From Parvibaculaceae bacterium PLY_AMNH_Bact1 (GTDB lineage Bacteria > Pseudomonadota > Alphaproteobacteria > Parvibaculales > Parvibaculaceae), in contig CP126168.1 in the NCBI GenBank assembly GCA_032881465.1, forward strand, positions 3,473,501 to 3,537,500: a stretch of DNA of 64,000 nt, read 5' to 3'. Below the pieces are notes generated by a model. That model had not been told where the DNA came from. It was given only the letters and a program-made list of their open reading frames with translations, and did no database searches. The translations under genes and the position numbers were made by a program. Below are positions 1 to 64,000 of the stretch, piece after piece. Every line of letters begins with the position of its first letter. Position 1 is the stretch's first letter.

Positions 1-461
1 ACAGCCGCGAGATAGACGAGCCGCTGCATGGTCTGCCAGCCGGGGCCCATCGCCCGGACTGAGACCGCGTTTGAGGTGAGCGCCAGCGGCACAAAGATCA
101 GAAACGCGATCCAGCCCGTCCAAATGCCAAGCTTCACCACATCCGCCATCACCGCATCAAGCGTGCCGAGATCAATCACATAATAAAGCGTATGCAGCGC
201 CGCATAGCCGAACGCCGCGACGCCCAAATAGCGCCGCCGAGCCATCAACCAGCGAATAGGACGCGCACTCGGAAACATCATGCGCAAGGGCGTCAACATC
301 ATCGCGATGATCATGAAGCGCGCCGCAAATTCTCCCGTCGGATGAAGCAGGCGTTCAAGGTCGCGCCCACTCAACGCACCATTGATCATGGCCACAGACG
401 GCAGGGCGATCAACGCCCAGAAGAAGTATGGAGAATTGAGGAAGGACTTTAGCGAATTCAT
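1..461 (-). CDS. MsrQ-like ferric-reductase-type haem membrane protein (partial, runs off left edge)
   Basis: The first 153 residues are visible from the ATG at 461. They match the ferric-reductase-like transmembrane family to which MsrQ belongs, the haem b quinol-oxidising partner of the periplasmic methionine sulfoxide reductase MsrP. Visible family features are a GEFAARFMI helix, a TPLRMM segment, the RRRYLG motif leading into a helix with a haem-ligand-like His (ALHTLYY), a following helix with a PLALTSN exit and the GPGWQTMQRLVYLA start of the next helix. The usual RPYIT-type motif is replaced by LGIWTG, so assignment to MsrQ rather than a sister family is likely but not certain. No msrP is visible; it could lie beyond the edge. 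The sodC gene lies upstream on the same strand, 136 nt away. Confidence 0.75.
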   Translation of the reverse strand, partial: MNSLKSFLNSPYFFWALIALPSVAMINGALSGRDLERLLHPTGEFAARFMIIAMMLTPLRMMFPSARPIRWLMARRRYLGVAAFGYAALHTLYYVIDLGTLDAVMADVVKLGIWTGWIAFLIFVPLALTSNAVSVRAMGPGWQTMQRLVYLAA

Positions 462-574
462 ATTCAAACACCTCGTCTACATGCCGACCTGCACAGCCCC
501 GAGCAAGAGGCCGCGGAGCAACCTCACCCGACAAGGCATAGCTTCGCCGCCGCCTTACATCCAGAAAAAGAGTG

Positions 575-587
575 TTACAAATTGTAA
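575..587. promoter_or_regulatory. 13-bp perfect palindrome upstream of the MsrQ-like gene
   Basis: TTACAA-A-TTGTAA, with 6-bp arms and a 1-nt centre, lies in the 136-nt gap between the sodC stop and the start of the MsrQ-like gene, about 114 nt before that start. The size and form are those of a dimeric repressor or activator site. The regulator is unknown. Confidence 0.35.
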
Positions 588-597
588 TCGGAGAGCG

Positions 598-1167
598 TTA
601 GTCGGCCTGAAGAACACCGCAGGCAACCCGCGCGCCCGCACCGCCAATCGGTTGCGTCACGTGGTCATCCGCATTTTCATGAATAATGAAAGTAGACCCG
701 TCTTCATCCAGCAGATTATTCGGCCCCTCGGTGAGCGACACAAGAGAGGTAAAGGCCTCCATCTCACCCACGCCATCTGCGCCGACAAAGAGGTTCGGCA
801 GATCGCCGGGCTCCGGACCTTCCGGGTTCAGGAGACCATGCCCGCCGGGAACAAGCCCTACATGGCCTTTCGCCGTCTTAAAGCCTTCATGGGGGTCACA
901 CACGCCGTGGGCGTGGAGATGCAGCCCATGCTTGCCGGGCGCAAGCCCCGAAACTTTCAGGTGAATAAGCACGCCGGTCGGTCCCTGGGTAAGCGTCGCC
1001 TGCCCCACATCATGCCCAGCCGTATTGATGAGCGTCGCCGCCGCCGTTGCAGGCACCGCTCGTTCCTCGACTTCTTCAGCCGCCCCGTCCGCCGCCATGG
1101 CCAACTGGGCCCCACCCCCGACAAGGCTGAGGGAGAGTAGAACAGTGGAGAACGGAAATTTGGGCAT
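598..1167 (-). CDS. sodC: Cu/Zn superoxide dismutase, exported
   Basis: 189 aa. Periplasmic Cu/Zn superoxide dismutase converting superoxide to peroxide and oxygen. The chosen ATG gives a normal signal peptide (about residues 1-26, ending AMA). The reading frame stays open upstream but runs through the tRNA, so the longer start is wrong. Copper ligands are visible at H83, H85, H102 (bridging) and H163, zinc ligands at H102, H110 and D122, and the disulfide pair at C90/C183. The remaining zinc ligand position, three residues before the GDLP aspartate and nine after H110, is Glu119 where the family has His. Spacing to human SOD1 (8 and then 9 residues) is exactly kept, so this looks like a true substitution. 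The start has no clear Shine-Dalgarno sequence. Confidence 0.93.
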   Translation of the reverse strand: MPKFPFSTVLLSLSLVGGGAQLAMAADGAAEEVEERAVPATAAATLINTAGHDVGQATLTQGPTGVLIHLKVSGLAPGKHGLHLHAHGVCDPHEGFKTAKGHVGLVPGGHGLLNPEGPEPGDLPNLFVGADGVGEMEAFTSLVSLTEGPNNLLDEDGSTFIIHENADDHVTQPIGGAGARVACGVLQAD

Positions 1168-1424
1168 GGAAGACTCGCCTATGAAGGAGGTGACGTAAGA
1201 CTGACGAGTGAGACTAAGCACCTGTGACAGCCCGCGCAATGAGCTCGGCCTCACAAAACCGTGGCTGCGCCTCTCAGGCGTCATGATGAAAATGAGAGAG
1301 AAGGTGGTGCGCCTTGAGAGAGAAACTTCGAACACCGCGCACCAAGGCACCCAAGTGGGTGCCCGGGCGAGAGCCCGCCCGGTTGGAGGCGTTGAGCAAT
1401 GCGAAACTGCCGCGAAACAAAAAA

Positions 1425-1500
1425 TGGTGCCGCTTGGGTGATTTGAACACCCGACCCCATCATTACGAATGATGTGCTCTACCAACTGAGCTAAAGCGGC
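1425..1500 (-). tRNA. tRNA-Thr (anticodon CGT), CCA encoded
   Basis: The minus strand folds into a full cloverleaf. The acceptor stem is GCCGCTT/AAGCGGC, the D arm GCTC/GAGC, the anticodon stem CATCA/TGATG with loop TTCGTAA (anticodon CGT, codon ACG) and the T arm GGGTG/CACCC with a TTCAAAT loop. The discriminator is A and CCA is encoded. A run of six T follows the CCA and probably ends transcription. Confidence 0.95.
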
Positions 1501-1538
1501 CCATGGTCCCAACAGCGAAATCGCCTCAGGACAACCAA

Positions 1539-1592
1539 GCGTTTTCAGGATAAGTGCCAAGTCAGACTTGGGGGTTATCCGTCCGAAAACGC
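1539..1592. repeat. Extragenic palindromic element (three-tier hairpin)
   Basis: Nested inverted arms: GCGTTTTC (1539-1546) with GAAAACGC (1585-1592), GGATAA (1548-1553) with TTATCC (1575-1580), and CCAAG (1557-1561) with CTTGG (1567-1571). It is followed by GTCAAAACAAG. This architecture and tail resemble the dispersed intergenic palindromes common in Rhizobiales-type genomes (recalled, not searched). A diverged relative lies at 54205-54327. It sits between the tRNA-Thr and the alpha/beta hydrolase. Confidence 0.7.
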
Positions 1593-1673
1593 GTCAAAAC
1601 AAGTCGGCAATTCCTTAAACCGATCCGCCGCTTATGTCTAGCGCCCAAAGCCTGACAAATATTGAACGGGGGG

Positions 1674-2741
1674 CTAGCCCCCGCAATTGAAGGGCTCGGG
1701 GATCACCGCCCCTTCCGCAATCGGCGCAACCTCGCCGCACAAGACCATTGGCGGCATCATCACCTGAGGCACCGCTGTCACCTCGGCCATAAAGGCGCGA
1801 ACCTCGGCAGCGCTTTCCTCCGGCACTTCTTCCATGGCGATGTGACCCACATTTTCGTAAATCACGAGCTTCGCCTGAGGCAGCGCCTCTTTCATCTTAT
1901 GCGCACTCGAAACGGGAATGAGCGGGTCATTTTCGCCCCAGATTATAAGCGCCGGCAATTCAATTGACGGAACACTCTCTGCAAGCGCTGCATCCGCAAC
2001 GCCCCGATCCGCATAGCCCTGGAACCGCGCGCGCGTCGCCGCACGATTGCCGTCATGGAGCGTCATGTCGAAATAGCGATCCACCATCGCCTCAGTGACC
2101 AGGCCATCATCCTCAATGGAATGCTTCAGCCCATCTTCCACAATGGAGCGCGGCGTGATGACGAGCATCAGCTGATTAATCACAGGTGTGGCCGCGAGCC
2201 GAAACGCGAGCGGTGGCGACGCGTTCTCCACATCCCGCGGCATGCCGGAAGACGACACGGGGATAATGCCAAGCAGGTCCTCCCCATGGGTCACCGCATA
2301 TTGCAGCGTCACGCCGCCGCCCATGGAATTTCCACCCATGACAAATTTGTCGAGCTCAAGCGCTGTGACGAGTTCTTTCACAAAGGCGACCTGGCCCGCA
2401 CGGCTATAGTCATCACTCTCATGTGTTCCCGTCAGACCATGACCCGGCAGGTCCAACGTAACAATGCGATATGTATTTCCGAGCAGGGCGACCCAAGATT
2501 CCCACGTATGAAGTGAGGCGTTGGACCCGTGTACGAGCAGAAGCACGGGGCCGTCTTTGTTGCCTTCGTCGCGATAATGAACGGTCGCACCAGAGGGAAG
2601 CGTCAAAAACGTTGAAGCCTCGCTCGCATATTTTGGCAGCAATTCTTCTGTCGATTTATCAAGCGCCCCCCATAGAGCAAAAAGCGCAACGAACGCCACC
2701 AGCACCAGTGCGATGAGTCCGCCAAAAAAACGACCTACCAT
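1674..2741 (-). CDS. Membrane-anchored alpha/beta hydrolase
   Basis: 355 aa. An N-terminal transmembrane helix (about residues 7-26) anchors a typical alpha/beta-hydrolase domain. Visible are the oxyanion HG at 71-72, the nucleophile elbow GGNSMGG with Ser139, the acid Asp272 in WGENDPLIP and the catalytic His300 in NVGHIAMEE. The C-terminal extension carries two cysteines (335 and 353) that could form a disulfide if the domain is periplasmic. The start overlaps the end of hemY by 7 nt, so it is translationally coupled to the haem block. Substrate unknown; the family includes esterases, C-C hydrolases and epoxide hydrolases. Confidence 0.88.
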   Translation of the reverse strand: MVGRFFGGLIALVLVAFVALFALWGALDKSTEELLPKYASEASTFLTLPSGATVHYRDEGNKDGPVLLLVHGSNASLHTWESWVALLGNTYRIVTLDLPGHGLTGTHESDDYSRAGQVAFVKELVTALELDKFVMGGNSMGGGVTLQYAVTHGEDLLGIIPVSSSGMPRDVENASPPLAFRLAATPVINQLMLVITPRSIVEDGLKHSIEDDGLVTEAMVDRYFDMTLHDGNRAATRARFQGYADRGVADAALAESVPSIELPALIIWGENDPLIPVSSAHKMKEALPQAKLVIYENVGHIAMEEVPEESAAEVRAFMAEVTAVPQVMMPPMVLCGEVAPIAEGAVIPEPFNCGG

Positions 2742-4294
2742 TTTGCTGCCTCCCCTTTGGCGCCATTTTCTTCAAGTCCGGAACCATCCGGTCCCGGATC
2801 ATCTGGCGCTACTACCAAGTGTTCTGGCACGATATGTTCTGGAAGCGTATCACGGGGCTCCGCAGAGTCCACGGCAGGGTCCTTTTCCGCCGTCTCAGCG
2901 GGAGTTTCTTCTTCACTACTATCCTGAGCAGGCACGATGTGTTGCCGCTCTTCCTCCGCGTGCGGTTCCGACGCCGCAGGCGCTGGCGGAATGAGTGCCG
3001 CCCGCTCCCCATCCCGCGAGGCAGGTACCTGCCAGTTAAGCGCGTCAAAGGCGCCGGTCTCCGGTACAACCGGAACCCAGATATGAGACTGATAGCCGTC
3101 CCCAACCCAGCACGCATCAAGAGGGGCATGGATCGCGCGGGTGAGCCAAACCTGCGCTGCTGCAGCATGGTCTTCCGCCCCCTCCAACGCGCCCATCAAT
3201 TCGCAGACTCTTTGAGTAGGGTCCCCAACCAGAAGTGGTTCCAGTGCGTCCCGCGCTGTTTCAAAATCCCGCGCGGCAAGAGCCGCACGTGCCAACACCA
3301 TCTGACTTTCTCCCGCTTGCGGGTTCCGCGCCGCCAGCCCCTTAACCCGACGTAGCCGGTCAAAGGGTTTCTCGTCCGCCACCAATGTCAGATAAACGTC
3401 CGCCAGATCCGGGTGCGGATGCGTCGCCCAGGCCCGTTCGATCAGACGTCCGGCTTTGCGCACCTGGCCGACCTCCCCCATCAGACGCGCGGCAAGCGCA
3501 ACCGGTGGTGCAAAGGTCGGCTCCATCTCTACCGCCTCGCTTGCAAGCTGAAGTGCTTTGTCGCTCATCTTGTGATCTGCAAGGTTCATCGCATCCGCAG
3601 CTAACAAGACAGCACGACGGCGCCTTGCCACATCCCGCGTCAAAAGCTTGACCTGCAACATTTTGTCAAGCGTCGCGGCGGCAAGCTCAAAGTCGCCTGC
3701 GGCGGCCTGAGCAGTAAACGCCGCCTCTGCCGCCCAAGGCGTCTGAGGACGAAGTGCGAAGGCTTTTTCTGCGTAAGCGCGTTCCGCCACCTTGTTGCCA
3801 ACGCGACCCGCCTGAACGTAAAGACCGCGCAGCCCCAAAAATTCTGTTTCTGAGTGCCCCCGCATTTCTTCAAAGAAACGGGTCGCCCCCGCACTGTCCC
3901 CTTTCATCTGCGCAGCTTGGGCCGCAAGCAGCAGGGTCATAGCAGGCTCATCCAACAGCTTGTGCGCTTGGCCTGCATAGTGATCAGCTTCTTGGCTGTC
4001 ACCGGCCGCAATCGCAACCATGCCTTTGGACAATGCGTCATATCCCTTCTTGCGTTTTCGTGTCGCAAGGAAGGAAGTGAAGCCCGCAGGGCTTTTCATA
4101 AACGTCGCAAACAAGCGATAGCCAAGCACGCCGAGGATCGTCGACAGAGAAATGACAAGCAAACCCATCACGAAACTGGTGCGGATCTCATATCCCTGCC
4201 AAGTGACCGTTACCACTCCGGGATGATCTGCCAACCAGACCGCAGCGGCACACAAGACAGCAATGATCGAAAAAGGGACGAGGACACGCCACAT
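2735..4294 (-). CDS. hemY: HemY-type TPR membrane protein of the haem operon
   Basis: 519 aa. Two N-terminal transmembrane helices (about 4-22 and 40-62) are followed by tetratricopeptide-like helices through about residue 400, then an acidic, proline-rich tail (about 430-519). This is the COG3898 HemY type found beside hemC and hemD in proteobacteria. Its role in late haem/porphyrin metabolism is inferred from context. It is not the oxygen-dependent protoporphyrinogen oxidase also called HemY. It begins 6 nt after the mic60-like stop and overlaps the downstream hydrolase by 7 nt. Confidence 0.9.
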   Translation of the reverse strand: MWRVLVPFSIIAVLCAAAVWLADHPGVVTVTWQGYEIRTSFVMGLLVISLSTILGVLGYRLFATFMKSPAGFTSFLATRKRKKGYDALSKGMVAIAAGDSQEADHYAGQAHKLLDEPAMTLLLAAQAAQMKGDSAGATRFFEEMRGHSETEFLGLRGLYVQAGRVGNKVAERAYAEKAFALRPQTPWAAEAAFTAQAAAGDFELAAATLDKMLQVKLLTRDVARRRRAVLLAADAMNLADHKMSDKALQLASEAVEMEPTFAPPVALAARLMGEVGQVRKAGRLIERAWATHPHPDLADVYLTLVADEKPFDRLRRVKGLAARNPQAGESQMVLARAALAARDFETARDALEPLLVGDPTQRVCELMGALEGAEDHAAAAQVWLTRAIHAPLDACWVGDGYQSHIWVPVVPETGAFDALNWQVPASRDGERAALIPPAPAASEPHAEEERQHIVPAQDSSEEETPAETAEKDPAVDSAEPRDTLPEHIVPEHLVVAPDDPGPDGSGLEENGAKGEAAKW

Positions 4295-4300
4295 GAGAGC

Positions 4301-5515
4301 CTACTCCTCGCCTGCGGCGACATGCGCCAATACGCGGGCAGACAGATCTCGCACAAGGAGATCAGTGCGCTGCCGAGTTTCAACATCACCAATCCATTCC
4401 GCAGCAACCTCTGCTGCTGGTCCGGTAAGAAGTTTCGCTTCAGTTAGAGCACCAGACAGATCCTCTTGCGCCAGCCGGGCCTCAATGCGGGCAACAATCG
4501 CCTCGACCGTGTCGCCTTCCACATCTCCAACGCGGCGCACGGTGACGATTGAGAGCGCACTGCCAACAATCCGCTCATAAAACGTTTCTCGGCCAGCCCG
4601 GCGTTCCGCCGTCAGAAGCGGATCAATCAGTTCGGAGAACTCTTGGGTAAGAGCGGCGAACGACCGAACACCTTTTGGCGCGACTTCTGCGAGCACCCCA
4701 ACCGCTGGGTCTTCAGGAGCAAGCGCTGCAATCGCGCCAAGCTCTGCATCAAATGAAGTTCCTGCATCAATCGCACGCGTGAGATTAGCAAGGGCAATTC
4801 CCAAGGCGGCTTCCGCCGTCGGGTCGGGACGCGACACCTCTTCCTCCAAGGCCGCGACCTGAAGCGTCAGTGCATTGATCTGCTCGGCGGCAGCGTTCAC
4901 CCCTTGAGCAATCTGACCGACCCGCTCTGGAATGTCAGCGGGCAGTTGTGCCTCTTTCAAAGCACGCACATCATCGGAGACAGTCCGCAATGTATCGGCC
5001 AGCAGGGCAAGCTCAGATGTCAGCCGCTCAGCATCCACCGCCTCAAGCTGGTCCTCAAACTTGGCTGCATCATCCTGCATCTGCGCCGCCAGGCTTTCCA
5101 GCGCCTGCAAACGCTCGGCAATGGGGGCCGCACCGATCTGTGTTGAGTGTTGAGCCGCAAGGTCCTCGACGGTTGAGAGGCGGGTGAAGAGCCCATCAGT
5201 GCGTGTCTGGAACAACTCGCCCAGTTCACTCACCCGTGTATCCAAGGCCGCAATTTGGCCGTCATCGGCTCCGCCTGTTTGGGGTATCACATAAAGGATC
5301 CCAAAGCCGACAACCGCAGCCCCGATCAACCCGCCAGCAAGCGCCGCCCCCAGCGCAACGGATCGGTTCTTCCCCGTCACATCTACGGCCGTGGCATCAA
5401 TGGTCTTAGGCGTATCTGTGGATTTCTCGCCAGCGCTCCCGTCCCCCTGCGATGCCGTGCGCGTCGATTTAGCACTGCCCGTTGCGCCAGAAGAGGAACC
5501 GTCTTTATCTGTCAT
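4301..5515 (-). CDS. Mitofilin/Mic60-like inner-membrane protein
   Basis: 404 aa. A Ser/Thr/Lys-rich cytoplasmic N-terminus precedes one transmembrane helix (about 54-75). A long coiled-coil region (about 85-230) and a C-terminal mitofilin-like domain (about 300-404, containing SIVTVRRVGDVEGD and LAQEDLSGAL) follow. This is the alphaproteobacterial Mic60 homologue, a periplasmic membrane-shaping and contact-site protein known to be encoded among hem genes. It sits between hemD (168 nt upstream) and hemY (6 nt downstream). Two near-identical 19-nt copies immediately precede the ATG (see 5516-5553). Membrane-curving activity is a family inference. Confidence 0.85.
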   Translation of the reverse strand: MTDKDGSSSGATGSAKSTRTASQGDGSAGEKSTDTPKTIDATAVDVTGKNRSVALGAALAGGLIGAAVVGFGILYVIPQTGGADDGQIAALDTRVSELGELFQTRTDGLFTRLSTVEDLAAQHSTQIGAAPIAERLQALESLAAQMQDDAAKFEDQLEAVDAERLTSELALLADTLRTVSDDVRALKEAQLPADIPERVGQIAQGVNAAAEQINALTLQVAALEEEVSRPDPTAEAALGIALANLTRAIDAGTSFDAELGAIAALAPEDPAVGVLAEVAPKGVRSFAALTQEFSELIDPLLTAERRAGRETFYERIVGSALSIVTVRRVGDVEGDTVEAIVARIEARLAQEDLSGALTEAKLLTGPAAEVAAEWIGDVETRQRTDLLVRDLSARVLAHVAAGEE

Positions 5516-5553
5516 TACCCAACTGCCTTGTTACTTCCCAAATGCCTTGTTAC
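5516..5553 (-). repeat. Tandem 19-nt duplication abutting the mic60-like start codon
   Basis: On the minus strand two 19-mers lie head to tail, GTAACAAGGCATTTGGGAA then GTAACAAGGCAGTTGGGTA, with 17 of 19 bases identical. The second ends at the ATG. Each contains AAGG, so the duplication gives two spaced Shine-Dalgarno-like sites. It lies in the only sizeable gap inside the haem block. Confidence 0.75.
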
Positions 5554-5683
5554 ATCGCTGGCGAGAGAGCCCCAGAGGGCCAATTGCCCATCTCTATACT
5601 CCTTCGATAGATCAAGCGAGTATACGCGAAATCTAGAAGGGGGAGCGAAACTCGGCCTTTGTTTTTGCCTAGGTCCCAGACCC

Positions 5684-6400
5684 TCATACCGGGTCAATCA
5701 AGGTCAACAGATCTGCTTCATTTGGTGCGGAGGCAACATGGATCCCCTGCAACCCAAGATTCTGCAATGGCAGCGCCGCGTTGGCCGACAAACAATAGGC
5801 ATTCAACCCGGACAAATTGCCCGTGAGGCCAGCCGATCGACATAGATCGACAAAAGTCTCCGCAGATCGTTTTGAGTAGAGTAGCACCCCCTCAATGGCA
5901 CTCGAACGAAGCCCCTCAACCGCCTTTTTTGAAAGACTGGCAGCAGTCTTTGCCTCATAGAGGACCGCTCGCTCGACCCAGAAACCGTCCGCCTCAAGCG
6001 CACCCTTCAGATCGCCAGCAACAACGGTACCGGCTATGTGTAGTAGAGGTCCGCCATCAGGTTCCAGCTTCTGTTGCACCAGCTTAACGAGCGACACCAC
6101 ATCGCCTTCAGCTTCAAAAACGCTGGCAAAACCAGCCTCCCGGGCGAGAGCTGCCGTCGTCGGCCCCACAGCAACAATCGGCAGTTTGAGCCACTCTGAA
6201 AAATCGGCACGCGCCATCATTGCCCGAAGGCCATTCGCACTTGTGATCAACAGCGCCTGAACGCCCGTTCGGGTAAGCGGCGTCTCCGGGTGAAATACAA
6301 TCGACATAAGGGGATCAACGGTAACGTCATGGCCATGTGCCAGAAGCACCTGCGCCAGATCCTCAGCATCCTTTTGAGGGCGGGTCACCAGCAGGTGCAT
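5684..6400 (-). CDS. hemD: Uroporphyrinogen-III synthase
   Basis: 238 aa, normal family length. Closes and inverts ring D of hydroxymethylbilane to give uroporphyrinogen III. Visible are the N-terminal VTRPQKDAEDLA, LLITSANGLRAM, the VAVGPTTAALA strand-turn and, in the second domain, LLYSKRSAETF. The family is poorly conserved and the call rests on these motifs plus position 18 nt after hemC. A 168-nt gap separates it from the mic60-like gene, so that gene may have its own promoter. Confidence 0.93.
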   Translation of the reverse strand: MHLLVTRPQKDAEDLAQVLLAHGHDVTVDPLMSIVFHPETPLTRTGVQALLITSANGLRAMMARADFSEWLKLPIVAVGPTTAALAREAGFASVFEAEGDVVSLVKLVQQKLEPDGGPLLHIAGTVVAGDLKGALEADGFWVERAVLYEAKTAASLSKKAVEGLRSSAIEGVLLYSKRSAETFVDLCRSAGLTGNLSGLNAYCLSANAALPLQNLGLQGIHVASAPNEADLLTLIDPV

Positions 6401-6418
6401 GAAAACAACCTCTCGGAG

Positions 6419-7342
6419 TTACCAGGTCGCGAAAAACGCCGGCCCACCTTTGGCCTTAAGCTCGCTCGCCGCGTCCGCGCCAAGGGCTGCTGACAATGCA
6501 GGTGACCCATCGCGCTCAGCTGTGTGAACAATCGTACCATCTGGTGTCAGAATTTGCCCGCGAAAGCGGATGCGGCCTTTTTCATAGACCGCATGAGCCG
6601 CAAGCGGGGTACGACAAGAGCCATCAAGGGCTGCCAGAAACGTGCGCTCGGCGGCCATTACTATCGCTGTCTCTACATGATGGATCGGCGCGAGAATATG
6701 AGCAATCTCCTCATCTTCCACCCGGCGCTCAATGCCGACAACGCCCTGGGCGACAGCAGGGATCATAGTATCAATCGGAACAGGGGCGGTCGCGACCTCC
6801 GGCATGCCGAGACGGTTGAGGCCCGCCATGGCAAGCAGCGTCGCCGAGGCAACGCCGTCTTCCAGCTTTTTCAGCCGCGTGCCTACATTCCCCCGAAACT
6901 GCACAATTTCCAGATCGGGCCGCTGAGCCAATATTTGAGCGGCGCGCCGGAGCGACGATGTACCGAATTTCGTGCCCTGTGGCAGGGCTTCAATTGAACG
7001 GGCCTCCGGGCTTATGAACGCATCGCGCGGATCCTCACGCTCTAACACACAATCAATGATGAGACCTGGCGGCAACTCCGTCGGCATATCCTTCATGGAA
7101 TGCACGGCCATATCGATGCGTTTGTCGTAGAGCGCTTCTTCGATTTCTTTGGTAAAGAGCCCTTTGCCACCCACTTCAGACAGGCGTTGCTCCTGAAGAA
7201 GGTCCCCAGATGTCTTGATAGGGACAATTTCGAGAGCCCCCTCTTCAAAGCGGTGGGCCTCAGTGAGCAGCGACGCAACGGTGTTCGCCTGCGCGAGTGC
7301 AAGGTCAGAGCCCCTTGTGCCGATACGAATGGGTCGTTGCAT
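6419..7342 (-). CDS. hemC: Porphobilinogen deaminase (hydroxymethylbilane synthase)
   Basis: 307 aa. Polymerises four porphobilinogens into hydroxymethylbilane in the cytosol. The N-terminal IGTRGSDLALAQA, the HSMKDMPTE motif with catalytic Asp85, the substrate-binding FRGNVGTRLKKL and the cofactor-attachment Cys243 in DGSCRTPLA are all intact. It is the first gene of the minus-strand haem block and is divergent from tsaD. The 137-nt region 7343-7479 must hold both promoters. Confidence 0.97.
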   Translation of the reverse strand: MQRPIRIGTRGSDLALAQANTVASLLTEAHRFEEGALEIVPIKTSGDLLQEQRLSEVGGKGLFTKEIEEALYDKRIDMAVHSMKDMPTELPPGLIIDCVLEREDPRDAFISPEARSIEALPQGTKFGTSSLRRAAQILAQRPDLEIVQFRGNVGTRLKKLEDGVASATLLAMAGLNRLGMPEVATAPVPIDTMIPAVAQGVVGIERRVEDEEIAHILAPIHHVETAIVMAAERTFLAALDGSCRTPLAAHAVYEKGRIRFRGQILTPDGTIVHTAERDGSPALSAALGADAASELKAKGGPAFFATW

Positions 7343-7479
7343 GGAAATGGAACCAGATGGTAAGCGTGCGTGGCCTTCTTATACCGGGTTTCGGGAAACA
7401 CGCGAGCCCTGTTTGTGAGCACCTGTGCCGAATGGCCGCAACTCGGCCGCCGAAATGTAACCGATAGGACCCTGAAATC

Positions 7480-8538
7480 GTGAGCTCATTAACCGTCATG
7501 GGGATCGAGACCAGTTGCGACGAGACAGCCGTCGCAATCGTGCGCCGATCCGAAAGCGGAAGTCCCGAGCTCCTCGCCAATGAAGTCCTCAGCCAGATTG
7601 AAGACCATGCACCTTATGGCGGTGTTGTACCGGAAATAGCTGCACGCTCTCACCTGGTGCACCTTGATGGCCTCGTGACCCGTGCCCTTAAAACAGCAGA
7701 TCTGACCTTTGACGACTTAGACGGTGTGGCAGCGACCGCTGGACCGGGGCTGATCGGTGGCGTGATCGTGGGCCTCATGACGGCCAAAGCCATCGCCCTT
7801 GTGCACAAGCTACCATTTGTGGGCGTGAACCACCTGGAAGGGCATGCGCTCACCACCAGACTCACCAATGAAACACCGTTTCCCTATCTGCTGCTGCTTG
7901 TTTCAGGCGGGCATTGCCAACTGCTGCACGTGAAGGACCTTGGAGACTATGTGCGCCTCGGCTCCACAATCGACGATGCAGTCGGGGAGGCGTATGACAA
8001 AACCGCCAAAATGATGGGGCTCCCCTATCCCGGTGGCCCAGCGCTGGAAATCATCGCCCGAAAAGGCGATCCAACTCGCTTTGACCTGCCACGTCCTCTC
8101 CTGAACCGAAAGGATTGCGACTTTTCATTTTCAGGCCTCAAGACCGCCGTACGAAAATACGTGCTGGAGTTGGCGGACAAGAACGAGCTTGGGGATCAGG
8201 CTCGCGCCGACATTGCTGCTTCATTTCAGGCCGCTGTCGCAGATGTGCTCGACAATCGGGTGACCCGAGCCATGGCAGCGACCAAGGCGCAACTTGGAGA
8301 GACGCCACGTCTGGTTGTTGCGGGCGGCGTCGCCGCCAATCAAGCCCTCCGATCCAGACTGACCGAGACCTGCGAGACGAATGGCTTCACTCTGGAAGTC
8401 CCGCCTGTCGGGCTTTGTACCGACAATGGCGCGATGATCGCCTGGGCAGGCCTGGAACATCTGGCGGCAGGCCATACCTCGCCGATGAACCTCGAACCGC
8501 GTGCCCGCTGGCCACTCGACAAGTCGACCACGCGCTAG
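7480..8538 (+). CDS. tsaD: tRNA N6-adenosine threonylcarbamoyltransferase
   Basis: 352 aa from a GTG start; the internal ATG at 7498 would remove six residues. Transfers threonylcarbamoyl to A37 of ANN-decoding tRNAs with TsaB/TsaE. Visible are GIETSCDETAVAI at the N-terminus, the metal ligands H118 and H122 in NHLEGH, Asp315 in CTDNGAM and the ATP-binding SGGHC and AGGVAAN segments. Divergent from hemC as in many alphaproteobacteria. Its usual neighbour gpsA lies 4 kb away, beyond an inserted gene group. Confidence 0.97.
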   Translation: MSSLTVMGIETSCDETAVAIVRRSESGSPELLANEVLSQIEDHAPYGGVVPEIAARSHLVHLDGLVTRALKTADLTFDDLDGVAATAGPGLIGGVIVGLMTAKAIALVHKLPFVGVNHLEGHALTTRLTNETPFPYLLLLVSGGHCQLLHVKDLGDYVRLGSTIDDAVGEAYDKTAKMMGLPYPGGPALEIIARKGDPTRFDLPRPLLNRKDCDFSFSGLKTAVRKYVLELADKNELGDQARADIAASFQAAVADVLDNRVTRAMAATKAQLGETPRLVVAGGVAANQALRSRLTETCETNGFTLEVPPVGLCTDNGAMIAWAGLEHLAAGHTSPMNLEPRARWPLDKSTTR

Positions 8539-8564
8539 AGCAGCTTCGCTTCCTCACAAAAAAA

Positions 8565-8592
8565 GAGACGCCGGAGGGGGGTCCGGCGTCTC
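8565..8592 (-). terminator. Rho-independent terminator for minus-strand transcription
   Basis: An 11-bp perfect stem, GAGACGCCGGA (8565-8575) with TCCGGCGTCTC (8582-8592), closes a six-G loop on the plus strand. A run of seven A (8558-8564) follows on the left, giving a U tract in minus-strand RNA. It therefore ends transcription coming from the small-peptide genes and faces tsaD. Confidence 0.85.
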
Positions 8593-8672
8593 AGTATGCC
8601 TTTAGCGGGGGGACGCTTGGGGCAATTGTCCAGGCCCCTAGGGAGGGGAAAGGGAACCTGGACGAAGGATCG

Positions 8673-8786
8673 TTAGATCAGGTTGCTTGCCTGCGCGAAC
8701 AGCACAACGCCGTAACCTGTAAGAACAACTGTCACAGCAGTTGTGCTGAAACGGTCGAGGAAATTTGAAAGTCCATTGCGGAACAT
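8673..8786 (-). CDS. Tiny single-pass membrane peptide (37 aa)
   Basis: 37 aa. A short amphipathic start (MFRNGLSNFLDRF) is followed by one hydrophobic helix (about residues 15-31) and a polar tail, QASNLI. An AGGTG ribosome-binding sequence lies 6 nt before the ATG. It is the second of two tiny membrane ORFs on this strand, and a strong terminator follows 80 nt downstream. No family is recognised. It lacks the membrane His of light-harvesting polypeptides. Candidate roles, all speculative, are a subunit of a larger membrane complex, a membrane-active toxin or a regulatory peptide. Confidence 0.55.
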   Translation of the reverse strand: MFRNGLSNFLDRFSTTAVTVVLTGYGVVLFAQASNLI

Positions 8787-8826
8787 GAGGGCACCTATTG
8801 CTTTAGTGAGGGAACAAGGTGAGGGA

Positions 8827-8955
8827 TCAGAAGGAATATTGACCAGCGACCTGGATGACGAGCCCAACGCTGTACAACGCCAGTGCGAGGGTGCTGACGC
8901 CAAGAGGACCCAACACTGGAGGAAGGGGGGTCTGTCTTTGTGCAGCGGTATTCAT
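8827..8955 (-). CDS. Tiny single-pass membrane peptide (42 aa)
   Basis: 42 aa. A polar N-terminus (MNTAAQRQTP) precedes one hydrophobic segment (about residues 13-36, with PVLGPLGVSTLALALY). It ends QYSF. A weak GGAACGAG ribosome-binding sequence precedes the ATG. It is separated by 40 nt from the 37-aa ORF downstream and lies about 85 nt after a plausible sigma-70 promoter. No family is recognised. Both tiny ORFs fit one short transcript running from that promoter to the 8565-8592 terminator, which is the main support for their being genes. Confidence 0.5.
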   Translation of the reverse strand: MNTAAQRQTPLPPVLGPLGVSTLALALYSVGLVIQVAGQYSF

Positions 8956-9040
8956 GGGCTCGTTCCAGTTCACTTAAGTCTCGCGCCCCTAGCTCTGGGC
9001 CGGTTGAGGGTTCCGTTCCAAGAAGCGCGTCCATGCAAGC

Positions 9041-9068
9041 GATATAAGAAGCCCTATATGAAAAACAA
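9041..9068 (-). promoter_or_regulatory. Putative sigma-70 promoter of the tiny membrane peptides
   Basis: On the minus strand, TTGTTT (9063-9068) and TATATC (9041-9046) are separated by 16 nt. A 7-bp inverted repeat AATGAAT/ATTCATT (9067-9092, 12-nt spacer) overlaps the upstream edge and could be an operator. The neighbouring TetR gene is an obvious candidate regulator. Matches to consensus are partial. Confidence 0.4.
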
Positions 9069-9221
9069 TGAATGATTTCAAAAATATTCATTATTCACAA
9101 AATGGTCACAATTCGACGCTTTTCGCAATCTCCCTGGCGCCCAGCGAAATCAAGCACTTCTTAAGACTCGCGGTCAGCAAAAATTTAGAAGATTCAGGGA
9201 CTTAGGGGAATTGATAGTGGA

Positions 9222-9812
9222 TCAGGCAGCCTTTACAGGAGCCAGCCCCCGCACGATCAGCTGATAAACCCCGTCCAATTCCTTCTCGAGTTTTTCGAGA
9301 CTGAGGCGGGAGAAAAGCTGCGGATAAGAGAATTTGAGGGTCGCCGCCTGGATCATCTCAGCGGTGAAGTCAGGATCAGCGACCTCGAATTCACCTGCCT
9401 CACGGCCCATTGTCAGAATACCCGCCAGGACATCCCGCTCCCGCTTCAACCCCTCATTGTGGAATTCAGGCCTTTCAGCGGTAATCAACTGCGCCATTTC
9501 CACAATGCGGTGGTTCTTCTCCAAGGCATGAAACGTGGTTCGGAGGTCCTGGAACAAGAATTCCTTCAACCGTTCAGCAGCGCTCATACCCGGACTATCC
9601 AGAATGGCGGTTAAGGCATCTGCCGTTTGAATAGAGGCCCGTCGGCAGATCTCTTCAGCAATATCGAGCTTGCTAGGGAAAAATCGGTAGAGATTCCCAG
9701 AAGACATGTCGCAGTCTCGTGCCAGCTCTGCCATTGTCGTCTTCCCATAGCCATAGTGGGTAAAACGCTCTTCAGCAGCTTCTATGATTTTTTCGCAGAC
9801 CTCTTCACTCAT
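9222..9812 (-). CDS. TetR-family transcriptional regulator
   Basis: 196 aa from the ATG at 9812, chosen because it gives the normal short lead into the DNA-binding helices. The open frame upstream would run into the preceding hydrolase gene. The N-terminal helix-turn-helix is clear (YGKTTMAELARDCDMSSGNLYRF broken over residues 19-41). The rest is the usual helical ligand-binding domain. It lies 103 nt after the CocE-like hydrolase on the same strand and upstream of the two tiny membrane peptides. It may control either; the ligand is unknown. No strong Shine-Dalgarno is visible. Confidence 0.9.
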   Translation of the reverse strand: MSEEVCEKIIEAAEERFTHYGYGKTTMAELARDCDMSSGNLYRFFPSKLDIAEEICRRASIQTADALTAILDSPGMSAAERLKEFLFQDLRTTFHALEKNHRIVEMAQLITAERPEFHNEGLKRERDVLAGILTMGREAGEFEVADPDFTAEMIQAATLKFSYPQLFSRLSLEKLEKELDGVYQLIVRGLAPVKAA

Positions 9813-9915
9813 GGGGAGTAAGTGTAGGGCGATCGGCTGAACAATCAACAAATCGTTCAATATTTCGCAAATGCGAAGAGAGCACCCCTTAGCAATATCT
9901 GCGGCTGTGGCGCTA

Positions 9916-11700
9916 TCAACTGATGACCGGGACCAGCAGATGGGAGTCGTAGTCCCCCCCGATATGTACAACGTGTCGCCCCACATTGTCGTTGATCACC
10001 TTATGAAAGACAGGGGAGACGACTTCCTCCTTTGAGGAAACGATCAACCTCAGGCCTTCGCCGGCGGCAAAAAACGTGCTGCTGGCGCACAAAGGGATCT
10101 CGACGGGCACGATGTCGCCCTGAGCAAGTTTCTGTACGCTGTCACCTTTAAACACCGGCAACCATTCGGTCGACTTTTCTGCATCGAGTTCGCGGCGCGA
10201 GGCGCGAATAATGCCTCGTGTCACCGTATCGTTTGTGATTCCAACGGAACCATTGAAGCGCACCGCACGGCCGTTTCTGTCACGTTTGTCGACATAGACG
10301 CAGAGGATGATGTCATCCGGACAAATCCCACCCTGCTTCTCGGGCCGAACTTCAACCCAAAGGCGCAACTTCATAAACCCGCTCAGCTCGGTATTCTGAT
10401 CGAAAGTCATATCAAAACTCGCAGAGCCCCCGTCTGCATGATAGCTGAGCTCACCGGTTTTCTTTTGTGGTTCAGAAGCCAGCCGCTTTTTGGTCAAAAA
10501 CAGAGGGCGGTACTCCGTGTGAGGCAGCGGCCATTCACTTTCCCAGCGAACGTCCTTGATGGTCTCCCGATCCGAGCGGACCTCCAGACGCAGCGGTTTA
10601 AGATCATCAAAGCGATTGCTCTTGCCCTTAAGATGGTGGTCCATGAAGTCAAGCAGCAAGGCTTTGACCTCATCAGAATAGTAGCTCACCCACTTGCCCT
10701 CCCTGTGGGTGTAGATCCATTTTCGAGGGGAGGCCGCTTCCTGATAGGCGCGGCAAGAGCCTGGGGTGTGAAGTTCATGGTCTGAAAAAGATGCACAAAC
10801 CAACATCGGCGTGCGGACTTTGCTGAAGTCCGCCGTCTTGCCTGCCCAGTAGTCATCATATAGCGGATGTACGCTGACCAGATCCTTCGGAAGTGCACCC
10901 TCGCGGGCAATGAACTCGTGCCGAGGATTGTTGAGTGTCGTTTTTATTTCCGTGTTCCACCAGCCATCGAAAAAACCCCCATCTGCAACGCCGCCCCGGC
11001 AAGCTATATCTCGATAAATATCGGAAATACCCTCCCAGGGCGAAATGCATTTAAGGGGGGAGTTCTCCCCGTCAGGTTCCGCTGCCATTGCTGCAAAATA
11101 CTGGCTGATGGCAAGGTAGCTGACACCGGTCAGACCAATATTTCCGTCGCACCAGCTTTGCTCCGCGATCCATTTGATCGCCGCGTAAAATTCCTCACCC
11201 TGCTGACGCGACAACAAGGTCGCCGTCCCCCCGCTATTGGCAAAGCCTGCCAAGTTGAGATTGACGAGCGTGTATCCGGCCGGCACCCAAAAGTTTGGGT
11301 CCGGCGCCTCCCAACTCGTCAACGTTGAGAATTCGGGACGCCCGCCTGCCTGTGGGACCACCCGATATTGATGCGGCGGACCGCCGAAAGGCGTCTTGCC
11401 AAGAGCAGGGCTGAGATGATTGTCATATGGATGGGCACACATAACAACCGGGTCTATCTCACCCGCCTCACTCCGCTTATGGGATCGAAAGACATTGGCT
11501 GTCAAAACAACATCATCACCAATCGGTACAGCCACATCATAATCGCAGCGAATATCTGGATCAGGGTCCACTAAGGTGCATTGGGGGCTGAACAATTGAC
11601 CCCGAAGAACAGCCCGAGACAGCATGGGCCAGACAGCTCTGAGTGTATCAATTGTATCAAGCATGATCATCGGTCCTGAGCAAATATCAGAAAAGCCCAT
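9916..11700 (-). CDS. CocE/NonD-family hydrolase (X-Pro dipeptidyl-peptidase S15 fold)
   Basis: 594 aa, normal for the family. The catalytic alpha/beta domain shows the nucleophile Ser194 in GVSYLA (family GxSYxG, with the last Gly replaced by Ala), Asp307 in FSDHELH and His332 in THREGKW. A C-terminal jelly-roll domain (about 400-594) is typical of CocE-like acylases and peptidases. Probably cytoplasmic, since no signal peptide is seen. The substrate cannot be read from sequence; relatives cleave esters or acyl-proline peptides. It lies between a Crp/Fnr regulator and a TetR regulator on the same strand. A later start at M11 or M13 is possible. Confidence 0.88.
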   Translation of the reverse strand: MGFSDICSGPMIMLDTIDTLRAVWPMLSRAVLRGQLFSPQCTLVDPDPDIRCDYDVAVPIGDDVVLTANVFRSHKRSEAGEIDPVVMCAHPYDNHLSPALGKTPFGGPPHQYRVVPQAGGRPEFSTLTSWEAPDPNFWVPAGYTLVNLNLAGFANSGGTATLLSRQQGEEFYAAIKWIAEQSWCDGNIGLTGVSYLAISQYFAAMAAEPDGENSPLKCISPWEGISDIYRDIACRGGVADGGFFDGWWNTEIKTTLNNPRHEFIAREGALPKDLVSVHPLYDDYWAGKTADFSKVRTPMLVCASFSDHELHTPGSCRAYQEAASPRKWIYTHREGKWVSYYSDEVKALLLDFMDHHLKGKSNRFDDLKPLRLEVRSDRETIKDVRWESEWPLPHTEYRPLFLTKKRLASEPQKKTGELSYHADGGSASFDMTFDQNTELSGFMKLRLWVEVRPEKQGGICPDDIILCVYVDKRDRNGRAVRFNGSVGITNDTVTRGIIRASRRELDAEKSTEWLPVFKGDSVQKLAQGDIVPVEIPLCASSTFFAAGEGLRLIVSSKEEVVSPVFHKVINDNVGRHVVHIGGDYDSHLLVPVIS

Positions 11701-11753
11701 GAGGGCATCGATGTCATGTTAGCGATCGGCGGGGCTTCGCCGATGAACCTGGG

Positions 11754-12389
11754 TTAACTCGCGTCAGATTTTTGTTGGCGCAAAAATCGATTGAGGCCCT
11801 GCGGCGTCACACCCAGAAAACGCGCAATGTCTTTTTGAGAGACGCTATCGAGAAGGTCAGGCTGAAATCTCTCAAGGAACTGATACCGCATCGAAATGCG
11901 CGAAGAATTCTTTGCGCATATGAGCTCCTTCGCAAACAAGTGGCCTTCCATAAGCTTCAGTCGGATGTAGCGACCGAACTCGCCGCCTTGTAAATATTCA
12001 TGCCGGATTATTTCATCCGGGACCGACATGCCCGCAACGTCCGTGATGGCGACCAGATCATCGGACGCAATTTCCCGCGTCCAAGCGCTTGTCAGATTTG
12101 TGCAGAAATCCCCTTGCTCAAAGAAACGGGCGATGGAGCTCGTCCCATCGTCCCAGGTCTGTTCGGTGGCAGTGACCCCCTTAGATAGAAATATCCACCG
12201 ATCCGCGACTCGCGATTGATTCAGCATGAACTCACCTGAGGCGAAGCTTACCTCGCTGAGGTGTTGGCAAATGCTGGGCCATTCGTCAAAATCGAGTGAA
12301 ATACCGTATGACTCGATATCCCGCTCCAGACCTTGGATTGGCGTAAGCCTTTGTTCTTTTGGCAAACCTGACACGCTTTCATCACCCAA
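11754..12389 (-). CDS. Crp/Fnr-family transcriptional regulator
   Basis: 211 aa. An N-terminal cyclic-nucleotide-binding-type beta barrel (about 25-130, with FASGEFMLNQSRVADRWIFL split over a typical strand pair) is followed by a dimerisation helix and a C-terminal helix-turn-helix (SQKDIARFLGVTPQGLNRF). No cysteine cluster for an Fnr iron-sulfur centre is visible, and the phosphate-binding RxS motif of true cAMP sensors is not evident. Its effector is therefore unknown. It is the first gene of the minus-strand group and is divergent from gpsA over a 189-nt region. Confidence 0.88.
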   Translation of the reverse strand: MGDESVSGLPKEQRLTPIQGLERDIESYGISLDFDEWPSICQHLSEVSFASGEFMLNQSRVADRWIFLSKGVTATEQTWDDGTSSIARFFEQGDFCTNLTSAWTREIASDDLVAITDVAGMSVPDEIIRHEYLQGGEFGRYIRLKLMEGHLFAKELICAKNSSRISMRYQFLERFQPDLLDSVSQKDIARFLGVTPQGLNRFLRQQKSDAS

Positions 12390-12419
12390 TATCTAGGCTT
12401 GTGCGTTTTCACGACGCTA

Positions 12420-12453
12420 ATGACATGTCTGAGTCACGCACCAGTTATGTCAT
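12420..12453. promoter_or_regulatory. Interrupted inverted repeat between the Crp/Fnr gene and gpsA
   Basis: ATGACAT (12420-12426) and ATGTCAT (12447-12453) form a 7-bp dyad with a 20-nt spacer, just upstream of the Crp/Fnr start (12389) in the divergent region. It could be an autoregulatory site. The arm spacing is larger than a normal Crp site (TGTGA-N6-TCACA), so this is weak. Confidence 0.25.
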
Positions 12454-12578
12454 GGTACACATCCCTATGGATCCATTGACCGGAGTGTAAGGTAGGTAGT
12501 GAACTTTCGACAAGACGACGCAAATCCGCAAGCTTAAGAACCAATCCCTGCACCACCAATAAAAAGACCTGAGCCACG

Positions 12579-13577
12579 ATGACAACAATCAGAACTCTCG
12601 CAGTAGTGGGCGGTGGCGCCTGGGGAACAGCTCTGGCAACAGCGGCAGCCCGCGCCGGTCGCGATGTCCAGCTGTGGGTGCATGAGACGGAAGTTGCTGA
12701 GGAGATCAACGAGACCAACGAGAACAAGACCTATCTCCCAGGCATTCCCCTCGATCCCGCCATTAAGGCCACAAGTGACATGGGAAATCTTATCGGGACC
12801 GACGCATATCTCCTGGTCCCGCCCGCCCAGCATTTGCGGGCAGTGACAACCAAGCTCCATGAAACTTTACAACGGGGGTCTCTGGTTGCGGTCTGCGCAA
12901 AGGGCATCGAACAAAATTCCGGGAAACTCATGAGCGAAATTCTGAAAGAGACATTGCCAGATGCTGTGCCTGCCATCCTTTCAGGTCCAAGCTTCGCCGC
13001 CGACGTTGCCAGAGGCCTGCCAACCGCGGTTACTCTTGCCTGCGCTGAAGAAGAAGCTGCCATTGCCTTGGTCGAGGCCATTGGCTCCCCCACATTCCGC
13101 CCCTATTGGACATCCGATGTGATTGGCACCCAGATTGGCGGCGCCATCAAAAACGTCCTCGCAATTGCCTGCGGCATTGTTGATGGGAAAAAGCTTGGGG
13201 AAAGCGCTCGTGCCGCACTGACTGCCCGCGGATTTGCGGAAATGGTCCGTCTCGGAAAACGTTTGGGTGCACGCTCGGAAACAATGTCCGGCCTGTCCGG
13301 CCTCGGCGATCTCATCCTTACCTGTTCAAGCAGGCAAAGCCGCAATATGTCGTTGGGCGTGGCCCTTGGTGAAGGAAAAACGCTGAAAGAAATCATGGGC
13401 GACCGCAACTCCGTCGCAGAAGGCGTGCACACTGCCGCAGCAGTGAAAGCGATGGGCGAGAAGCGTCACCTGGAAATGCCCATCTGTGACGCGGTGGCAG
13501 ATATCGTATCAGGCGCAAAGACAGTGGATGAAGCAATTGCCTTTCTTCTCGCCCGCCCCTTCACCGCGGAGATTTGA
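12579..13577 (+). CDS. gpsA: NAD(P)+-dependent glycerol-3-phosphate dehydrogenase
   Basis: 332 aa. Reduces dihydroxyacetone phosphate to sn-glycerol 3-phosphate for phospholipid synthesis. Visible are the Rossmann motif VVGGGAWGTALA (residues 9-20), AKGIE (108-111), GPSFA, the catalytic Lys191 in GGAIKNVLAIACG and the GLGDLILTCSS loop. It leads a plus-strand run with YCII and EVE genes and, further on, plsY. PlsY uses glycerol 3-phosphate, so product and consumer lie close together. Confidence 0.97.
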   Translation: MTTIRTLAVVGGGAWGTALATAAARAGRDVQLWVHETEVAEEINETNENKTYLPGIPLDPAIKATSDMGNLIGTDAYLLVPPAQHLRAVTTKLHETLQRGSLVAVCAKGIEQNSGKLMSEILKETLPDAVPAILSGPSFAADVARGLPTAVTLACAEEEAAIALVEAIGSPTFRPYWTSDVIGTQIGGAIKNVLAIACGIVDGKKLGESARAALTARGFAEMVRLGKRLGARSETMSGLSGLGDLILTCSSRQSRNMSLGVALGEGKTLKEIMGDRNSVAEGVHTAAAVKAMGEKRHLEMPICDAVADIVSGAKTVDEAIAFLLARPFTAEI

Positions 13578-13643
13578 GCCTGTTCAAGAGCCGCGCCGCC
13601 TCTTAAGCTCTCCCGAAAACATAGACAGCCAACAGGAAACCAC

Positions 13644-13922
13644 ATGCTCTTTTGTATCATCGGCATTGATAAACCAGATTCACTCGACCTGCGCATGGCA
13701 AACCGGGAAAACCATTTAAAACACTGGGCGGACACAGGCGCGGTGAAACTCGGCGGGCCCTTCACATCTGATGATGGGGAACGTCTGGAGGGTTCCATGC
13801 TGGTAATCGATGTTACTGATCGGGCAACCGCACAAAAGCTTGCGGACGAAGATCCGTACGTCAAAGCAGACCTCTTTGGCACCCGCGAACTGCGCGCCTG
13901 GAAGTGGCTCCTCAAGGACTAA
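13644..13922 (+). CDS. YCII-family protein (YciI-like)
   Basis: 92 aa. A compact ferredoxin-like-fold protein with the family's conserved His (NRENHLKHW, about residue 24) and the GGPFTSDDGERLEGSML core that ends with an acidic segment. YCII proteins are small and mostly uncharacterised; some act as hydrolytic dehalogenase-like enzymes. Position directly after gpsA and before an EVE gene is conserved in alphaproteobacteria. Biochemical role unknown. Confidence 0.9.
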   Translation: MLFCIIGIDKPDSLDLRMANRENHLKHWADTGAVKLGGPFTSDDGERLEGSMLVIDVTDRATAQKLADEDPYVKADLFGTRELRAWKWLLKD

Positions 13923-13941
13923 AACAGACGGGAGGCGAGAG

Positions 13942-14379
13942 ATGGCTTATTGGCTTTTTAAGTCTGAACCGAACACCTGGGGCTGGAACGATCAGGTGAA
14001 ACGCGGTGCCAAAGGTGAACATTGGGATGGCGTGCGGAATTATCAGGCTAACAATAATATGAAGGCCATGAAGATCGGCGACCTGGGTTTCTTCTATCAC
14101 TCAGTAGATGAGAAATCTGTCGTCGGAATTGTGCGTGTTATCAAGGAGCATTATCCAGATCACACGGACCCGAAAGAGCGTTTCGGCATGGTCGACATTG
14201 AAGCCGTGGAAGCATTGCCAACACCCGTTACCTTGCAGGACGTGAAAGAGACGCCGGAACTCAAAGACATGGTGCTGGTCAATAATTCCCGCCTGTCAGT
14301 CCAACCTGTGACCACTGACGAATGGAAACGGGTCTGCAAAATGGGTGGCCTTAAAAAAGTGCCGACGGCAAAAAAATAG
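13942..14379 (+). CDS. EVE-domain protein
   Basis: 145 aa, nearly all one EVE (PUA-like) domain. It opens with the signature MAYWLFKSEP and carries the WDGVRNYQA segment and the GDLGFFYHS strand. EVE domains bind modified bases in nucleic acids (YTH-related fold). A good ribosome-binding sequence, GGGAGG, lies 6-8 nt before the ATG. It follows YCII by 19 nt and is probably cotranscribed with gpsA. Confidence 0.95.
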   Translation: MAYWLFKSEPNTWGWNDQVKRGAKGEHWDGVRNYQANNNMKAMKIGDLGFFYHSVDEKSVVGIVRVIKEHYPDHTDPKERFGMVDIEAVEALPTPVTLQDVKETPELKDMVLVNNSRLSVQPVTTDEWKRVCKMGGLKKVPTAKK

Positions 14380-14390
14380 GGCAGCATCCT

Positions 14391-14924
14391 GTGCACATCC
14401 TTGGTCTTTCTGGAAGTCTGCGCGCAGCGTCGCTCAATACGCGGCTCCTCCGAGCAACAAAGCTTCTTACACCAAAGCACATGACCTTTGAAGTATTTCA
14501 CGGGCTGGGTTCACTCCCAATTTTCAATCCGGATCTGGAAAACCAGACGCCCGAAGCAGTCCGGCTTTTTCAAGCAACCCTGTCAAAGGCTGATGCCGTC
14601 CTTATCGCCAGCCCGGAGTATGCCCACGGCGTGACAGGTGTCATCAAGAACGCACTCGATTGGGTTGTCGCAAGCGCTGAATTTTCCGGAAAACCAACGG
14701 CAGTCTTGAACACCGCGTCACGCTCCCATCACGCCTGGGAAGCATTAAAAGAGACCCTCAACACCATGGACGCAAACCTTATCGAGCAAGCCTGCCTTAC
14801 GGTTTCGTTGACCGGAATCGAAATGAACGAAGACGCAATGAGCAGGGACCCCGGCATCAAAACATCAATGGCTTGCTGCCTCAAAACTCTGCACAAAGCG
14901 GCAACAGCATTGAACACCAGATGA
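14391..14924 (+). CDS. NADPH-dependent FMN reductase family protein
   Basis: 177 aa from a GTG start 11 nt after the EVE stop. The flavodoxin-like N-terminus shows the FMN-phosphate loop LSGSLRAASLN. The SPEYAHGVTGVIKNALDW segment is the family hallmark that packs on the flavin ring. It belongs to the NADPH-dependent FMN/azo/quinone reductase group; the acceptor is unknown. Its stop overlaps the start of the small Rieske protein by 4 nt (ATGA), which suggests the two products work together. Confidence 0.93.
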   Translation: MHILGLSGSLRAASLNTRLLRATKLLTPKHMTFEVFHGLGSLPIFNPDLENQTPEAVRLFQATLSKADAVLIASPEYAHGVTGVIKNALDWVVASAEFSGKPTAVLNTASRSHHAWEALKETLNTMDANLIEQACLTVSLTGIEMNEDAMSRDPGIKTSMACCLKTLHKAATALNTR

Positions 14925-15325
14925 GTTATGCCGACGAACAACGGCGCGAAAAATGGTTAGCCAAAGCGCCGCCCGCTGGTACACGCCTCTGCGCACTTGC
15001 GGAAATTGAAGTACCCGGTGCAAAAGGCTTCACTTTCGGCGACGGACGCGAACGGTTCGACATGTTTGTCGTGCGAACATCCGAACAATGCCTGGCCTAT
15101 GTAAATGCCTGCCCCCACGCCTTCACACCTCTTGAGACATTCACTGACAGGTTCCTAACCCGCAAAAAGGATCAGATCCTCTGTACAACCCATGGGGCGC
15201 TCTTCAATCTCCACGATGGCTTTTGTACCAGCGGACCCTGCGCGGGAAAGAGCCTGGTTCCAATCCCCATTGACATCAAAGCAGACATGATTGTCATCGC
15301 TGAAGCCGAGAGCGTAGACTCATAA
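14921..15325 (+). CDS. Small Rieske [2Fe-2S] protein
   Basis: 134 aa. A single Rieske domain with the cluster ligands in CPHAF and CTTHGALFNLHDG (Cys-x-His and Cys-x2-His) and a GPCAG turn. The start at 14921 is fixed by the ATGA overlap with the flavin reductase. There is no catalytic oxygenase domain, so it is a ferredoxin-type or assembly/electron-transfer protein. The flavin reductase immediately upstream could be its electron donor, by inference from translational coupling. Confidence 0.92.
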   Translation: MSYADEQRREKWLAKAPPAGTRLCALAEIEVPGAKGFTFGDGRERFDMFVVRTSEQCLAYVNACPHAFTPLETFTDRFLTRKKDQILCTTHGALFNLHDGFCTSGPCAGKSLVPIPIDIKADMIVIAEAESVDS

Positions 15326-15366
15326 TAAATTCGGTTACCTAAACTTTGTGCGTCGAGGTGCTCGTC

Positions 15367-16026
15367 ATGTTTTTCTGGTTGATGTGTATTGCTGGATTGA
15401 TGGCCGCCTATCTCTTTGGATCAATCCCCACCGCTTTTCTTACTGGGAGAATGCTCAAGGGCATTGATATCCGGGAGCATGGGTCCAAGTCCGTTGGCGC
15501 AACAAACGCATTGCGAACACTGGGCAAAGGGCCTGGGCTTTTTGTGCTTCTCGTCGATATATTGAAAGGCACGACGGCAATAGCCTTTGTTCGCTGGCTG
15601 TTTTCGTTGCCCTACACCACATCATTTGAAATTTCGTCGACTGATCTAGACACAAGGTTACCGTGGGTCCTGAGCGTCGCAGGTGTCGCTGCATTACTGG
15701 GTCACAGTCGCTCTGTTTGGCTGAAATTTGCAGGAGGAAAATCCGCTGCAACAGGCTTAGGCGTCCTAATAGCCATCTCATGGCCGGTGGCTTTAGGAGC
15801 CGCAGTCGCCTTTGGTATTTTCCTTGCCCTTTTTCGAATTGCTTCCCTGAGTTCAATGCTCGCTGCATTGACTGCAACCGCTCTCGTCATTGGGCTCAAT
15901 CATCCACTGCCCTATCAGCTGCTGGTTATTGCAGGAAGCATCTACGTAATTGCACGGCATCGCGCAAATATTCGCCGGCTTCTGTCAGGGACGGAGCCTC
16001 GTCTTGGGCAAAGCAAGCCTGACTAA
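15367..16026 (+). CDS. plsY: Acyl-phosphate:glycerol-3-phosphate acyltransferase
   Basis: 219 aa from the ATG at 15367, chosen for its GAGGTG ribosome-binding sequence 6 nt upstream rather than the in-frame TTG at 15346. Integral membrane enzyme that acylates glycerol 3-phosphate, first step of phospholipid synthesis with PlsX. The FGSIPTAFL helix, the phosphate loop GSKSVGATNALR (family GSGNxGATN; two positions differ), GHSRS at 112 and GGKSAATGLG (123-132) are present. Its TAA overlaps the TAG of the convergent creatininase gene in the tetramer CTAA. Confidence 0.95.
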   Translation: MFFWLMCIAGLMAAYLFGSIPTAFLTGRMLKGIDIREHGSKSVGATNALRTLGKGPGLFVLLVDILKGTTAIAFVRWLFSLPYTTSFEISSTDLDTRLPWVLSVAGVAALLGHSRSVWLKFAGGKSAATGLGVLIAISWPVALGAAVAFGIFLALFRIASLSSMLAALTATALVIGLNHPLPYQLLVIAGSIYVIARHRANIRRLLSGTEPRLGQSKPD

Positions 16027-16769
16027 CTTGCAACAAACGCGGCAAAGTCTTCAATCAACCCTTTGGACGAAAGCTCGACGAGCTTTTTGCCATCACTCGG
16101 ATTGGCAAGCGAAGGGTCCGACCCAATCCGGCCATCCGGGAACTTCTTCCGATAGTCTTCTGCATCCGTGTAGCGCGCGGAGGGTGCAATCTTCGGCGTC
16201 ATCTCCGCCGTCTTGATCGCATCCGGATAAGCATATTGCGTGACCGCCACCTCGGACGGCGTCGCATGAGCCCCGTGTGATTTACCATAGGTGTCCATGC
16301 AATACTTGTAGACAGGCTTGTAGTCCCACCAGTTAGCAAGCTTGCATTTTACTGGCCCACGATTGCTGCCATCTCGCGCAAGGGAGCGGTCTGCATAAAT
16401 CTCTGCGAACGCAGCCTGAATGGTCGACACATTGCCGCCATGACCATTGAAGAAATAGATCCGGTCAAACCCATGCCGCCCAAGCGATAAGACCCAGTCA
16501 TAGATCACCGCAATCATGGTTGAGGGTCGCAAGGTCATGGACCCCGGAAAAGCCATGTGATGCTGCGCACAGCCCACATTGAAGGTCGGCGCCACCAGCA
16601 TGTCGGCTTGGCCACCAGCGTGGGCCGCAATCACCTCCGGACAAATCGCATCCGTCCCTATGAGCCCATTGGGGCCGTGCTGTTCCGTCGACCCAATGGG
16701 AATGACAATGCCTTTTGAGCGCGTGAGATAATCTTCAACTTCTGGCCAGCTGGACGTGTGCAATTGCAT
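16023..16769 (-). CDS. Creatininase-family amidohydrolase
   Basis: 248 aa. A metal-dependent amidohydrolase of the creatininase fold, with the expected ligands Glu29 and His31 in STEQHGPN, Asp40 in GTDA, His110 in NGHGGN and Glu173 in ATPSEVAV. The family includes creatininase and enzymes of flavin/F420-like and mycofactocin biosynthesis (FAPy deformylase, MftE). No neighbour indicates which. It overlaps the end of plsY by 4 nt tail to tail. Confidence 0.92.
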   Translation of the reverse strand: MQLHTSSWPEVEDYLTRSKGIVIPIGSTEQHGPNGLIGTDAICPEVIAAHAGGQADMLVAPTFNVGCAQHHMAFPGSMTLRPSTMIAVIYDWVLSLGRHGFDRIYFFNGHGGNVSTIQAAFAEIYADRSLARDGSNRGPVKCKLANWWDYKPVYKYCMDTYGKSHGAHATPSEVAVTQYAYPDAIKTAEMTPKIAPSARYTDAEDYRKKFPDGRIGSDPSLANPSDGKKLVELSSKGLIEDFAAFVAS

Positions 16770-16808
16770 GAAACTTCCTTTCGAGAGGCCAGTGTCGCGG
16801 ACAGCGCG

Positions 16809-17288
16809 TCACAAAGCCAGTCGGAATTCTATTTCGTGATCAATTGGCACCCCATCAAGACCATGAGTTGGGATTTCCGGCTTATGTCGCCGCGAGTGCG
16901 CAAGGGCGCCGTGGTGGAGCGCCACCATGTCCCAGCCGCGACGTTGGTAGAAACGGATTGCGGGAATATTGTCGTTCGTGGTGATCAACCAAAGGTGAGC
17001 CTTACCCTGGTCACGAGCGACCTCTGCAACAGCCTGAAGCAGCGCAGTCCCCACACCTTCTCTTTCTGTAAAACTATCAAGTGTCACAACTTCCGTGGCA
17101 TCAACCTCATGTCGATAGGTGACCAGGCCCACAAGGTCGCCCGCAGACTCTGCCACAAACCCCGGCAGATCGAGCGGGTTCCATAGTTTGCCACGCGACA
17201 CAACCCTTACAGAACCCCATGCTTTTTTGAGCGCACCTTCAATCAGCGGCCTATCTTCTGTCTCAATTGCCCGAATGCGAAAGCTCAT
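16809..17288 (-). CDS. GNAT-family N-acetyltransferase
   Basis: 159 aa. A single GNAT domain with the acetyl-CoA pyrophosphate loop FTEREGVGTALLQAV and the NDNIPAIRFYQRRGWDMVA beta-bulge region. The start at 17288 gives the normal N-terminus MSFRIRAI; the longer frame upstream would cover the neighbour's promoter. Target unknown. It is transcribed away from a second GNAT gene with only 50 nt between the two starts. Confidence 0.9.
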   Translation of the reverse strand: MSFRIRAIETEDRPLIEGALKKAWGSVRVVSRGKLWNPLDLPGFVAESAGDLVGLVTYRHEVDATEVVTLDSFTEREGVGTALLQAVAEVARDQGKAHLWLITTNDNIPAIRFYQRRGWDMVALHHGALAHSRRHKPEIPTHGLDGVPIDHEIEFRLAL

Positions 17289-17338
17289 GACTTTTCTCCT
17301 CCGCTCTAGTATCGAACAGGGTGTTGAGAGGAGTCCAG

Positions 17339-17803
17339 ATGAGCAAAGTCGACATAGATCGCGCACGAAGCGCCGATGGTGCAGGCATCGCAGCGGTCTA
17401 TCTGACCGCAACAGCAAAGCTCGGCTTCCTGCCACGACGCCACGATGGTGCAGACATGTGGCATCATTTTTCTACCATGCCGACAAAGCAGGAAACCTGG
17501 ATTGCACGGCACGGCGGACGCATCGCTGGCTTTCTGGCCGTGTCGCCAGGCTGGCCGAACTGGGTTGACCATCTCTATGTTCACGCCGGGGCACAGAACC
17601 AGGGGCTTGGCACAGCACTCCTCGACCAGGCCAAACGGTCCGCGCCCAATGGGTTGCAACTCTGGACGTTTCGCCAAAACAGAGGCGCTCAGAGATTCTA
17701 TGAACGCCACGGATTGATGATCGCTGAACAGACCGACGGCAGGCGCAATGAAGAGCATCTCGCCGATTTGAGATATGTATGGCGACCCACCAAGGGTCTT
17801 TGA
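17339..17803 (+). CDS. GNAT-family N-acetyltransferase
   Basis: 154 aa. GNAT domain with AGAQNQGLGTALLDQA as the acetyl-CoA loop and GAQRFYERHGL near the C-terminus. AGAGGAG-type ribosome-binding sequence upstream of the ATG at 17339. Sequence similarity to the divergent GNAT at 16809 is limited to the fold, so they are not recent duplicates. Its stop is 11 nt before the CoA-transferase start, so the two may be cotranscribed. Confidence 0.9.
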   Translation: MSKVDIDRARSADGAGIAAVYLTATAKLGFLPRRHDGADMWHHFSTMPTKQETWIARHGGRIAGFLAVSPGWPNWVDHLYVHAGAQNQGLGTALLDQAKRSAPNGLQLWTFRQNRGAQRFYERHGLMIAEQTDGRRNEEHLADLRYVWRPTKGL

Positions 17804-17814
17804 AGGAAAACACA

Positions 17815-19047
17815 GTGAGCACCAAAAATAGCGCCACGCCCAAAGGAGCCCTGGACGGCATCCGCGTCATCGACCTCACAAGTGTTGTACTTGGGGCCTA
17901 TGCCACAGCCATGCTCGGCGACATGGGCGCAGACGTAATCAAAGTGGAAAGCCCGAGCCCTAAGAACGGGCAAGGGGGAGACATTATGCGGTGGGCGGGC
18001 GACACCCCGTCGGGTGAAGCATCCGGCCTCGGCCCCATGTTTCTGTCCATCAACCGCAACAAACGTTCCGTCCTGCTCGATCTCAAAAAGGAAGAAGCAC
18101 GTGACGCCCTTCTGAAGCTCATCGCAACCGCAGATGTGTTCGCCGCCAACGTTCGCTATGACGGATTAAAACGTCTCGGCCTTTCCTATGAAGACGTCAA
18201 GGCTGTGAAACCTGACATCGTCTATGTAATCGGCACAGGGTACGGCGAAGAAGGTCCTTATGGCGGACGCCCTGCCTATGACGACATGATCCAGGCCGCC
18301 TCTGGTATAGCCTCGATGATGTCAGAAGTAGACGGCGATCCACGCCCCCGTTTTTTCCCAACACTTATTGCCGACAAAACCACCGGGCTCTTTATGACGA
18401 ACGCCATCGTCTCAGCCCTTTTCCACCGAGAGCGCACCGGCGAAGGCCAATATGTAGAAGTCCCCATGATGGAGAGCATGGTGTCCTTTCTGCTGGCAGA
18501 GCATCTCTATGGCGAGGTCTATGACCCACCGACAGGTCCTCTTGGCTATGTCCGCGTAACAGCACCGGATCGGAAGCCCTACAAAACTGCCGATGGCTAC
18601 ATCGCCATTCTCCCCTACTCCGATCAGCAATGGCGGGACTTCTTTGCGCTGGGTGGGAAGCCGGATCTCTTCGATACAGATGAGCGGTTCGCGACTTACG
18701 AAAACCGCACCAGGAACATTCGCGCGCTCTACGCCATAGTAGAAGACGTCTCAGTCCAAAAGACAACGGCGGAATGGGAGAAGCTTCTTTTCGCAAATGA
18801 CATCCCCCATGCCCGTGTGAATAGACTGGGCGACCTGCGCACAGATCCTCATCTTGAGGCTGTCGGACTCTTCGAACAAAGAAATCATCCGCACGAAGGC
18901 CCTTATTGGAGCCTGAGACATCCGGTGAAATATGAAGGAAGCCCCGCAAGCGTACGTCGCGATGCACCGCTCCTCGGCGAACATACAAAAGAGGTTTTAA
19001 GAGAAGCGGGCCTGTCCGACGCCGAGAGCACAAAGTTGAGCGGCTAG
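17815..19047 (+). CDS. CaiB/BaiF-type (family III) CoA-transferase
   Basis: 410 aa from a GTG preceded by GAAGGAAA. Family III CoA-transferases move CoA between acids through an aspartyl-CoA thioester. Visible are GIRVIDLTSVVLGAYATAMLGDMGADVIKVE (broken over the N-terminal Rossmann domain), NRNKRSVLLDLK, the likely catalytic Asp in YDDMIQAASG and the C-terminal swapped helix. Substrate not identifiable. Its TAG and the TAG of the convergent signalling gene share CTAG. Confidence 0.93.
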   Translation: MSTKNSATPKGALDGIRVIDLTSVVLGAYATAMLGDMGADVIKVESPSPKNGQGGDIMRWAGDTPSGEASGLGPMFLSINRNKRSVLLDLKKEEARDALLKLIATADVFAANVRYDGLKRLGLSYEDVKAVKPDIVYVIGTGYGEEGPYGGRPAYDDMIQAASGIASMMSEVDGDPRPRFFPTLIADKTTGLFMTNAIVSALFHRERTGEGQYVEVPMMESMVSFLLAEHLYGEVYDPPTGPLGYVRVTAPDRKPYKTADGYIAILPYSDQQWRDFFALGGKPDLFDTDERFATYENRTRNIRALYAIVEDVSVQKTTAEWEKLLFANDIPHARVNRLGDLRTDPHLEAVGLFEQRNHPHEGPYWSLRHPVKYEGSPASVRRDAPLLGEHTKEVLREAGLSDAESTKLSG

Positions 19048-21224
19048 GCTTTTTTGGCCGCTGCCGCCACGCGCTCTGCTTTATCGCGCATGAGGTCTTC
19101 AAACTCAGGCCGTTCAATTGGTCTAGAAAGAAGGAAGCCCTGCAGCTCATCGCAGCCGATAGCAGTCATAAAGTCCGCCTGAGCGTCTGTCTCGACACCT
19201 TCCGCCACGATTTTGAGATCGAGCGATTTTCCGATGGAGACAATCTGCCGTGCAAGAATAGCGCTGGTGGCCTCCGCCACATTGGAGACGAAGCTCCGGT
19301 CAATCTTCAGTTCATGCGCCGTAAAACGATGAAGATAGGAAAGGGATGAATAGCCCGTACCAAAATCGTCAATCAGAATGTGAATGCCGGCATCTGCAAG
19401 AGTTTTGATCTGAGAGCTCGCCGACTCTTCATCCGTAATCATGGTGGACTCTGTTACTTCTATCTGCAGACACTTCGCCGGCACATTGTATTTTTTGAGC
19501 GCCCCAAAAACATCCTCAAGCACACAGCCAGCGGCCAAATGGACCGGCGAAATATTGACCGACATTGGACCAACATCAAGGCCAAGTTCCCGCCACCGCG
19601 CAATGTCGGAGACAACCTGATCGAGCACCACACGACCAAGACCAATGACGAGACCCGTCTCCTCGGCAATGGGAATGAAGACACCTGGAGAGACGAGACC
19701 CTTCTCCGGGTGCCGCCAGCGGGCGAGTGCTTCTCCGGCGACCGGTTCCCGCGTCTCCGCGTCAAACCGTGGCTGGTACATGACAAACAGCTGGTCTGCT
19801 TCAATGGCGACCCGTAGATCACGCTCCAAATCCATGCGTTCATGTACGGCGCGAGAAAGCTCTTCATCAAACAGATGGAAGCACCCGCGCCCTTCATCCT
19901 TTGCCCGGTAAAGAGCAAGATCCGCATGCTGCATCAGGAGTTCCGGGTCACCCTTGTCCCATGGGTAGTGAGCAATCCCGATTGAACACCCGACATTGGC
20001 GACCACACCGTCAATATCGAAAGGAACAGCGAGGGAGTCGATGATCTTTTGGGCGAGAACTGTCACGCCTCGGGTCTCATCAAGATGACGCGCGATGATA
20101 GCAAACTCATCGCCCCCAATGCGCGCAACCGTATCTGTTGTGCGAAGAAGGGAGTTCAGGCGGTTCGACGTTTCTACAAGAAGTTTGTCACCGACACTGT
20201 GGCCGCGCGTGTCGTTGACCATCTTAAAATTGTCGAGGTCGAGCAACAGAAGTGCAAATCCTTCATCTGTACGATTAGAGACGGAAATCTCAAACTCCAA
20301 TTGAGACAGGAGCTCGGTGCGATTGGCAACACCGGTCAAAGGATCAGACGTTGCCTGCGTGCGAAGCTGTTGCTCCAGCTCCCGGCGTTCGGTCACATCC
20401 AGCAGGATCAGATACGCGCAGGGTTCACCTTCATAGTCAATAATCAGACCCTTGATTAGGAGCCATAGTGGCGTGCCATCTGAGCGCTTTAGCGCAAGTT
20501 CAAAATTGTCAGTGGTACCCTTTGCAAGGAGTTGCTCACGAAGTTTTTCATATGTGTCCCTGTCAGACATAAGATCCGGCACGCTCAGCGTATCAGCAGG
20601 CTTTCCTAGTTCCTCCAACAGGTCGACAGCGCGCTGGTTTACATAACGCAGCGTCTTATCACTAGGCCGCGTGATCACAACCGGGAAAGGCGCGCTATCA
20701 ATCAGAGAGCGAAACCGCATCTCCGAGCGTTGTAGTTCGTTCAGAGTCTCAACCTGATAGGTTGTGTCTTCAATGGAGCCCGCAAACATAACGGGCTCAC
20801 CCGCAGCGTCAGTCGAAACATGACCGCGTGCGCGGATCCAGCGCACCTCACCATCTGGACGCCGGATGCGGCAAGCAAGATCATAATTCTCGCGCGAGTC
20901 CAGATGTTGACGAACCTTGGTCGTGACCTCTTCACGGTCATCTTCGTGAATGGCCGCCATGATGCTGTTGAATTCTGTAATGCCCTCTTCCACACCAAGC
21001 ACAGCACAGGCATTGGGTGTCATATAGAAGCTGTCTGTTGGCAGGTTCCAGAACCACGCGCCATATCCAGCCTGGCGTTCCGCAAGCTCGAGGCCGGCTT
21101 TTGCAAAAGCAACATCCTCAAAAACGCCTTCATCAACCGTTTGGTCAGCCGTCACCACCTTCGCGCGTGCACGGCGCGTAGCAGCGTTCGTCAGCTTTTT
21201 TCGGCGCGGCAAGCGGCGTCCCAT
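19044..21224 (-). CDS. PAS-PAS-GGDEF-EAL cyclic-di-GMP signalling protein
   Basis: 726 aa, no transmembrane segment. PAS/PAC domain 1 lies at about 47-160, PAS/PAC domain 2 at about 165-285, GGDEF at about 290-455 and EAL at about 465-720. The cyclase motif GGDEF (370-374) is intact, and the allosteric I-site RTTD (361-364) sits at the standard five-residue distance. The phosphodiesterase domain keeps EAL (498-500), DDFGTGYSS (619-627), Lys640 and AEGVET. Both c-di-GMP synthesis and hydrolysis are therefore possible, with the balance set by the cytoplasmic PAS sensors. It overlaps the CoA-transferase stop by 4 nt. Confidence 0.95.
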   Translation of the reverse strand: MGRRLPRRKKLTNAATRRARAKVVTADQTVDEGVFEDVAFAKAGLELAERQAGYGAWFWNLPTDSFYMTPNACAVLGVEEGITEFNSIMAAIHEDDREEVTTKVRQHLDSRENYDLACRIRRPDGEVRWIRARGHVSTDAAGEPVMFAGSIEDTTYQVETLNELQRSEMRFRSLIDSAPFPVVITRPSDKTLRYVNQRAVDLLEELGKPADTLSVPDLMSDRDTYEKLREQLLAKGTTDNFELALKRSDGTPLWLLIKGLIIDYEGEPCAYLILLDVTERRELEQQLRTQATSDPLTGVANRTELLSQLEFEISVSNRTDEGFALLLLDLDNFKMVNDTRGHSVGDKLLVETSNRLNSLLRTTDTVARIGGDEFAIIARHLDETRGVTVLAQKIIDSLAVPFDIDGVVANVGCSIGIAHYPWDKGDPELLMQHADLALYRAKDEGRGCFHLFDEELSRAVHERMDLERDLRVAIEADQLFVMYQPRFDAETREPVAGEALARWRHPEKGLVSPGVFIPIAEETGLVIGLGRVVLDQVVSDIARWRELGLDVGPMSVNISPVHLAAGCVLEDVFGALKKYNVPAKCLQIEVTESTMITDEESASSQIKTLADAGIHILIDDFGTGYSSLSYLHRFTAHELKIDRSFVSNVAEATSAILARQIVSIGKSLDLKIVAEGVETDAQADFMTAIGCDELQGFLLSRPIERPEFEDLMRDKAERVAAAAKKA

Positions 21225-21462
21225 AGAAAATCCCTCACAATTGCTGAGAGAATGCGCACCGAACCCGTAAAAAAGCTTGAATCAGGAAAGCGTTGCGAAC
21301 CGCTTCGACTTGTAGGGTTAATATGAGGTTATTGTGCCTTGAGGGAAAAAGGTGCATGCGAGCAAGTGGCGGCAGAAAAAGGCACAAACAAGCCAATTTC
21401 CACCTATAGTGGCGAAAACGAGAGCGCGGCAGAAATCAAAAGCCGCCGCATGGGAGGCCATA

Positions 21463-23403
21463 ATGACAGACACCGCAATTTTCCCCGTGAGCGCAGAATG
21501 GGCCGGTCGGGCCCATCTAGACGCCGCCGGCTACCAGAAGATGTACGATGCCAGCCTCGCCGACCCGGAAGGGTTTTGGCGCGAACAGGGCCAGAGGATC
21601 GACTGGATCAAACCCTATACAAAAATCAAGGACGTCTCCTACGACAAAGACAACCTCCACGTGAAATGGTTTGAAGACGGAACCCTGAATGCCAGCGTGA
21701 ACTGTATCGACAGGCACCTGGCGACGAAAGCCGATCAGACCGCCATCATCTGGGAAGGCGACGAACCAACTGACGACAAGAAGATCACCTACCGTGAATT
21801 ACACGAAGAGGTCTGCAGGTTCGCCAATGTCCTGAAAGCCCAAGGCATAAACAAGGGGGACCGCGTCACCATCTACATGCCGATGATTGTAGAGGCCGCC
21901 TATGCCATGTTGGCCTGCACGCGCATTGGTGCCGTCCACTCAGTCGTCTTTGGCGGCTTTTCGCCGGACGCCCTTGCAGGCCGTATCATCGATTGCGACT
22001 CCAACTGCGTAATTACCGCTGATGAAGGTGTGCGTGGCGGTCGGAAGATTCCCCTCAAAGCAAACACCGATGAGGCCGTCGCCCAATGCCCTGGCGTTAA
22101 GTCTGTAATCGTCGTAGAGCGCACAGCGTCTGGCGTACCGATGAAGGGCGGCAGAGATATCTGGTATCATGAGGCCGCCGCATCCGTCAGCGCCGACTGC
22201 CCGCCTGAAGAGATGAACGCGGAAGACCCGCTCTTCATTCTCTATACGTCAGGCTCAACGGGGAAACCCAAAGGTGTCATGCACACGACTGGTGGCTATA
22301 TGGTCTACGCCTCCATCACCCACCAGTATGTGTTCGACTATCATGATGGAGACATCTATTGGTGCACCGCCGACGTTGGGTGGGTGACCGGCCACAGCTA
22401 CATCCTCTATGGACCACTCGCCAATGGCGCAACCACGCTCATGTTTGAGGGCGTGCCCAACTATCCAGATGCCTCTCGCTTCTGGCAGGTCTGTGACAAG
22501 CATCAGGTCAACATCTTCTACACAGCCCCCACCGCCATTCGAGCCTTAATGGCAGAAGGCGAAGGACCGGTGAAAGCGACCAGCCGATCCTCTCTGAGGC
22601 TCTTAGGCTCCGTGGGCGAACCGATCAATCCCGAAGCCTGGCTCTGGTACCATGACACTGTGGGCGACGGTCGCTCTCCTATTGTCGATACATGGTGGCA
22701 GACAGAGACCGGCGGCATTCTGATCACGCCTCTGCCTGGTGCCATCGATCAGAAACCTGGCTCCGCCACCAAACCTTTCTTCGGCGTGCGTCCCGTCATT
22801 GTTGATAATGAGGGCAATGAACTCGACGGAGCCACTGAGGGCAATCTCTGCATCGCAGACAGTTGGCCAGGCCAGATGCGAACTGTTTATGGAGACCATG
22901 AACGCTTTGCCAGCACATACTTTGTTCAGTTCCCGGGCATGTATTTTACCGGCGACGGCTGCCGGCGCGACGAGGACGGCTATTATTGGATCACTGGCCG
23001 CGTCGATGATGTGCTGAACGTCTCCGGTCACCGGATGGGGACGGCGGAGGTCGAAAGCGCCCTCGTGTCCCACGCACACGTGGCAGAGGCCGCCGTCGTT
23101 GGCTACCCTCACGACATTAAGGGCCAAGGCATCTATGCCTATGTCACTTTGAACGCGGGCGAAATACCGACTGACGAGCTTCGGAAAGAACTTGTCCAGT
23201 GGGTACGCAAAGAAATCGGACCAATCGCAAGCCCCGATCTCATCCAGTGGGCGCCAGGTCTTCCTAAAACACGTTCGGGCAAAATCATGCGGCGCATTCT
23301 GCGCAAGATTGCCGAGAACGAATTCTCGAATCTGGGCGACACGTCCACCCTGGCAGACCCGAGCGTGGTTGAAGATCTGATTGAGAATCGGCAAAACCGC
23401 TGA
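21463..23403 (+). CDS. acs: Acetyl-CoA synthetase
   Basis: 646 aa, the usual AcsA length from the ATG at 21463, which has a GGGAGG ribosome-binding site. Activates acetate to acetyl-CoA through acetyl-AMP. The AMP-binding loop [11 protein letters not shown] (about 259-270), the WWQTETGG motif and the acetylation-regulated Lys607 in TRSGKIMRR are present, so control by a Pat/CobB-like cycle is expected from the family. The 238 nt upstream is shared with the divergent c-di-GMP gene. Confidence 0.97.
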
Positions 23404-23733
23404 AATTCAACCATGACCAATGACGGTACAAGTTCAGGATGGCCGCCGCATTTAGCATTGCTGCGAAAGACTGACGCTGCCGACGGCTCGCGACGAATAC
23501 ATGCGAGAAAGCTATAGTTTGCCCCAAAAATGGGGCAATATAGCCGTTCTGTTTTACTAATACTTTGATTTTGGCGCTCGCCTCCGCCCGGTTTGGCAGC
23601 TGCCGCCCACATCCCTGTATAGAAGGATAATTTTACTTTATTCACAGCCCAACACAGAGTTTTTACTGTTTTGAACCTAGGTTTCTGTCATCTTCGCCTC
23701 CGGGCGAAATCGGCATTCCTGCGGGGACCAGGT
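23404..23733. other. 330-nt gene-free region between acs and the PAS_5 gene
   Basis: No convincing ORF. It holds one strong dyad, TTGCCCCA (23519-23526) and TGGGGCAA (23531-23538) with a four-A loop. An A/T-rich stretch (23610-23660) before the PAS_5 gene may hold its promoter. The dyad has no immediate U tract in either direction, so an operator or weak terminator are both possible. Confidence 0.6.
23519..23538. promoter_or_regulatory. 8-bp inverted repeat, 116 nt after acs
   Basis: TTGCCCCA-AAAA-TGGGGCAA, perfect arms. A similar shorter dyad, TCCCA-AAA-TGGGA, occurs at 41229-41241 in another intergenic region. Either a hairpin at the acs 3' end or a protein-binding site. Confidence 0.4.
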
Positions 23734-24234
23734 ATGGATTTAAAAACAGAGGGCGCACGGAAACTCCTGGCCTACTGGGACGGCCAGAAGGGTGATGGCC
23801 GTTTGCCCGCAACGGCTGACCTGGATCTGGTCGACCTCGCGCCGATCCTGTCGAAAATGGTGATCTACGAACACGACGGAAATGACTTCACCGTGCGTTT
23901 CTTCGGAACCGAGATGGTGCGCCGCCTCGGCGTCGATCTAACCGGGACAAAAACCTCTATCTTCATCGACCAGCCCTTTGGCAAACTGATCATCGACCAT
24001 CTCACCCAGGTCATCGACGGCCCGGCAATGCAGACCTTGGAATACCATTCCCAGACAAACGAAGGCCCGGTGTTGGAGATCGAACATATCATGTTGCCCT
24101 GGGCCAACGAGAAGGGGGAAGCTCAATGTGTGCTGTCACATGTCACCCGCACGTCAGGTGAAGATGCAACGCTCACCCTGAAGCTGGAAGAAAGCTTCAT
24201 CGGCCTCATCAATCTGCAGACCGTCAGCCTCTAA
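23734..24234 (+). CDS. PAS_5-type PAS-domain protein
   Basis: 166 aa from the ATG at 23734 after GGGGACCAGGT. One PAS-like domain of the alphaproteobacterial PAS_5 kind (DGRLPATADLDLVDLAPIL, then FTVRFFGTEMVRRLGVDLTG split by turns). No output domain is attached. Such proteins are common in many copies in alphaproteobacteria and their role is unknown; a sensory or ligand-binding function is inferred. The 3' end overlaps the convergent nuclease gene by 11 nt. Confidence 0.85.
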   Translation: MDLKTEGARKLLAYWDGQKGDGRLPATADLDLVDLAPILSKMVIYEHDGNDFTVRFFGTEMVRRLGVDLTGTKTSIFIDQPFGKLIIDHLTQVIDGPAMQTLEYHSQTNEGPVLEIEHIMLPWANEKGEAQCVLSHVTRTSGEDATLTLKLEESFIGLINLQTVSL

Positions 24235-24718
24235 CAGCGAGTTCAGAACACCAGCTGCCCCGGTGCCCTCCCAGATAGGGCCGTGCCAACCCCGCCTTCA
24301 CAAGTGATGCACCGAGGGCGCCCATCTCGACGTGATACACCTCAGCCTGAACGCGCCCACCAAACTTATCGCTTCGAACATTCCTAAGCGAGATCTCGGT
24401 CCCTTCAAGAGGCACCAGATGAGCAGCGGCGGCTTCAGCTTGAAAACGTTCCTCAGGACACCTGCTTCTGAGTTCCGGCGCGTCGATCCCTGTCAGCCGC
24501 ACAGCAACCTCAATATCCTGACCAAGCCAAATCCGCGCGCGAACGACAACAGTGTCTCCATCGATCACACGCGTCAGCTTTGCAGGGATCGGCCCAGCTA
24601 GAACCTCAGCTCCCATCGCCGCCGGGGTCGCTGCCAACAATCCTGTAGCACCCCACACGCATAGGGAGAATATTTTTAATGAAACCCTCATAACGTGCAT
24701 ATTACTACTTCGATACAC
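24224..24718 (-). CDS. Exported thermonuclease (SNase)-like protein
   Basis: 164 aa. A signal peptide (about 1-36, ending AMG-A) leads a staphylococcal-nuclease-like OB domain. Metal/active-site features are DGDT (53-56), Arg74 in VRLTGIDAPEL, the following Asp/Glu pair and GGRVQAEVY in place of the usual YGRxLA. Likely a periplasmic nuclease, or a degenerate SNase fold used for binding. The start could instead be M7 or M10. It precedes DUF1674 divergently from nothing else and overlaps the PAS_5 stop by 11 nt. Confidence 0.85.
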   Translation of the reverse strand: MYRSSNMHVMRVSLKIFSLCVWGATGLLAATPAAMGAEVLAGPIPAKLTRVIDGDTVVVRARIWLGQDIEVAVRLTGIDAPELRSRCPEERFQAEAAAAHLVPLEGTEISLRNVRSDKFGGRVQAEVYHVEMGALGASLVKAGLARPYLGGHRGSWCSELAVRG

Positions 24719-24744
24719 GCATACCGGGCAAGAACTTTTCGGAG

Positions 24745-24930
24745 CTAAAAGTCGCTGATCAGGCCTTTATGCTCCCAATCCCCATACCGGGTCGGCTCAG
24801 GGCCTTCTCGCCCTAGCAATTCGCGCGGCCGATGTGCCTCAGGCTTTGCTTTCGCCCGGCGGGCGGCGGCTTCAGCAAGGGCGCGCTTTGCTGTCTCGCT
24901 TAAGGTCTTCTGAATTTTTTCATCTGACAT
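24745..24930 (-). CDS. DUF1674 protein (SDHAF4-like)
   Basis: 61 aa. After an Ala/Arg/Lys-rich helix, the C-terminal half matches the DUF1674 signature, ending GREGPEPTRYGDWEHKGLISDF-like in sequence (positions 40-61, key residues GPEPTRYGDW and DF). The mitochondrial homologue SDHAF4 helps flavinylated SdhA assemble into succinate dehydrogenase; the bacterial role is presumed similar. Start taken at MSDEK because an upstream extension has no support. Located next to htpX as in other alphaproteobacteria. Confidence 0.9.
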   Translation of the reverse strand: MSDEKIQKTLSETAKRALAEAAARRAKAKPEAHRPRELLGREGPEPTRYGDWEHKGLISDF

Positions 24931-25050
24931 TGGCTTACACCTCAAAACACCCGCCACTGCAGGCAACTGCCAGCATTGAAGGCACCTTATTCACACTACA
25001 TATATGACCGAAGCGCTCAACGCCAATAAACCGCAAAAGGACCCTGACGA

Positions 25051-25911
25051 ATGAACATGACAAAAACCGCGATCCTTCTCGCTGCAATGACGGCGCTCTT
25101 TATGGGGATCGGGTTCATGATCGGGGGAGAGGCGGGCGCTGCCATCGCATTTCTGATCGCCGCAGGCATGAATGTGTTCGCCTATTGGAACTCAGACAAA
25201 ATGGTGTTGCGCATGCATGGTGCGCGCGAAGTAACCGAAAGGGAAGCGCCAAACTATGTCCGCCTGGTCCAGCGGCTCGCCGAAAACGCCAACCTTCCCA
25301 TGCCGCGTACTTACATTATTGAAACAGCTCAACCAAACGCTTTTGCAACCGGCCGCAATCCAGAAAATGCCGCCGTCGCCGCAACAACCGGATTGCTCAA
25401 CATGCTGACCCCTGAAGAGCTTGCAGGTGTCATGGCTCACGAACTGGCGCATATCAAAAACCGCGACACCCTCACCATGACGGTCACCGCCACACTTGCA
25501 GGTGCCATTTCCATGTTGGCAAACTTCGCCCTCTTCTTTGGGAACAATCGGAACAATGTCGGCGGGCTCATCGGCACGCTCGCGATCATGATTTTGGCCC
25601 CCATGGCTGCCGCCCTCGTACAGATGGCCATCAGTCGCACGCGCGAATACAGCGCTGATCAGCTCGGCGCCGAGATATGCGGCCGCCCCATGTGGCTTGC
25701 CTCAGCTTTACAACGCATAGAGAACGGCGCCAGCCGCATCGACAATGACGCGGCTGAGAGGAATCCGGCGACCGCACACATGTTCATCATCAACCCGCTC
25801 CATGCCCATAAACGCGACAGCCTGTTTTCCACACACCCTGCCACGACCAACCGGGTTAAAAAACTGAAAGCAATGGCGGGCATGTCCTCTCAAGAGGGAC
25901 CCTGGAGCTAA
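25051..25911 (+). CDS. htpX: Membrane zinc metalloprotease HtpX
   Basis: 286 aa. Inner-membrane M48 protease for quality control of membrane proteins. Two N-terminal helices (about 6-25, 27-46) precede the HELAH zinc motif (130-134), with two more helices between it and the third ligand Glu197 in [11 protein letters not shown]. The C-terminal [18 protein letters not shown] segment is typical. It is divergent from DUF1674. The stop overlaps the convergent GGDEF gene by 4 nt (CTAA). Confidence 0.97.
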
Positions 25912-26864
25912 CCACGAGCGACAGCAGTAACAGTGTCTGGCGCCCACATCTCTACGCGCGCGCGCCCATTGCTCTTTGCCTGATACATAGCCGCATCCGC
26001 ATGCTCAAGCAGAGCACCTGCAACGACATCAGTCTCAATCGCCGCGATCCCCGCACTAAAGCTTACGGAGACAGCACGGCCATCATCGAGGTCAAAGCGG
26101 TCTGTCGCGACCCGCTGAAGCGCCCGCTCAATGACGACAACCGCTGATGTTGGGTCACAGGCAGGCATCAGAACACCAAACTCTTCACCTCCAAGGCGCG
26201 CGCACATATCTTCCTTTCGGACAATCTTCTTCAGATGCGCCGCAAGCTGCTGAAGCACTCTGTCGCCAGCCGCATGCCCGTAGGTATCGTTGACCTGCTT
26301 AAAATAGTCGATATCAATCACCGCAAGCGCTGCAGCACTATGATGTCGAGAGACCAGCGCACATTGGCGATCGAGCGCATCGTCAAAGGCACGGCGATTC
26401 CATAGCTCCGTTAACGGATCAATGAGAGCAAGGCGCTTGAGCTGCGCCATCGTATGCAGCTGTTCCTGTTCAAGAAGAACCTGCGTGCGTAAATCGACCA
26501 TGGTGGCGCCAAACATGCGCTTGTCGTCTGCACCGCCAAGTCGAAATGCCTTCAGTTGAATTGGGATGAGCGATCCGTCCCGCGCCAGAATTTCAAACCG
26601 GCGCGGCTGACCCAACACCCCTTGCGTCTCACCATGTTCGTTATAATGCGCCACATATCCATCATGGTAATTCGCAACCTTTGGCGGCAACAGGAGAGAC
26701 AAAGGCTTGCCCATCAGCTCCTCCACCCCATAGCCCGTGAGTGAGGCCGCAGCCGCGTTTGCATGCTCAATATGCATGTCAGCGCTCAATATCCACTGCG
26801 CGTCAAACGAGTGGTTGAACAAATCGCGAAATAGAGAGTCGTTATGACCAGACATGGACGGCAC
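25908..26864 (-). CDS. PAS-GGDEF diguanylate cyclase
   Basis: 318 aa, soluble. An N-terminal PAS domain (about 10-130) is joined by a short helix to a GGDEF domain (about 150-310). The active site is GGEEF and the I-site RKED stands five residues before it, so an active, product-inhibited cyclase is expected. No EAL domain. It interrupts the otherwise common htpX-rsmB neighbourhood on the opposite strand, which suggests later insertion. Confidence 0.94.
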
Positions 26865-27091
26865 CTGATGCTCTTGTTTATGACCATCAGTTTACCGAAT
26901 ATGTTTTAACTACACCTTTAATCCAGGACCGATTGTTCCATGATGAAAGTTCGGGTTCTGGCAACTTTTGTCCAACCAGCGCTAACCATGGCGGCATTTG
27001 GCCGCTCCATAGACAGCAAACCTCACGAGAGAAGGCGCTGGTCTCCCAGCCACGTCTATGCTCTAAGCACGGGCAGAAAACGGGACCCCGC

Positions 27092-28462
27092 ATGACATCC
27101 AAAGCTCCAACGAGATCAAAGCAGAACAACTCACCAAAATCCGATGGAACGGGCGCACGACGTGCGGCAGCTGCTGTGCTTCAATCCGTGCTGGACAAGG
27201 GTGAAACGCTGGAAACAGCCCTCAATCGGGAGCTTAGCGCCAAAGATCTAGCCCACCACCCAAGTGATCGGGCATTTGCCCGGGCAATTTCCACCACAGC
27301 GCTCAGACGCCTTGGGCAGATCGATGCTGTCCTTGATGCCATGCTCGATAAATCCCTCCCAGAGAAAGCCGCCTTTGCCATGGCGCTCTTACGCGGAGGC
27401 ACTGCAGAACTGCTCTTTCTAGGGTCTGCCGCCCACGCAGCGGTGAACTGCGCGGTTGAACTCACCAACTCTAACAAACACACCCGGCCCTATCGCGGAT
27501 TGATGAACGCCATCCTGCGCCGCGTGACCCGGGAGGGCGCGGACATCATTAAAGCTCAGGAAGCCGGCCAAGAAACTGGCCATGGCGCTGGAATGACCAA
27601 CACGCCCTATTGGGCATGGCGCAGCTGGGAGCTTGCCTATGGTCCCGAAACCGCAGGCGCCATCGCCGATGCTCATCTGGCAGAACCTCCGCTCGATCTT
27701 TCAGTGAAATCTGATCCAGAAGGCTGGGCAAAAACGCTGAGCGGGACACGCCTCCCAACAGGAAGCATCCGCCTTTCCCACCCCGGCCGAATTGAAGAAT
27801 TGCCTGGGTATGCGGACGGAGACTGGTGGGTACAGGACGCCGCCACAGCCCTTCCCCACAGGCTTCTGGGTGATGTTGCCGGTGAAGACGTACTTGATCT
27901 CTGTGCCGCACCCGGCGGCAAAACATTGGCCCTTGCCGCCGCCGGCGCCATAGTCACAGCAGTTGATCGCGCAGGAGGCCGATTGGAGCGTCTAAAGGAA
28001 AATCTTACCCGCACAAAACTCAGCGCCGATGTCGTGAAAGCCGATCTGACGGATTGGGCACCAAGCCGAAAGTGGAAAAAAATCCTCCTGGATGCCCCCT
28101 GTTCCGCAACCGGCACCGCAAGACGTCATCCAGACGTTCTGCGCTCAAAGAAGGGAGAGGACATAACAAGCCTTGCCCCTGTCCAGGCGACACTGCTTGC
28201 TAAATCAGCAGAGTGGTTGGAGCCGGGCGGGACGCTGATCTATTGCACCTGCTCCCTTGAACCGCTTGAGGGTCCGGCTCAGGCCGCCCTCTTCCTCAAG
28301 AACAACCCTGCTTTCAAGCGAGTCCCGATCACACCTGACGAGATCGGCGGCCTGTCTGAATGCATCACGCCGGAGGGCGACCTGCGCACCCTTCCATGCC
28401 ATCTGGGTGACCAGGGGGGCATGGACGGATTTTATGCGGTTCGCCTTACTTTTGTCGGGTAG
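27092..28462 (+). CDS. rsmB: 16S rRNA (cytosine-967-C5) methyltransferase
   Basis: 456 aa from the ATG at 27092. An N-terminal NusB-like RNA-binding domain (about 20-165) is joined to a SAM-dependent methyltransferase domain. Visible are SAM motif LDLCAAPGGKTLALA, DAPCSATGT (about 335) with the release Cys, and CTCSLEPLE (about 384) with the catalytic Cys. The frame is open for another 53 codons upstream but that part looks non-coding, so the true start is slightly uncertain. It begins a plus-strand run rsmB-rpe-heparinase-purH. Confidence 0.94.
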   Translation: MTSKAPTRSKQNNSPKSDGTGARRAAAAVLQSVLDKGETLETALNRELSAKDLAHHPSDRAFARAISTTALRRLGQIDAVLDAMLDKSLPEKAAFAMALLRGGTAELLFLGSAAHAAVNCAVELTNSNKHTRPYRGLMNAILRRVTREGADIIKAQEAGQETGHGAGMTNTPYWAWRSWELAYGPETAGAIADAHLAEPPLDLSVKSDPEGWAKTLSGTRLPTGSIRLSHPGRIEELPGYADGDWWVQDAATALPHRLLGDVAGEDVLDLCAAPGGKTLALAAAGAIVTAVDRAGGRLERLKENLTRTKLSADVVKADLTDWAPSRKWKKILLDAPCSATGTARRHPDVLRSKKGEDITSLAPVQATLLAKSAEWLEPGGTLIYCTCSLEPLEGPAQAALFLKNNPAFKRVPITPDEIGGLSECITPEGDLRTLPCHLGDQGGMDGFYAVRLTFVG

Positions 28463-28530
28463 ACAATCTACGCTCGTCGAACGCGCTCCCATCGTTGCAC
28501 CACCCAAACTGACCTGATAAGCATCCTTCT

Positions 28531-29196
28531 ATGGCAAATTCTGTAAAAATTTCCCCGTCAGTTCTGGCAGCGGATTTCGCGCGTCTCGGCGAAGAGGTGA
28601 GCGCCATCTCAACGGCAGGCGCTGACTACATTCATATCGACGTGATGGACGGTCACTTCGTGCCCAACATCACCATCGGGCCCGATGTGGTGAAGGCACT
28701 GAAGCCGCATTCCGACAAACCGTTTGATGTGCATCTGATGATCGCGCCGGTTGATCCTTATGTCGATGCTTTCGCAGATGCGGGTGCTGACATCATCACG
28801 TTCCACCCGGAAGCCGGCGCTCACGTTCACCGGACCGTGCAGATGATCAAGGCACGAGGCCTCAAAGCCGGACTGTCTCTTAATCCCGCAACACCCGTCG
28901 CTGTGCTGGACGAAATTCTGGAGGATCTCGATCTGGTTCTGGTGATGAGTGTAAACCCCGGGTTCGGTGGCCAATCCTTCATCGAAAGTCAGCTTCGGAA
29001 GATTGAAACCATCCGTAAGCGGATCGAAGAGACCGGCAAGAAAATCGAGCTGGAAGTTGATGGCGGTGTAAATTTTGACACCGCCCCCAAGGTCATTTCA
29101 GCCGGAGCTGACGTTCTCGTCGCTGGCACTGCAACTTTCAAGGGTGGTCCTTCCGCCTATGCTGAGAACATTGCGACGCTTCGCAAGCGGCCCTAA
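28531..29196 (+). CDS. rpe: Ribulose-phosphate 3-epimerase
   Basis: 221 aa. Interconverts ribulose 5-phosphate and xylulose 5-phosphate in the pentose phosphate pathway. TIM-barrel with SPSVLAADF at the start, the metal/catalytic [13 protein letters not shown], the FDVHLMI strand, [12 protein letters not shown] and the phosphate-binding EVDGGVN and GTATF. 68 nt after rsmB. Confidence 0.97.
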
Positions 29197-29250
29197 GCGG
29201 CCCGCCCCTCCAGAGCAACGGGACAGCGTCCCGACACAAGGCACGCGCTC

Positions 29251-31212
29251 ATGACAGAGCCCATGAGCGAGAAATCCCAAGCTTCTCATCCCGTCCCTCG
29301 CAGACAGGAACGGCACATTCTCAATCCGGGCAACCGATTGAGTGATCTCACTCTGGCAGCGCTGCGCCGCACAGCTGACCTCAGCCTGACGGCAATTTAC
29401 AGCACGTGGCCCTATCGCCAGACACTGCGCGGGCCTATGCCCGATACAATCATCTACTACCCCAAGGACCTGCGGCCAGGGCGCGTCGACAAAGCCGACG
29501 CCCTTTTCCAAGGGCGATATGACCTGCCAGGCGGACAGGTGAGAACAAACGGCCTCTCCCCCTTCGACGTCGAAGCGCCAAGCGAAACCTGGACAGAGGA
29601 ACTCCATGGGTTTTCCTGGGTGCGCCATTTCTCTGCTGCCGGTGGCAACGCTGCCCGCGCGCACGCACGAGGGCTTGTCCAAAGCTGGATCGCAACATCT
29701 GGACAATGGCACGACATTGGCTGGCGTCCCCATGTTATCGGCAGACGCCTAACTTCCTGGGCAGCAAACGGCGGATTGCTCATGGAAGAGTCCGACCTCA
29801 TCTACCGCTCAACCCTGTTACGCAATATGGCCAAACAGGCGCGTCATCTGGCACGGACCGTCATGTGGGCCCCCGCCGGGGAGCAACGTCTGACGGCCGC
29901 CATTGGTCTTGCCTTCTCAGGTCTCTGTCTGTCAGAAGGCGGCAAGCGCTTGCGTAAAGGCCTCGACTTGGTAGGTCACGAACTCACTCAACAAATATTA
30001 CCCGACGGCGGACATATCAGCCGGAACCCTGCAGCACAGCTGTCCATCCTGCTGGACCTGGTCTCACTCCGCGACGCGCTCGTCGCCCAAGGGCATGGGG
30101 TTCCCCAGCCCATCCGCAATGCCGTTGACCGCATGATGCCCATGCTGCGCTTCTTCAAGCACGGCGATGGAAAATTGGCACTCTTCAATGGTGCAGACGA
30201 AGGCCCGGACGGCGCAGTGGAAGCAGCACTTGCGGAAGATGACGCAAAAGGCAAGCCCTTCGGCTTTGCGCCCCATTCCGGCTATCAGCGCATGTCCGCT
30301 GGCCCTACCTATGTAACCGTGGATACAGGCCCCCCACCCCCCGGGGCCTATTCCCACTCCGCCCATGCAGGGTGCCTCTCATTTGAGATGAGCGTCGGAC
30401 GCTGCAGGCTCGTCACCAACTGTGGCGCGACCCGCATCCTTGGCGCGGACTGGCATGCGGCAAGCCGCGCAACCGCCGCCCACTCAACTCTAGTCCTAAA
30501 CGACACCTCATCTGCCCGGTTCACGCAAGGCGCCCTCTCACGCATCCTTCTTGGATCACGCCTTATGGAGGGACCGGCCCGGGTTGAGAGCAGACGGAAT
30601 GAGAGCGAGGATGGGATTTGGCTCGATGCCGCCCATGATGGCTATCGGAAACTCTTCGGCTTTGTTCATCGCCGGCGGCTGTTTCTGAGCGAAAGCGGAG
30701 AAGACCTTCGTGGGGAAGATAGCCTGACCCGCGCACCAGAAGAGCCGTCAAAACTCATGGTGCCGTTCAAACAGGCCTCAGATGGGGGTGATCCCGCCTC
30801 TTTTGCAATCCGCTTCCATCTGCATCCCGAAGCCCGTGCCTCGCTTGCCCATGACAAGTCAAATGTGCTCGTCCTGCTTCCAAACGGAGACGGCTGGCAG
30901 TTCCGGGCGAGAGTCGAGAATGGAAAAAGCAGCATTACCCTCGAAGAGAGTGTCTATCTAGGCGCTGCGGACAGAACCAGGCGCAGCGAACAGATTGTCG
31001 TCACCGGGGAGGCCTTCCGGGAGGAAGCAACCGTCCATTGGGCCTGGCGCCGCCTGTCGACCACTGGAAAGGCAAGCAAAACCGAGGCTGAAGAACCAGA
31101 GCTTCCTGCCCTACCAGCCGAGGTGCCGGGCATCCCAGAAGAGACTGTCCAGGTTCCAACTGACAGCAAAAAGGGGACACCTGAGCAATCTGGGCAACAG
31201 GACTCGGAATAA
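29251..31212 (+). CDS. Heparinase II/III-family protein
   Basis: 653 aa. An alpha/alpha-toroid-like N-terminal half (about 60-330) and a beta-sandwich heparinase II/III C-terminal domain (about 360-620), with a Glu/Pro-rich tail. Members are polysaccharide lyases or structural relatives acting on uronate-containing glycans. No signal peptide is visible at the chosen start (alternative ATG at 29263), which is usual for this alphaproteobacterial version found between rsmB/rpe and purH. Substrate unknown. Confidence 0.88.
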   Translation: MTEPMSEKSQASHPVPRRQERHILNPGNRLSDLTLAALRRTADLSLTAIYSTWPYRQTLRGPMPDTIIYYPKDLRPGRVDKADALFQGRYDLPGGQVRTNGLSPFDVEAPSETWTEELHGFSWVRHFSAAGGNAARAHARGLVQSWIATSGQWHDIGWRPHVIGRRLTSWAANGGLLMEESDLIYRSTLLRNMAKQARHLARTVMWAPAGEQRLTAAIGLAFSGLCLSEGGKRLRKGLDLVGHELTQQILPDGGHISRNPAAQLSILLDLVSLRDALVAQGHGVPQPIRNAVDRMMPMLRFFKHGDGKLALFNGADEGPDGAVEAALAEDDAKGKPFGFAPHSGYQRMSAGPTYVTVDTGPPPPGAYSHSAHAGCLSFEMSVGRCRLVTNCGATRILGADWHAASRATAAHSTLVLNDTSSARFTQGALSRILLGSRLMEGPARVESRRNESEDGIWLDAAHDGYRKLFGFVHRRRLFLSESGEDLRGEDSLTRAPEEPSKLMVPFKQASDGGDPASFAIRFHLHPEARASLAHDKSNVLVLLPNGDGWQFRARVENGKSSITLEESVYLGAADRTRRSEQIVVTGEAFREEATVHWAWRRLSTTGKASKTEAEEPELPALPAEVPGIPEETVQVPTDSKKGTPEQSGQQDSE

Positions 31213-31311
31213 GAACCATATCCCCCTCAGCTCCCTTTCAGAGGCTGGAGTTTCGTGCTATCCGGCGCGGACATTTCCATTATCCATAGATAACCATCTC
31301 AGGATCCTCCG

Positions 31312-32901
31312 ATGCCCGCCGATATTCAGCCCGTCCGCCGCGCTCTTCTTTCTGTTTCCGATAAAACAGGCCTTATTGACTTCGCCCGTGCACTGCACGA
31401 GGCCGGTGTGGATCTTGTCTCTACCGGTGGCACATCAAAGGCCATCGCTGAGGCGGGCATTCCGGTGAAAGATGTCTCGGACATCACGAACTTCCCTGAA
31501 ATGATGGATGGCCGGGTAAAAACTCTCCATCCGATGGTGCATGGCGGTCTTCTCGCAGTCCGTGACGACGAAGGCCACGTAGCCTCCATGGAGGAGCATG
31601 GTATCGGGCCCATCGATCTGCTGGCGGTCAATCTCTACCCGTTTGAAGAAACCGTCGCCAAAGGCGCCGACTATGATACCTGCGTGGAGAATATCGATAT
31701 TGGCGGCCCTGCGATGATCCGGGCAGCCTCCAAAAACCACGCCTATGTAAATGTGATCGTCGACGTCGCCGACTATGACCGGGTGATCTCGGAAATTCAG
31801 GAGAAAAAGGGCACGAGCCTCAAAACGCGAAAAGCACTCGCACAAAAAGCCTATGCCCGCACCGCTGCTTATGACGCTGCCATCTCTAACTGGTTTGCAA
31901 ACGAGATTGAAGAGGCTGCCCCGGCCTATCGTGCACTTGGCGGCACACTGAAGCAGACCCTGCGCTATGGCGAGAACCCGCATCAGGCCGCAAGCTTTTA
32001 TGTGACCGGCGAAAACCGCCCAGGTGTTGCGACAGCCACCCAGCTACAGGGCAAAGAGCTTTCCTACAACAATATCAACGACACAGACGCGGCCTTTGAA
32101 CTGGTCGGTGAGTTTGATCCAAAGATTGCACCTGCAGTTGCCATCATCAAACATGCCAACCCCTGTGGCGTGGCAACCTCCGGCAGCCTGGCAGAAGCCT
32201 ACCGCAAGGCGCTTGCCTGTGACCCGGTCTCAGCCTTTGGCGGCATCATTGCCTTGAACCAGACCCTTGATGGGGAAACAGCGGAAGAAATCGCAAAAAT
32301 CTTCACCGAAGTCATCATCGCACCGGACGCCGATGAGAACGCCCGCAAGATCATCGGTGGTAAGAAGAACTTACGCCTTCTAACAACTGGCGGTTTGCCG
32401 GACGCCCGCACACCAGGCCTCTTTGTGAAGACGGTTGCCGGCGGCTTCCTCGCACAGACCCGCGACAATGGCGTCATTGACGATCTGGAACTCAAAGTCG
32501 TTACAAAGCGCGCACCAAGTGACCAAGAGCTCGCTGATCTGAAGTTCGCCTTCCGCGTCTGCAAACATGTGAAGTCAAACGCCATCATCTATGTAAAAGA
32601 CGGCGCGACCGTCGGCATCGGCGCAGGGCAAATGAGCCGCGTGGACAGTGCCCGCATCGCAGCGCGCAAAGCGGAAGACGCGGCAGAAGCAGCCGGTCTC
32701 GCAGAACCACTCACCAAGGGGTCCGCCGTTGCTTCCGACGCCTTCTTCCCCTTCGCTGACGGACTTCTCTCCGCCGCGGAAGCAGGCGCCACCTGCGTCA
32801 TCCAACCAGGTGGGTCCATGCGTGATGATGAAGTAATTGCCGCCGCAGACGAAAAAGGTCTCGCCATGGTCATGACCGGCATGCGTCACTTCCGTCACTA
32901 A
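31312..32901 (+). CDS. purH: Bifunctional AICAR transformylase/IMP cyclohydrolase
   Basis: 529 aa. Catalyses the last two steps of de novo IMP synthesis. The N-terminal MGS-like cyclohydrolase domain shows STGGTSKAI and [11 protein letters not shown]. The transformylase domain shows KHANPCGVA and the C-terminal [10 protein letters not shown] and [13 protein letters not shown]. Downstream of the heparinase gene by 99 nt, an arrangement seen widely in alphaproteobacteria. Confidence 0.98.
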
Positions 32902-32921
32902 ACAAGCAAGCGGTCAGCAAT

Positions 32922-33344
32922 ATGGACAATGTCGGGCTCACCCATCGGATCGTCGTGAAGGCACAAATCTGGCGGGACGGCCGACTACTCATCATAAAGA
33001 GGTCACCCGATTCTGACCCCTATCCCGGTCTCTGGGATGTTCCTGGTGGAAGCCTGCATAAAGGCGAAACCATCGACCAGGGTCTAAGACGAGAGACTTC
33101 TGAGGAAGTTGATCTGGCCTTGTCGCACATTCGTCCTCTGACAACCTGGTCGACCGGTCAGCAGGAAGACCTGGTGATTGGTCTCTCCTTTCTGGCCACA
33201 TCCGAAACAGACACGGTTACGCTATCAGAAGAACACACAGACTTTGCTTGGATCGAGCCGATCAGCGTCAACGACTACGACTTCCCACCCAATCTTGCCA
33301 AAGAGATCAACTGGGTCATCGCCAAAGGCTGGCATCTTTTCTGA
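32922..33344 (+). CDS. NUDIX hydrolase
   Basis: 140 aa. One NUDIX domain. The box is GSLHKGE, then TIDQGLRRETSEEVDL, fitting Gx5Ex7REUxEExGU except that the last Gly is Asp. All metal-binding Glu residues are present, so hydrolysis of a nucleoside-diphosphate-X is expected; the substrate is unknown. It starts 20 nt after purH and its stop is 5 nt from that of the convergent transporter. Confidence 0.92.
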   Translation: MDNVGLTHRIVVKAQIWRDGRLLIIKRSPDSDPYPGLWDVPGGSLHKGETIDQGLRRETSEEVDLALSHIRPLTTWSTGQQEDLVIGLSFLATSETDTVTLSEEHTDFAWIEPISVNDYDFPPNLAKEINWVIAKGWHLF

Positions 33345-33349
33345 AGGGC

Positions 33350-34825
33350 CTAATCTCGTCGGTCCTCGGCTGCAAGTTCCGCCCGCTCTTCTTTGACAAA
33401 GAGCATCAGCACCATGCCGCCCACCAATAGAATGAGCACCGCGCCAAAGCCAACCCGCTGGCTTTCCGAGAGTGCGGTGGCGACCCCCACTAGCAGCGGG
33501 CCCAGAAATGCCGTCGCTGTTCCAGACAAAGCATAGAGCCCAAAAAACTCCGACATCTTTTCCGGCGGCGCAATTCGCGCCAGCATGGTGCGGCTGTTCG
33601 CATACGCGGCGGTGATGAAGATTGCGATCAAGATCACCACGCTCACATAGGCCATCTCAGGCACCGTGGTGAAGAACGGCAGGGACCAGATCGGCGCCGC
33701 CCCCGCCGCATCATAGGGCACAAAGAAAATTTCGTTGGGCGTCATGGAAACAGCCAACAGGAGACCGAGCGATGTCCCCCCAATGGAAATAAGGATCGCA
33801 TTGCGTGAGCCAAACGTATTGTCGAGCCAACCTCCCAGGAAGCCCCCCGCGACCGCAAAGATCGAGAGAACCACACCGTAAATAGTGAGCGTCAGCGGCC
33901 CCCACTGGAAAACACCGGCTGCATAAACACCGCCAAAGATCAGGACAGCCGTCTTGCCGTCATTGTAAAACATACGAGCAAAAAGATAGAGCGCCACATT
34001 CTGGTAGTGCTTCAAGCCTTTGACCGTGCGCACAACCGACCGCAGCCCGTTGCGCACAGCATCTTTTGCGTTCGCACCGCTTGCTGCCGAGTCCGGCGTA
34101 AAAAGTATGAGTGGCAACGAAAACAGGACCATCCAGAGGGCGGCAATCGGCCCCGAGATCCGGCTGTTCTCATATGCCGCAACATCCAGACCAAACATGG
34201 CAACCTCAGGTACGAAACTCCAGTCCACAACGCCTGGCAACATGAAGGCAATCAACATGAATATGAGGATGAGGAGCGAGCTCAAGTTTCCTAGCGCCAA
34301 GCCGAGACCTGACAGACCAGCTACTTTGTTATGGGGCGCAACGTAAGGCAGCATTGAGTTATGAAAGACGGCTGAAAACTCAAACGCAACATTCGCAATG
34401 ATGACGAGCAGCGCCGCCCCCAAAATGCCAATGCCCCCGTCCATCGGTAGCGCGAACCACATCGAAAAGGTGGCAAACCCCATGATCACAACAAAGGAGA
34501 TGATCCAGGGTTTCCGGCGCCCGCCACTGTCGGCAATCGCGCCAAGCAAAGGTCCAAGCAACGCGATGACAAAACCGCCAATGGCATTGATATTGCCCCA
34601 AATCGCCTGGCCGCGAACAGGATCGCCCACCACATGGGTCGAAAAATAGGGGGCAAAAATATAGATTGTGATGAGGATCACATAGGGGTTACGCGCCCAT
34701 TCAAATGTCGCCCAGGAGATTTGGCCTCTAGTGTCAGCCGGCTCGCCGCCAACTGCCGAAAGAAGTTGCGCACTCGCTTCCCCCGGCACCTGAACTCGCA
34801 CCGGTTCGTCCTGTCTGTCACTCAA
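33350..34825 (-). CDS. UMF1-family MFS transporter
   Basis: 491 aa, about 12 transmembrane helices. The N-terminus has the UMF1/Atg22-like signature (SWATFEWARNPY, IFAPYFSTHVVGDP) and the cytoplasmic GAIADSGGRRKPW loop. The C-terminal half repeats the pattern with GGWLDNTFGSR. Substrate unknown for this family (amino-acid or drug efflux in yeast relatives). It lies 63 nt downstream of a second UMF1 gene in the same direction and is its diverged paralogue. Confidence 0.93.
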   Translation of the reverse strand: MSDRQDEPVRVQVPGEASAQLLSAVGGEPADTRGQISWATFEWARNPYVILITIYIFAPYFSTHVVGDPVRGQAIWGNINAIGGFVIALLGPLLGAIADSGGRRKPWIISFVVIMGFATFSMWFALPMDGGIGILGAALLVIIANVAFEFSAVFHNSMLPYVAPHNKVAGLSGLGLALGNLSSLLILIFMLIAFMLPGVVDWSFVPEVAMFGLDVAAYENSRISGPIAALWMVLFSLPLILFTPDSAASGANAKDAVRNGLRSVVRTVKGLKHYQNVALYLFARMFYNDGKTAVLIFGGVYAAGVFQWGPLTLTIYGVVLSIFAVAGGFLGGWLDNTFGSRNAILISIGGTSLGLLLAVSMTPNEIFFVPYDAAGAAPIWSLPFFTTVPEMAYVSVVILIAIFITAAYANSRTMLARIAPPEKMSEFFGLYALSGTATAFLGPLLVGVATALSESQRVGFGAVLILLVGGMVLMLFVKEERAELAAEDRRD

Positions 34826-34888
34826 TAGCCGCTCCCCCGTTGATGGATGGAAGCATGGGCGAGGAAGGCCTGAGATGCAAACTAAGGT

Positions 34889-36301
34889 TTAGGCTGACAT
34901 GCGTTCTTCCCGCACGGGCAGAAGCAAAACAAAGCCCACCAGCAGAAAAGCTACAACAACAAAAAGACCGGCGCGCTGACTGTTCGCCGCCGCCGTTGCT
35001 AATGCGATCACAAAAGGCGCAACAAAACTCGTGGCCTTTCCCGAGAGTGCATAGAGCCCAAAAAACTCCGTCATCATGTCACTCGGCGCAAGCCGTGCCA
35101 TGAATGTCCGGCTGGCCGCCTGGGCCGGGCCACCACTGATCCCGATCAGAACCCCTGCAGCCATATAGACCTGTTCCCCCACACTCATGAAAGGGCCAGC
35201 ACCTGGCACGGGGGGCGGCACAGAGAAGAAGAAAAAGATCGTGTCAGCGGTGATAGATACGGACGCCAGTGTTCCCAGCACAAGTCCCGCAACAGAAACA
35301 AGGATGGTTCGCTTTGATCCAAAACGGTCATCCATCCATCCACCGAGGAAGGCACCGAGCGCCGCAAAGATTGAAAGCACAATGCCAAAAATACCAAGCG
35401 TCTGAATCTCCCAGCCGAAGGTCCCCGCTGCGTAGATCCCGCCAAAAGCAAAGATGGCGGACAAGCCGTCATAGTAGGTCATCCGTGCCACAAGAAAGAG
35501 GCCAATATTTTTATACGAACGAAGTTTTAGAAAGGTCGCTTTGAGTTGCGCCAGTCCCGCTCTAACCGCCGCACTCGCCTTAACCGGTGTCCGCGGACTA
35601 TCCGGTGTGAGCAAAAACATCGGCAGAGAAAAGAGCGTGTACCAGAGCGCCGCAAGCGGTCCGGTAAATCGTTCAGCTTCCCGCATCACAGGATCAAGTC
35701 CGAAGAGTGGTTCTATGCCAATCATGGTGACACCACTCTGCGCATCAGCCACAAGGAACATGAGCACGAAGAACAAGGCGCCAAGGCCACCGACATATCC
35801 AACGCCCCAACCAAATCCGGAAAGCGCACCCATCCGCCTTGCAGGGACCAGTGTTGGCAGCATTGCATTATAGAAGACGAGCGCGAATTCCATGCCGAGC
35901 GCCGCACACACAACCGCCGCCATCACAAAGGCAGGGCCATCCGGGGCACCCGGAAGCGCTGCCCACAAAAGGACAGAACCAATAACAAAGATGATAGAAA
36001 AGAAACCAAGCCAGGGTTTGCGCGAACCCGTTTGATCAGCAACCGCCCCAAGGAGTGGAGACCCGATGGCAATGGCCAAACCCGCAATAGATTGTGTGTA
36101 GCCCCAAAGCACCTGACCCAGGACAGGGTCGCCCACAAACCCTGCGGCAAAATAGGGGGCGAAAATGAACGTCGTGATCAGCGTAAAATAGGGCTGGTTC
36201 GCCCAATCAAAAAAGGCCCAGCTGAACTGCCCAGCCCGCGATGCTACCGGCCCGCCCACAGCGCTCCGCTCTCCGACCACTTCTGTCCCCAAAACTATCA
36301 C
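34889..36301 (-). CDS. UMF1-family MFS transporter (paralogue)
   Basis: 470 aa, about 12 transmembrane helices. It has SWAFFDWANQPY, IFAPYFAAGFVGDP and GAVADQTGSRKPW at the positions corresponding to the neighbour's motifs, plus GGWMDDRFGSK in the second half. Side-by-side motif matches show tandem duplication long ago. It is upstream of the other copy and divergent from the 2-hydroxyacid dehydrogenase gene (94-nt gap). Confidence 0.93.
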   Translation of the reverse strand: MIVLGTEVVGERSAVGGPVASRAGQFSWAFFDWANQPYFTLITTFIFAPYFAAGFVGDPVLGQVLWGYTQSIAGLAIAIGSPLLGAVADQTGSRKPWLGFFSIIFVIGSVLLWAALPGAPDGPAFVMAAVVCAALGMEFALVFYNAMLPTLVPARRMGALSGFGWGVGYVGGLGALFFVLMFLVADAQSGVTMIGIEPLFGLDPVMREAERFTGPLAALWYTLFSLPMFLLTPDSPRTPVKASAAVRAGLAQLKATFLKLRSYKNIGLFLVARMTYYDGLSAIFAFGGIYAAGTFGWEIQTLGIFGIVLSIFAALGAFLGGWMDDRFGSKRTILVSVAGLVLGTLASVSITADTIFFFFSVPPPVPGAGPFMSVGEQVYMAAGVLIGISGGPAQAASRTFMARLAPSDMMTEFFGLYALSGKATSFVAPFVIALATAAANSQRAGLFVVVAFLLVGFVLLLPVREERMSA

Positions 36302-36395
36302 CGCCCCTCACACATATTTGTTGCGGGAGACTTTACTTAAGACACGGGACTAACGATATGCTTATGCAAACAAAAACGAACAAATTGGGGCGGGC

Positions 36396-37385
36396 ATGGA
36401 GATTCTACTATCAGCAGACGGCGCAGAGGCACTGGGAACAAGGTTTTCATCAATTGAAGGCATCACACCCATCCTCTTTCAGCGCGATGGGTCGCTTACC
36501 CGCAATGGCGTGGCAGTCACGCGGGACGAGGTCAGCCCAAAAGGTGCCTGGCTGAGCCTTGATGTTCTCATCACCAAGCGGGTCTTCGATTATGTTGATC
36601 ATCTCCTGAACCTGCCGTCCCTTGAATGGATTCAGTCCACAGCCGCAGGCTTTGACAACCCTCTCTTTGTCGAATTGGCAAAGAAAGGCATCCGCCTCAC
36701 CAACTCAGATGCACAATCCATCGCGATCGCAGAGTTTGTTTTGGGCTCAGTTCTAGTCGAGTTTCAAAACCCCACGGCCCGTCTTCACAATCAATCAGCG
36801 AAACAATGGAAAGGGGTCGACTTTCGCGAAATCGCCGGAACCACCTGGATGATTGTCGGCATTGGCAATATCGGCAACGAAACCGCAAAACGCGCCCGCG
36901 CGTTTGACGCCCATATCATCGGCGTCAAACGCACCGGTGAAAGCCCAGAAGCCCACGAAACCATCCGCCCCGCTGAAATGAAAGCACGGCTACCCGAATG
37001 TGATGTCGTGGTCTTCACAAGTCCGTTGAACAACGAAACCCACCATATGGGGAATGTAGATTTCTTTTCCTCCATGAAAGGAGGCGCAACGTTCATCAAC
37101 ATCGGCCGCGGCGGACTGGTAAATGAGGCAGAACTGCTTGCGGCACTCGATAAGGGAACGCCAGGCGTTGCTATTCTGGATGTTTTTGAAACGGAGCCCC
37201 TGCCAGAGACAAGCCCTCTTTGGGAACATCCAAATGTTCGTGTGACACCGCACTCCTCGCCGAAGTCAAACGGCACGCCGCTGAGAGCTCAAGAGCTCTT
37301 CCTGGAAAACCTTCGCGCCTTCCTAAAAGCAGCGCCCCTTCGCAACGAAGTAGCGGCCACAACGATTATTGGATCGGCGGCTTAA
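36396..37385 (+). CDS. D-isomer-specific 2-hydroxyacid dehydrogenase
   Basis: 329 aa. NAD(P)-dependent reduction of a 2-oxoacid. The Rossmann motif GIGNIGNETA, the catalytic Arg in NIGRGGLVN, the Glu in DVFETEPLP and the His in TPHSSP are present. Substrate not predictable; relatives act on glyoxylate, hydroxypyruvate or phenylpyruvate. The last 20 nt overlap the end of the convergent LysR gene. Confidence 0.94.
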   Translation: MEILLSADGAEALGTRFSSIEGITPILFQRDGSLTRNGVAVTRDEVSPKGAWLSLDVLITKRVFDYVDHLLNLPSLEWIQSTAAGFDNPLFVELAKKGIRLTNSDAQSIAIAEFVLGSVLVEFQNPTARLHNQSAKQWKGVDFREIAGTTWMIVGIGNIGNETAKRARAFDAHIIGVKRTGESPEAHETIRPAEMKARLPECDVVVFTSPLNNETHHMGNVDFFSSMKGGATFINIGRGGLVNEAELLAALDKGTPGVAILDVFETEPLPETSPLWEHPNVRVTPHSSPKSNGTPLRAQELFLENLRAFLKAAPLRNEVAATTIIGSAA

Positions 37386-38253
37386 GCGTCCCATCAAGTC
37401 GTGTCTTAAGGTAACCCCTGCGCTCTATGACAAATTGACGAAACGCACTCACCCTTGCTGTCGCACGCAGGTCTCTGTGCGACAGCAACCACACGTCCAA
37501 GCGCGGTGAAGGATCTGTGAGACGGACAAACTCCGGCACCGCGTCCCCGGCAAAACAGGGCATGAGACCAATGCCAAAGCCCGCCTTCACGGCTTCAACC
37601 TGCATGGGCACATGATCGAACCGTCCGACTGTCGGCAGATGGGGGAACGCACTCGAAGCCACCCAACGTTCGCGGTGTGCTGCTTCACCATAGCCAACCC
37701 AGCGAGCCGTTTGACTTGTCTCGAGCGGCCCGTGCTCTCTCAGATAGGCCTCGGTCCCATAGGCAGCTTCGTGAAAGATGCCAAGCTGTCGACCAATAAG
37801 ATGTTCCGGCGGATTGTTCGTGAACCGAATGGCAACATCGGCTTCCCGTTTGGAAAGATCAAAAACGCTCCAGCTCTCATTCACTTCCAGATCGATCGAC
37901 GGATAAGCCTCCATAAACTCAAACAGGATCGGGCCCATCAAGTACATGGCGAACATGTCCGGCAGCGTGACCATAAGAGTCCCCGCTAGCTCCTTATCGG
38001 CACCTCTCACCTGGCGCTCAACACCAAGGAGATTGTTTTCCATCGATTGCGCCACAGGCAGAAGTGCCACGCCCGCCGGTGTCAGTTCAAACCCGTCACT
38101 GCGGCGCTCAAACAGGCGCGTTTCAAAATCAGATTCCAGAGACTCAATCCGGCGCGAGATCGTTGTGTGGCTCACTCGAAGAACCTTCGCCGCAGCACGC
38201 ATGGATCCGGCATCTGCCGCCGCCAGGAATAGTCGTAAATCATCCCAGTTCAT
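37366..38253 (-). CDS. LysR-family transcriptional regulator
   Basis: 295 aa. N-terminal winged helix (NWDDLRLFLAAADAGSMRAAAKVLRVS split by turns, then TISRRIESLE) and a substrate-binding-like effector domain (about 90-290). It is convergent with the 2-hydroxyacid dehydrogenase and divergent from the ECF41 operon. A 15-bp dyad 82 nt upstream of its start (38336-38350) is a fitting autoregulatory site. Target genes unknown. Confidence 0.94.
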   Translation of the reverse strand: MNWDDLRLFLAAADAGSMRAAAKVLRVSHTTISRRIESLESDFETRLFERRSDGFELTPAGVALLPVAQSMENNLLGVERQVRGADKELAGTLMVTLPDMFAMYLMGPILFEFMEAYPSIDLEVNESWSVFDLSKREADVAIRFTNNPPEHLIGRQLGIFHEAAYGTEAYLREHGPLETSQTARWVGYGEAAHRERWVASSAFPHLPTVGRFDHVPMQVEAVKAGFGIGLMPCFAGDAVPEFVRLTDPSPRLDVWLLSHRDLRATARVSAFRQFVIERRGYLKTRLDGTLKPPIQ

Positions 38254-38335
38254 ATGACCTGTTTCTCTACCCTGGCCGCATACAATGTCCGCGGCTAATA
38301 CTCACGCTTCTGGACATAGGCACCGTCGCAAACCA

Positions 38336-38350
38336 TGCAAGAGGCTTGCA
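38336..38350. promoter_or_regulatory. 15-bp dyad, candidate LysR-type operator
   Basis: TGCAAG-AGG-CTTGCA, 82 nt upstream of the LysR start codon, in the usual position for the primary LysR-type binding site. It has the expected T...A ends with GC-rich inner arms, though the spacing is N13 instead of N11. Confidence 0.45.
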
Positions 38351-38483
38351 AATAAAAAGACACTCGCCAGGCTGTTAATCTTTGGCGATGCCAAAAACGG
38401 CTGAATTGGCTCAAAACAAAGGGCCAATATGGTCCTGTGCGCCGGTCAAATAGAGATCCAAGCTCAGAATATTTCCGACGCTC

Positions 38484-38510
38484 TGTCACAAGAGCCCTCC
38501 CCGCCTCGTC
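38484..38510 (+). promoter_or_regulatory. ECF41-type sigma promoter
   Basis: TGTCACA (38484-38490), then exactly 16 nt, then CGTC (38507-38510). This is the published ECF41 promoter consensus (TGTCACA-N16-CGTC), placed about 45 nt before the first gene of the operon that encodes an ECF41 sigma factor. Autoregulation is therefore strongly suggested. Confidence 0.85.
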
Positions 38511-38554
38511 ACAAAAGCAAGGCGGCTGAACCCGCTGCAATAAGGAGCTTAAAA

Positions 38555-38935
38555 ATGGCCAAGATCGTCCTCGGCGTTATCGCTGCCATCTACGGGGTGA
38601 ATGCCCTCATCATGTGGTTCGCACCTATATACTGGTACGAAACGACCCCCGGTGTGGCAATGATGGGTCCGTTCAATCTGCATTTTGTCCGCGACATCGC
38701 TCTGATCTATTTGGTAGCCGCGGGTGCCTTCGCCTGGTCAGTCAAAAACAACACACCGCAGATTGCCATCACCGGTGCTGTATGGCCCTGCCTTCACGGC
38801 CTCTTTCACATTCAGATTTGGATGGCCCGTGGTGTACCGCTGGACGAAATCGCTTTCGTCAATCTTGTTGGCATTCAGATCCCTGCTTGGGCGGGCCTTT
38901 ATTTTGCCACCCAGCTTTCATCCACAAAGGAGTAG
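38555..38935 (+). CDS. Four-helix membrane protein, first gene of the ECF41 operon
   Basis: 126 aa from the ATG at 38555, with AAGGAGC upstream. About four transmembrane helices (4-24, 46-64, 72-90, 100-120). A GPFNLHFVRDIALIYL segment with His, Arg and Asp at a helix start and a second HGLFHIQIW segment give several polar residues in or next to the membrane. I do not recognise a characterised family; DoxX-like oxidoreductase-associated proteins are a loose comparison. As it lies directly behind the sigma promoter it is a probable effector of the ECF41 response. Confidence 0.75.
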   Translation: MAKIVLGVIAAIYGVNALIMWFAPIYWYETTPGVAMMGPFNLHFVRDIALIYLVAAGAFAWSVKNNTPQIAITGAVWPCLHGLFHIQIWMARGVPLDEIAFVNLVGIQIPAWAGLYFATQLSSTKE

Positions 38936-38938
38936 TCC

Positions 38939-39484
38939 ATGATCCGCTGGCTTCTGCATCTCGGCACAAGGTCTATGGAACGCAAGACCAACTATGACGC
39001 GAGCTATATGCACGACGTGATAGATACTTCGACATCCGCAGGCGTGAAGCTTGCCCTCCTCCCGTTGCTCTCCCAACACCGCGAAGATGCGCCAAAGCCT
39101 CTTTGGTTCGGCGCGGGCCTCGCCTCTGTTCTGGAAGGGGATTGTGGGCCTTGCGTCCAACTGATGGTCGACCAAGGTATTTCAGAGGGCGTGGACCCAG
39201 GCCTGTTACGCGCGATACTCGCCCGCGACTTCGACGCAATGGGCGAAGAAGCCGCTCTGGGGTTCCGCTTTGCAGAAGCTGTGATCGCTGGAAACATGCA
39301 CAGCGAAACCTATCGGATTGAGGTCGAACATCGCTACGGCAAACGCGCAATGATCGCCCTTGCTTACGCCACAGCCTTTTGCCGTACCTACCCTGTGCTA
39401 AAATGGGGCCTCGGGCATGGGTTGGCCTGCCAGAAGATCAAAGTCGGCGATCAACTGGAGACCGTGATAAGAAAGGCTGCATGA
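38939..39484 (+). CDS. Carboxymuconolactone decarboxylase/AhpD-like protein
   Basis: 181 aa, 3 nt after the membrane-protein stop. The all-helical AhpD-like fold is suggested by the CGPC motif (Cys69-Cys72) followed by a helix, in the position of the AhpD/CMD redox cysteines. Members reduce peroxides with thiols or decarboxylate lactones. Genes of this class are the characteristic partners of ECF41 sigma factors (COE: carboxymuconolactone decarboxylases, oxidoreductases, epimerases). Its TGA overlaps the sigma ATG by 4 nt. Confidence 0.85.
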   Translation: MIRWLLHLGTRSMERKTNYDASYMHDVIDTSTSAGVKLALLPLLSQHREDAPKPLWFGAGLASVLEGDCGPCVQLMVDQGISEGVDPGLLRAILARDFDAMGEEAALGFRFAEAVIAGNMHSETYRIEVEHRYGKRAMIALAYATAFCRTYPVLKWGLGHGLACQKIKVGDQLETVIRKAA

Positions 39485-40383
39485 ACGACACAGCAACTGC
39501 CACCTTTGAACAGGAACGCGGTCGACTGACTTCCTTGGCATACCGGATGCTGGGGGAGCGGGCGGCCGCCGAAGACGTTGTGCAAAACGCCTGGCTGCGC
39601 TGGGCGGGTACTGACGAAACTGAAATCAAAACACCCGCGGCCTGGTTGACGACTGTCACCACAAGACTTGCCATCGACGCGCTGAAAAGCGCCCGGCACA
39701 AACGAGAAGTCTATGCCGGCATCTGGTTACCCGAACCCATCCTGTCAGAAACAGAAAATCCGCAAGCCACTCCGGAAGATACTCTCGCACAAGCACAAGA
39801 CGTGCAGCTCGCGCTTTTGTGGGCCATGGAACGGTTGGCACCAGAAGAAAGAGCCGCCTTCATTCTGCGGGAAGCCTTTGACAGTGACTATGCCGACATC
39901 GCCACCACACTCAACAAAACAGAAGCCGCCTGCAGGCAGCTGGTGGCTCGAGCAAAAAAGCGGGTGAGCGAAGAAAGTCCGCGCTTTGACGCATCGGTTG
40001 CAGAAGTCGGCGACCTTCTATCCCGTTTCATGGCGGCTGCACAGACACACAATATGCAGGAGATCCTATCTCTCCTGTCACCCGACGCCTTGGCTCTTTC
40101 AGATGGCGGCGGCAAAGTACGTGCTGCTTATCGTCCCCTTGTTGGCCCCGAAGACATTGCGCTGGTTTTCACAAGTTTGCTCCAGAAAAATGCGGACAAG
40201 GTCAAACCACAATTGGTCTACGCGAACGGCCGCCCGGCCATCGTGTCGCTGCAACAGGATGAGAAGTCAGACATTGTCATCAGCCTGGTGCCGGACGAAG
40301 AAGGCCTGGTGCGCTGGATTTACGTCATGCGCAATCCCGACAAGCTCACACGGCCGGCAGAGGATCTGAAACCTATCGCCTGA
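39481..40383 (+). CDS. ECF41-group RNA polymerase sigma factor with fused SnoaL-like domain
   Basis: 300 aa. Sigma-2 (about 8-75, RMLGERAAAEDVVQNAWLRW split), the ECF41 linker WLPEP (82-86), sigma-4 (about 105-165, with APEERAAFILREAF) and a C-terminal SnoaL-like domain (about 175-295) carrying the two ECF41 signatures DGGGK (208-212) and NPDKL (285-289). In this group the C-terminal domain replaces a separate anti-sigma factor and tunes activity. There is no anti-sigma gene nearby, as expected. It is the third gene of a coupled operon behind its own promoter type. Confidence 0.96.
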   Translation: MNDTATATFEQERGRLTSLAYRMLGERAAAEDVVQNAWLRWAGTDETEIKTPAAWLTTVTTRLAIDALKSARHKREVYAGIWLPEPILSETENPQATPEDTLAQAQDVQLALLWAMERLAPEERAAFILREAFDSDYADIATTLNKTEAACRQLVARAKKRVSEESPRFDASVAEVGDLLSRFMAAAQTHNMQEILSLLSPDALALSDGGGKVRAAYRPLVGPEDIALVFTSLLQKNADKVKPQLVYANGRPAIVSLQQDEKSDIVISLVPDEEGLVRWIYVMRNPDKLTRPAEDLKPIA

Positions 40384-41092
40384 CAAGCACATTCGTACGC
40401 GCTTCCGCCATGAAGATGAAGTTGGCATGCAGGAAGAGGGTGAGGCCCAACATTTCCATGGCTTCCTCAACACTTGTTGCGATCACCTGAAAGAGATGTC
40501 CGTCTCCATAGGCATGCTCAAAGAAGGCATCCAACGGTTCCATTCCCAAGGCGCCGCCGACATAGATTGCGCCTGAGATCACAAACAGAGTTGCAATATG
40601 TCTGGGCAGCTCAAACAGGAAGGGGACGAGAAGCGCAGCGAACCCCGCGACAAAGGCTGCCCCAAAAAACACCCACGGGTTATAGAAAACACCCGTCAAC
40701 TCAAAATGATCGCGGAGCGGGACATCGACCGTCTCATGAAAGCCCACGGTCTCATCAATGGAGAGAAGAAAGAACACAACCGAGATAAAGACCCAACTGT
40801 AGGATACAAGCCCATCGCGGACACGGTCTTTGTGCCAGTTCACCATAGCGCAAGCCGCTATAAGAACCATCAAAGCACTAGAATACCAGGCACCCAGATT
40901 ACGTTCTGCATCAAGCGCGAAATGCCGGAGGTCCTGAAGGACCGTGTCAGTGCCCATCTGAAAGATAAACACTTCCCGCAAAAGGCCTAAAACGACAATC
41001 GCGGCAGTCGCCACATAAACATAGCGAACCATATCGCTGGGGATCACGACTGAAACCCCGCGCCACCGCGAATACCCCTGTACTAAACTCAT
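40373..41092 (-). CDS. Multi-helix membrane protein with acidic/His membrane motifs
   Basis: 239 aa from the ATG at 41092, preceded by GGGGAG at good spacing; ATG 41098 is the alternative. About six to seven transmembrane helices. Two segments carry acidic and histidine residues at membrane borders: SIDETVGFHETVD (about 133-145) and EHAYGDGH plus VEEAMEMLG near the C-terminus. The arrangement recalls intramembrane metal sites, for example ceramidase-like or desaturase-like proteins, but I do not recognise the family. It overlaps the ECF41 sigma gene tail to tail by 11 nt. Confidence 0.7.
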   Translation of the reverse strand: MSLVQGYSRWRGVSVVIPSDMVRYVYVATAAIVVLGLLREVFIFQMGTDTVLQDLRHFALDAERNLGAWYSSALMVLIAACAMVNWHKDRVRDGLVSYSWVFISVVFFLLSIDETVGFHETVDVPLRDHFELTGVFYNPWVFFGAAFVAGFAALLVPFLFELPRHIATLFVISGAIYVGGALGMEPLDAFFEHAYGDGHLFQVIATSVEEAMEMLGLTLFLHANFIFMAEARTNVLVRR

Positions 41093-41228
41093 ACCCATAC
41101 TCCCCGTGGACCAGCTCGCAGAGAGCAGGTCGCATCGAACAAAATTTCCCCTTGAGCCATACCTGCATCCACTATGCCAACAAATGCTCACTCGAAATCC
41201 TGAATTCACAATTTTTGGAAATCGGTTA

Positions 41229-41241
41229 TCCCAAAATGGGA
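41229..41241. promoter_or_regulatory. 13-bp dyad in the divergent membrane-protein/oxygenase region
   Basis: TCCCA-AAA-TGGGA, about 140 nt from both flanking start codons. It resembles the longer CCCCA-AAAA-TGGGG dyad at 23519-23538. A further short hairpin, ACCTCC (41289-41294) with GGAGGT (41307-41312), lies nearer the oxygenase gene. Confidence 0.3.
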
Positions 41242-41381
41242 CAGTCCACTGCAATAAACAGGTTCATTGCGGGATTAACGCGGCCTTGACCTCCACTCTC
41301 TAAGAAGGAGGTGCGGCACAAAATTTGCGGAAACCATGGAAATTTTGCCGAAGACTATGTGCTGATCAGGGAAGCGCTGCC

Positions 41382-42320
41382 ATGACACAAAAGATCATTG
41401 AAAATCTAAGCCCGGAAATCGCAAAAACCTGGGGCGAAGAGACAGCGCGCCTACGCCACACGCTCGGGCAGAACAACCTATTCTCTGATGATGTCCTCGC
41501 AAGCCTCATTGAGCGCATGCCTCAAACGATCAGCCCGATCAACACGATGGCCGGGTCCGGCCATGATGCTGACAGCTGGGCCTATTGCGACCGCAGTGGC
41601 CTGTCTGGTCATGAGGTTCTAGACGCCATCAAACGCGGTCGTCTTTGGATTAACCTGCAAAAGCTTGAGGAGCATGACCGCCGCTTCGAAGAATTGTTGG
41701 ATGAGATCTATATTGAGCTGCAGGCATCCGTCCCTGGGTTCAAGCCGCACCGGAAATCTCTCGGGATTTTGATCTCTTCGCCTGGCGCGCAGGTTTTCTA
41801 TCATGCAGATGTCCCAGGTCAGTCACTCTGGCAGGTGCGTGGCGAAAAACAGATTCACATCTACCCGCCAAAAGAGCCGTTCCTCCCTCCAGCTGACCTC
41901 GAGAACGTCATTCGCGGCATTACCGAGGAGGAGATTGGCTACGACCCTTCTTATGACGCCCACGCGGAAATCTACGACCTGAAAGCCGGCGACATGTTGC
42001 ATTGGGCTCTCAACGGGCCACACCGCGTCACAAACGGAAACTGTCTCAACGTATCTGTCACAACCGAACACTGGACAGCGCCCATCCGCCGATCCTACGC
42101 CATGAACTATGGCAATGGTGTATTACGCAGTGAACTTGGCTGGACACCCCGATCGCGCGCAATCAGCGGACCCGCCTTTTGGGCGAAAGTCGCGCTCACG
42201 GCGTTCTGGCGCAAGTCAGGCATGCAGAAGAAACAATCCTTCAAACGCATCATGCGCTACCGGGTAAATCCAAATGCCCCGGAAGGGATCAGTCCCCTAC
42301 CTATGGGTGCAGCGGAGTAG
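41382..42320 (+). CDS. JmjC/cupin-8-like Fe(II)/2-oxoglutarate oxygenase
   Basis: 312 aa from the ATG at 41382 (an in-frame TTG at 41325 is less likely). A double-stranded beta-helix core carries the facial triad: H141 and D143 in FYHADVPGQ, and distal His214 in GPHRV. The intervening WQVRGEKQIHIYPP strand is typical of cupin-8/JmjC hydroxylases, with a Lys that can bind 2-oxoglutarate. Bacterial relatives hydroxylate proteins, peptides or small molecules. It begins a coupled operon with a polysaccharide flippase and a CelD-type acyltransferase, which points to modification of a cell-surface molecule. That role is inference. Confidence 0.85.
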   Translation: MTQKIIENLSPEIAKTWGEETARLRHTLGQNNLFSDDVLASLIERMPQTISPINTMAGSGHDADSWAYCDRSGLSGHEVLDAIKRGRLWINLQKLEEHDRRFEELLDEIYIELQASVPGFKPHRKSLGILISSPGAQVFYHADVPGQSLWQVRGEKQIHIYPPKEPFLPPADLENVIRGITEEEIGYDPSYDAHAEIYDLKAGDMLHWALNGPHRVTNGNCLNVSVTTEHWTAPIRRSYAMNYGNGVLRSELGWTPRSRAISGPAFWAKVALTAFWRKSGMQKKQSFKRIMRYRVNPNAPEGISPLPMGAAE

Positions 42321-42328
42321 AGCTCAAA

Positions 42329-43735
42329 ATGAGCGAAGCAGTTGAGACAAACGAAGTGCCTGGAAGGTCGCAGAGTTTTGCCTGGCTGCGCAGTGCTCTT
42401 CGCGCGCGCATCGGGTCAGACGAAGAGTCACAACAATCCGCGTTCGCTGCCTTAAAGGTTTTGATCATTCGCTGTGTCGGAGCTGCTTTGGCTTATGCAA
42501 GCCAGGTTCTCCTTGCCCGTGTTCTAGGGCAGACTGACTACGGCATCTTTGCACTGGTCTGGGTCTGGATACTTGTCCTTGGACATCTATCGCCACTTGG
42601 CTTCGCGCAGGCTGTTTGTCGCTTTGCGCCACATTACGAAGCTCGCGATGAAAAGGATCTCCTAAGAGGCTTCCTCCAGACCGGTGCGGTGTTTGTCGCT
42701 GGTGCGTCTTTGGCGATCGCCATTTTTGGCGCCGCCATCCTGTGGTTTGCCGGCACCTTCATCCAAACAGTCTACGTCTTGCCATTTGCAATTGCTCTTA
42801 TTGTATTCCCGCTGTTCGCGCTTCAGGACTATGTAGAGAACATCGCCCGTGCCTTTAACTGGACAGTTGTAGCGATCACACCCCCTTTCATTATTCGTCA
42901 CGGCCTGATTGGGAGCGGTGTTCTAGGCGCCTATCTACTGGGAATGCCTGTGTCTGCCAGTTTTGCGATAGGGGTCGTCCTCATCGCGACGCTCGTCAGC
43001 CTGCTCGTCCAAACCGCGTTCGTTTGGATACGGTTGCGAAAAATCGTTTCTGCGGGCCCGCGCAAACAACGCCTGGGCGAGTGGTTCAAAACGTCCATAC
43101 CACTGGTTTTTGTGGACGGCACACTCATCCTCTTTTCAAACGCAGATATCCTGATCCTTAGCCTGTTTGTCGAACCTGCGACCATCGCCATCTATTTCGC
43201 AGCGTCTCGTATTTTGCAACTCGTCGCCTTTGTTCAATATGCCGCCACCGCAGCAACTGCCCAGCGTTTCACCGCGCTGAACGCACTTGGTGATGCAAAT
43301 TCACTAAGTCTGCTGGCGCGTACCACAACCCGACTGACATTGATCGCATCTGTTGGAGCCGCCCTGGTCATCTACCTTGCAGCCCCGTTCCTACTTGATC
43401 TGTTTGGCGAAGGGTTTGACGGAGCAATGCCAGTTATCGCTATCTTGATGGCAGGCCTCATCGCGCAAGCCTTCGCAGGCCCCGGAGAAGATTTGCTGAA
43501 CATGTTAGGAGAAGAACGGGCCTGTGCCACAACCTGCGTAGCCGCTCTCATTTTCAATATTGTACTGAACTTCGCACTCATTCCGACACTCGGTATCGCC
43601 GGCGCCGCGATTGCAACAGCGGCTTCCGTAGCAGCCCGTAGTCTTATTCTAACCTATCTGGTGAAGCGACGGCTGGGCCTTGATATTGTTTTTTGGCTGC
43701 CCACCCGCAAACCTGTCCTTGAGGGCACATCATGA
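42329..43735 (+). CDS. Polysaccharide flippase (Wzx/MOP superfamily)
   Basis: 468 aa from the ATG at 42329, 8 nt after the oxygenase stop. About 12-14 transmembrane helices with the typical ALAYASQVLLARVLGQTDYG first-helix motif and YGIFALVW. Such proteins flip undecaprenyl-linked glycans across the inner membrane. No glycosyltransferase or polymerase gene lies nearby, so the glycan is made elsewhere. The stop overlaps the next ATG (ATGA). Confidence 0.93.
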   Translation: MSEAVETNEVPGRSQSFAWLRSALRARIGSDEESQQSAFAALKVLIIRCVGAALAYASQVLLARVLGQTDYGIFALVWVWILVLGHLSPLGFAQAVCRFAPHYEARDEKDLLRGFLQTGAVFVAGASLAIAIFGAAILWFAGTFIQTVYVLPFAIALIVFPLFALQDYVENIARAFNWTVVAITPPFIIRHGLIGSGVLGAYLLGMPVSASFAIGVVLIATLVSLLVQTAFVWIRLRKIVSAGPRKQRLGEWFKTSIPLVFVDGTLILFSNADILILSLFVEPATIAIYFAASRILQLVAFVQYAATAATAQRFTALNALGDANSLSLLARTTTRLTLIASVGAALVIYLAAPFLLDLFGEGFDGAMPVIAILMAGLIAQAFAGPGEDLLNMLGEERACATTCVAALIFNIVLNFALIPTLGIAGAAIATAASVAARSLILTYLVKRRLGLDIVFWLPTRKPVLEGTS

Positions 43736-44910
43736 ATATGGCGCTGGCACCCAAAGCATTTTCGCAAGGTGAAGTTTCGGCTGAAAGCCTTACAACACGC
43801 ATCCTGGACGCGAGCCAACTTTTGACCCTCGGCCCCGAGTGGGAGGAGCTGGTTGAGCATACTCTTGAAGAAAACGCCTACTATGTCAGGGGCTATTGCA
43901 CCGCCCTTCTCAATCACATTGAGAAGCGGTCCCTCAAGGTGGTCACTGTCTGGAAAGACGAAAAGCTTATTGCCTTGTTGCCTTTCATAAGCAACCGGCT
44001 GCACTGGGGCGGACTCAAGTCGCTCAACACGGCCTGGACGACAGACTACACCACCACATCTATCCCGCTCATTGATAGGCGATGGGTGGATGAGGCTGCT
44101 CGTGCCCTTCTCGATAGCATGGCGGCGGCTGATACCGGCAGCGACCTGTGGCTTTTGCCCAACATAAGCCTGGATGGTGCAGTCAACACAGCACTGAAAG
44201 CCGAAATGTCAAAACGCGGCCTGCCTGCACAGGTGTTTGATCCGTTTGAGCGTGCAGTCCTCACCAAACGAGGCACCTTCGAAGATCACATGAAGGAACA
44301 TGTGTCGAAAAAGCGTCAAAAGGATCTACGACGAAACCGCAAGCGTCTGGATGACATGGGAGATGTTACCTGGACCGCCCATGACAGTGGACCAGAACTC
44401 GACACCGCCATCGACGCCTTTCTGAAGATCGAAGCATCCGGTTGGAAGGGCAAAAGAGGCACAGCGCTTGATTGCACCGACGCAACGCGCGCATTCGCAA
44501 AAGAGGCTTTTGGAGACGCAGGCGGCAAGAGCATCACACGCGCAGATATATTGCGGCTTGATGGAAAACCGGTCGCGATAAATCTCACTCTGATTGCAGG
44601 CGACACCGGCTTCACGATCAAATGCGCCTATGATGCGGCTTACAAGGGGCAGAGTGTTGGCCTGTTGCTGGAAGAAGAAATGATCCGCAGCGTGCTGGAA
44701 GACAATTGGATCGGGCGCCTCGATTCTTCCGCCGTGTCCGGCCACCTCATTACCTCATTCTGGAACGACACTATTGAGATCGGGGACATCCTGATAGATG
44801 CCAAGCCGGGCGCTGCGTCTATCCGGTTCAGCGCTTTTTCCGGGCTCGAAAAACTACGCCGGGCCGCGCGCGGGACAGCAAAAGATCTTACCAATCGCCT
44901 GCGGAGCTAG
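43732..44910 (+). CDS. CelD/BcsL-family GNAT acyltransferase
   Basis: 392 aa. Two GNAT-like folds of the BioF2/CelD (GNAT_6) type. A Lys/Arg-rich turn (KKRQKDLRRNRKRLDDMG) precedes the catalytic fold, followed by GKPVAINLTLIAGD and the acyl-CoA loop region KGQSVGLLLEEEMI. Relatives occur in exopolysaccharide and cellulose loci and in peptidoglycan-type aminoacyl transfer. Translational coupling to the flippase supports a role in acylating a lipid-linked surface glycan. The last 23 nt overlap the convergent LysR gene. Confidence 0.88.
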   Translation: MNMALAPKAFSQGEVSAESLTTRILDASQLLTLGPEWEELVEHTLEENAYYVRGYCTALLNHIEKRSLKVVTVWKDEKLIALLPFISNRLHWGGLKSLNTAWTTDYTTTSIPLIDRRWVDEAARALLDSMAAADTGSDLWLLPNISLDGAVNTALKAEMSKRGLPAQVFDPFERAVLTKRGTFEDHMKEHVSKKRQKDLRRNRKRLDDMGDVTWTAHDSGPELDTAIDAFLKIEASGWKGKRGTALDCTDATRAFAKEAFGDAGGKSITRADILRLDGKPVAINLTLIAGDTGFTIKCAYDAAYKGQSVGLLLEEEMIRSVLEDNWIGRLDSSAVSGHLITSFWNDTIEIGDILIDAKPGAASIRFSAFSGLEKLRRAARGTAKDLTNRLRS

Positions 44911-45844
44911 AGCCAGCGACCTCTCGTGAACTCCGGAAAGCCAACGCCTCTTCTTCCAACCAGGTGAGAAACTGCACGACCGCAGGATCATCTGCTTCTG
45001 AAGACCGCACCGCCCAACAATAGGGTACTGCTGACAGTTTGGGTTCCGAAAGCGGCGCAACCAATCGGCCTTGTGCCAGGTCTTCCTCAATAAGCGGCAG
45101 GGGCCCGAGGGCCAGACCGAGACCATCTATGGCTGCCTGGAGCGCCAAATAGAAATGATCGAAACGTCGAAGTGCTGCTTCACTGCTCACACCGCTTTCT
45201 CCTGCCGCTGCAAACCAACGATCCCAGGAACCCGCCCGCGTATCTGCAACCAGAAGCGGAAGAGACTTGATGTCAGCCGGATCACCTATCGGGTTTGCAG
45301 TCGCAAAGGCCGGGCTACACACCGGCAGCTCATCTTCTGTGAAAACAATCCCAGTCCGAAACTCTCTGGCAGGGAGCGTACTTTTCCGACGCACCGCCAC
45401 ATCGAATTGACCAGGTGCGGTGCGGTCCAACGGTTGATCGGATGTAACGAGCCGCAACTCAATCTGGGGATGGGCAAACTGGAATTTTGAAAGCCGCGGC
45501 AGCAACCATCGCATTGCAAATGTCGGCAAAACGTTGAGTGTCAGCACACGAACGGCACTTTGTTCCGCCCGTAAGGTCCGTACAGCAGTGGCAATATCGC
45601 CGAAGGCGCTACTCACCTTATCAGCAAAGCGACGCCCAGCGCTTGTGAGCACCACCCTCTTCCCCACCCGGTCAAAGAGAGCAATGCCCGCCCAGTCTTC
45701 CAGAACTTTCACCTGCCGACTCACAGCACCATGGGTCACGCATAGCTCATCAGCGGCGCGAGAAAACGAGCCATGACGAGAAGCCGCTTCGAAACTACGA
45801 AGAGCTGTGAGAGGGGGAAGAGTTTGGTGGATTGCGTCAGACAT
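44888..45844 (-). CDS. LysR-family regulator (GcvA-like)
   Basis: 318 aa from the ATG at 45844. The N-terminus LPPLTALRSFEAASRHGSFSRAA (split), followed by ELCVTHGAVSRQVKVLE, is of the GcvA/TrpI-like subgroup. An effector domain (about 95-300) follows. The start lies 2 nt from a perfect 15-bp palindrome (45847-45861), so the leader is very short and no Shine-Dalgarno is visible. An upstream start in the open frame cannot be excluded. Divergent from the TauE/SafE gene, its likely target. Confidence 0.92.
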   Translation of the reverse strand: MSDAIHQTLPPLTALRSFEAASRHGSFSRAADELCVTHGAVSRQVKVLEDWAGIALFDRVGKRVVLTSAGRRFADKVSSAFGDIATAVRTLRAEQSAVRVLTLNVLPTFAMRWLLPRLSKFQFAHPQIELRLVTSDQPLDRTAPGQFDVAVRRKSTLPAREFRTGIVFTEDELPVCSPAFATANPIGDPADIKSLPLLVADTRAGSWDRWFAAAGESGVSSEAALRRFDHFYLALQAAIDGLGLALGPLPLIEEDLAQGRLVAPLSEPKLSAVPYCWAVRSSEADDPAVVQFLTWLEEEALAFRSSREVAGSSSAGDW

Positions 45845-45846
45845 AT

Positions 45847-45861
45847 GTGAGTTTAACTCAC
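45847..45861. promoter_or_regulatory. 15-bp perfect palindrome at the LysR/TauE divergent promoter
   Basis: GTGAGTT-T-AACTCAC, directly adjoining the LysR start codon and about 100 nt from the TauE/SafE start. Form and location fit an operator for the LysR protein on its own gene. Confidence 0.55.
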
Positions 45862-45959
45862 AATGGAAAGACAGAAAAGTCGTTATGAACCGAGAATAAA
45901 AGCGCCCATAAAGAGACGGTGACACCTGTTATGTTTCAAGAAGCTCACAAGGAGACACC

Positions 45960-46727
45960 ATGATCAGCGGTGCATTGACAGCCCTTATCGCCATCACAGT
46001 CATTGCAACAGCCACTTTGTCCGGCATTTTTGGGATGGCCGGCGGCATCGTGTTGATGGGCATGTTCTTGGTCGTATTGCCGGTGGGCTCCGCAATGATG
46101 CTGCATGGGACCACCCAGGCCGTCTCCAATGGGTATCGCGCATTTCTCACCCGCGATCACATTGTGTGGCCGGTTTTCAACTTCTACGTCGGCGGTGCGG
46201 TTATTTCACTCGCTGCCTTAAGCGCGATCTCCTTCGTACCTGACAAGGCGCTCGTCTTCATCTGCGTGGGCGCGGTACCCTTCGCCGCCGCGGCTCTGCC
46301 AGCCCGCTTTGCGCTTGACATCACGCGGCCAGGCATGCCCATCGTATGCGGTTTTATCATTACACTGATTAATCTCATCGCAGGCGTTGCCGGACCCCTG
46401 CTCGATGCCTTCTTTGTAAAGTCAGACCTTACCCGGCATCAGATTGTCGCCACCAAAGCGATCACGCAGACCCTCAGCCATCTGTTGAAACTGGTTTACT
46501 TCGGCGTTTTGGTCCGGCAAGTCGCGATCGAAGCGAATGGAGACCTCTCAACCCTTCCATGGTGGCTCTATATGATGGTCATTCCCTGCGCCATGCTGGG
46601 AACAACACTCGGCACCAAAGTCCTGGATAAGATCTCTGACACCAATTTCCGCAGGTGGAGCCAATGGATCATTTTGACCCTCGGCGCCATCTGCATCACC
46701 CGCGGCGTAAGCCTATGGGTGTCATAA
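45960..46727 (+). CDS. TauE/SafE-family anion permease
   Basis: 255 aa, about eight transmembrane helices in two repeated halves. GIFGMAGGIVLMGMFL near the N-terminus and LINLIAGVAGPLLDAFFV in the second half are the paired family motifs. Members export sulfite, sulfoacetate or related organic anions. Divergent from a LysR regulator, a common arrangement for substrate-induced exporters. The stop overlaps the convergent hydrolase by 6 nt. Confidence 0.92.
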   Translation: MISGALTALIAITVIATATLSGIFGMAGGIVLMGMFLVVLPVGSAMMLHGTTQAVSNGYRAFLTRDHIVWPVFNFYVGGAVISLAALSAISFVPDKALVFICVGAVPFAAAALPARFALDITRPGMPIVCGFIITLINLIAGVAGPLLDAFFVKSDLTRHQIVATKAITQTLSHLLKLVYFGVLVRQVAIEANGDLSTLPWWLYMMVIPCAMLGTTLGTKVLDKISDTNFRRWSQWIILTLGAICITRGVSLWVS

Positions 46728-47468
46728 ACGACGCCGGTGGCCACCCAATATTTCAGCAATGAGCTTCAACACTTGCTCAGAAAACCCAAAACCAAAATGG
46801 GTCGTGTCGACCTCAATATTCTCAACATCCAGGCTCCAGTGATCGACTGAGGCCTGCCAGGACACGACCCCGTCACCCTTGGAATAAATGGAAGTCACCG
46901 GGACACTGAGTGGTATGCGATAGCGGTCAGCAATGCGCGCTTCGATGGCATCATGATCAAGTCCGCGACGCCCAAAGAACCGAGCAGTTGCTGTATACTT
47001 GGGACCGCCAACAAGCGGGCTGCCGAGGGTAATGACCTGGGACACTTCTGTCGGATTGTCCCGCGCGGCCTCCCGCGCAAAATAGCCACCAAGACTCCAT
47101 CCAATGAGAATAATGGGCCCGCCTGCCTCTCGGGAAAGTGTGCGAACCATCTCATTTACTCGGGGGAGTTTGTCCATCACCCGACCATCATTCCGTCCCA
47201 AACCCCAATCTTGTGGGTCATATCCCAGCACCCGCAAATATTCCCGAATGACCGCCATCGACCGCTCACCGCCACCGAGCCCCGGCAACAACAAAACTGT
47301 CTGCCCCTTACCGCGCAGATGAAACGGTAGACGCCACCAAAACAGAAGCAGGTTTGCAAACTCCAGGGGGGTAAGAAATTCACGCAAGACATTGCTGACA
47401 GGTGGGCCGCTGACCTCATCCATCGGCTGCGGGATGTTCTGCTGCTTGGTGGTTACCATATCGACCAT
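46722..47468 (-). CDS. Alpha/beta hydrolase (lipase-like)
   Basis: 248 aa from the ATG at 47468 (47459 is the alternative with a GCGGAG site). The oxyanion/first strand LLLPGLGGGERSM, the nucleophile Ser in LIGWSLGGYFA, the acidic strand SIYSKGDGVVSW and the His in DTTHFGFGF form a lipase-like triad. No signal peptide. It is divergent from the TIGR03032 gene with about 41 nt between starts. Substrate unknown. Confidence 0.87.
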   Translation of the reverse strand: MVDMVTTKQQNIPQPMDEVSGPPVSNVLREFLTPLEFANLLLFWWRLPFHLRGKGQTVLLLPGLGGGERSMAVIREYLRVLGYDPQDWGLGRNDGRVMDKLPRVNEMVRTLSREAGGPIILIGWSLGGYFAREAARDNPTEVSQVITLGSPLVGGPKYTATARFFGRRGLDHDAIEARIADRYRIPLSVPVTSIYSKGDGVVSWQASVDHWSLDVENIEVDTTHFGFGFSEQVLKLIAEILGGHRRRL

Positions 47469-47509
47469 CTCCGCTATTGCGCCTCCGACAAACCTGCTAA
47501 GGAGGAACC

Positions 47510-48601
47510 ATGACCGTAGACCCAGAAACACCCGACCCGCAATCACCGAATGAGACGGAGCCAACGCCAGCTGGAACACAAATTTCCTGTTCCAGAAACC
47601 TGCCAGGCTGGTTAGCGAACAACGGCGCGGGGGTCGTGTTCACGTCCTATCAGTCAGGCATTGTCTATTTCGTCGGTGTTCAGCCAAATGGCGGCCTCTC
47701 TATACATCAGACCGGATTCCCAAGGGCAATGGGGCTCTGCGCCCAAAGGCAGCGCATCTATCTCGCATCCCACGCACAAATCTGGCGCTTGGAGAACATG
47801 CTGCGCGAAGGCGAGTTCGCAAACAATCAATATGATGTTTGCTACGTACCGCGAAACGCGCAGACGACCGGCGATGTCGACGCACACGAAATTGCAGTCG
47901 AGCCCTCGGGTCGTATCATCTTCGTAAACACGTCCTATTCCTGCCTGGCAACGCTCGACCCCGTCCACGGGTTTAAGCCCCTGTGGCAACCACCCTTCAT
48001 CACAAAACTCGCACCTGAAGATCGCTGCCATCTAAATGGTCTCGCCATGGAAAAGGGAGAGGCCAGATACGTAACTGCCGTTTCCCGAAGCGATGTCGTA
48101 ACTGGCTGGCGCGATCGTCGCGGGGAAGGCGGCATTCTGATCGACATCCAACAAGACCGTGTACTGACGGATAAGCTCTCCATGCCACACTCACCACGGC
48201 TCCATAACAATCAGCTCTACGCACTCAACTCCGGCCGCGGACATCTTGTGCGCATTGACCGCCAAACAGGCGCTGCAGAAGAGATTGCATTTCTTCCGGG
48301 CTTCGTACGCGGACTGGCCTTCCACAATAATCACGCCATCGTCACCTTGTCTTTGCCACGCGACCAGTCTTTTGCAGGACTTGAACTTGAGGAAGAGTTA
48401 CAAAAACGAGATGCGGACCCCTGGTGCGGTGTACAGGTCATCGACCTTGCCACTGGCAACGTCGTCGAATGGCTGCGCCTGGATGGCGATATTCGGGAGC
48501 TTTTTGATGTGGCTGTTCTGCCAGACGTACGCTGTCCCCTGGCGGTCAGTCCGCTTGCACCGGAATTTGCAACAACCGTCACAATGGCGGATCCTGACTA
48601 G
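47510..48601 (+). CDS. TIGR03032-family protein
   Basis: 363 aa. The opening ISCSRNLPGWLANNGAGVVFTSY (split) and later HEIAVEPSGRIIFVNTSYSCLA and WRDRRGEGGILIDI are hallmarks of TIGR03032. Predicted beta-propeller-like repeats fill the protein. Family function is unknown; members occur near sulfotransferase, TPR and surface-structure genes. A TAAGGAGGAACC ribosome site precedes the ATG. Confidence 0.88.
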   Translation: MTVDPETPDPQSPNETEPTPAGTQISCSRNLPGWLANNGAGVVFTSYQSGIVYFVGVQPNGGLSIHQTGFPRAMGLCAQRQRIYLASHAQIWRLENMLREGEFANNQYDVCYVPRNAQTTGDVDAHEIAVEPSGRIIFVNTSYSCLATLDPVHGFKPLWQPPFITKLAPEDRCHLNGLAMEKGEARYVTAVSRSDVVTGWRDRRGEGGILIDIQQDRVLTDKLSMPHSPRLHNNQLYALNSGRGHLVRIDRQTGAAEEIAFLPGFVRGLAFHNNHAIVTLSLPRDQSFAGLELEEELQKRDADPWCGVQVIDLATGNVVEWLRLDGDIRELFDVAVLPDVRCPLAVSPLAPEFATTVTMADPD

Positions 48602-48658
48602 CCTTTAGATCTGTTTGTTAACCATCCAAACCTATAGAAACAGCGAGAGAGTAAGGCT

Positions 48659-48736
48659 GTGTGGAGTTAATTTGACTCCGCACTGAGCTCCCCTATTAAC
48701 TGCTCCCTAACCATAAAGTGTCGTCCGCAAGACACT
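48659..48736 (+). promoter_or_regulatory. Two-hairpin leader of the autotransporter gene
   Basis: Hairpin 1 is GTGTGGAGT (48659-48667) with ACTCCGCAC (48675-48683), nine pairs including one G-U. Hairpin 2 is AGTGTC (48717-48722) with GACACT (48731-48736). Neither is followed by a U tract, so they look like 5' leader structures. The second ends 30 nt before the GTG start. Confidence 0.4.
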
Positions 48737-48766
48737 GTTGGTGCGTGGGTTTCTGGGGGCGTTTCT

Positions 48767-51700
48767 GTGAGTACAACCAACCATAGTGTTTCAGGTCATC
48801 GCCTCGCGTTGATGCTAACGACCTCTGTCTTGTCGATGGGAGCCTATGGACATCTTCGCTCCGCAAAAGCAGCAAACGAATGTGGTGTGATTGCAGGTGG
48901 CGGCACCGCGACCTGTACACCCGCAGGCAATAACTTCGCCACTGGCATTGACTATGATGTCAACGATGCAACCGTCATTGTTCAAGATGGCGTTGTCGTC
49001 AGCACAGTAGGAAACAACACATCAGCCCTCGCCAATGGCGCAATCGGTGCAAACCTTGGATCGCCGACCACGACCACACAGGGCACCGTCAACCTGACAA
49101 CAACCGGCAACGGGTCGCACGGCATCTATTCCGGTTCGCTAAATGGTGCGGTCACAGTTACTACCAGCGCCAACACGACCATCTCCACGTCAGGCAACGG
49201 ATCGACGGGCATTGCAGCATCAAGCGGCGGAGGCAATGCGCTGACCATTACCGCACCTGGTGCAATCACAACAACAGGGACTGGTTCAAACGGCATCAAC
49301 ACACAGAACACTGGCGGCGCGACGACAATCAACGTCGGAACAGTCACGGCGAGCGGTGGTGGCGGCTTGTATGGCATCTACGCTGTAAGCGCCAACGGAA
49401 CGATCAATGTTACAACGTCGGGTGTGAGCGCTGCTAACGGAAATGGCATCCGCGCTCTAGCAGGCGGTGCAGGTTCCGGAGCTGTCAACGTCACAACAAC
49501 CGGAGCGGTTTCTTCGCAGGCTTACGGCATCTTTGCCGGATCACAGGCCGGCAACGCAACAATTAGTGCGGGCGGCACGGTGACTGTAACCGGGGCAGGG
49601 GCGGCCGGAATCTATGCGTCTGGTACAACCGGCGATCTGAGCGTTACATCAGTCGGCGTGTCAGCCGGGGCTGGTTCCTCTGGTATTGTCGCCAGAAATA
49701 CCACCGGCAACATCACGATCACCGACACTGGCACCCTCACTGCGGGCGGCACAGCGGCCTACGCTTACTCATTGGGCGGCACCACCTCGGTTACCGTAAA
49801 CAATGTCTCGTCCTCAAACTATGGCGTCTATGCTTACGGTGGCGCAGGCAGCACCGTGACAACAAACGGTGATGTCACAGCGGCAAACACTGCCATCGGA
49901 GCTTATGCGGGCGGCGGTATTATCAACGTCACGACAAATGGCGCCATAACCTCAACCGGAAATGCAAGTGATGCGATCTATGCGAGAGGCCCGGCATCCA
50001 TCAGCATTACCGCCAACGGAACGGTGACCACAACAGGGGCGGGTGACTCTGACGGTATCCAAGCGTACGCCACCGCAGGCAGCTCAGCAATCACCGCGAC
50101 CGACATCACTGCGATGGACGATGGCATCAACACGTACGGCCAGACTGGTGTGGCGATCAACATTACGGGGAGCGTCATTGCCGGTGACGAGGGTTTGGAA
50201 GTGTACGCCGGTGCCGGAGGCAACGTTTCGATCACCGTCAACAATGTGACCGCCACCGGGTCTAATAATGACGCCATCCGTGTAACCGCCGGAGGAGCAA
50301 CATCGATCAACGTCAATGGAGCGGTACTGGGGGGTGCAACATCCATCAATGGTGCTGGTATTGATGTGAGGGCAGGCTCTGTTGCGACCATCAATGTGAA
50401 TACGGGCGGTTCTGTTGGGTCTCTGTCAGATTTTGCCATCGACAATCGGGGCGCAGGGGCGACCACCATCAACAATCGTGGCACCATCACCGGCTCCATC
50501 GTACTTTCTGGCAACAACGACGTTCTAAACAACCTGTCTTCCAACAGCATCAATCTGCGCCGCTTTACCGACAGCAATGCCGATGGTGTACGCGATACCG
50601 AAGCTGTTGCCATTCTGGATTTTGGCGCTGGCACAGATACATTCGACAACACCGCGACAGGCACACTGAGACTATCAACCGTCACCGGGGCCACAGCCTT
50701 CAACACCTTCGGCGAGACGTTTGCCGCTGGGTCTGCAGGCTTGTCGCTCACCAACGCAGGTGTAGAGCAGGGGCACATTCTAAACCTGGAGACCTTCATC
50801 AACTCCGGCACCATTACCCTCGCAGATGCAGAAACAGGTGGAACCGGTCCGGTTGCAGGTGATGTTCTCGCAATCACCAGTCTTGGTATCCCCGGAGGAG
50901 TTGGAACATCTAACTTCATCTCAAATGGGGGCGAACTTCATCTCGATACGATCCTCGATACAGGGGTGGTCGACACCACCGATGTTCTTATTCTGGATAC
51001 CGTCACAATAGGTGCAGGCGGCGCAACCGGCATTACCATCACAGACGCAGGTGGCGCGGGTGGCATTACCGGCACGGGCGCAACAGACGGTATTCGGATT
51101 GTTGAAGTGCGCGGTGTCGGTTCTGCCGGCGATGCCTTTACCCTGTCGCGCGCGGTTGTCGGTGGTATCTACGAATATGAACTGAACCAGGCCGACGGGC
51201 AGAACTGGTATCTGCAGTCCGATGGTACCTTCGCAAAACAGATTCCTGCCTATCAGGCTCTCCCGCTGGCGCTTTCGGGGTTCGCCCGCGATCAGATGCC
51301 CTGGGCACAAAAACGGTGGGGTCATGTCGCAGGTCGTCAGGACGCCAAGACCGGTGCCTGGCTGCGCGGTGGGTATGTCCGCAGTACAGAAGATTTCGCG
51401 GGCTCAGAACAATATGAGAGCCGGAACAGGTTTGCTCAGGCTGGATACGACTTGGTTCTAGACATGGACCTGCCAGGCCATCTAAGCGTTGGCGGGCTGC
51501 TGCAACACACGTCCACCGATACATCCCTCACCAATGGAAATGGGTCCACCTTTGCAGCAAGCGGTTATGGCGCAGGCGTCAGTGCTTACTGGACAGCAGG
51601 CGGTGGATTGTTTGCCGAAGCCCTCGCAACACTCACGCGCTACGAGGTTGATATTGAGCGACCCAACCTCGCCGATGTGGCCAACACAGAGGCTTACACC

Positions 51701-52156
51701 TATTCAGCAGGTGTCCAGGTCGGCCATCAGTTCCACGTCGCGGGAGAGACCGACAAATGGACGGTCACACCCCGTGCGTCGCTCACCTATATTGACAGCG
51801 ACATTGATAACTTTGTTGATGAGTCCGGCATCACCATGAACTTTGCAGAAAACGACAGCATGCTGTTGGAAGCTGGCATGATCAGCGGTCTCGACCTCGA
51901 CCTGAAGGGCAATCGCGTTCTCAATCTTTCCGCAGAAATCGGCATTGAGCATGACCTGTTCGGGGACCAAAGCATCACCGCCAACAATGTAAACTTCGCA
52001 GCCGATAGAGATGACACGCGGGCAACCTTTGGCGCCGGAGCGACGGCGCATCTTGGCGATGGCTTTTCCATCTTTGCTCGTGCAGAAGGAAGCGCGTCCA
52101 TTTCTGGTGGCGGACACTCTGAGCAAGCAACGGCAGGTGTGCGGATTACCTTTTAG
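48767..52156 (+). CDS. Autotransporter adhesin-like protein (type Va)
   Basis: 1129 aa from a GTG. A signal-type N-terminus (about 1-36, ending AKA-A) precedes a long Gly/Thr/Ala/Asn-rich passenger (about 40-840). The passenger is built from many degenerate repeats of about 20-25 residues, each with an xGIYA-type turn (GIYSGS, GIAASS, GIYAVS, GIFAGS, GVYAYG, GIQAYA). That is the pattern of a right-handed beta-helix. A C-terminal autotransporter barrel (about 860-1129) begins at GAWLRGGYVRS and ends with the outer-membrane terminal Phe (VRITF). No protease or other enzymatic domain is visible; adhesion or biofilm is the likely role. Confidence 0.94.
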   Translation: MSTTNHSVSGHRLALMLTTSVLSMGAYGHLRSAKAANECGVIAGGGTATCTPAGNNFATGIDYDVNDATVIVQDGVVVSTVGNNTSALANGAIGANLGSPTTTTQGTVNLTTTGNGSHGIYSGSLNGAVTVTTSANTTISTSGNGSTGIAASSGGGNALTITAPGAITTTGTGSNGINTQNTGGATTINVGTVTASGGGGLYGIYAVSANGTINVTTSGVSAANGNGIRALAGGAGSGAVNVTTTGAVSSQAYGIFAGSQAGNATISAGGTVTVTGAGAAGIYASGTTGDLSVTSVGVSAGAGSSGIVARNTTGNITITDTGTLTAGGTAAYAYSLGGTTSVTVNNVSSSNYGVYAYGGAGSTVTTNGDVTAANTAIGAYAGGGIINVTTNGAITSTGNASDAIYARGPASISITANGTVTTTGAGDSDGIQAYATAGSSAITATDITAMDDGINTYGQTGVAINITGSVIAGDEGLEVYAGAGGNVSITVNNVTATGSNNDAIRVTAGGATSINVNGAVLGGATSINGAGIDVRAGSVATINVNTGGSVGSLSDFAIDNRGAGATTINNRGTITGSIVLSGNNDVLNNLSSNSINLRRFTDSNADGVRDTEAVAILDFGAGTDTFDNTATGTLRLSTVTGATAFNTFGETFAAGSAGLSLTNAGVEQGHILNLETFINSGTITLADAETGGTGPVAGDVLAITSLGIPGGVGTSNFISNGGELHLDTILDTGVVDTTDVLILDTVTIGAGGATGITITDAGGAGGITGTGATDGIRIVEVRGVGSAGDAFTLSRAVVGGIYEYELNQADGQNWYLQSDGTFAKQIPAYQALPLALSGFARDQMPWAQKRWGHVAGRQDAKTGAWLRGGYVRSTEDFAGSEQYESRNRFAQAGYDLVLDMDLPGHLSVGGLLQHTSTDTSLTNGNGSTFAASGYGAGVSAYWTAGGGLFAEALATLTRYEVDIERPNLADVANTEAYTYSAGVQVGHQFHVAGETDKWTVTPRASLTYIDSDIDNFVDESGITMNFAENDSMLLEAGMISGLDLDLKGNRVLNLSAEIGIEHDLFGDQSITANNVNFAADRDDTRATFGAGATAHLGDGFSIFARAEGSASISGGGHSEQATAGVRITF

Positions 52157-52676
52157 CCGGTATCCAGTTACCTAGAAGAGCGATGCCCGCAACGATAAAC
52201 CCTAAGCTGAAAAGAATGCCCCCAAGAAAGTATCCCCAACCGTAAGGAGAAGGATCGATCACGCCAAGGCCGAGACTGACAAAGGGAACAGCTAGCCATA
52301 GCCCCGGCACCCAGGCGGGATAAGCGCCAACACGCAGCATGTCGGCACCCATGAGAAATAGTCCGACGATAATAGTTTGCGCGCCAACATAGTAGACATC
52401 AACGCCAAAGGGCGCATGGTCTGGGCCAATGATCGCCGCTTGACCGATGGCAGCGACAAGAAACCCGACCAGACCGAGCCACCCAAATCGCTCAGCACAC
52501 GCCAGGTAGATGGCGAACAGACCGAACAGAAGCGCGACATCAATGACGAAATAGAAACTCTCCAGAGGGGCGGAGCCCTCAACCCACGGGATGAAACTGG
52601 AGATCAATCGGAGCACGCCGCCAAGCAGCGCTGCAAAAGCGCCCAGCCGCAGGAGCACAGGATAGGTCATCGTCAC
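52146..52676 (-). CDS. Six-helix membrane protein
   Basis: 176 aa with about six transmembrane helices covering nearly the whole length. Polar charged residues are few (ACAERFG, GPDHAPFG). I do not recognise a characterised family. It follows the questin-oxidase-like gene by 9 nt on the same strand, so they form an operon, and its end overlaps the autotransporter stop by 11 nt. Confidence 0.75.
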   Translation of the reverse strand: MTMTYPVLLRLGAFAALLGGVLRLISSFIPWVEGSAPLESFYFVIDVALLFGLFAIYLACAERFGWLGLVGFLVAAIGQAAIIGPDHAPFGVDVYYVGAQTIIVGLFLMGADMLRVGAYPAWVPGLWLAVPFVSLGLGVIDPSPYGWGYFLGGILFSLGFIVAGIALLGNWIPAKR

Positions 52677-52685
52677 ACGCTTCTC

Positions 52686-53753
52686 CTAGATATCGCGCAG
52701 TGGAATTTGCGGAAGCATGGCCCGCGCATGAGCCGGAACCATGAGGAACCTTTCATCACCTGTCACCTCGTAGAACCGAAGGCAGGCCTCGGAAAGCTTG
52801 ATCACATGATCATCACCATGACGTGACGCACGGGCCGCAATCTCTTCGGGAGTTTCAGGCGGCAGTGCTCCTGGACCAGGTGCTGGAAATTCTGAATAGG
52901 CGGCATGCAACCCGGCGGCTGTCTGCCAGCCATAGGACACAAGCTTGCGGGCTGTTGTATCTTTCACATGAGGCGCAATGTTGAGAATGGCTGCAACTGC
53001 CGTGATCGCATGGGTGAAAACGATGGCCGTAAGGGGGGTGTGCACCCGGTAAAGGAACACTTGCGCAAACTCGACGGCAATCTCGTGGGCGAGGGCTGGC
53101 AGATCACCCTGCACATCAATCATGGAAATGACCTCGGCAAACCCCTGCGCATGAGGAAGCTGCTCAAGGGCTGTCGTGATTGCGCCCTCATTGCGCCGCT
53201 GCGCGTGCGGTACCAACGGCACCCGCGTCAGCGCCTCTTTTGGGGACAATGTCGGGCGGCCTTCAACCTGATGGGTAACCAGTGGCTGATAGGAGCCTGC
53301 CCAAAGAGCAAGACCTTCGGCAAGCTCGCGGCGGCGAAGCGGCGTATCTTCAACACGAAGCGCCCGCACCCCGTGCCCCACCCGAATGAGCCCGTGGGCT
53401 GCTGCCGCAAAGAGGCCTGGCGCCAGGCGGTCCGCCCATTGATCCAACACCAGGTCCCAAGGACCCTCGGCGAGACGGTGACGGAAAAAGGAGCGCCAGG
53501 CATCTTGGTAACGTGGGTCACCAATGGTGCCCTCTAACTCGGTGGGGTCAAGAGGCGCAACGCTGTCATTGGCTGGAAGGATATTGTCGAGATTTGCCTG
53601 CACCCAGCCTTTAGCCTGGTCGCCCTGCCCCATGGCAACGAGTGCCTCAGCTGCCATGGGCGCATGATTGACGAACCCATTTTTGAGGAGCGGCCCCAGG
53701 GTGCGCAGCGGATCAAAGGCAGGATCAAGCAAGTCGTATTGAGGCTCAGGCAT
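52686..53753 (-). CDS. Questin oxidase-like protein (DUF4243 type)
   Basis: 355 aa. The helical questin-oxidase-like family is recognised by NHAPMAAEAL near the N-terminus, FFRHRLAEGPWDLVLDQW (split), LAPGLFAAAAHGLIRVGHGVRAL (split) and the histidine-rich VFTHAITAVAA. The fungal relative performs a Baeyer-Villiger-type opening of an anthraquinone; bacterial members have no known substrate. Upstream lies a 158-nt AT-rich region. Confidence 0.85.
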   Translation of the reverse strand: MPEPQYDLLDPAFDPLRTLGPLLKNGFVNHAPMAAEALVAMGQGDQAKGWVQANLDNILPANDSVAPLDPTELEGTIGDPRYQDAWRSFFRHRLAEGPWDLVLDQWADRLAPGLFAAAAHGLIRVGHGVRALRVEDTPLRRRELAEGLALWAGSYQPLVTHQVEGRPTLSPKEALTRVPLVPHAQRRNEGAITTALEQLPHAQGFAEVISMIDVQGDLPALAHEIAVEFAQVFLYRVHTPLTAIVFTHAITAVAAILNIAPHVKDTTARKLVSYGWQTAAGLHAAYSEFPAPGPGALPPETPEEIAARASRHGDDHVIKLSEACLRFYEVTGDERFLMVPAHARAMLPQIPLRDI

Positions 53754-53911
53754 CGGCCATTCCTTTAAAAAAGTATTTTCTTTATTTATTGCAATTCCCT
53801 TAATAATTCAAGTTTTTTCTTTCATTAATAAATTGGCCAATTGGCGCTTTCCTAAAGCGCGCGACCTAAGGCACTCTACGTCCAACAAAAATCACAGGAA
53901 GACACGGGAAC
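53754..53911. promoter_or_regulatory. AT-rich divergent promoter region with 12-bp palindrome
   Basis: The 158 nt between the questin-oxidase-like and DUF1330 starts are unusually A/T rich for this window. They contain TTAATAA twice and the perfect palindrome AATTGGCCAATT at 53831-53842. Likely both promoters and one operator. Confidence 0.45.
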
Positions 53912-54208
53912 ATGACCGTCTACGCAATGGCATTTGTTGAGATCCAGGACCGAGAGCATTACGCAAAATACGAGGCGGGATTCATGGAAGCCCTCGCCCC
54001 ATTTGACGCGGAGATCCTCGCCGTTGATGAAGAGCCAAATGTGCTGGAGGGCGAGGCACCAAAGGGACGGATTGTCCTTATTCGCTTTCCATCAGCTGAA
54101 AAACTCGACGCCTGGTACAATTCAGACGCCTATCAGACCATCCTGCCATTCCGCAAAGCGGCATCCAATGGCCATGTGATCAGCGTCAAAGGATTTGCGA
54201 TGCCCTAG
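53912..54208 (+). CDS. DUF1330 protein
   Basis: 98 aa. A dimeric alpha-beta barrel fold of the DUF1330 kind: MAFVEIQDREHYAKYEAGF, DEEPNVLEGEAPKGRIVLIRFPS (split) and AWYNSDAYQTI are typical. Function unknown. AGGAAG precedes the ATG. The TAG stop lies in the first bases of the CTAGAG-bounded repeat. Confidence 0.92.
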   Translation: MTVYAMAFVEIQDREHYAKYEAGFMEALAPFDAEILAVDEEPNVLEGEAPKGRIVLIRFPSAEKLDAWYNSDAYQTILPFRKAASNGHVISVKGFAMP

Positions 54209-54327
54209 AGCGTTGCCAGGTTAAGTGGAAACGCGTCACCTTCCGCCAACTCACTGAGTAGAAATGGGCGACGAAACAAGACACTTAGAGCCCTGTTTTG
54301 ATCCGATCAAAACTGAAAAGTCTCTAG
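54205..54327. repeat. CTAGAG-bounded intergenic repeat element
   Basis: The 123-nt element begins CTAGAG and ends CTCTAG. Inside are a decayed hairpin (GTTGCCAGGT...ACC...CCAAC), the tail GGCGACGAAACAAG, which matches the GCGTCAAAACAAG after the 1539-1592 palindrome, and a perfect hairpin GTTTTGAT (54295-54302) with ATCAAAAC (54306-54313). The TAG in its left end is the DUF1330 stop codon and the TAG in its right end, read on the minus strand, is the egtD stop. The form resembles repeats found in many Rhizobiales-type genomes (recalled, not searched). Confidence 0.7.
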
Positions 54328-55271
54328 GCAGCATCCAGCATCACGACACTGAAAAGCTTCTCGTCATCCATCCACGACCGGGACAGGGTCCAGCCTTGCG
54401 CTTCAGCAAGTTGCACCAACTCATCGAGGGCAAACTTACGAGAGTTTTCCGTGTGAATGGTCTCACCTTCTGCGAACCCAATCATGGCGCCACCCACACT
54501 CACCGTCTGGTCCATCTGGCTAACGAGATGCATCTCAACCCGGGAAGCATCTTCGTTCCAGCGGGCTTCATGCGCAAACTGGTCGAGGGCAAAGGTGCCC
54601 GCAAGCTCACGATTGATGCGTTTTAGAATATTGAGATTGAAGGCTGCGGTCACACCAGCTGCATCATCATAGGCAGGGATAAGCCGTCCCACATCCTTCT
54701 TCAGATCCGCGCCAAGGACGAACGAGGCACCGCCCCCTAAGTCCTGTCGGGCGCGTCTGAAGAAGTCAGAAATTTCAGTGTTCGATAAATTGCCAATCGT
54801 TGAACCCGGAAAGAACCCGACCGTGCGGCCGTTCCCACGCGCATCCATCGGAACGGCAATCGGCGACAGGAAATCACCGACGACCGATTTGATTGATAAA
54901 GAAGGATAGTCGCGGCGCAACTGATCTGCCGTGTCTTCAAGGAAGGTCGCGGACACATCGATCGGGACATAACAGTGCAGCGCCTCAAATGTATCGAGCA
55001 ACAACCGTGTTTTGACCGACGCACCTGATCCATATTCTACAAGCGTTGCCCCCCGTCCCGCTGCCGCTGCAATCTCGCCCCGACAAGCTTCCAAGATCTT
55101 GGTCTCCGTCCGGGTCGGATAATATTCCGGCAGGTCCGTAATCTCTTCAAACAATTGAGACCCGCGCTCGTCATAGAGCCATCGGCAAGGCAACATCTTT
55201 TGCGGCAGGCCAAGCCCCTCAAGGACATCTGCTGCAAATTCTTCATTCGTTACAGTGAGCATATCCAACAT
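54324..55271 (-). CDS. egtD: L-histidine N-alpha-methyltransferase (ergothioneine)
   Basis: 315 aa from the ATG at 55271, which shares one base with the egtB stop (TGATG). Trimethylates histidine to hercynine using SAM. Visible are RWLYDERGSQLFEEIT, YYPTRTETKIL, the SAM loop EYGSGASVKTRLLL, GFFPGSTIGN and the C-terminal EMHLVS substrate strand. A longer upstream start would extend into egtB and is not needed. Confidence 0.95.
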   Translation of the reverse strand: MLDMLTVTNEEFAADVLEGLGLPQKMLPCRWLYDERGSQLFEEITDLPEYYPTRTETKILEACRGEIAAAAGRGATLVEYGSGASVKTRLLLDTFEALHCYVPIDVSATFLEDTADQLRRDYPSLSIKSVVGDFLSPIAVPMDARGNGRTVGFFPGSTIGNLSNTEISDFFRRARQDLGGGASFVLGADLKKDVGRLIPAYDDAAGVTAAFNLNILKRINRELAGTFALDQFAHEARWNEDASRVEMHLVSQMDQTVSVGGAMIGFAEGETIHTENSRKFALDELVQLAEAQGWTLSRSWMDDEKLFSVVMLDAA

Positions 55272-56551
55272 CAAGAAGCATCCCTTGCGAGTCGAAGACC
55301 GGAAAACTGCCACCGCTTGTCTGGATGAAAAAAGTTGCGATAGGTCGCACGCATGTGGCCACCGGGCGTTGCACAGGACCCACCGCGAAGCACCATCTGT
55401 CCACTCATGAACTTGCCGTTATATTCACCGACCGCGCCCGGCGCAGGCTTGAACCCCGGATAAGATGTGAATGGGCTCGCGGTCCACTCCCACACATCGC
55501 CAAAAAGACCCGCAAGCTTGCCCGCAGGCGCATCCTGTGGTCGCGGACGCAGCATGTCAGACGATGCAAAATTTCCCTCAACTTTAACGTCGCGCGCTGC
55601 ATGCTCCCATTCAGCTTCACTTGGCAAGCGGGCGTCCGCCCAGGTCGCATAGGCATCTGCTTCATAGAAACTTACATGCGTCACCGGCGCGTCCAGATGC
55701 ACAGGCTGCGGGCCTCGCAGCGTGAGAGACCACCAAGCATCATCCTGTTGGTACCAGTAAAGCGGCGCATCCCAGCCACGTTCCGTGGAAATCGCAAACC
55801 CGTCCGACAGCCAGCACTGCGGATCACCATAGCCGCCAGCCTCCATGAACGCGATCCACTCCCGATTGGTGACGGCCCGCGTCGCCAACTCGAATGGTTG
55901 TACCAACACCTCATGGCGCGGTCCCTCGCAATCAAACTTGAAACTTTCGCCATCAGCGCCAAGCGGTAACTGCCCGCCTTCAAACGAAACCCAATCCGCC
56001 CTATCCGTTCCCTGGTTGGTCATCTCAAGGGGAACAGCAGGCGCAAAGCCCGGGCGGAGCGGGTTCTGCGCAAACAAATGTAGAATGTCGGTGAGCAGAA
56101 GTTCCTGATGTTGCTGCTCATGATGAAGCCCAAGCTCGATCAGCTTCGCAAGCTCAGAGGAAACTTTGCCCGCGAGCAGAGCATCCATCGCCTCATCGAC
56201 ATGCGCACGATAGTCACGGATCTCATCAAGGGATGGACGCGCCAGCATGCCACGGCGTGGGCGAGGATGACGCTCACCCACAGCATCATAGTAGGAGTTG
56301 AACAGATAGCAGTATTTGTCATCAAAGAGCGTGTAGCCCGGCACATTCGGTTGAAGCACAAAGGTTTCAAAAAACCAGGTTGTATGCGCCAGGTGCCATT
56401 TTGCAGGGCTAGCATCTTCCATGGACTGAATTGTCGCTTCCGCATCACTTAAGTGATCGGTGAGCGCCAAAGACTGGGATCGCACAAGCGCATAATCGCC
56501 TAGCGCAATCGACACGCTCCCTTTGAGCGGGGTCGATGAAGGAGATGTCAT
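55271..56551 (-). CDS. egtB: Ergothioneine sulfoxide synthase-type EgtB
   Basis: 426 aa. Non-haem iron enzyme joining hercynine to a thiol donor. The N-terminal DinB-like helical domain supplies the iron ligands His56 (WHLAHTTWFFE) and His144/His148 (HHEQQHQEL). A C-terminal FGE-sulfatase-like domain contains RLPSEAEWEHAAR, GDVWEWTASPF and the RGGSCATP segment. Without egtA or egtC here, the donor could be cysteine or gamma-glutamylcysteine; sequence alone does not decide. A SenA-type selenoneine enzyme is less likely, as no senB or senC is seen. Tightly packed between DUF427 (1 nt) and egtD. Confidence 0.94.
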   Translation of the reverse strand: MTSPSSTPLKGSVSIALGDYALVRSQSLALTDHLSDAEATIQSMEDASPAKWHLAHTTWFFETFVLQPNVPGYTLFDDKYCYLFNSYYDAVGERHPRPRRGMLARPSLDEIRDYRAHVDEAMDALLAGKVSSELAKLIELGLHHEQQHQELLLTDILHLFAQNPLRPGFAPAVPLEMTNQGTDRADWVSFEGGQLPLGADGESFKFDCEGPRHEVLVQPFELATRAVTNREWIAFMEAGGYGDPQCWLSDGFAISTERGWDAPLYWYQQDDAWWSLTLRGPQPVHLDAPVTHVSFYEADAYATWADARLPSEAEWEHAARDVKVEGNFASSDMLRPRPQDAPAGKLAGLFGDVWEWTASPFTSYPGFKPAPGAVGEYNGKFMSGQMVLRGGSCATPGGHMRATYRNFFHPDKRWQFSGLRLARDAS

Positions 56552-56552
56552 G

Positions 56553-56966
56553 TCAGGATTCTCTGTTGAACTCGAGATTATCGGGGTAGAAGGCGAGATA
56601 GTCTTTTAGGACAGCTGCTTGAGGAATGGGGTCTTCATAAGACCAAGCGACCGCTGCGCCATTAGAACCCGCAAACTCAAAATAGGACGCGTCCCCTTTA
56701 CGAGGACAATGCGTTGTTTGTTCCATGGGCGTCGCAAGACCCATCGCCACATCACCCCGCGGGAAATACAGCATCGGCTTATGACCCTTTTCATGAACGA
56801 TGATCACATCGGCGCTGTCAGCGATTGCTGCACCGTCGAGAAGAACGGTTATCTTTTGGCCAGCGGCAACAAATGCGAGCGGTTTTTGAAAGCTGGTCTC
56901 CGTGCGAGACCCCTCAGGCAATATGCCAGCAGCCTGGGCATCCGTTGCAGTCTCTTGATCTGCCAC
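56553..56966 (-). CDS. DUF427 protein, first gene of the egt operon
   Basis: 137 aa, starting 225 nt from the TetR gene and ending 1 nt before egtB. The beta-rich DUF427 fold is seen in VIIVHEKGHKPMLYFPRGDV (split) and the HCPRKGDASYFEF motif with a conserved Cys-Pro. Function unknown. Its near-overlap with egtB implies cotranscription, so it may take part in ergothioneine metabolism or its regulation. Confidence 0.92.
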   Translation of the reverse strand: MADQETATDAQAAGILPEGSRTETSFQKPLAFVAAGQKITVLLDGAAIADSADVIIVHEKGHKPMLYFPRGDVAMGLATPMEQTTHCPRKGDASYFEFAGSNGAAVAWSYEDPIPQAAVLKDYLAFYPDNLEFNRES

Positions 56967-57191
56967 TCTTCTCTCCTCCCCACCATTCTCCCTTTCAGAG
57001 GGTTAGGTAGATATGGGAATTGGACGGCACCGAACGAGATCGCAATATCGCACCCGGCTGGTTCAGAAACAGACCGTAACGCACTCAGAGTGAAACGCCA
57101 GAGCCAATTGCCAGGCTCCTGACAAAAACTGGCAGTTATGCGCGGAGATAAAAACTTTGTGACAAATTGTCGAGGGTCAGATGGCAGCCGG

Positions 57192-57815
57192 TCACTCGTC
57201 CAGTTCCGCACATAACCCTCGGACAAGCGGGTTAATGGATTGCAACAGATAGGTCTCAGCGGCTTTTACACCGCGCACCCGGATACGCCGCAACCGCACG
57301 AGGTCGCAATAGCCATGTAACTGTGTCATCAGGGAAACAGACAAATGTCGCGCACGCGCCTTTGAGATTGAATGTGGCTTAAACAGAATGTCGACAGCAA
57401 AGAAGGTCCCCTCAATCGCCTCTTCCAACTCTGGATGACGCCCATCCTCATTGAGCCGCGGGCCGAACATGATCTGATAGGCGCTTTCGTTGGCGAGCGA
57501 CCAGCGCACGTAAGCCCGCGCGACTGACTTGATGGCACCCTCAACATCGCCACCACTTGAAGCCGCCATGCGGAGCGTCTGCGCAAAATCTTTATGACCG
57601 GCGAGCGCCAGCGCAACAAGCAATTCGCGCTTGTCTGCAAAATGCCGATAGACAGCACCATGGGTCACACCCAAGTCACGAGCAAGGCCACGCAACGTAA
57701 ACTTATCAAGCCCCTGCTCTGCAATGCACGCGGGCGCCTCCCGCAGGAGTGCATCCCTTAGGCCTCCATGATGATAGGTGGTTTTGGCTTTTCCCGACAA
57801 ACCAGTCTCCGGCAC
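57192..57815 (-). CDS. TetR-family regulator
   Basis: 207 aa. The helix-turn-helix is FTLRGLARDLGVTHGAVYRHF (about residues 39-59, split here by region), followed by a helical ligand domain with a C-terminal TetR_C-type pattern. It is divergent from a VOC-family gene, and a perfect 15-bp palindrome lies between them (57861-57875), 45 nt upstream of its own start. It most likely represses itself and the VOC gene. Confidence 0.93.
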   Translation of the reverse strand: MPETGLSGKAKTTYHHGGLRDALLREAPACIAEQGLDKFTLRGLARDLGVTHGAVYRHFADKRELLVALALAGHKDFAQTLRMAASSGGDVEGAIKSVARAYVRWSLANESAYQIMFGPRLNEDGRHPELEEAIEGTFFAVDILFKPHSISKARARHLSVSLMTQLHGYCDLVRLRRIRVRGVKAAETYLLQSINPLVRGLCAELDE

Positions 57816-57860
57816 AAATCCTCAGTTACAGCACTTGATCTTATACAGCATCGCCCTTAT

Positions 57861-57875
57861 GTAACCACTGGTTAC
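57861..57875. promoter_or_regulatory. 15-bp perfect operator between TetR and the VOC gene
   Basis: GTAACCA-C-TGGTTAC, 7-bp arms with a single centre base. The size and form are those of TetR-family operators, and it sits in the 108-nt divergent region between the TetR and VOC starts. Confidence 0.75.
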
Positions 57876-57923
57876 TTTGTGTATGACCGAACCGTTGCCG
57901 ACCAGCTTGCTTAGGAAACACCC

Positions 57924-58331
57924 ATGACACTTAAAGGCATTGCTCACATCAATTTCACAGTCAGTAATTTCGAGAGATCATTCCCTTTCTACAAGCAGCT
58001 CTTCGCACATCTGGGCCTGAAGGAAATGATCAACGCAGACGGCTACTATTATTGCGTCGGGAAACGGACCGCCATCGGTATCCAGGCCTGTAGCGAGGAA
58101 AACACTGACCTGCCATTTGATCAGGGGCGCGCTGGGTTGCATCACTATTGCCTGTCGTTGGAAAGCCGGGATGATATAGATGCCCTCGCCAGTTTTGTGA
58201 AAAACATCGGCGCCCGCATCGTGCGCAAACCCGCTGCACAGGATGACTGGTTTCCAGGCATGTATTCATTTCTCTTCGAAGACCCTGACGGCATTCGCAT
58301 TGAAGCGAACCATATTCCAAAACGAAGTTGA
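57924..58331 (+). CDS. VOC-family (glyoxalase/dioxygenase-like) protein
   Basis: 135 aa. A single vicinal-oxygen-chelate unit pair: His in IAHINFTVSNFERS, His in LHHYCLSLES and Glu in GIRIEANH are the expected metal ligands. The DPDGIRIE motif is typical. Reaction unknown (glyoxalase, thiol transferase or dioxygenase). Divergent from its probable TetR regulator. Confidence 0.92.
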   Translation: MTLKGIAHINFTVSNFERSFPFYKQLFAHLGLKEMINADGYYYCVGKRTAIGIQACSEENTDLPFDQGRAGLHHYCLSLESRDDIDALASFVKNIGARIVRKPAAQDDWFPGMYSFLFEDPDGIRIEANHIPKRS

Positions 58332-58347
58332 ACCATGTGGCTAAGCC

Positions 58348-58599
58348 TCACGGGGCGTGTCGCGGTCTGCCGACAGAGCGAAGGACGGCAACCAATGAAA
58401 CGCAGGCCCAAACACCTTCCAGGATCACAAATGGCATATAGGCAATGAGCCACGAAGCATAGGTCGCCAGCGACGCGCCCACAAAGTTCGCACTCGGATA
58501 GGCGAGGCTCTCTTTTTCAACCATGCCCAGAAGATTGGCAGCAAAGGCGCCGAGCAAAAGTGCGACGCCTGCTGCCCCAATAAGGTCAGCCCCAAACAT
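58348..58599 (-). CDS. CBU_0592-type small membrane protein
   Basis: 83 aa with three transmembrane helices (about 4-22, 37-54, 55-74). The pattern GVALLLGAFAANLLG followed by YPSANFVGASLATYASW is that of the CBU_0592-like domain. Function unknown. The start overlaps the Rieske oxygenase stop by one base, so the two are translationally coupled. Confidence 0.82.
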   Translation of the reverse strand: MFGADLIGAAGVALLLGAFAANLLGMVEKESLAYPSANFVGASLATYASWLIAYMPFVILEGVWACVSLVAVLRSVGRPRHAP

Positions 58600-59750
58600 T
58601 ACGCTTCCGTCTTTGTGAGTTCACGGAGCCACCATTGGTTGAGCTGCCAGATGGACCGCTCCAGGGGTGACAAGCGACCTTGCGATGTGAGCGGCGCCTT
58701 AAGACCCTCCCAGACCATATCGTTCGCCTCAATGTCTTCATGATGGATCACGGAAAGAAGAGCACCGACCCCCTCCGCGATTTCCTCAATGTTCGGCAGC
58801 TCAGCAGATGACTTCGGCACCATGAAATGAATCTTGAGATGAAGCCGGTCAACACTCACCGGTGTAATCTGATACCAGGTCGCTGATGTTCCCTGAAAAG
58901 CGAGCAGGAAATAGGGGAACAAAACCGTCGCCAGCAGATCGTCACGCTGCCAATCTTCAAGACCATCGATCAGCGGCAGGCCATCGGGTTCATCAACATG
59001 TGGGTCCTTCGCGGGCATGTGAAGAATGGAGTAAGGACCATCTGCATCTGGAATCCTGGAGTCCTTCGCCGGATAGACAGGCTCGAAGGTGGTCTTGTGG
59101 ATCGCGATGTGATGATACGCCTCCATAAAATTCTCAACGAGCACTTTCCAGTTCCAAGGACTGTCAAACTCAAGCGTCTTAATGATGACCATGTCATCGA
59201 GCTTGTAGTTCGCAAACGTCTTCTGGTAGGTCGCCACTTGCCGTGCGAAGGGCTCAGCGTCATCATCAAAATTGACCATGACAAAGCCTTCCCAAATCTC
59301 AGTGCGCAGTTCGGGAAGCTTGCAGGTTTTTTCATCAAACCCTTCCGCCCCTTCCATGAGGGGCGCCCGGACAAGCTGTCCGTCCGTCGCATAACTCCAC
59401 GCATGGTAAGGACAGGAAAAGAGTTGGCGATTTCCCTTCCCTTCCGCAATGGGGGCAGCGCGGTGCAGACAGACCCGCGACATCACACGGACGTCGCCAT
59501 CCGTTCCGCGAACCAGCATCAAGGGCTGATCGTAAAGAGTAAAGCAGATATAGTCGCCAGGGTTTGGCACCTGATCCGCCCGTCCAACAGGCAACCAGCT
59601 TTTCCGCATGATGTGCTCAACCTCCAGCCCATAAAGGTCAGGGTCGGTATAGGCCGCAGTTGGTAGTGTCCAGGCGTCTTCGAGGGGTGCAGAGACACGA
59701 GCGAGCTCGTCCGCTGACAGACCCGGAAGTGCGAGAGAATGTGTATTCAT
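58599..59750 (-). CDS. Rieske non-haem iron ring-hydroxylating oxygenase, alpha subunit
   Basis: 383 aa. N-terminal Rieske domain with Cys94, His96, Cys113 and His116 (CLH and CPYH). The catalytic domain has N207-E210-H213-H218 of the NxxExxHxxxxH motif in VENFMEAYHHIAIH and a later acidic EDIEAND segment for the third iron ligand. No beta subunit or reductase lies next to it; the single-component alpha3 type is likely. Substrate unknown; aromatic, choline-like or steroid compounds are typical. It follows an SDR gene by 11 nt, suggesting a catabolic operon. Confidence 0.93.
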   Translation of the reverse strand: MNTHSLALPGLSADELARVSAPLEDAWTLPTAAYTDPDLYGLEVEHIMRKSWLPVGRADQVPNPGDYICFTLYDQPLMLVRGTDGDVRVMSRVCLHRAAPIAEGKGNRQLFSCPYHAWSYATDGQLVRAPLMEGAEGFDEKTCKLPELRTEIWEGFVMVNFDDDAEPFARQVATYQKTFANYKLDDMVIIKTLEFDSPWNWKVLVENFMEAYHHIAIHKTTFEPVYPAKDSRIPDADGPYSILHMPAKDPHVDEPDGLPLIDGLEDWQRDDLLATVLFPYFLLAFQGTSATWYQITPVSVDRLHLKIHFMVPKSSAELPNIEEIAEGVGALLSVIHHEDIEANDMVWEGLKAPLTSQGRLSPLERSIWQLNQWWLRELTKTEA

Positions 59751-59761
59751 AATCTGTCTCC

Positions 59762-60622
59762 TTAGGCAGCAGGTTTAAGCCAATCAGCAAGGCCCAACTC
59801 TTCCATGACATAGCCGCGCCACTCTTCATCAGTGGCGGCGGCACGTGCAGCTTTCAGTTCCGGTGCGGCGAGACCTGGCTCCCACCGCAGCTTAGGAGTG
59901 GAGGTTGTCGCAGCTTCCAGGATGGTCTCTGCGACGAGCTGCGGATCCTCACCGGCGACCTCCCCTTCAGACGTCGAGGCGACGACACGCTCATTGAACG
60001 CGTCATAGTCAGTTCCCGTGGCATAGAAGCTTGAGGCATCCGTATTGTGCATGCTCATGCCCGTATTGAAAAAGGCCGGTCGGATCGTGCTCACCTGAAC
60101 GCCAAACCGTTCAACCTCAAAGGCAAGCGACTCCGCGAGCCCTTCCAACGCAAATTTGCTGGCGCAATAAACAGACTCACCAGGAATGCCTGTAACACCT
60201 GCCATTGAAGTAACGAACAGAACCCGTCCGCTGCCCTGCTTCCGCATCTCCGGCAAGACAGCGCGCGTCAGATCCACGGCGCTGAAAAAGTTCGTTTCCA
60301 TCGTTTCCCGGATATGTGCGTCGTGCAGCGTTTCCAAGGCGCCGAAACTGCTCATCCCAACATTATTCACCAGCACATCAAGACGACCTGACCGCTTTAT
60401 GATCTCGGCAACCACAGCGCGATTTGAGGCGGGATCATTGACGTCCTGTTCCAACACATGCACATCGCCCCCCTCCTGCTGAGCCCAGTCCAGCAGACTC
60501 TGACCGCGCTCAGCGCCGCGCATGGTTGCAAAGACTGTATGTCCGGCAGAGGCAAATGCCTTTGCGGTGAGTTGTCCAAAGCCCGTGGGCCTGGAACATC
60601 CGGTAATCAAAACTGTCGACAT
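59762..60622 (-). CDS. Short-chain dehydrogenase/reductase
   Basis: 286 aa from the ATG at 60622, chosen for its GGGGAGG site. NAD(P)-dependent classical SDR: cofactor motif TGCSRPTGFG (7-16), NNVG, catalytic Ser139, Tyr152 and Lys156 (YCASK). First gene of the operon with the Rieske oxygenase and CBU_0592 protein, so it may oxidise or reduce the same substrate pool. Divergent from a TetR gene 138 nt away. Confidence 0.94.
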   Translation of the reverse strand: MSTVLITGCSRPTGFGQLTAKAFASAGHTVFATMRGAERGQSLLDWAQQEGGDVHVLEQDVNDPASNRAVVAEIIKRSGRLDVLVNNVGMSSFGALETLHDAHIRETMETNFFSAVDLTRAVLPEMRKQGSGRVLFVTSMAGVTGIPGESVYCASKFALEGLAESLAFEVERFGVQVSTIRPAFFNTGMSMHNTDASSFYATGTDYDAFNERVVASTSEGEVAGEDPQLVAETILEAATTSTPKLRWEPGLAAPELKAARAAATDEEWRGYVMEELGLADWLKPAA

Positions 60623-60760
60623 GAGAGACCTCCCCTTCGATAGCGGCTGATCCGCCAATGAAATCGGACGCACCATAAATCTGCGTCGGACGAAGAGTCA
60701 ATTATTTTTTATCAAGTGAAATAAATTAGACATTGGCAGTTTTCTGCGATAAATTGGGAC

Positions 60761-61474
60761 ATGGCTGAGACAAGAGAAAAGCGCCCTGCACAGAAAACCA
60801 AACGTCCGGTGGGTCGTCCAAGAGCCGATGGCAAACCCCAGCTCACCAAAGAAGCCGTGTTCCTGGTCGCCGCCAAACACATTGCGCGAGATGGATATGC
60901 TGGTGCCAGCATTCGCAAAATCGCCGCTGAACTGAAAGCCGCACCGGCCTCCGTCTTCAACCTCTTTCCAACGAAAGATGCGTTGCTAAATGAACTGCTG
61001 ATCTTCGCCGCAGCGCCGTCCATGGCCTTTTATGCGGAGTTGGAGAAGCTCACCCTGTCGCCGGAAGTCGCCCTGTTCAAATCCATCATGGAAGAGGTGA
61101 TCGCGGTTGCCTCCGCCGACAGGGATTTTCCCGCGATCTTCTATCTCCCCGAACTGGCCAAGCCAGGTTTTGAACCCGCCCAGGAGACCAGAGCGACCAT
61201 GGTCGCACATTACCGCTCATTGATAGAGGCAGGGCAGAACGTGGGTGTGTTGCTGTGCGACATACCCGCCCTCTCAGCCGAACAGGTCTTTCAGCTGACC
61301 GAAACAAGCATCATCGCCCAGGAAGTTGCCGCAGTAACGCCACCAGAAAAAGCGGCCCGCGCAACTGCCCGCTTCTGCCTTCGGGGCTTGTTGGTCAACC
61401 CGACTGATCTTGATGCAATTGAGCAGGCCGCTGACCAGGTGTCACTTGCTTTTGTTCTGCCTGAAAAGGTCTGA
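60761..61474 (+). CDS. TetR-family regulator
   Basis: 237 aa. A basic N-terminal tail with KRPVGRPRADGK precedes the helix-turn-helix (ASIRKIAAELKAAPASVFNLF split over residues about 48-68) and a long ligand domain. Divergent from the SDR-Rieske operon, its probable target. The intergenic region is A/T rich with only an imperfect dyad, so no operator can be named with confidence. Confidence 0.92.
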   Translation: MAETREKRPAQKTKRPVGRPRADGKPQLTKEAVFLVAAKHIARDGYAGASIRKIAAELKAAPASVFNLFPTKDALLNELLIFAAAPSMAFYAELEKLTLSPEVALFKSIMEEVIAVASADRDFPAIFYLPELAKPGFEPAQETRATMVAHYRSLIEAGQNVGVLLCDIPALSAEQVFQLTETSIIAQEVAAVTPPEKAARATARFCLRGLLVNPTDLDAIEQAADQVSLAFVLPEKV

Positions 61475-61503
61475 CTCGATCGACAGGCCTCGACCCGATT
61501 GGA

Positions 61504-63408
61504 TCAGTTACACGGCAGCACATTGTCGGTCAGCGCTGTACCCCCAAAATCAATCGTACCTGTGAACGAAGCCGCCCCATTGGTCTGACAGACAGTCGGA
61601 GCATTTGTCAGGGTGTTCAGATTGCTGGAGCCGTCAACAATATTTGATGCACCCGCGCCACCGTTGAAGAGGAAGACCGAACCACCCCCAGTCGCGGACG
61701 TACCCTGATGATTATTGCCGGTATAGGTCAGCGTTGAATTGGGCCGCACTTCAATTGTCGTCCGGGTAATGTTTCGCCACGTATTGTTGGTGATCACCGC
61801 GTTTGCGCCCGATCCCATTTCAACGGCGCTGAAGACACCCTGGTCACTCAGACTATTGTTCGTGAATGTAAACTGGACGTTGTTTCCAATCTCCAGACCG
61901 CGCCCACCAAGATTTTGCAGAGAGGTATTGTCGATATAGACGTTCGTCGTCGCATTTGGAATATTGATGCCATCAGTTGCTTGTAAGCCATTGCTGCTAA
62001 TTGTGAGACCCGTCACGTGGCTATTATTTGCGACCCGAACAGCATCGGCTTCTGCCAGGACGTGTACCGTTGCAGCTGCGCCAGGCGCAACATAGGTATC
62101 CTGCACACCAGACGCGCGGCCCTCAACAAGAATACCCTGTGCGCCCCCAACGATGGATTGGTCCGCCTGCAAAATGGTTTGACCAAATGTCCCATTACCG
62201 CCTTGGAGCACGATAAGACTGTTGCCGCCCGCTGCGGTCACCTGCACTTGAGCGGTGCCTGGCGTGTCCAAAAAGACAACCTGGTCTAGATCCACATTGG
62301 TGTTTGGATCTTTCACGGGCTCAAGCGTCGTTGGCAAGTCCACGGATGTCACACTGGTAACGGTCGAACCGGCACGGCTGCGTGTCACAATGTCTGTGTC
62401 CCGCTCCAGCGCTTCCATCATCCTTGCCGACTGCGCTGCGAGCGCCTTGTGTGAGCGGTTAGGAGAACCCAGCGGAATGCGGAGTCTCACACCAAATTCA
62501 ATCTGCTCTTTGCGCACATCATCATGTTGCGCTTCCACTTCAAAGGTGAGCCGTGAACCAGGCAGACTGTCGAACACATCATTGAGCCGCCACTCACCAC
62601 GTAGGCGGGGGCCCCAGATCGCTTCTGGGAAGAGTGAGTTATCAAAATAGAAGCCGCCAAGAAATATCCGGGCTTCGTGATCGAATAGATCAACGCCTTC
62701 TTCAACCGGCTGGACCCAATCAAACCACTCTTCCAGTGGCGCCCGACGACCCGCTTCACCATCAACACCCCAGGCAGCAAGATCAAACCCGGCACTCGTG
62801 GTCGTTACTGTTGTGGTCGTGGCACCACCGCGTGCAAAGAACAATTGCGAGCCAACGAGACTCAACGCCGGACCAGTTGATACGATTGACGATGTCGAGG
62901 TGGTGGACGACGTACCAATGCTCTTCTGATCCTCAAGCGGGTAATACCCGTTCAGGCGAACATCCCAGTCCTTGGAGAGAGCTTCGACACCGCCAGCAAT
63001 TTGATGAAACGTGTTGCCATTTTCAGATGTCCGGATGTCGTACCCGCCCCAGACACCGAGGTTCCAACCGTTCGGGCGCATCTCCCGATAGCCCAGCGCG
63101 AAATTGCCTTCTTCCGAGCCACCCTCAAAAAGCTTGCCGCGGGCTTCGACAAAGAGGAGCTGATCGTCATCCTGCACGATAGGCACCCATCCAACGGCTT
63201 CTACCCGATCATTCCGATTGGAAAGCGTGCCGCCAGCCTCAACCCAGGGCTCCCAGTTTGGCTCAGCGCCAGCACCTAGACCCGCGTCGGCAAATGCCGG
63301 CCCGGTGAGCACCCCAAAACAAACTGCGAATATGGCCCATAACGCCACATGGCGGGCCAACCCCGTTAACACTATCCAGAACCCCGCGAATGCACGGAAT
63401 TCTCCCAA
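61504..63408 (-). CDS. Inverse autotransporter (type Ve) with beta-helix passenger
   Basis: 634 aa. A signal peptide (about 1-40, ending AFA-D) leads an N-terminal outer-membrane barrel (about 45-330). The NFALGYREM, GWNLGVWGGYD and DVRLNGYYPL strands are the intimin/invasin-type inverse autotransporter pattern. A Ser/Thr-rich loop (about 168-212) would face outward. A short helix (about 335-360) leads to a C-terminal beta-helix (about 400-634) with repeats such as ITNNTW and FTNNSL and a cysteine pair near the end. The barrel-first order separates it from the C-terminal-barrel autotransporter at 48767. Likely adhesin. Confidence 0.85.
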   Translation of the reverse strand: MGEFRAFAGFWIVLTGLARHVALWAIFAVCFGVLTGPAFADAGLGAGAEPNWEPWVEAGGTLSNRNDRVEAVGWVPIVQDDDQLLFVEARGKLFEGGSEEGNFALGYREMRPNGWNLGVWGGYDIRTSENGNTFHQIAGGVEALSKDWDVRLNGYYPLEDQKSIGTSSTTSTSSIVSTGPALSLVGSQLFFARGGATTTTVTTTSAGFDLAAWGVDGEAGRRAPLEEWFDWVQPVEEGVDLFDHEARIFLGGFYFDNSLFPEAIWGPRLRGEWRLNDVFDSLPGSRLTFEVEAQHDDVRKEQIEFGVRLRIPLGSPNRSHKALAAQSARMMEALERDTDIVTRSRAGSTVTSVTSVDLPTTLEPVKDPNTNVDLDQVVFLDTPGTAQVQVTAAGGNSLIVLQGGNGTFGQTILQADQSIVGGAQGILVEGRASGVQDTYVAPGAAATVHVLAEADAVRVANNSHVTGLTISSNGLQATDGINIPNATTNVYIDNTSLQNLGGRGLEIGNNVQFTFTNNSLSDQGVFSAVEMGSGANAVITNNTWRNITRTTIEVRPNSTLTYTGNNHQGTSATGGGSVFLFNGGAGASNIVDGSSNLNTLTNAPTVCQTNGAASFTGTIDFGGTALTDNVLPCN

Positions 63409-63512
63409 ACATCAAGAATTCCGCCATTTTCAGGGGTAAATCCTATCCGACGGGAGGGGGGCTGACGATGAAAAGTACATATTATGGTTAATTTTGATAG
63501 CAGTCTTTGGTA

Positions 63513-64000
63513 TTATGCCAATCGGTCTTTTATTCGATCTGCAAAGCCAATACCCACAGGTCCAGCAATGTGAGACGTTGGCTTGCACGCCGCTTGATGG
63601 TGAAGACAACCACCAAATTCAGAGGCGAAACTGTCCCGTGAATAGCGCTCGAGGATGGCAGAGAGGTCTGTCTTCGGCACATCTTCAAGGCGCGAACCCA
63701 GTAGATCAAGGCCTGCGCCGAAATGAACAAAGGCAAGTTCCGGCGCACATTTGTGGACCACGCCAACCGAGGAATGAAACGCAATGGCATCATGCACAAG
63801 GTCGGCTTTGTTTTCTGGCACCCCGTTATTGAGACAGAATGTTCTAGCAAGGCCTGCACCTACCCATTCAAACGACCCTGGATCGTCCTGATGAGCGTCA
63901 CTGAGACCAAGATCATGAAGAATGCACCCTAGATAGAAGAGCTCTTTATCCAGTTTCAGACCATCCCGCGCCGCCAGCAGAGCTCCAAAACAATAGGTCC
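63513..64000 (-). CDS. HD-domain protein (partial, runs off right edge)
   Basis: The last 162 residues are visible. The helical HD motif ILHDLGL, an upstream TYCFGALLAA and the later AIAFHSSVGVV and AELAFVHFGAGLDLLG-like segments match the HD phosphohydrolase group that includes cyanamide hydratase-like proteins. The first metal His must lie beyond the edge. A metal-dependent hydrolase or hydratase is expected. It is transcribed toward, and 104 nt from, the inverse autotransporter. Confidence 0.8.
   Translation of the reverse strand, partial: TYCFGALLAARDGLKLDKELFYLGCILHDLGLSDAHQDDPGSFEWVGAGLARTFCLNNGVPENKADLVHDAIAFHSSVGVVHKCAPELAFVHFGAGLDLLGSRLEDVPKTDLSAILERYSRDSFASEFGGCLHHQAACKPTSHIAGPVGIGFADRIKDRLA

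Follow-up and report, generated by a model that had tools for sequence, protein, structure and literature searches.

The sodC gene near the start of the window, i.e., the whole stretch of 64,000 nucleotides that was analyzed, encodes a Cu/Zn superoxide dismutase (SOD) whose zinc ligands depart from the canonical set, three His plus one Asp, in that the third His is replaced by Glu119. This raises the question of whether the replacement is an oddity of this gene or a trait of a family, and of whether the second metal site still works. The features concerned are collected in Table 1.

Table 1. Features of the sodC locus (window coordinates) and their basis.
Feature	Position	Strand	Basis
sodC, periplasmic-type Cu/Zn superoxide dismutase, 189 aa	598..1167	minus	translation; Pfam PF00080; fold match
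Hydrophobic N-terminal leader resembling a Sec signal peptide	1093..1167	minus	by-eye reading of translation
His102 codon, bridging Cu/Zn His	862..864	minus	translation, alignments
His110 codon, second zinc His	838..840	minus	translation, alignments
Glu119 codon (GAG), place of third zinc His	811..813	minus	translation, alignments, codon check
Asp122 codon, zinc Asp	802..804	minus	translation, alignments
His169 codon, electrostatic loop, possible substitute ligand	661..663	minus	His here in 127/164 complete acidic-type sequences and 27/190 His119 sequences
MsrQ-like ferric reductase transmembrane gene, overruns window start	3..461	minus	
tRNA-Thr, anticodon CGT	1425..1500	minus	

The open reading frame was translated from an ATG at 1167 to a stop codon at 598-600. 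Its product matched Pfam Sod_Cu (PF00080) with 110.2 bits (cut-off 28.9; E 1.3e-31), and no second PF00080 match was found in the 3.74 Mb host genome. An AlphaFold2 model, built without metals from 15 sequences (mean pLDDT 84.4), adopted the SOD beta-barrel fold. Its best structure match was 1s4i (Z 23.4, rmsd 1.8, 149 aligned), followed by 9m59, 1xtm and 8imd. In comparison with one close relative over 145 codons, dN/dS was about 0.05, a rough value only because dS was about 0.95; on this comparison, sodC is under strong purifying selection.

The MsrQ-like gene lies directly downstream of sodC, and the tRNA gene lies upstream. The MsrQ-like product matched Pfam PF01794 (36.9 bits), while its match to the NCBIfam MsrQ model remained below the cut-off. 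Among distinct loci with flanks, such a gene adjoined sodC at 3 of 91 acidic ones and at none of 80 His ones. Since all three loci belong to close relatives of the window, the pair represents a local neighbourhood rather than a system, and the gene was rejected as a partner of sodC.

With regard to the metal sites, all four copper histidines (H83, H85, the bridging H102 and H163) were present, as were the cysteines C90 and C183, which are invariant in alignment A1 and stand here for the residues of the disulfide, not for the bond. H102, H110 and D122 were retained, and Glu119 aligned with the third zinc His of both YojM and PaSOD in pairwise alignments. The 8-9-3 spacing of H102/H110/E119/D122 was identical to that of the zinc ligands of the solved relatives, and no other His was found in the aligned protein at a place equivalent to 119. 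Thus, the alignments bore out the original prediction that the third zinc His had given way to Glu at conserved spacing, while Asp122, the copper ligands and the disulfide residues were kept. Both the window and a close relative use the codon GAG for this Glu, which many other related sequences share; therefore, Glu119 is no sequencing error.

The same prediction had called the site an unusual variant, and this part did not stand. Of 361 distinct SodC domains, 190 carried His at position 119, 87 Glu, 78 Asp and 6 another residue, so that 165 of the 361 were acidic; this set is enriched and gives no frequency estimate, because the acidic group was the target of the later searches. When 387 alphaproteobacterial genomes were drawn evenly, 89 of them yielded 95 SodC matches. 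Of these matches, 65 had His, 18 Asp, 8 Glu and 3 another residue, and one lacked a readable SOD ORF, i.e., 26 of 95 were acidic. Another 120 places came from 397 genomes drawn across the phylum (102 His, 8 Asp, 7 Glu, 3 Val). Asp or Glu is thus the common state in a large alphaproteobacterial subfamily, which largely matches one of the outcomes that the original prediction had named as refuting it. Glu119 is a family trait of this group and not an oddity of the window gene.

Scanning of genome contigs identified 14 relatives, 12 of them acidic and two, from Sphingobium, with His. The closest group held nine Glu relatives, from Rhodobiaceae, strain Mf 1.05b.01, a Rhizobiaceae MAG, two Ruegeria, Neomegalonema, Jannaschia, Marinobacter and a Granulosicoccaceae MAG, the last two lying outside Alphaproteobacteria. 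The other three acidic relatives comprised an alphaproteobacterial MAG sequence with Glu and two Brevundimonas sequences with Asp.

The acidic sequences formed one group, a fork of 59 (53 acidic and 6 His; SH-aLRT 89), in a tree inferred with the trait columns left out by a quick method that left many forks open. This first tree held 199 sequences, left after 234 had been thinned by identity. For the enlarged tree, 353 sequences were thinned to 257, from which 53 with the gammaproteobacterial loop type were left out, yielding 204. Across these 204, at least 6 changes between acid and His were required, as compared to at least 11 between Asp and Glu among the acidic sequences, as expected if the carboxylate is what is kept. 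Eight sequences (L123 to L127 and L246 to L248) were left out of both trees; L127 was counted as truncated, and L128 was dropped since no SOD ORF of at least 70 aa was found.

Some sequences stood apart. Two His119 sequences within the acidic group (L079 and L100) carry Asn in place of the zinc Asp at 122. Three SOD-like sequences from large proteobacterial genomes (L246, L247 and L248) have Val in place of the bridging His and have lost the second zinc His. A pair of nearly identical SODs (L040 and L069), whose electrostatic loop resembles that of eukaryotic enzymes, occurs in one alphaproteobacterial genome of 2.0 Mb.

The residues at 119 and at the other ligand places bear on what the second site does. 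Of 353 distinct sequences in which the copper histidines and H110 are intact, 188 had His at position 119, 87 Glu, 77 Asp and 1 Pro, i.e., one of His, Asp and Glu in 352 of 353. The copper ligands, H102, H110, D122 and D167 were unchanged in all 164 complete acidic sequences. Drift to other residues would be expected at a useless position. The restriction at 119, together with the retention of the other ligands, favours a functional second site, with two His and two carboxylate ligands, over decay. Conservation of the second site would also follow from a structural, metal-free role.

The window protein is probably a working, secreted-type Cu/Zn SOD of the Caulobacter-type alphaproteobacterial SodC group, with its second site retained and zinc as the likeliest occupant. 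Sequence, predicted fold and conservation support this explanation; that the metals are bound, that Glu119 coordinates directly, that the enzyme is active and where it resides are inferred from them. Copper would be held by H83, H85, the bridging H102 and H163 and would be the catalytic metal, as it is in other SodCs. The second site would consist of H102, H110, E119 and D122, two His and two carboxylates in place of three His and one carboxylate. Glu119 would touch the metal, presumably zinc, and H169 of the electrostatic loop may help at this site.

The main rival is modelled on the fungal Cu-only SODs, whose E110/D113 signature is matched by E119/D122 of the window SodC. It supposes that the bacterial enzyme holds no zinc, that a hydrogen bond from Glu119 sets the orientation of the bridging His, like that from fungal E110, and that Asp122 takes the role of D113. 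The spacing invites this reading, as the steps of 17 residues from the bridging His to Glu and 3 from Glu to Asp are the same in H102/E119/D122 and in H93/E110/D113 of Candida albicans SOD5, the Glu of the fungal enzymes is described as orienting the bridging His, and a full electrostatic loop is retained by the mycobacterial Cu-only SOD (PMC13017621). However, H110, the equivalent of SOD1 H71, was among the residues kept in all 164 complete acidic sequences, and the electrostatic loop is not shortened in the fungal manner, its length of 17 residues from the last copper His to Arg being that of the zinc-binding PaSOD. Fungal Cu-only SODs are not known to retain a residue equivalent to H110. 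They are described as being without a functional zinc site and without an extended electrostatic loop, in a source that says of their zinc site only that it is not functional (PMC13017621). The retained H110 and full loop of the window SodC argue against a simple match. Moreover, Asp is about as common as Glu in the acidic group (78 versus 87), whereas the fungal residue is described as Glu (PMC13017621). A bacterial enzyme of this Cu-only kind is considered unlikely.

Alternatively, the lost ligand could have been relocated, with H169 or a His two to four residues past the bridging His replacing it and the carboxylate at 119 being secondary. One or the other of these histidines was found in 152 of the 164 complete acidic sequences as compared to 30 of 190 His119 sequences, and the pattern held at first in 50 of 50 complete sequences and then in 15 of 15 new ones. 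It failed in the third data set: 12 of the 164 acidic sequences carried neither His, and all 12 were among the 100 new acidic sequences. If the two histidines replaced each other, loss of H169 should have been clearly rarer where the near His is absent, but it was lost in 12 of 68 sequences without the near His and in 25 of 96 with it. Independent-pair tests on the tree, with few usable pairs, gave no support, and H169 is also present in gammaproteobacterial-type enzymes with His119. The association with the acidic group can be accounted for by shared ancestry alone. After the 12 exceptions and the lack of independent-pair support, relocation was rejected as the main explanation; as a rival it is retained, though improbable. 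Five of the 12 exceptions (L296, L355, L360, L369 and L371) have Met three residues past the bridging His.

A decaying, functionless zinc site, tolerated since copper alone suffices, has in its favour that copper-only SODs are active (PMC13017621), but it is very hard to reconcile with the near-exclusive His, Asp or Glu at 119, the unchanged other second-site residues and the low dN/dS given above.

A working second site of the proposed kind would be of wider consequence. If the acidic group binds zinc via the carboxylate, a sizeable fraction of Alphaproteobacteria would fall outside the usual description of the site as three His and one Asp. With natural Asp and Glu enzymes alongside a few with His, the group would allow a direct comparison of what the second site contributes to pH range, to stability and to the choice of metal. 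The enzyme family itself is known; its acidic zinc-site group is not remarked on in the open literature searched, nor was an acidic third zinc ligand (Asp or Glu) in a bacterial SodC mentioned there, which is a weak negative as the search covered mainly open papers.

Among known systems, the Caulobacter-type SodC family (NCBIfam NF047632, SodCCaul) was the best NCBIfam match of the window protein. The score of 163 bits remained under the cut-off of 250 bits, and the window protein carries Glu119, not Asp. Six other acidic sequences that were scanned also fell under the cut-off. Those above it (L173, L297, L295 and L252) all have Asp119 and belong to the same acidic group. The Caulobacter enzyme is reportedly a periplasmic copper-zinc SOD, to go by the title of Steinman and Ely from 1990; it presumably contains zinc, and the residue it carries at the place of 119 is judged from near relatives.

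PaSOD of Paenibacillus lautus (8IMD; Z 22.6) and YojM of Bacillus subtilis (1S4I, 1XTM; Z 23.4) share the fold and the zinc-loop spacing of the window SodC, and PaSOD in addition its electrostatic loop length. The zinc ligands of PaSOD are His185, His193, His202 and Asp205 (PMC10432803). Both enzymes have His at the third zinc position, where the window SodC has Glu. They also differ from it elsewhere: PaSOD is described as lacking the disulfide (PMC10432803), while the window SodC has both cysteines, and wild-type YojM lacks two copper ligands in the alignment of the 1s4i chain. It is a tentative possibility that, among bacterial Cu/Zn SODs, one large branch has rebuilt the second site as His2-(Asp/Glu)-Asp, perhaps with another second metal or a helper His from the electrostatic loop, and so forms a natural series between the classical Cu/Zn and the Cu-only SODs.
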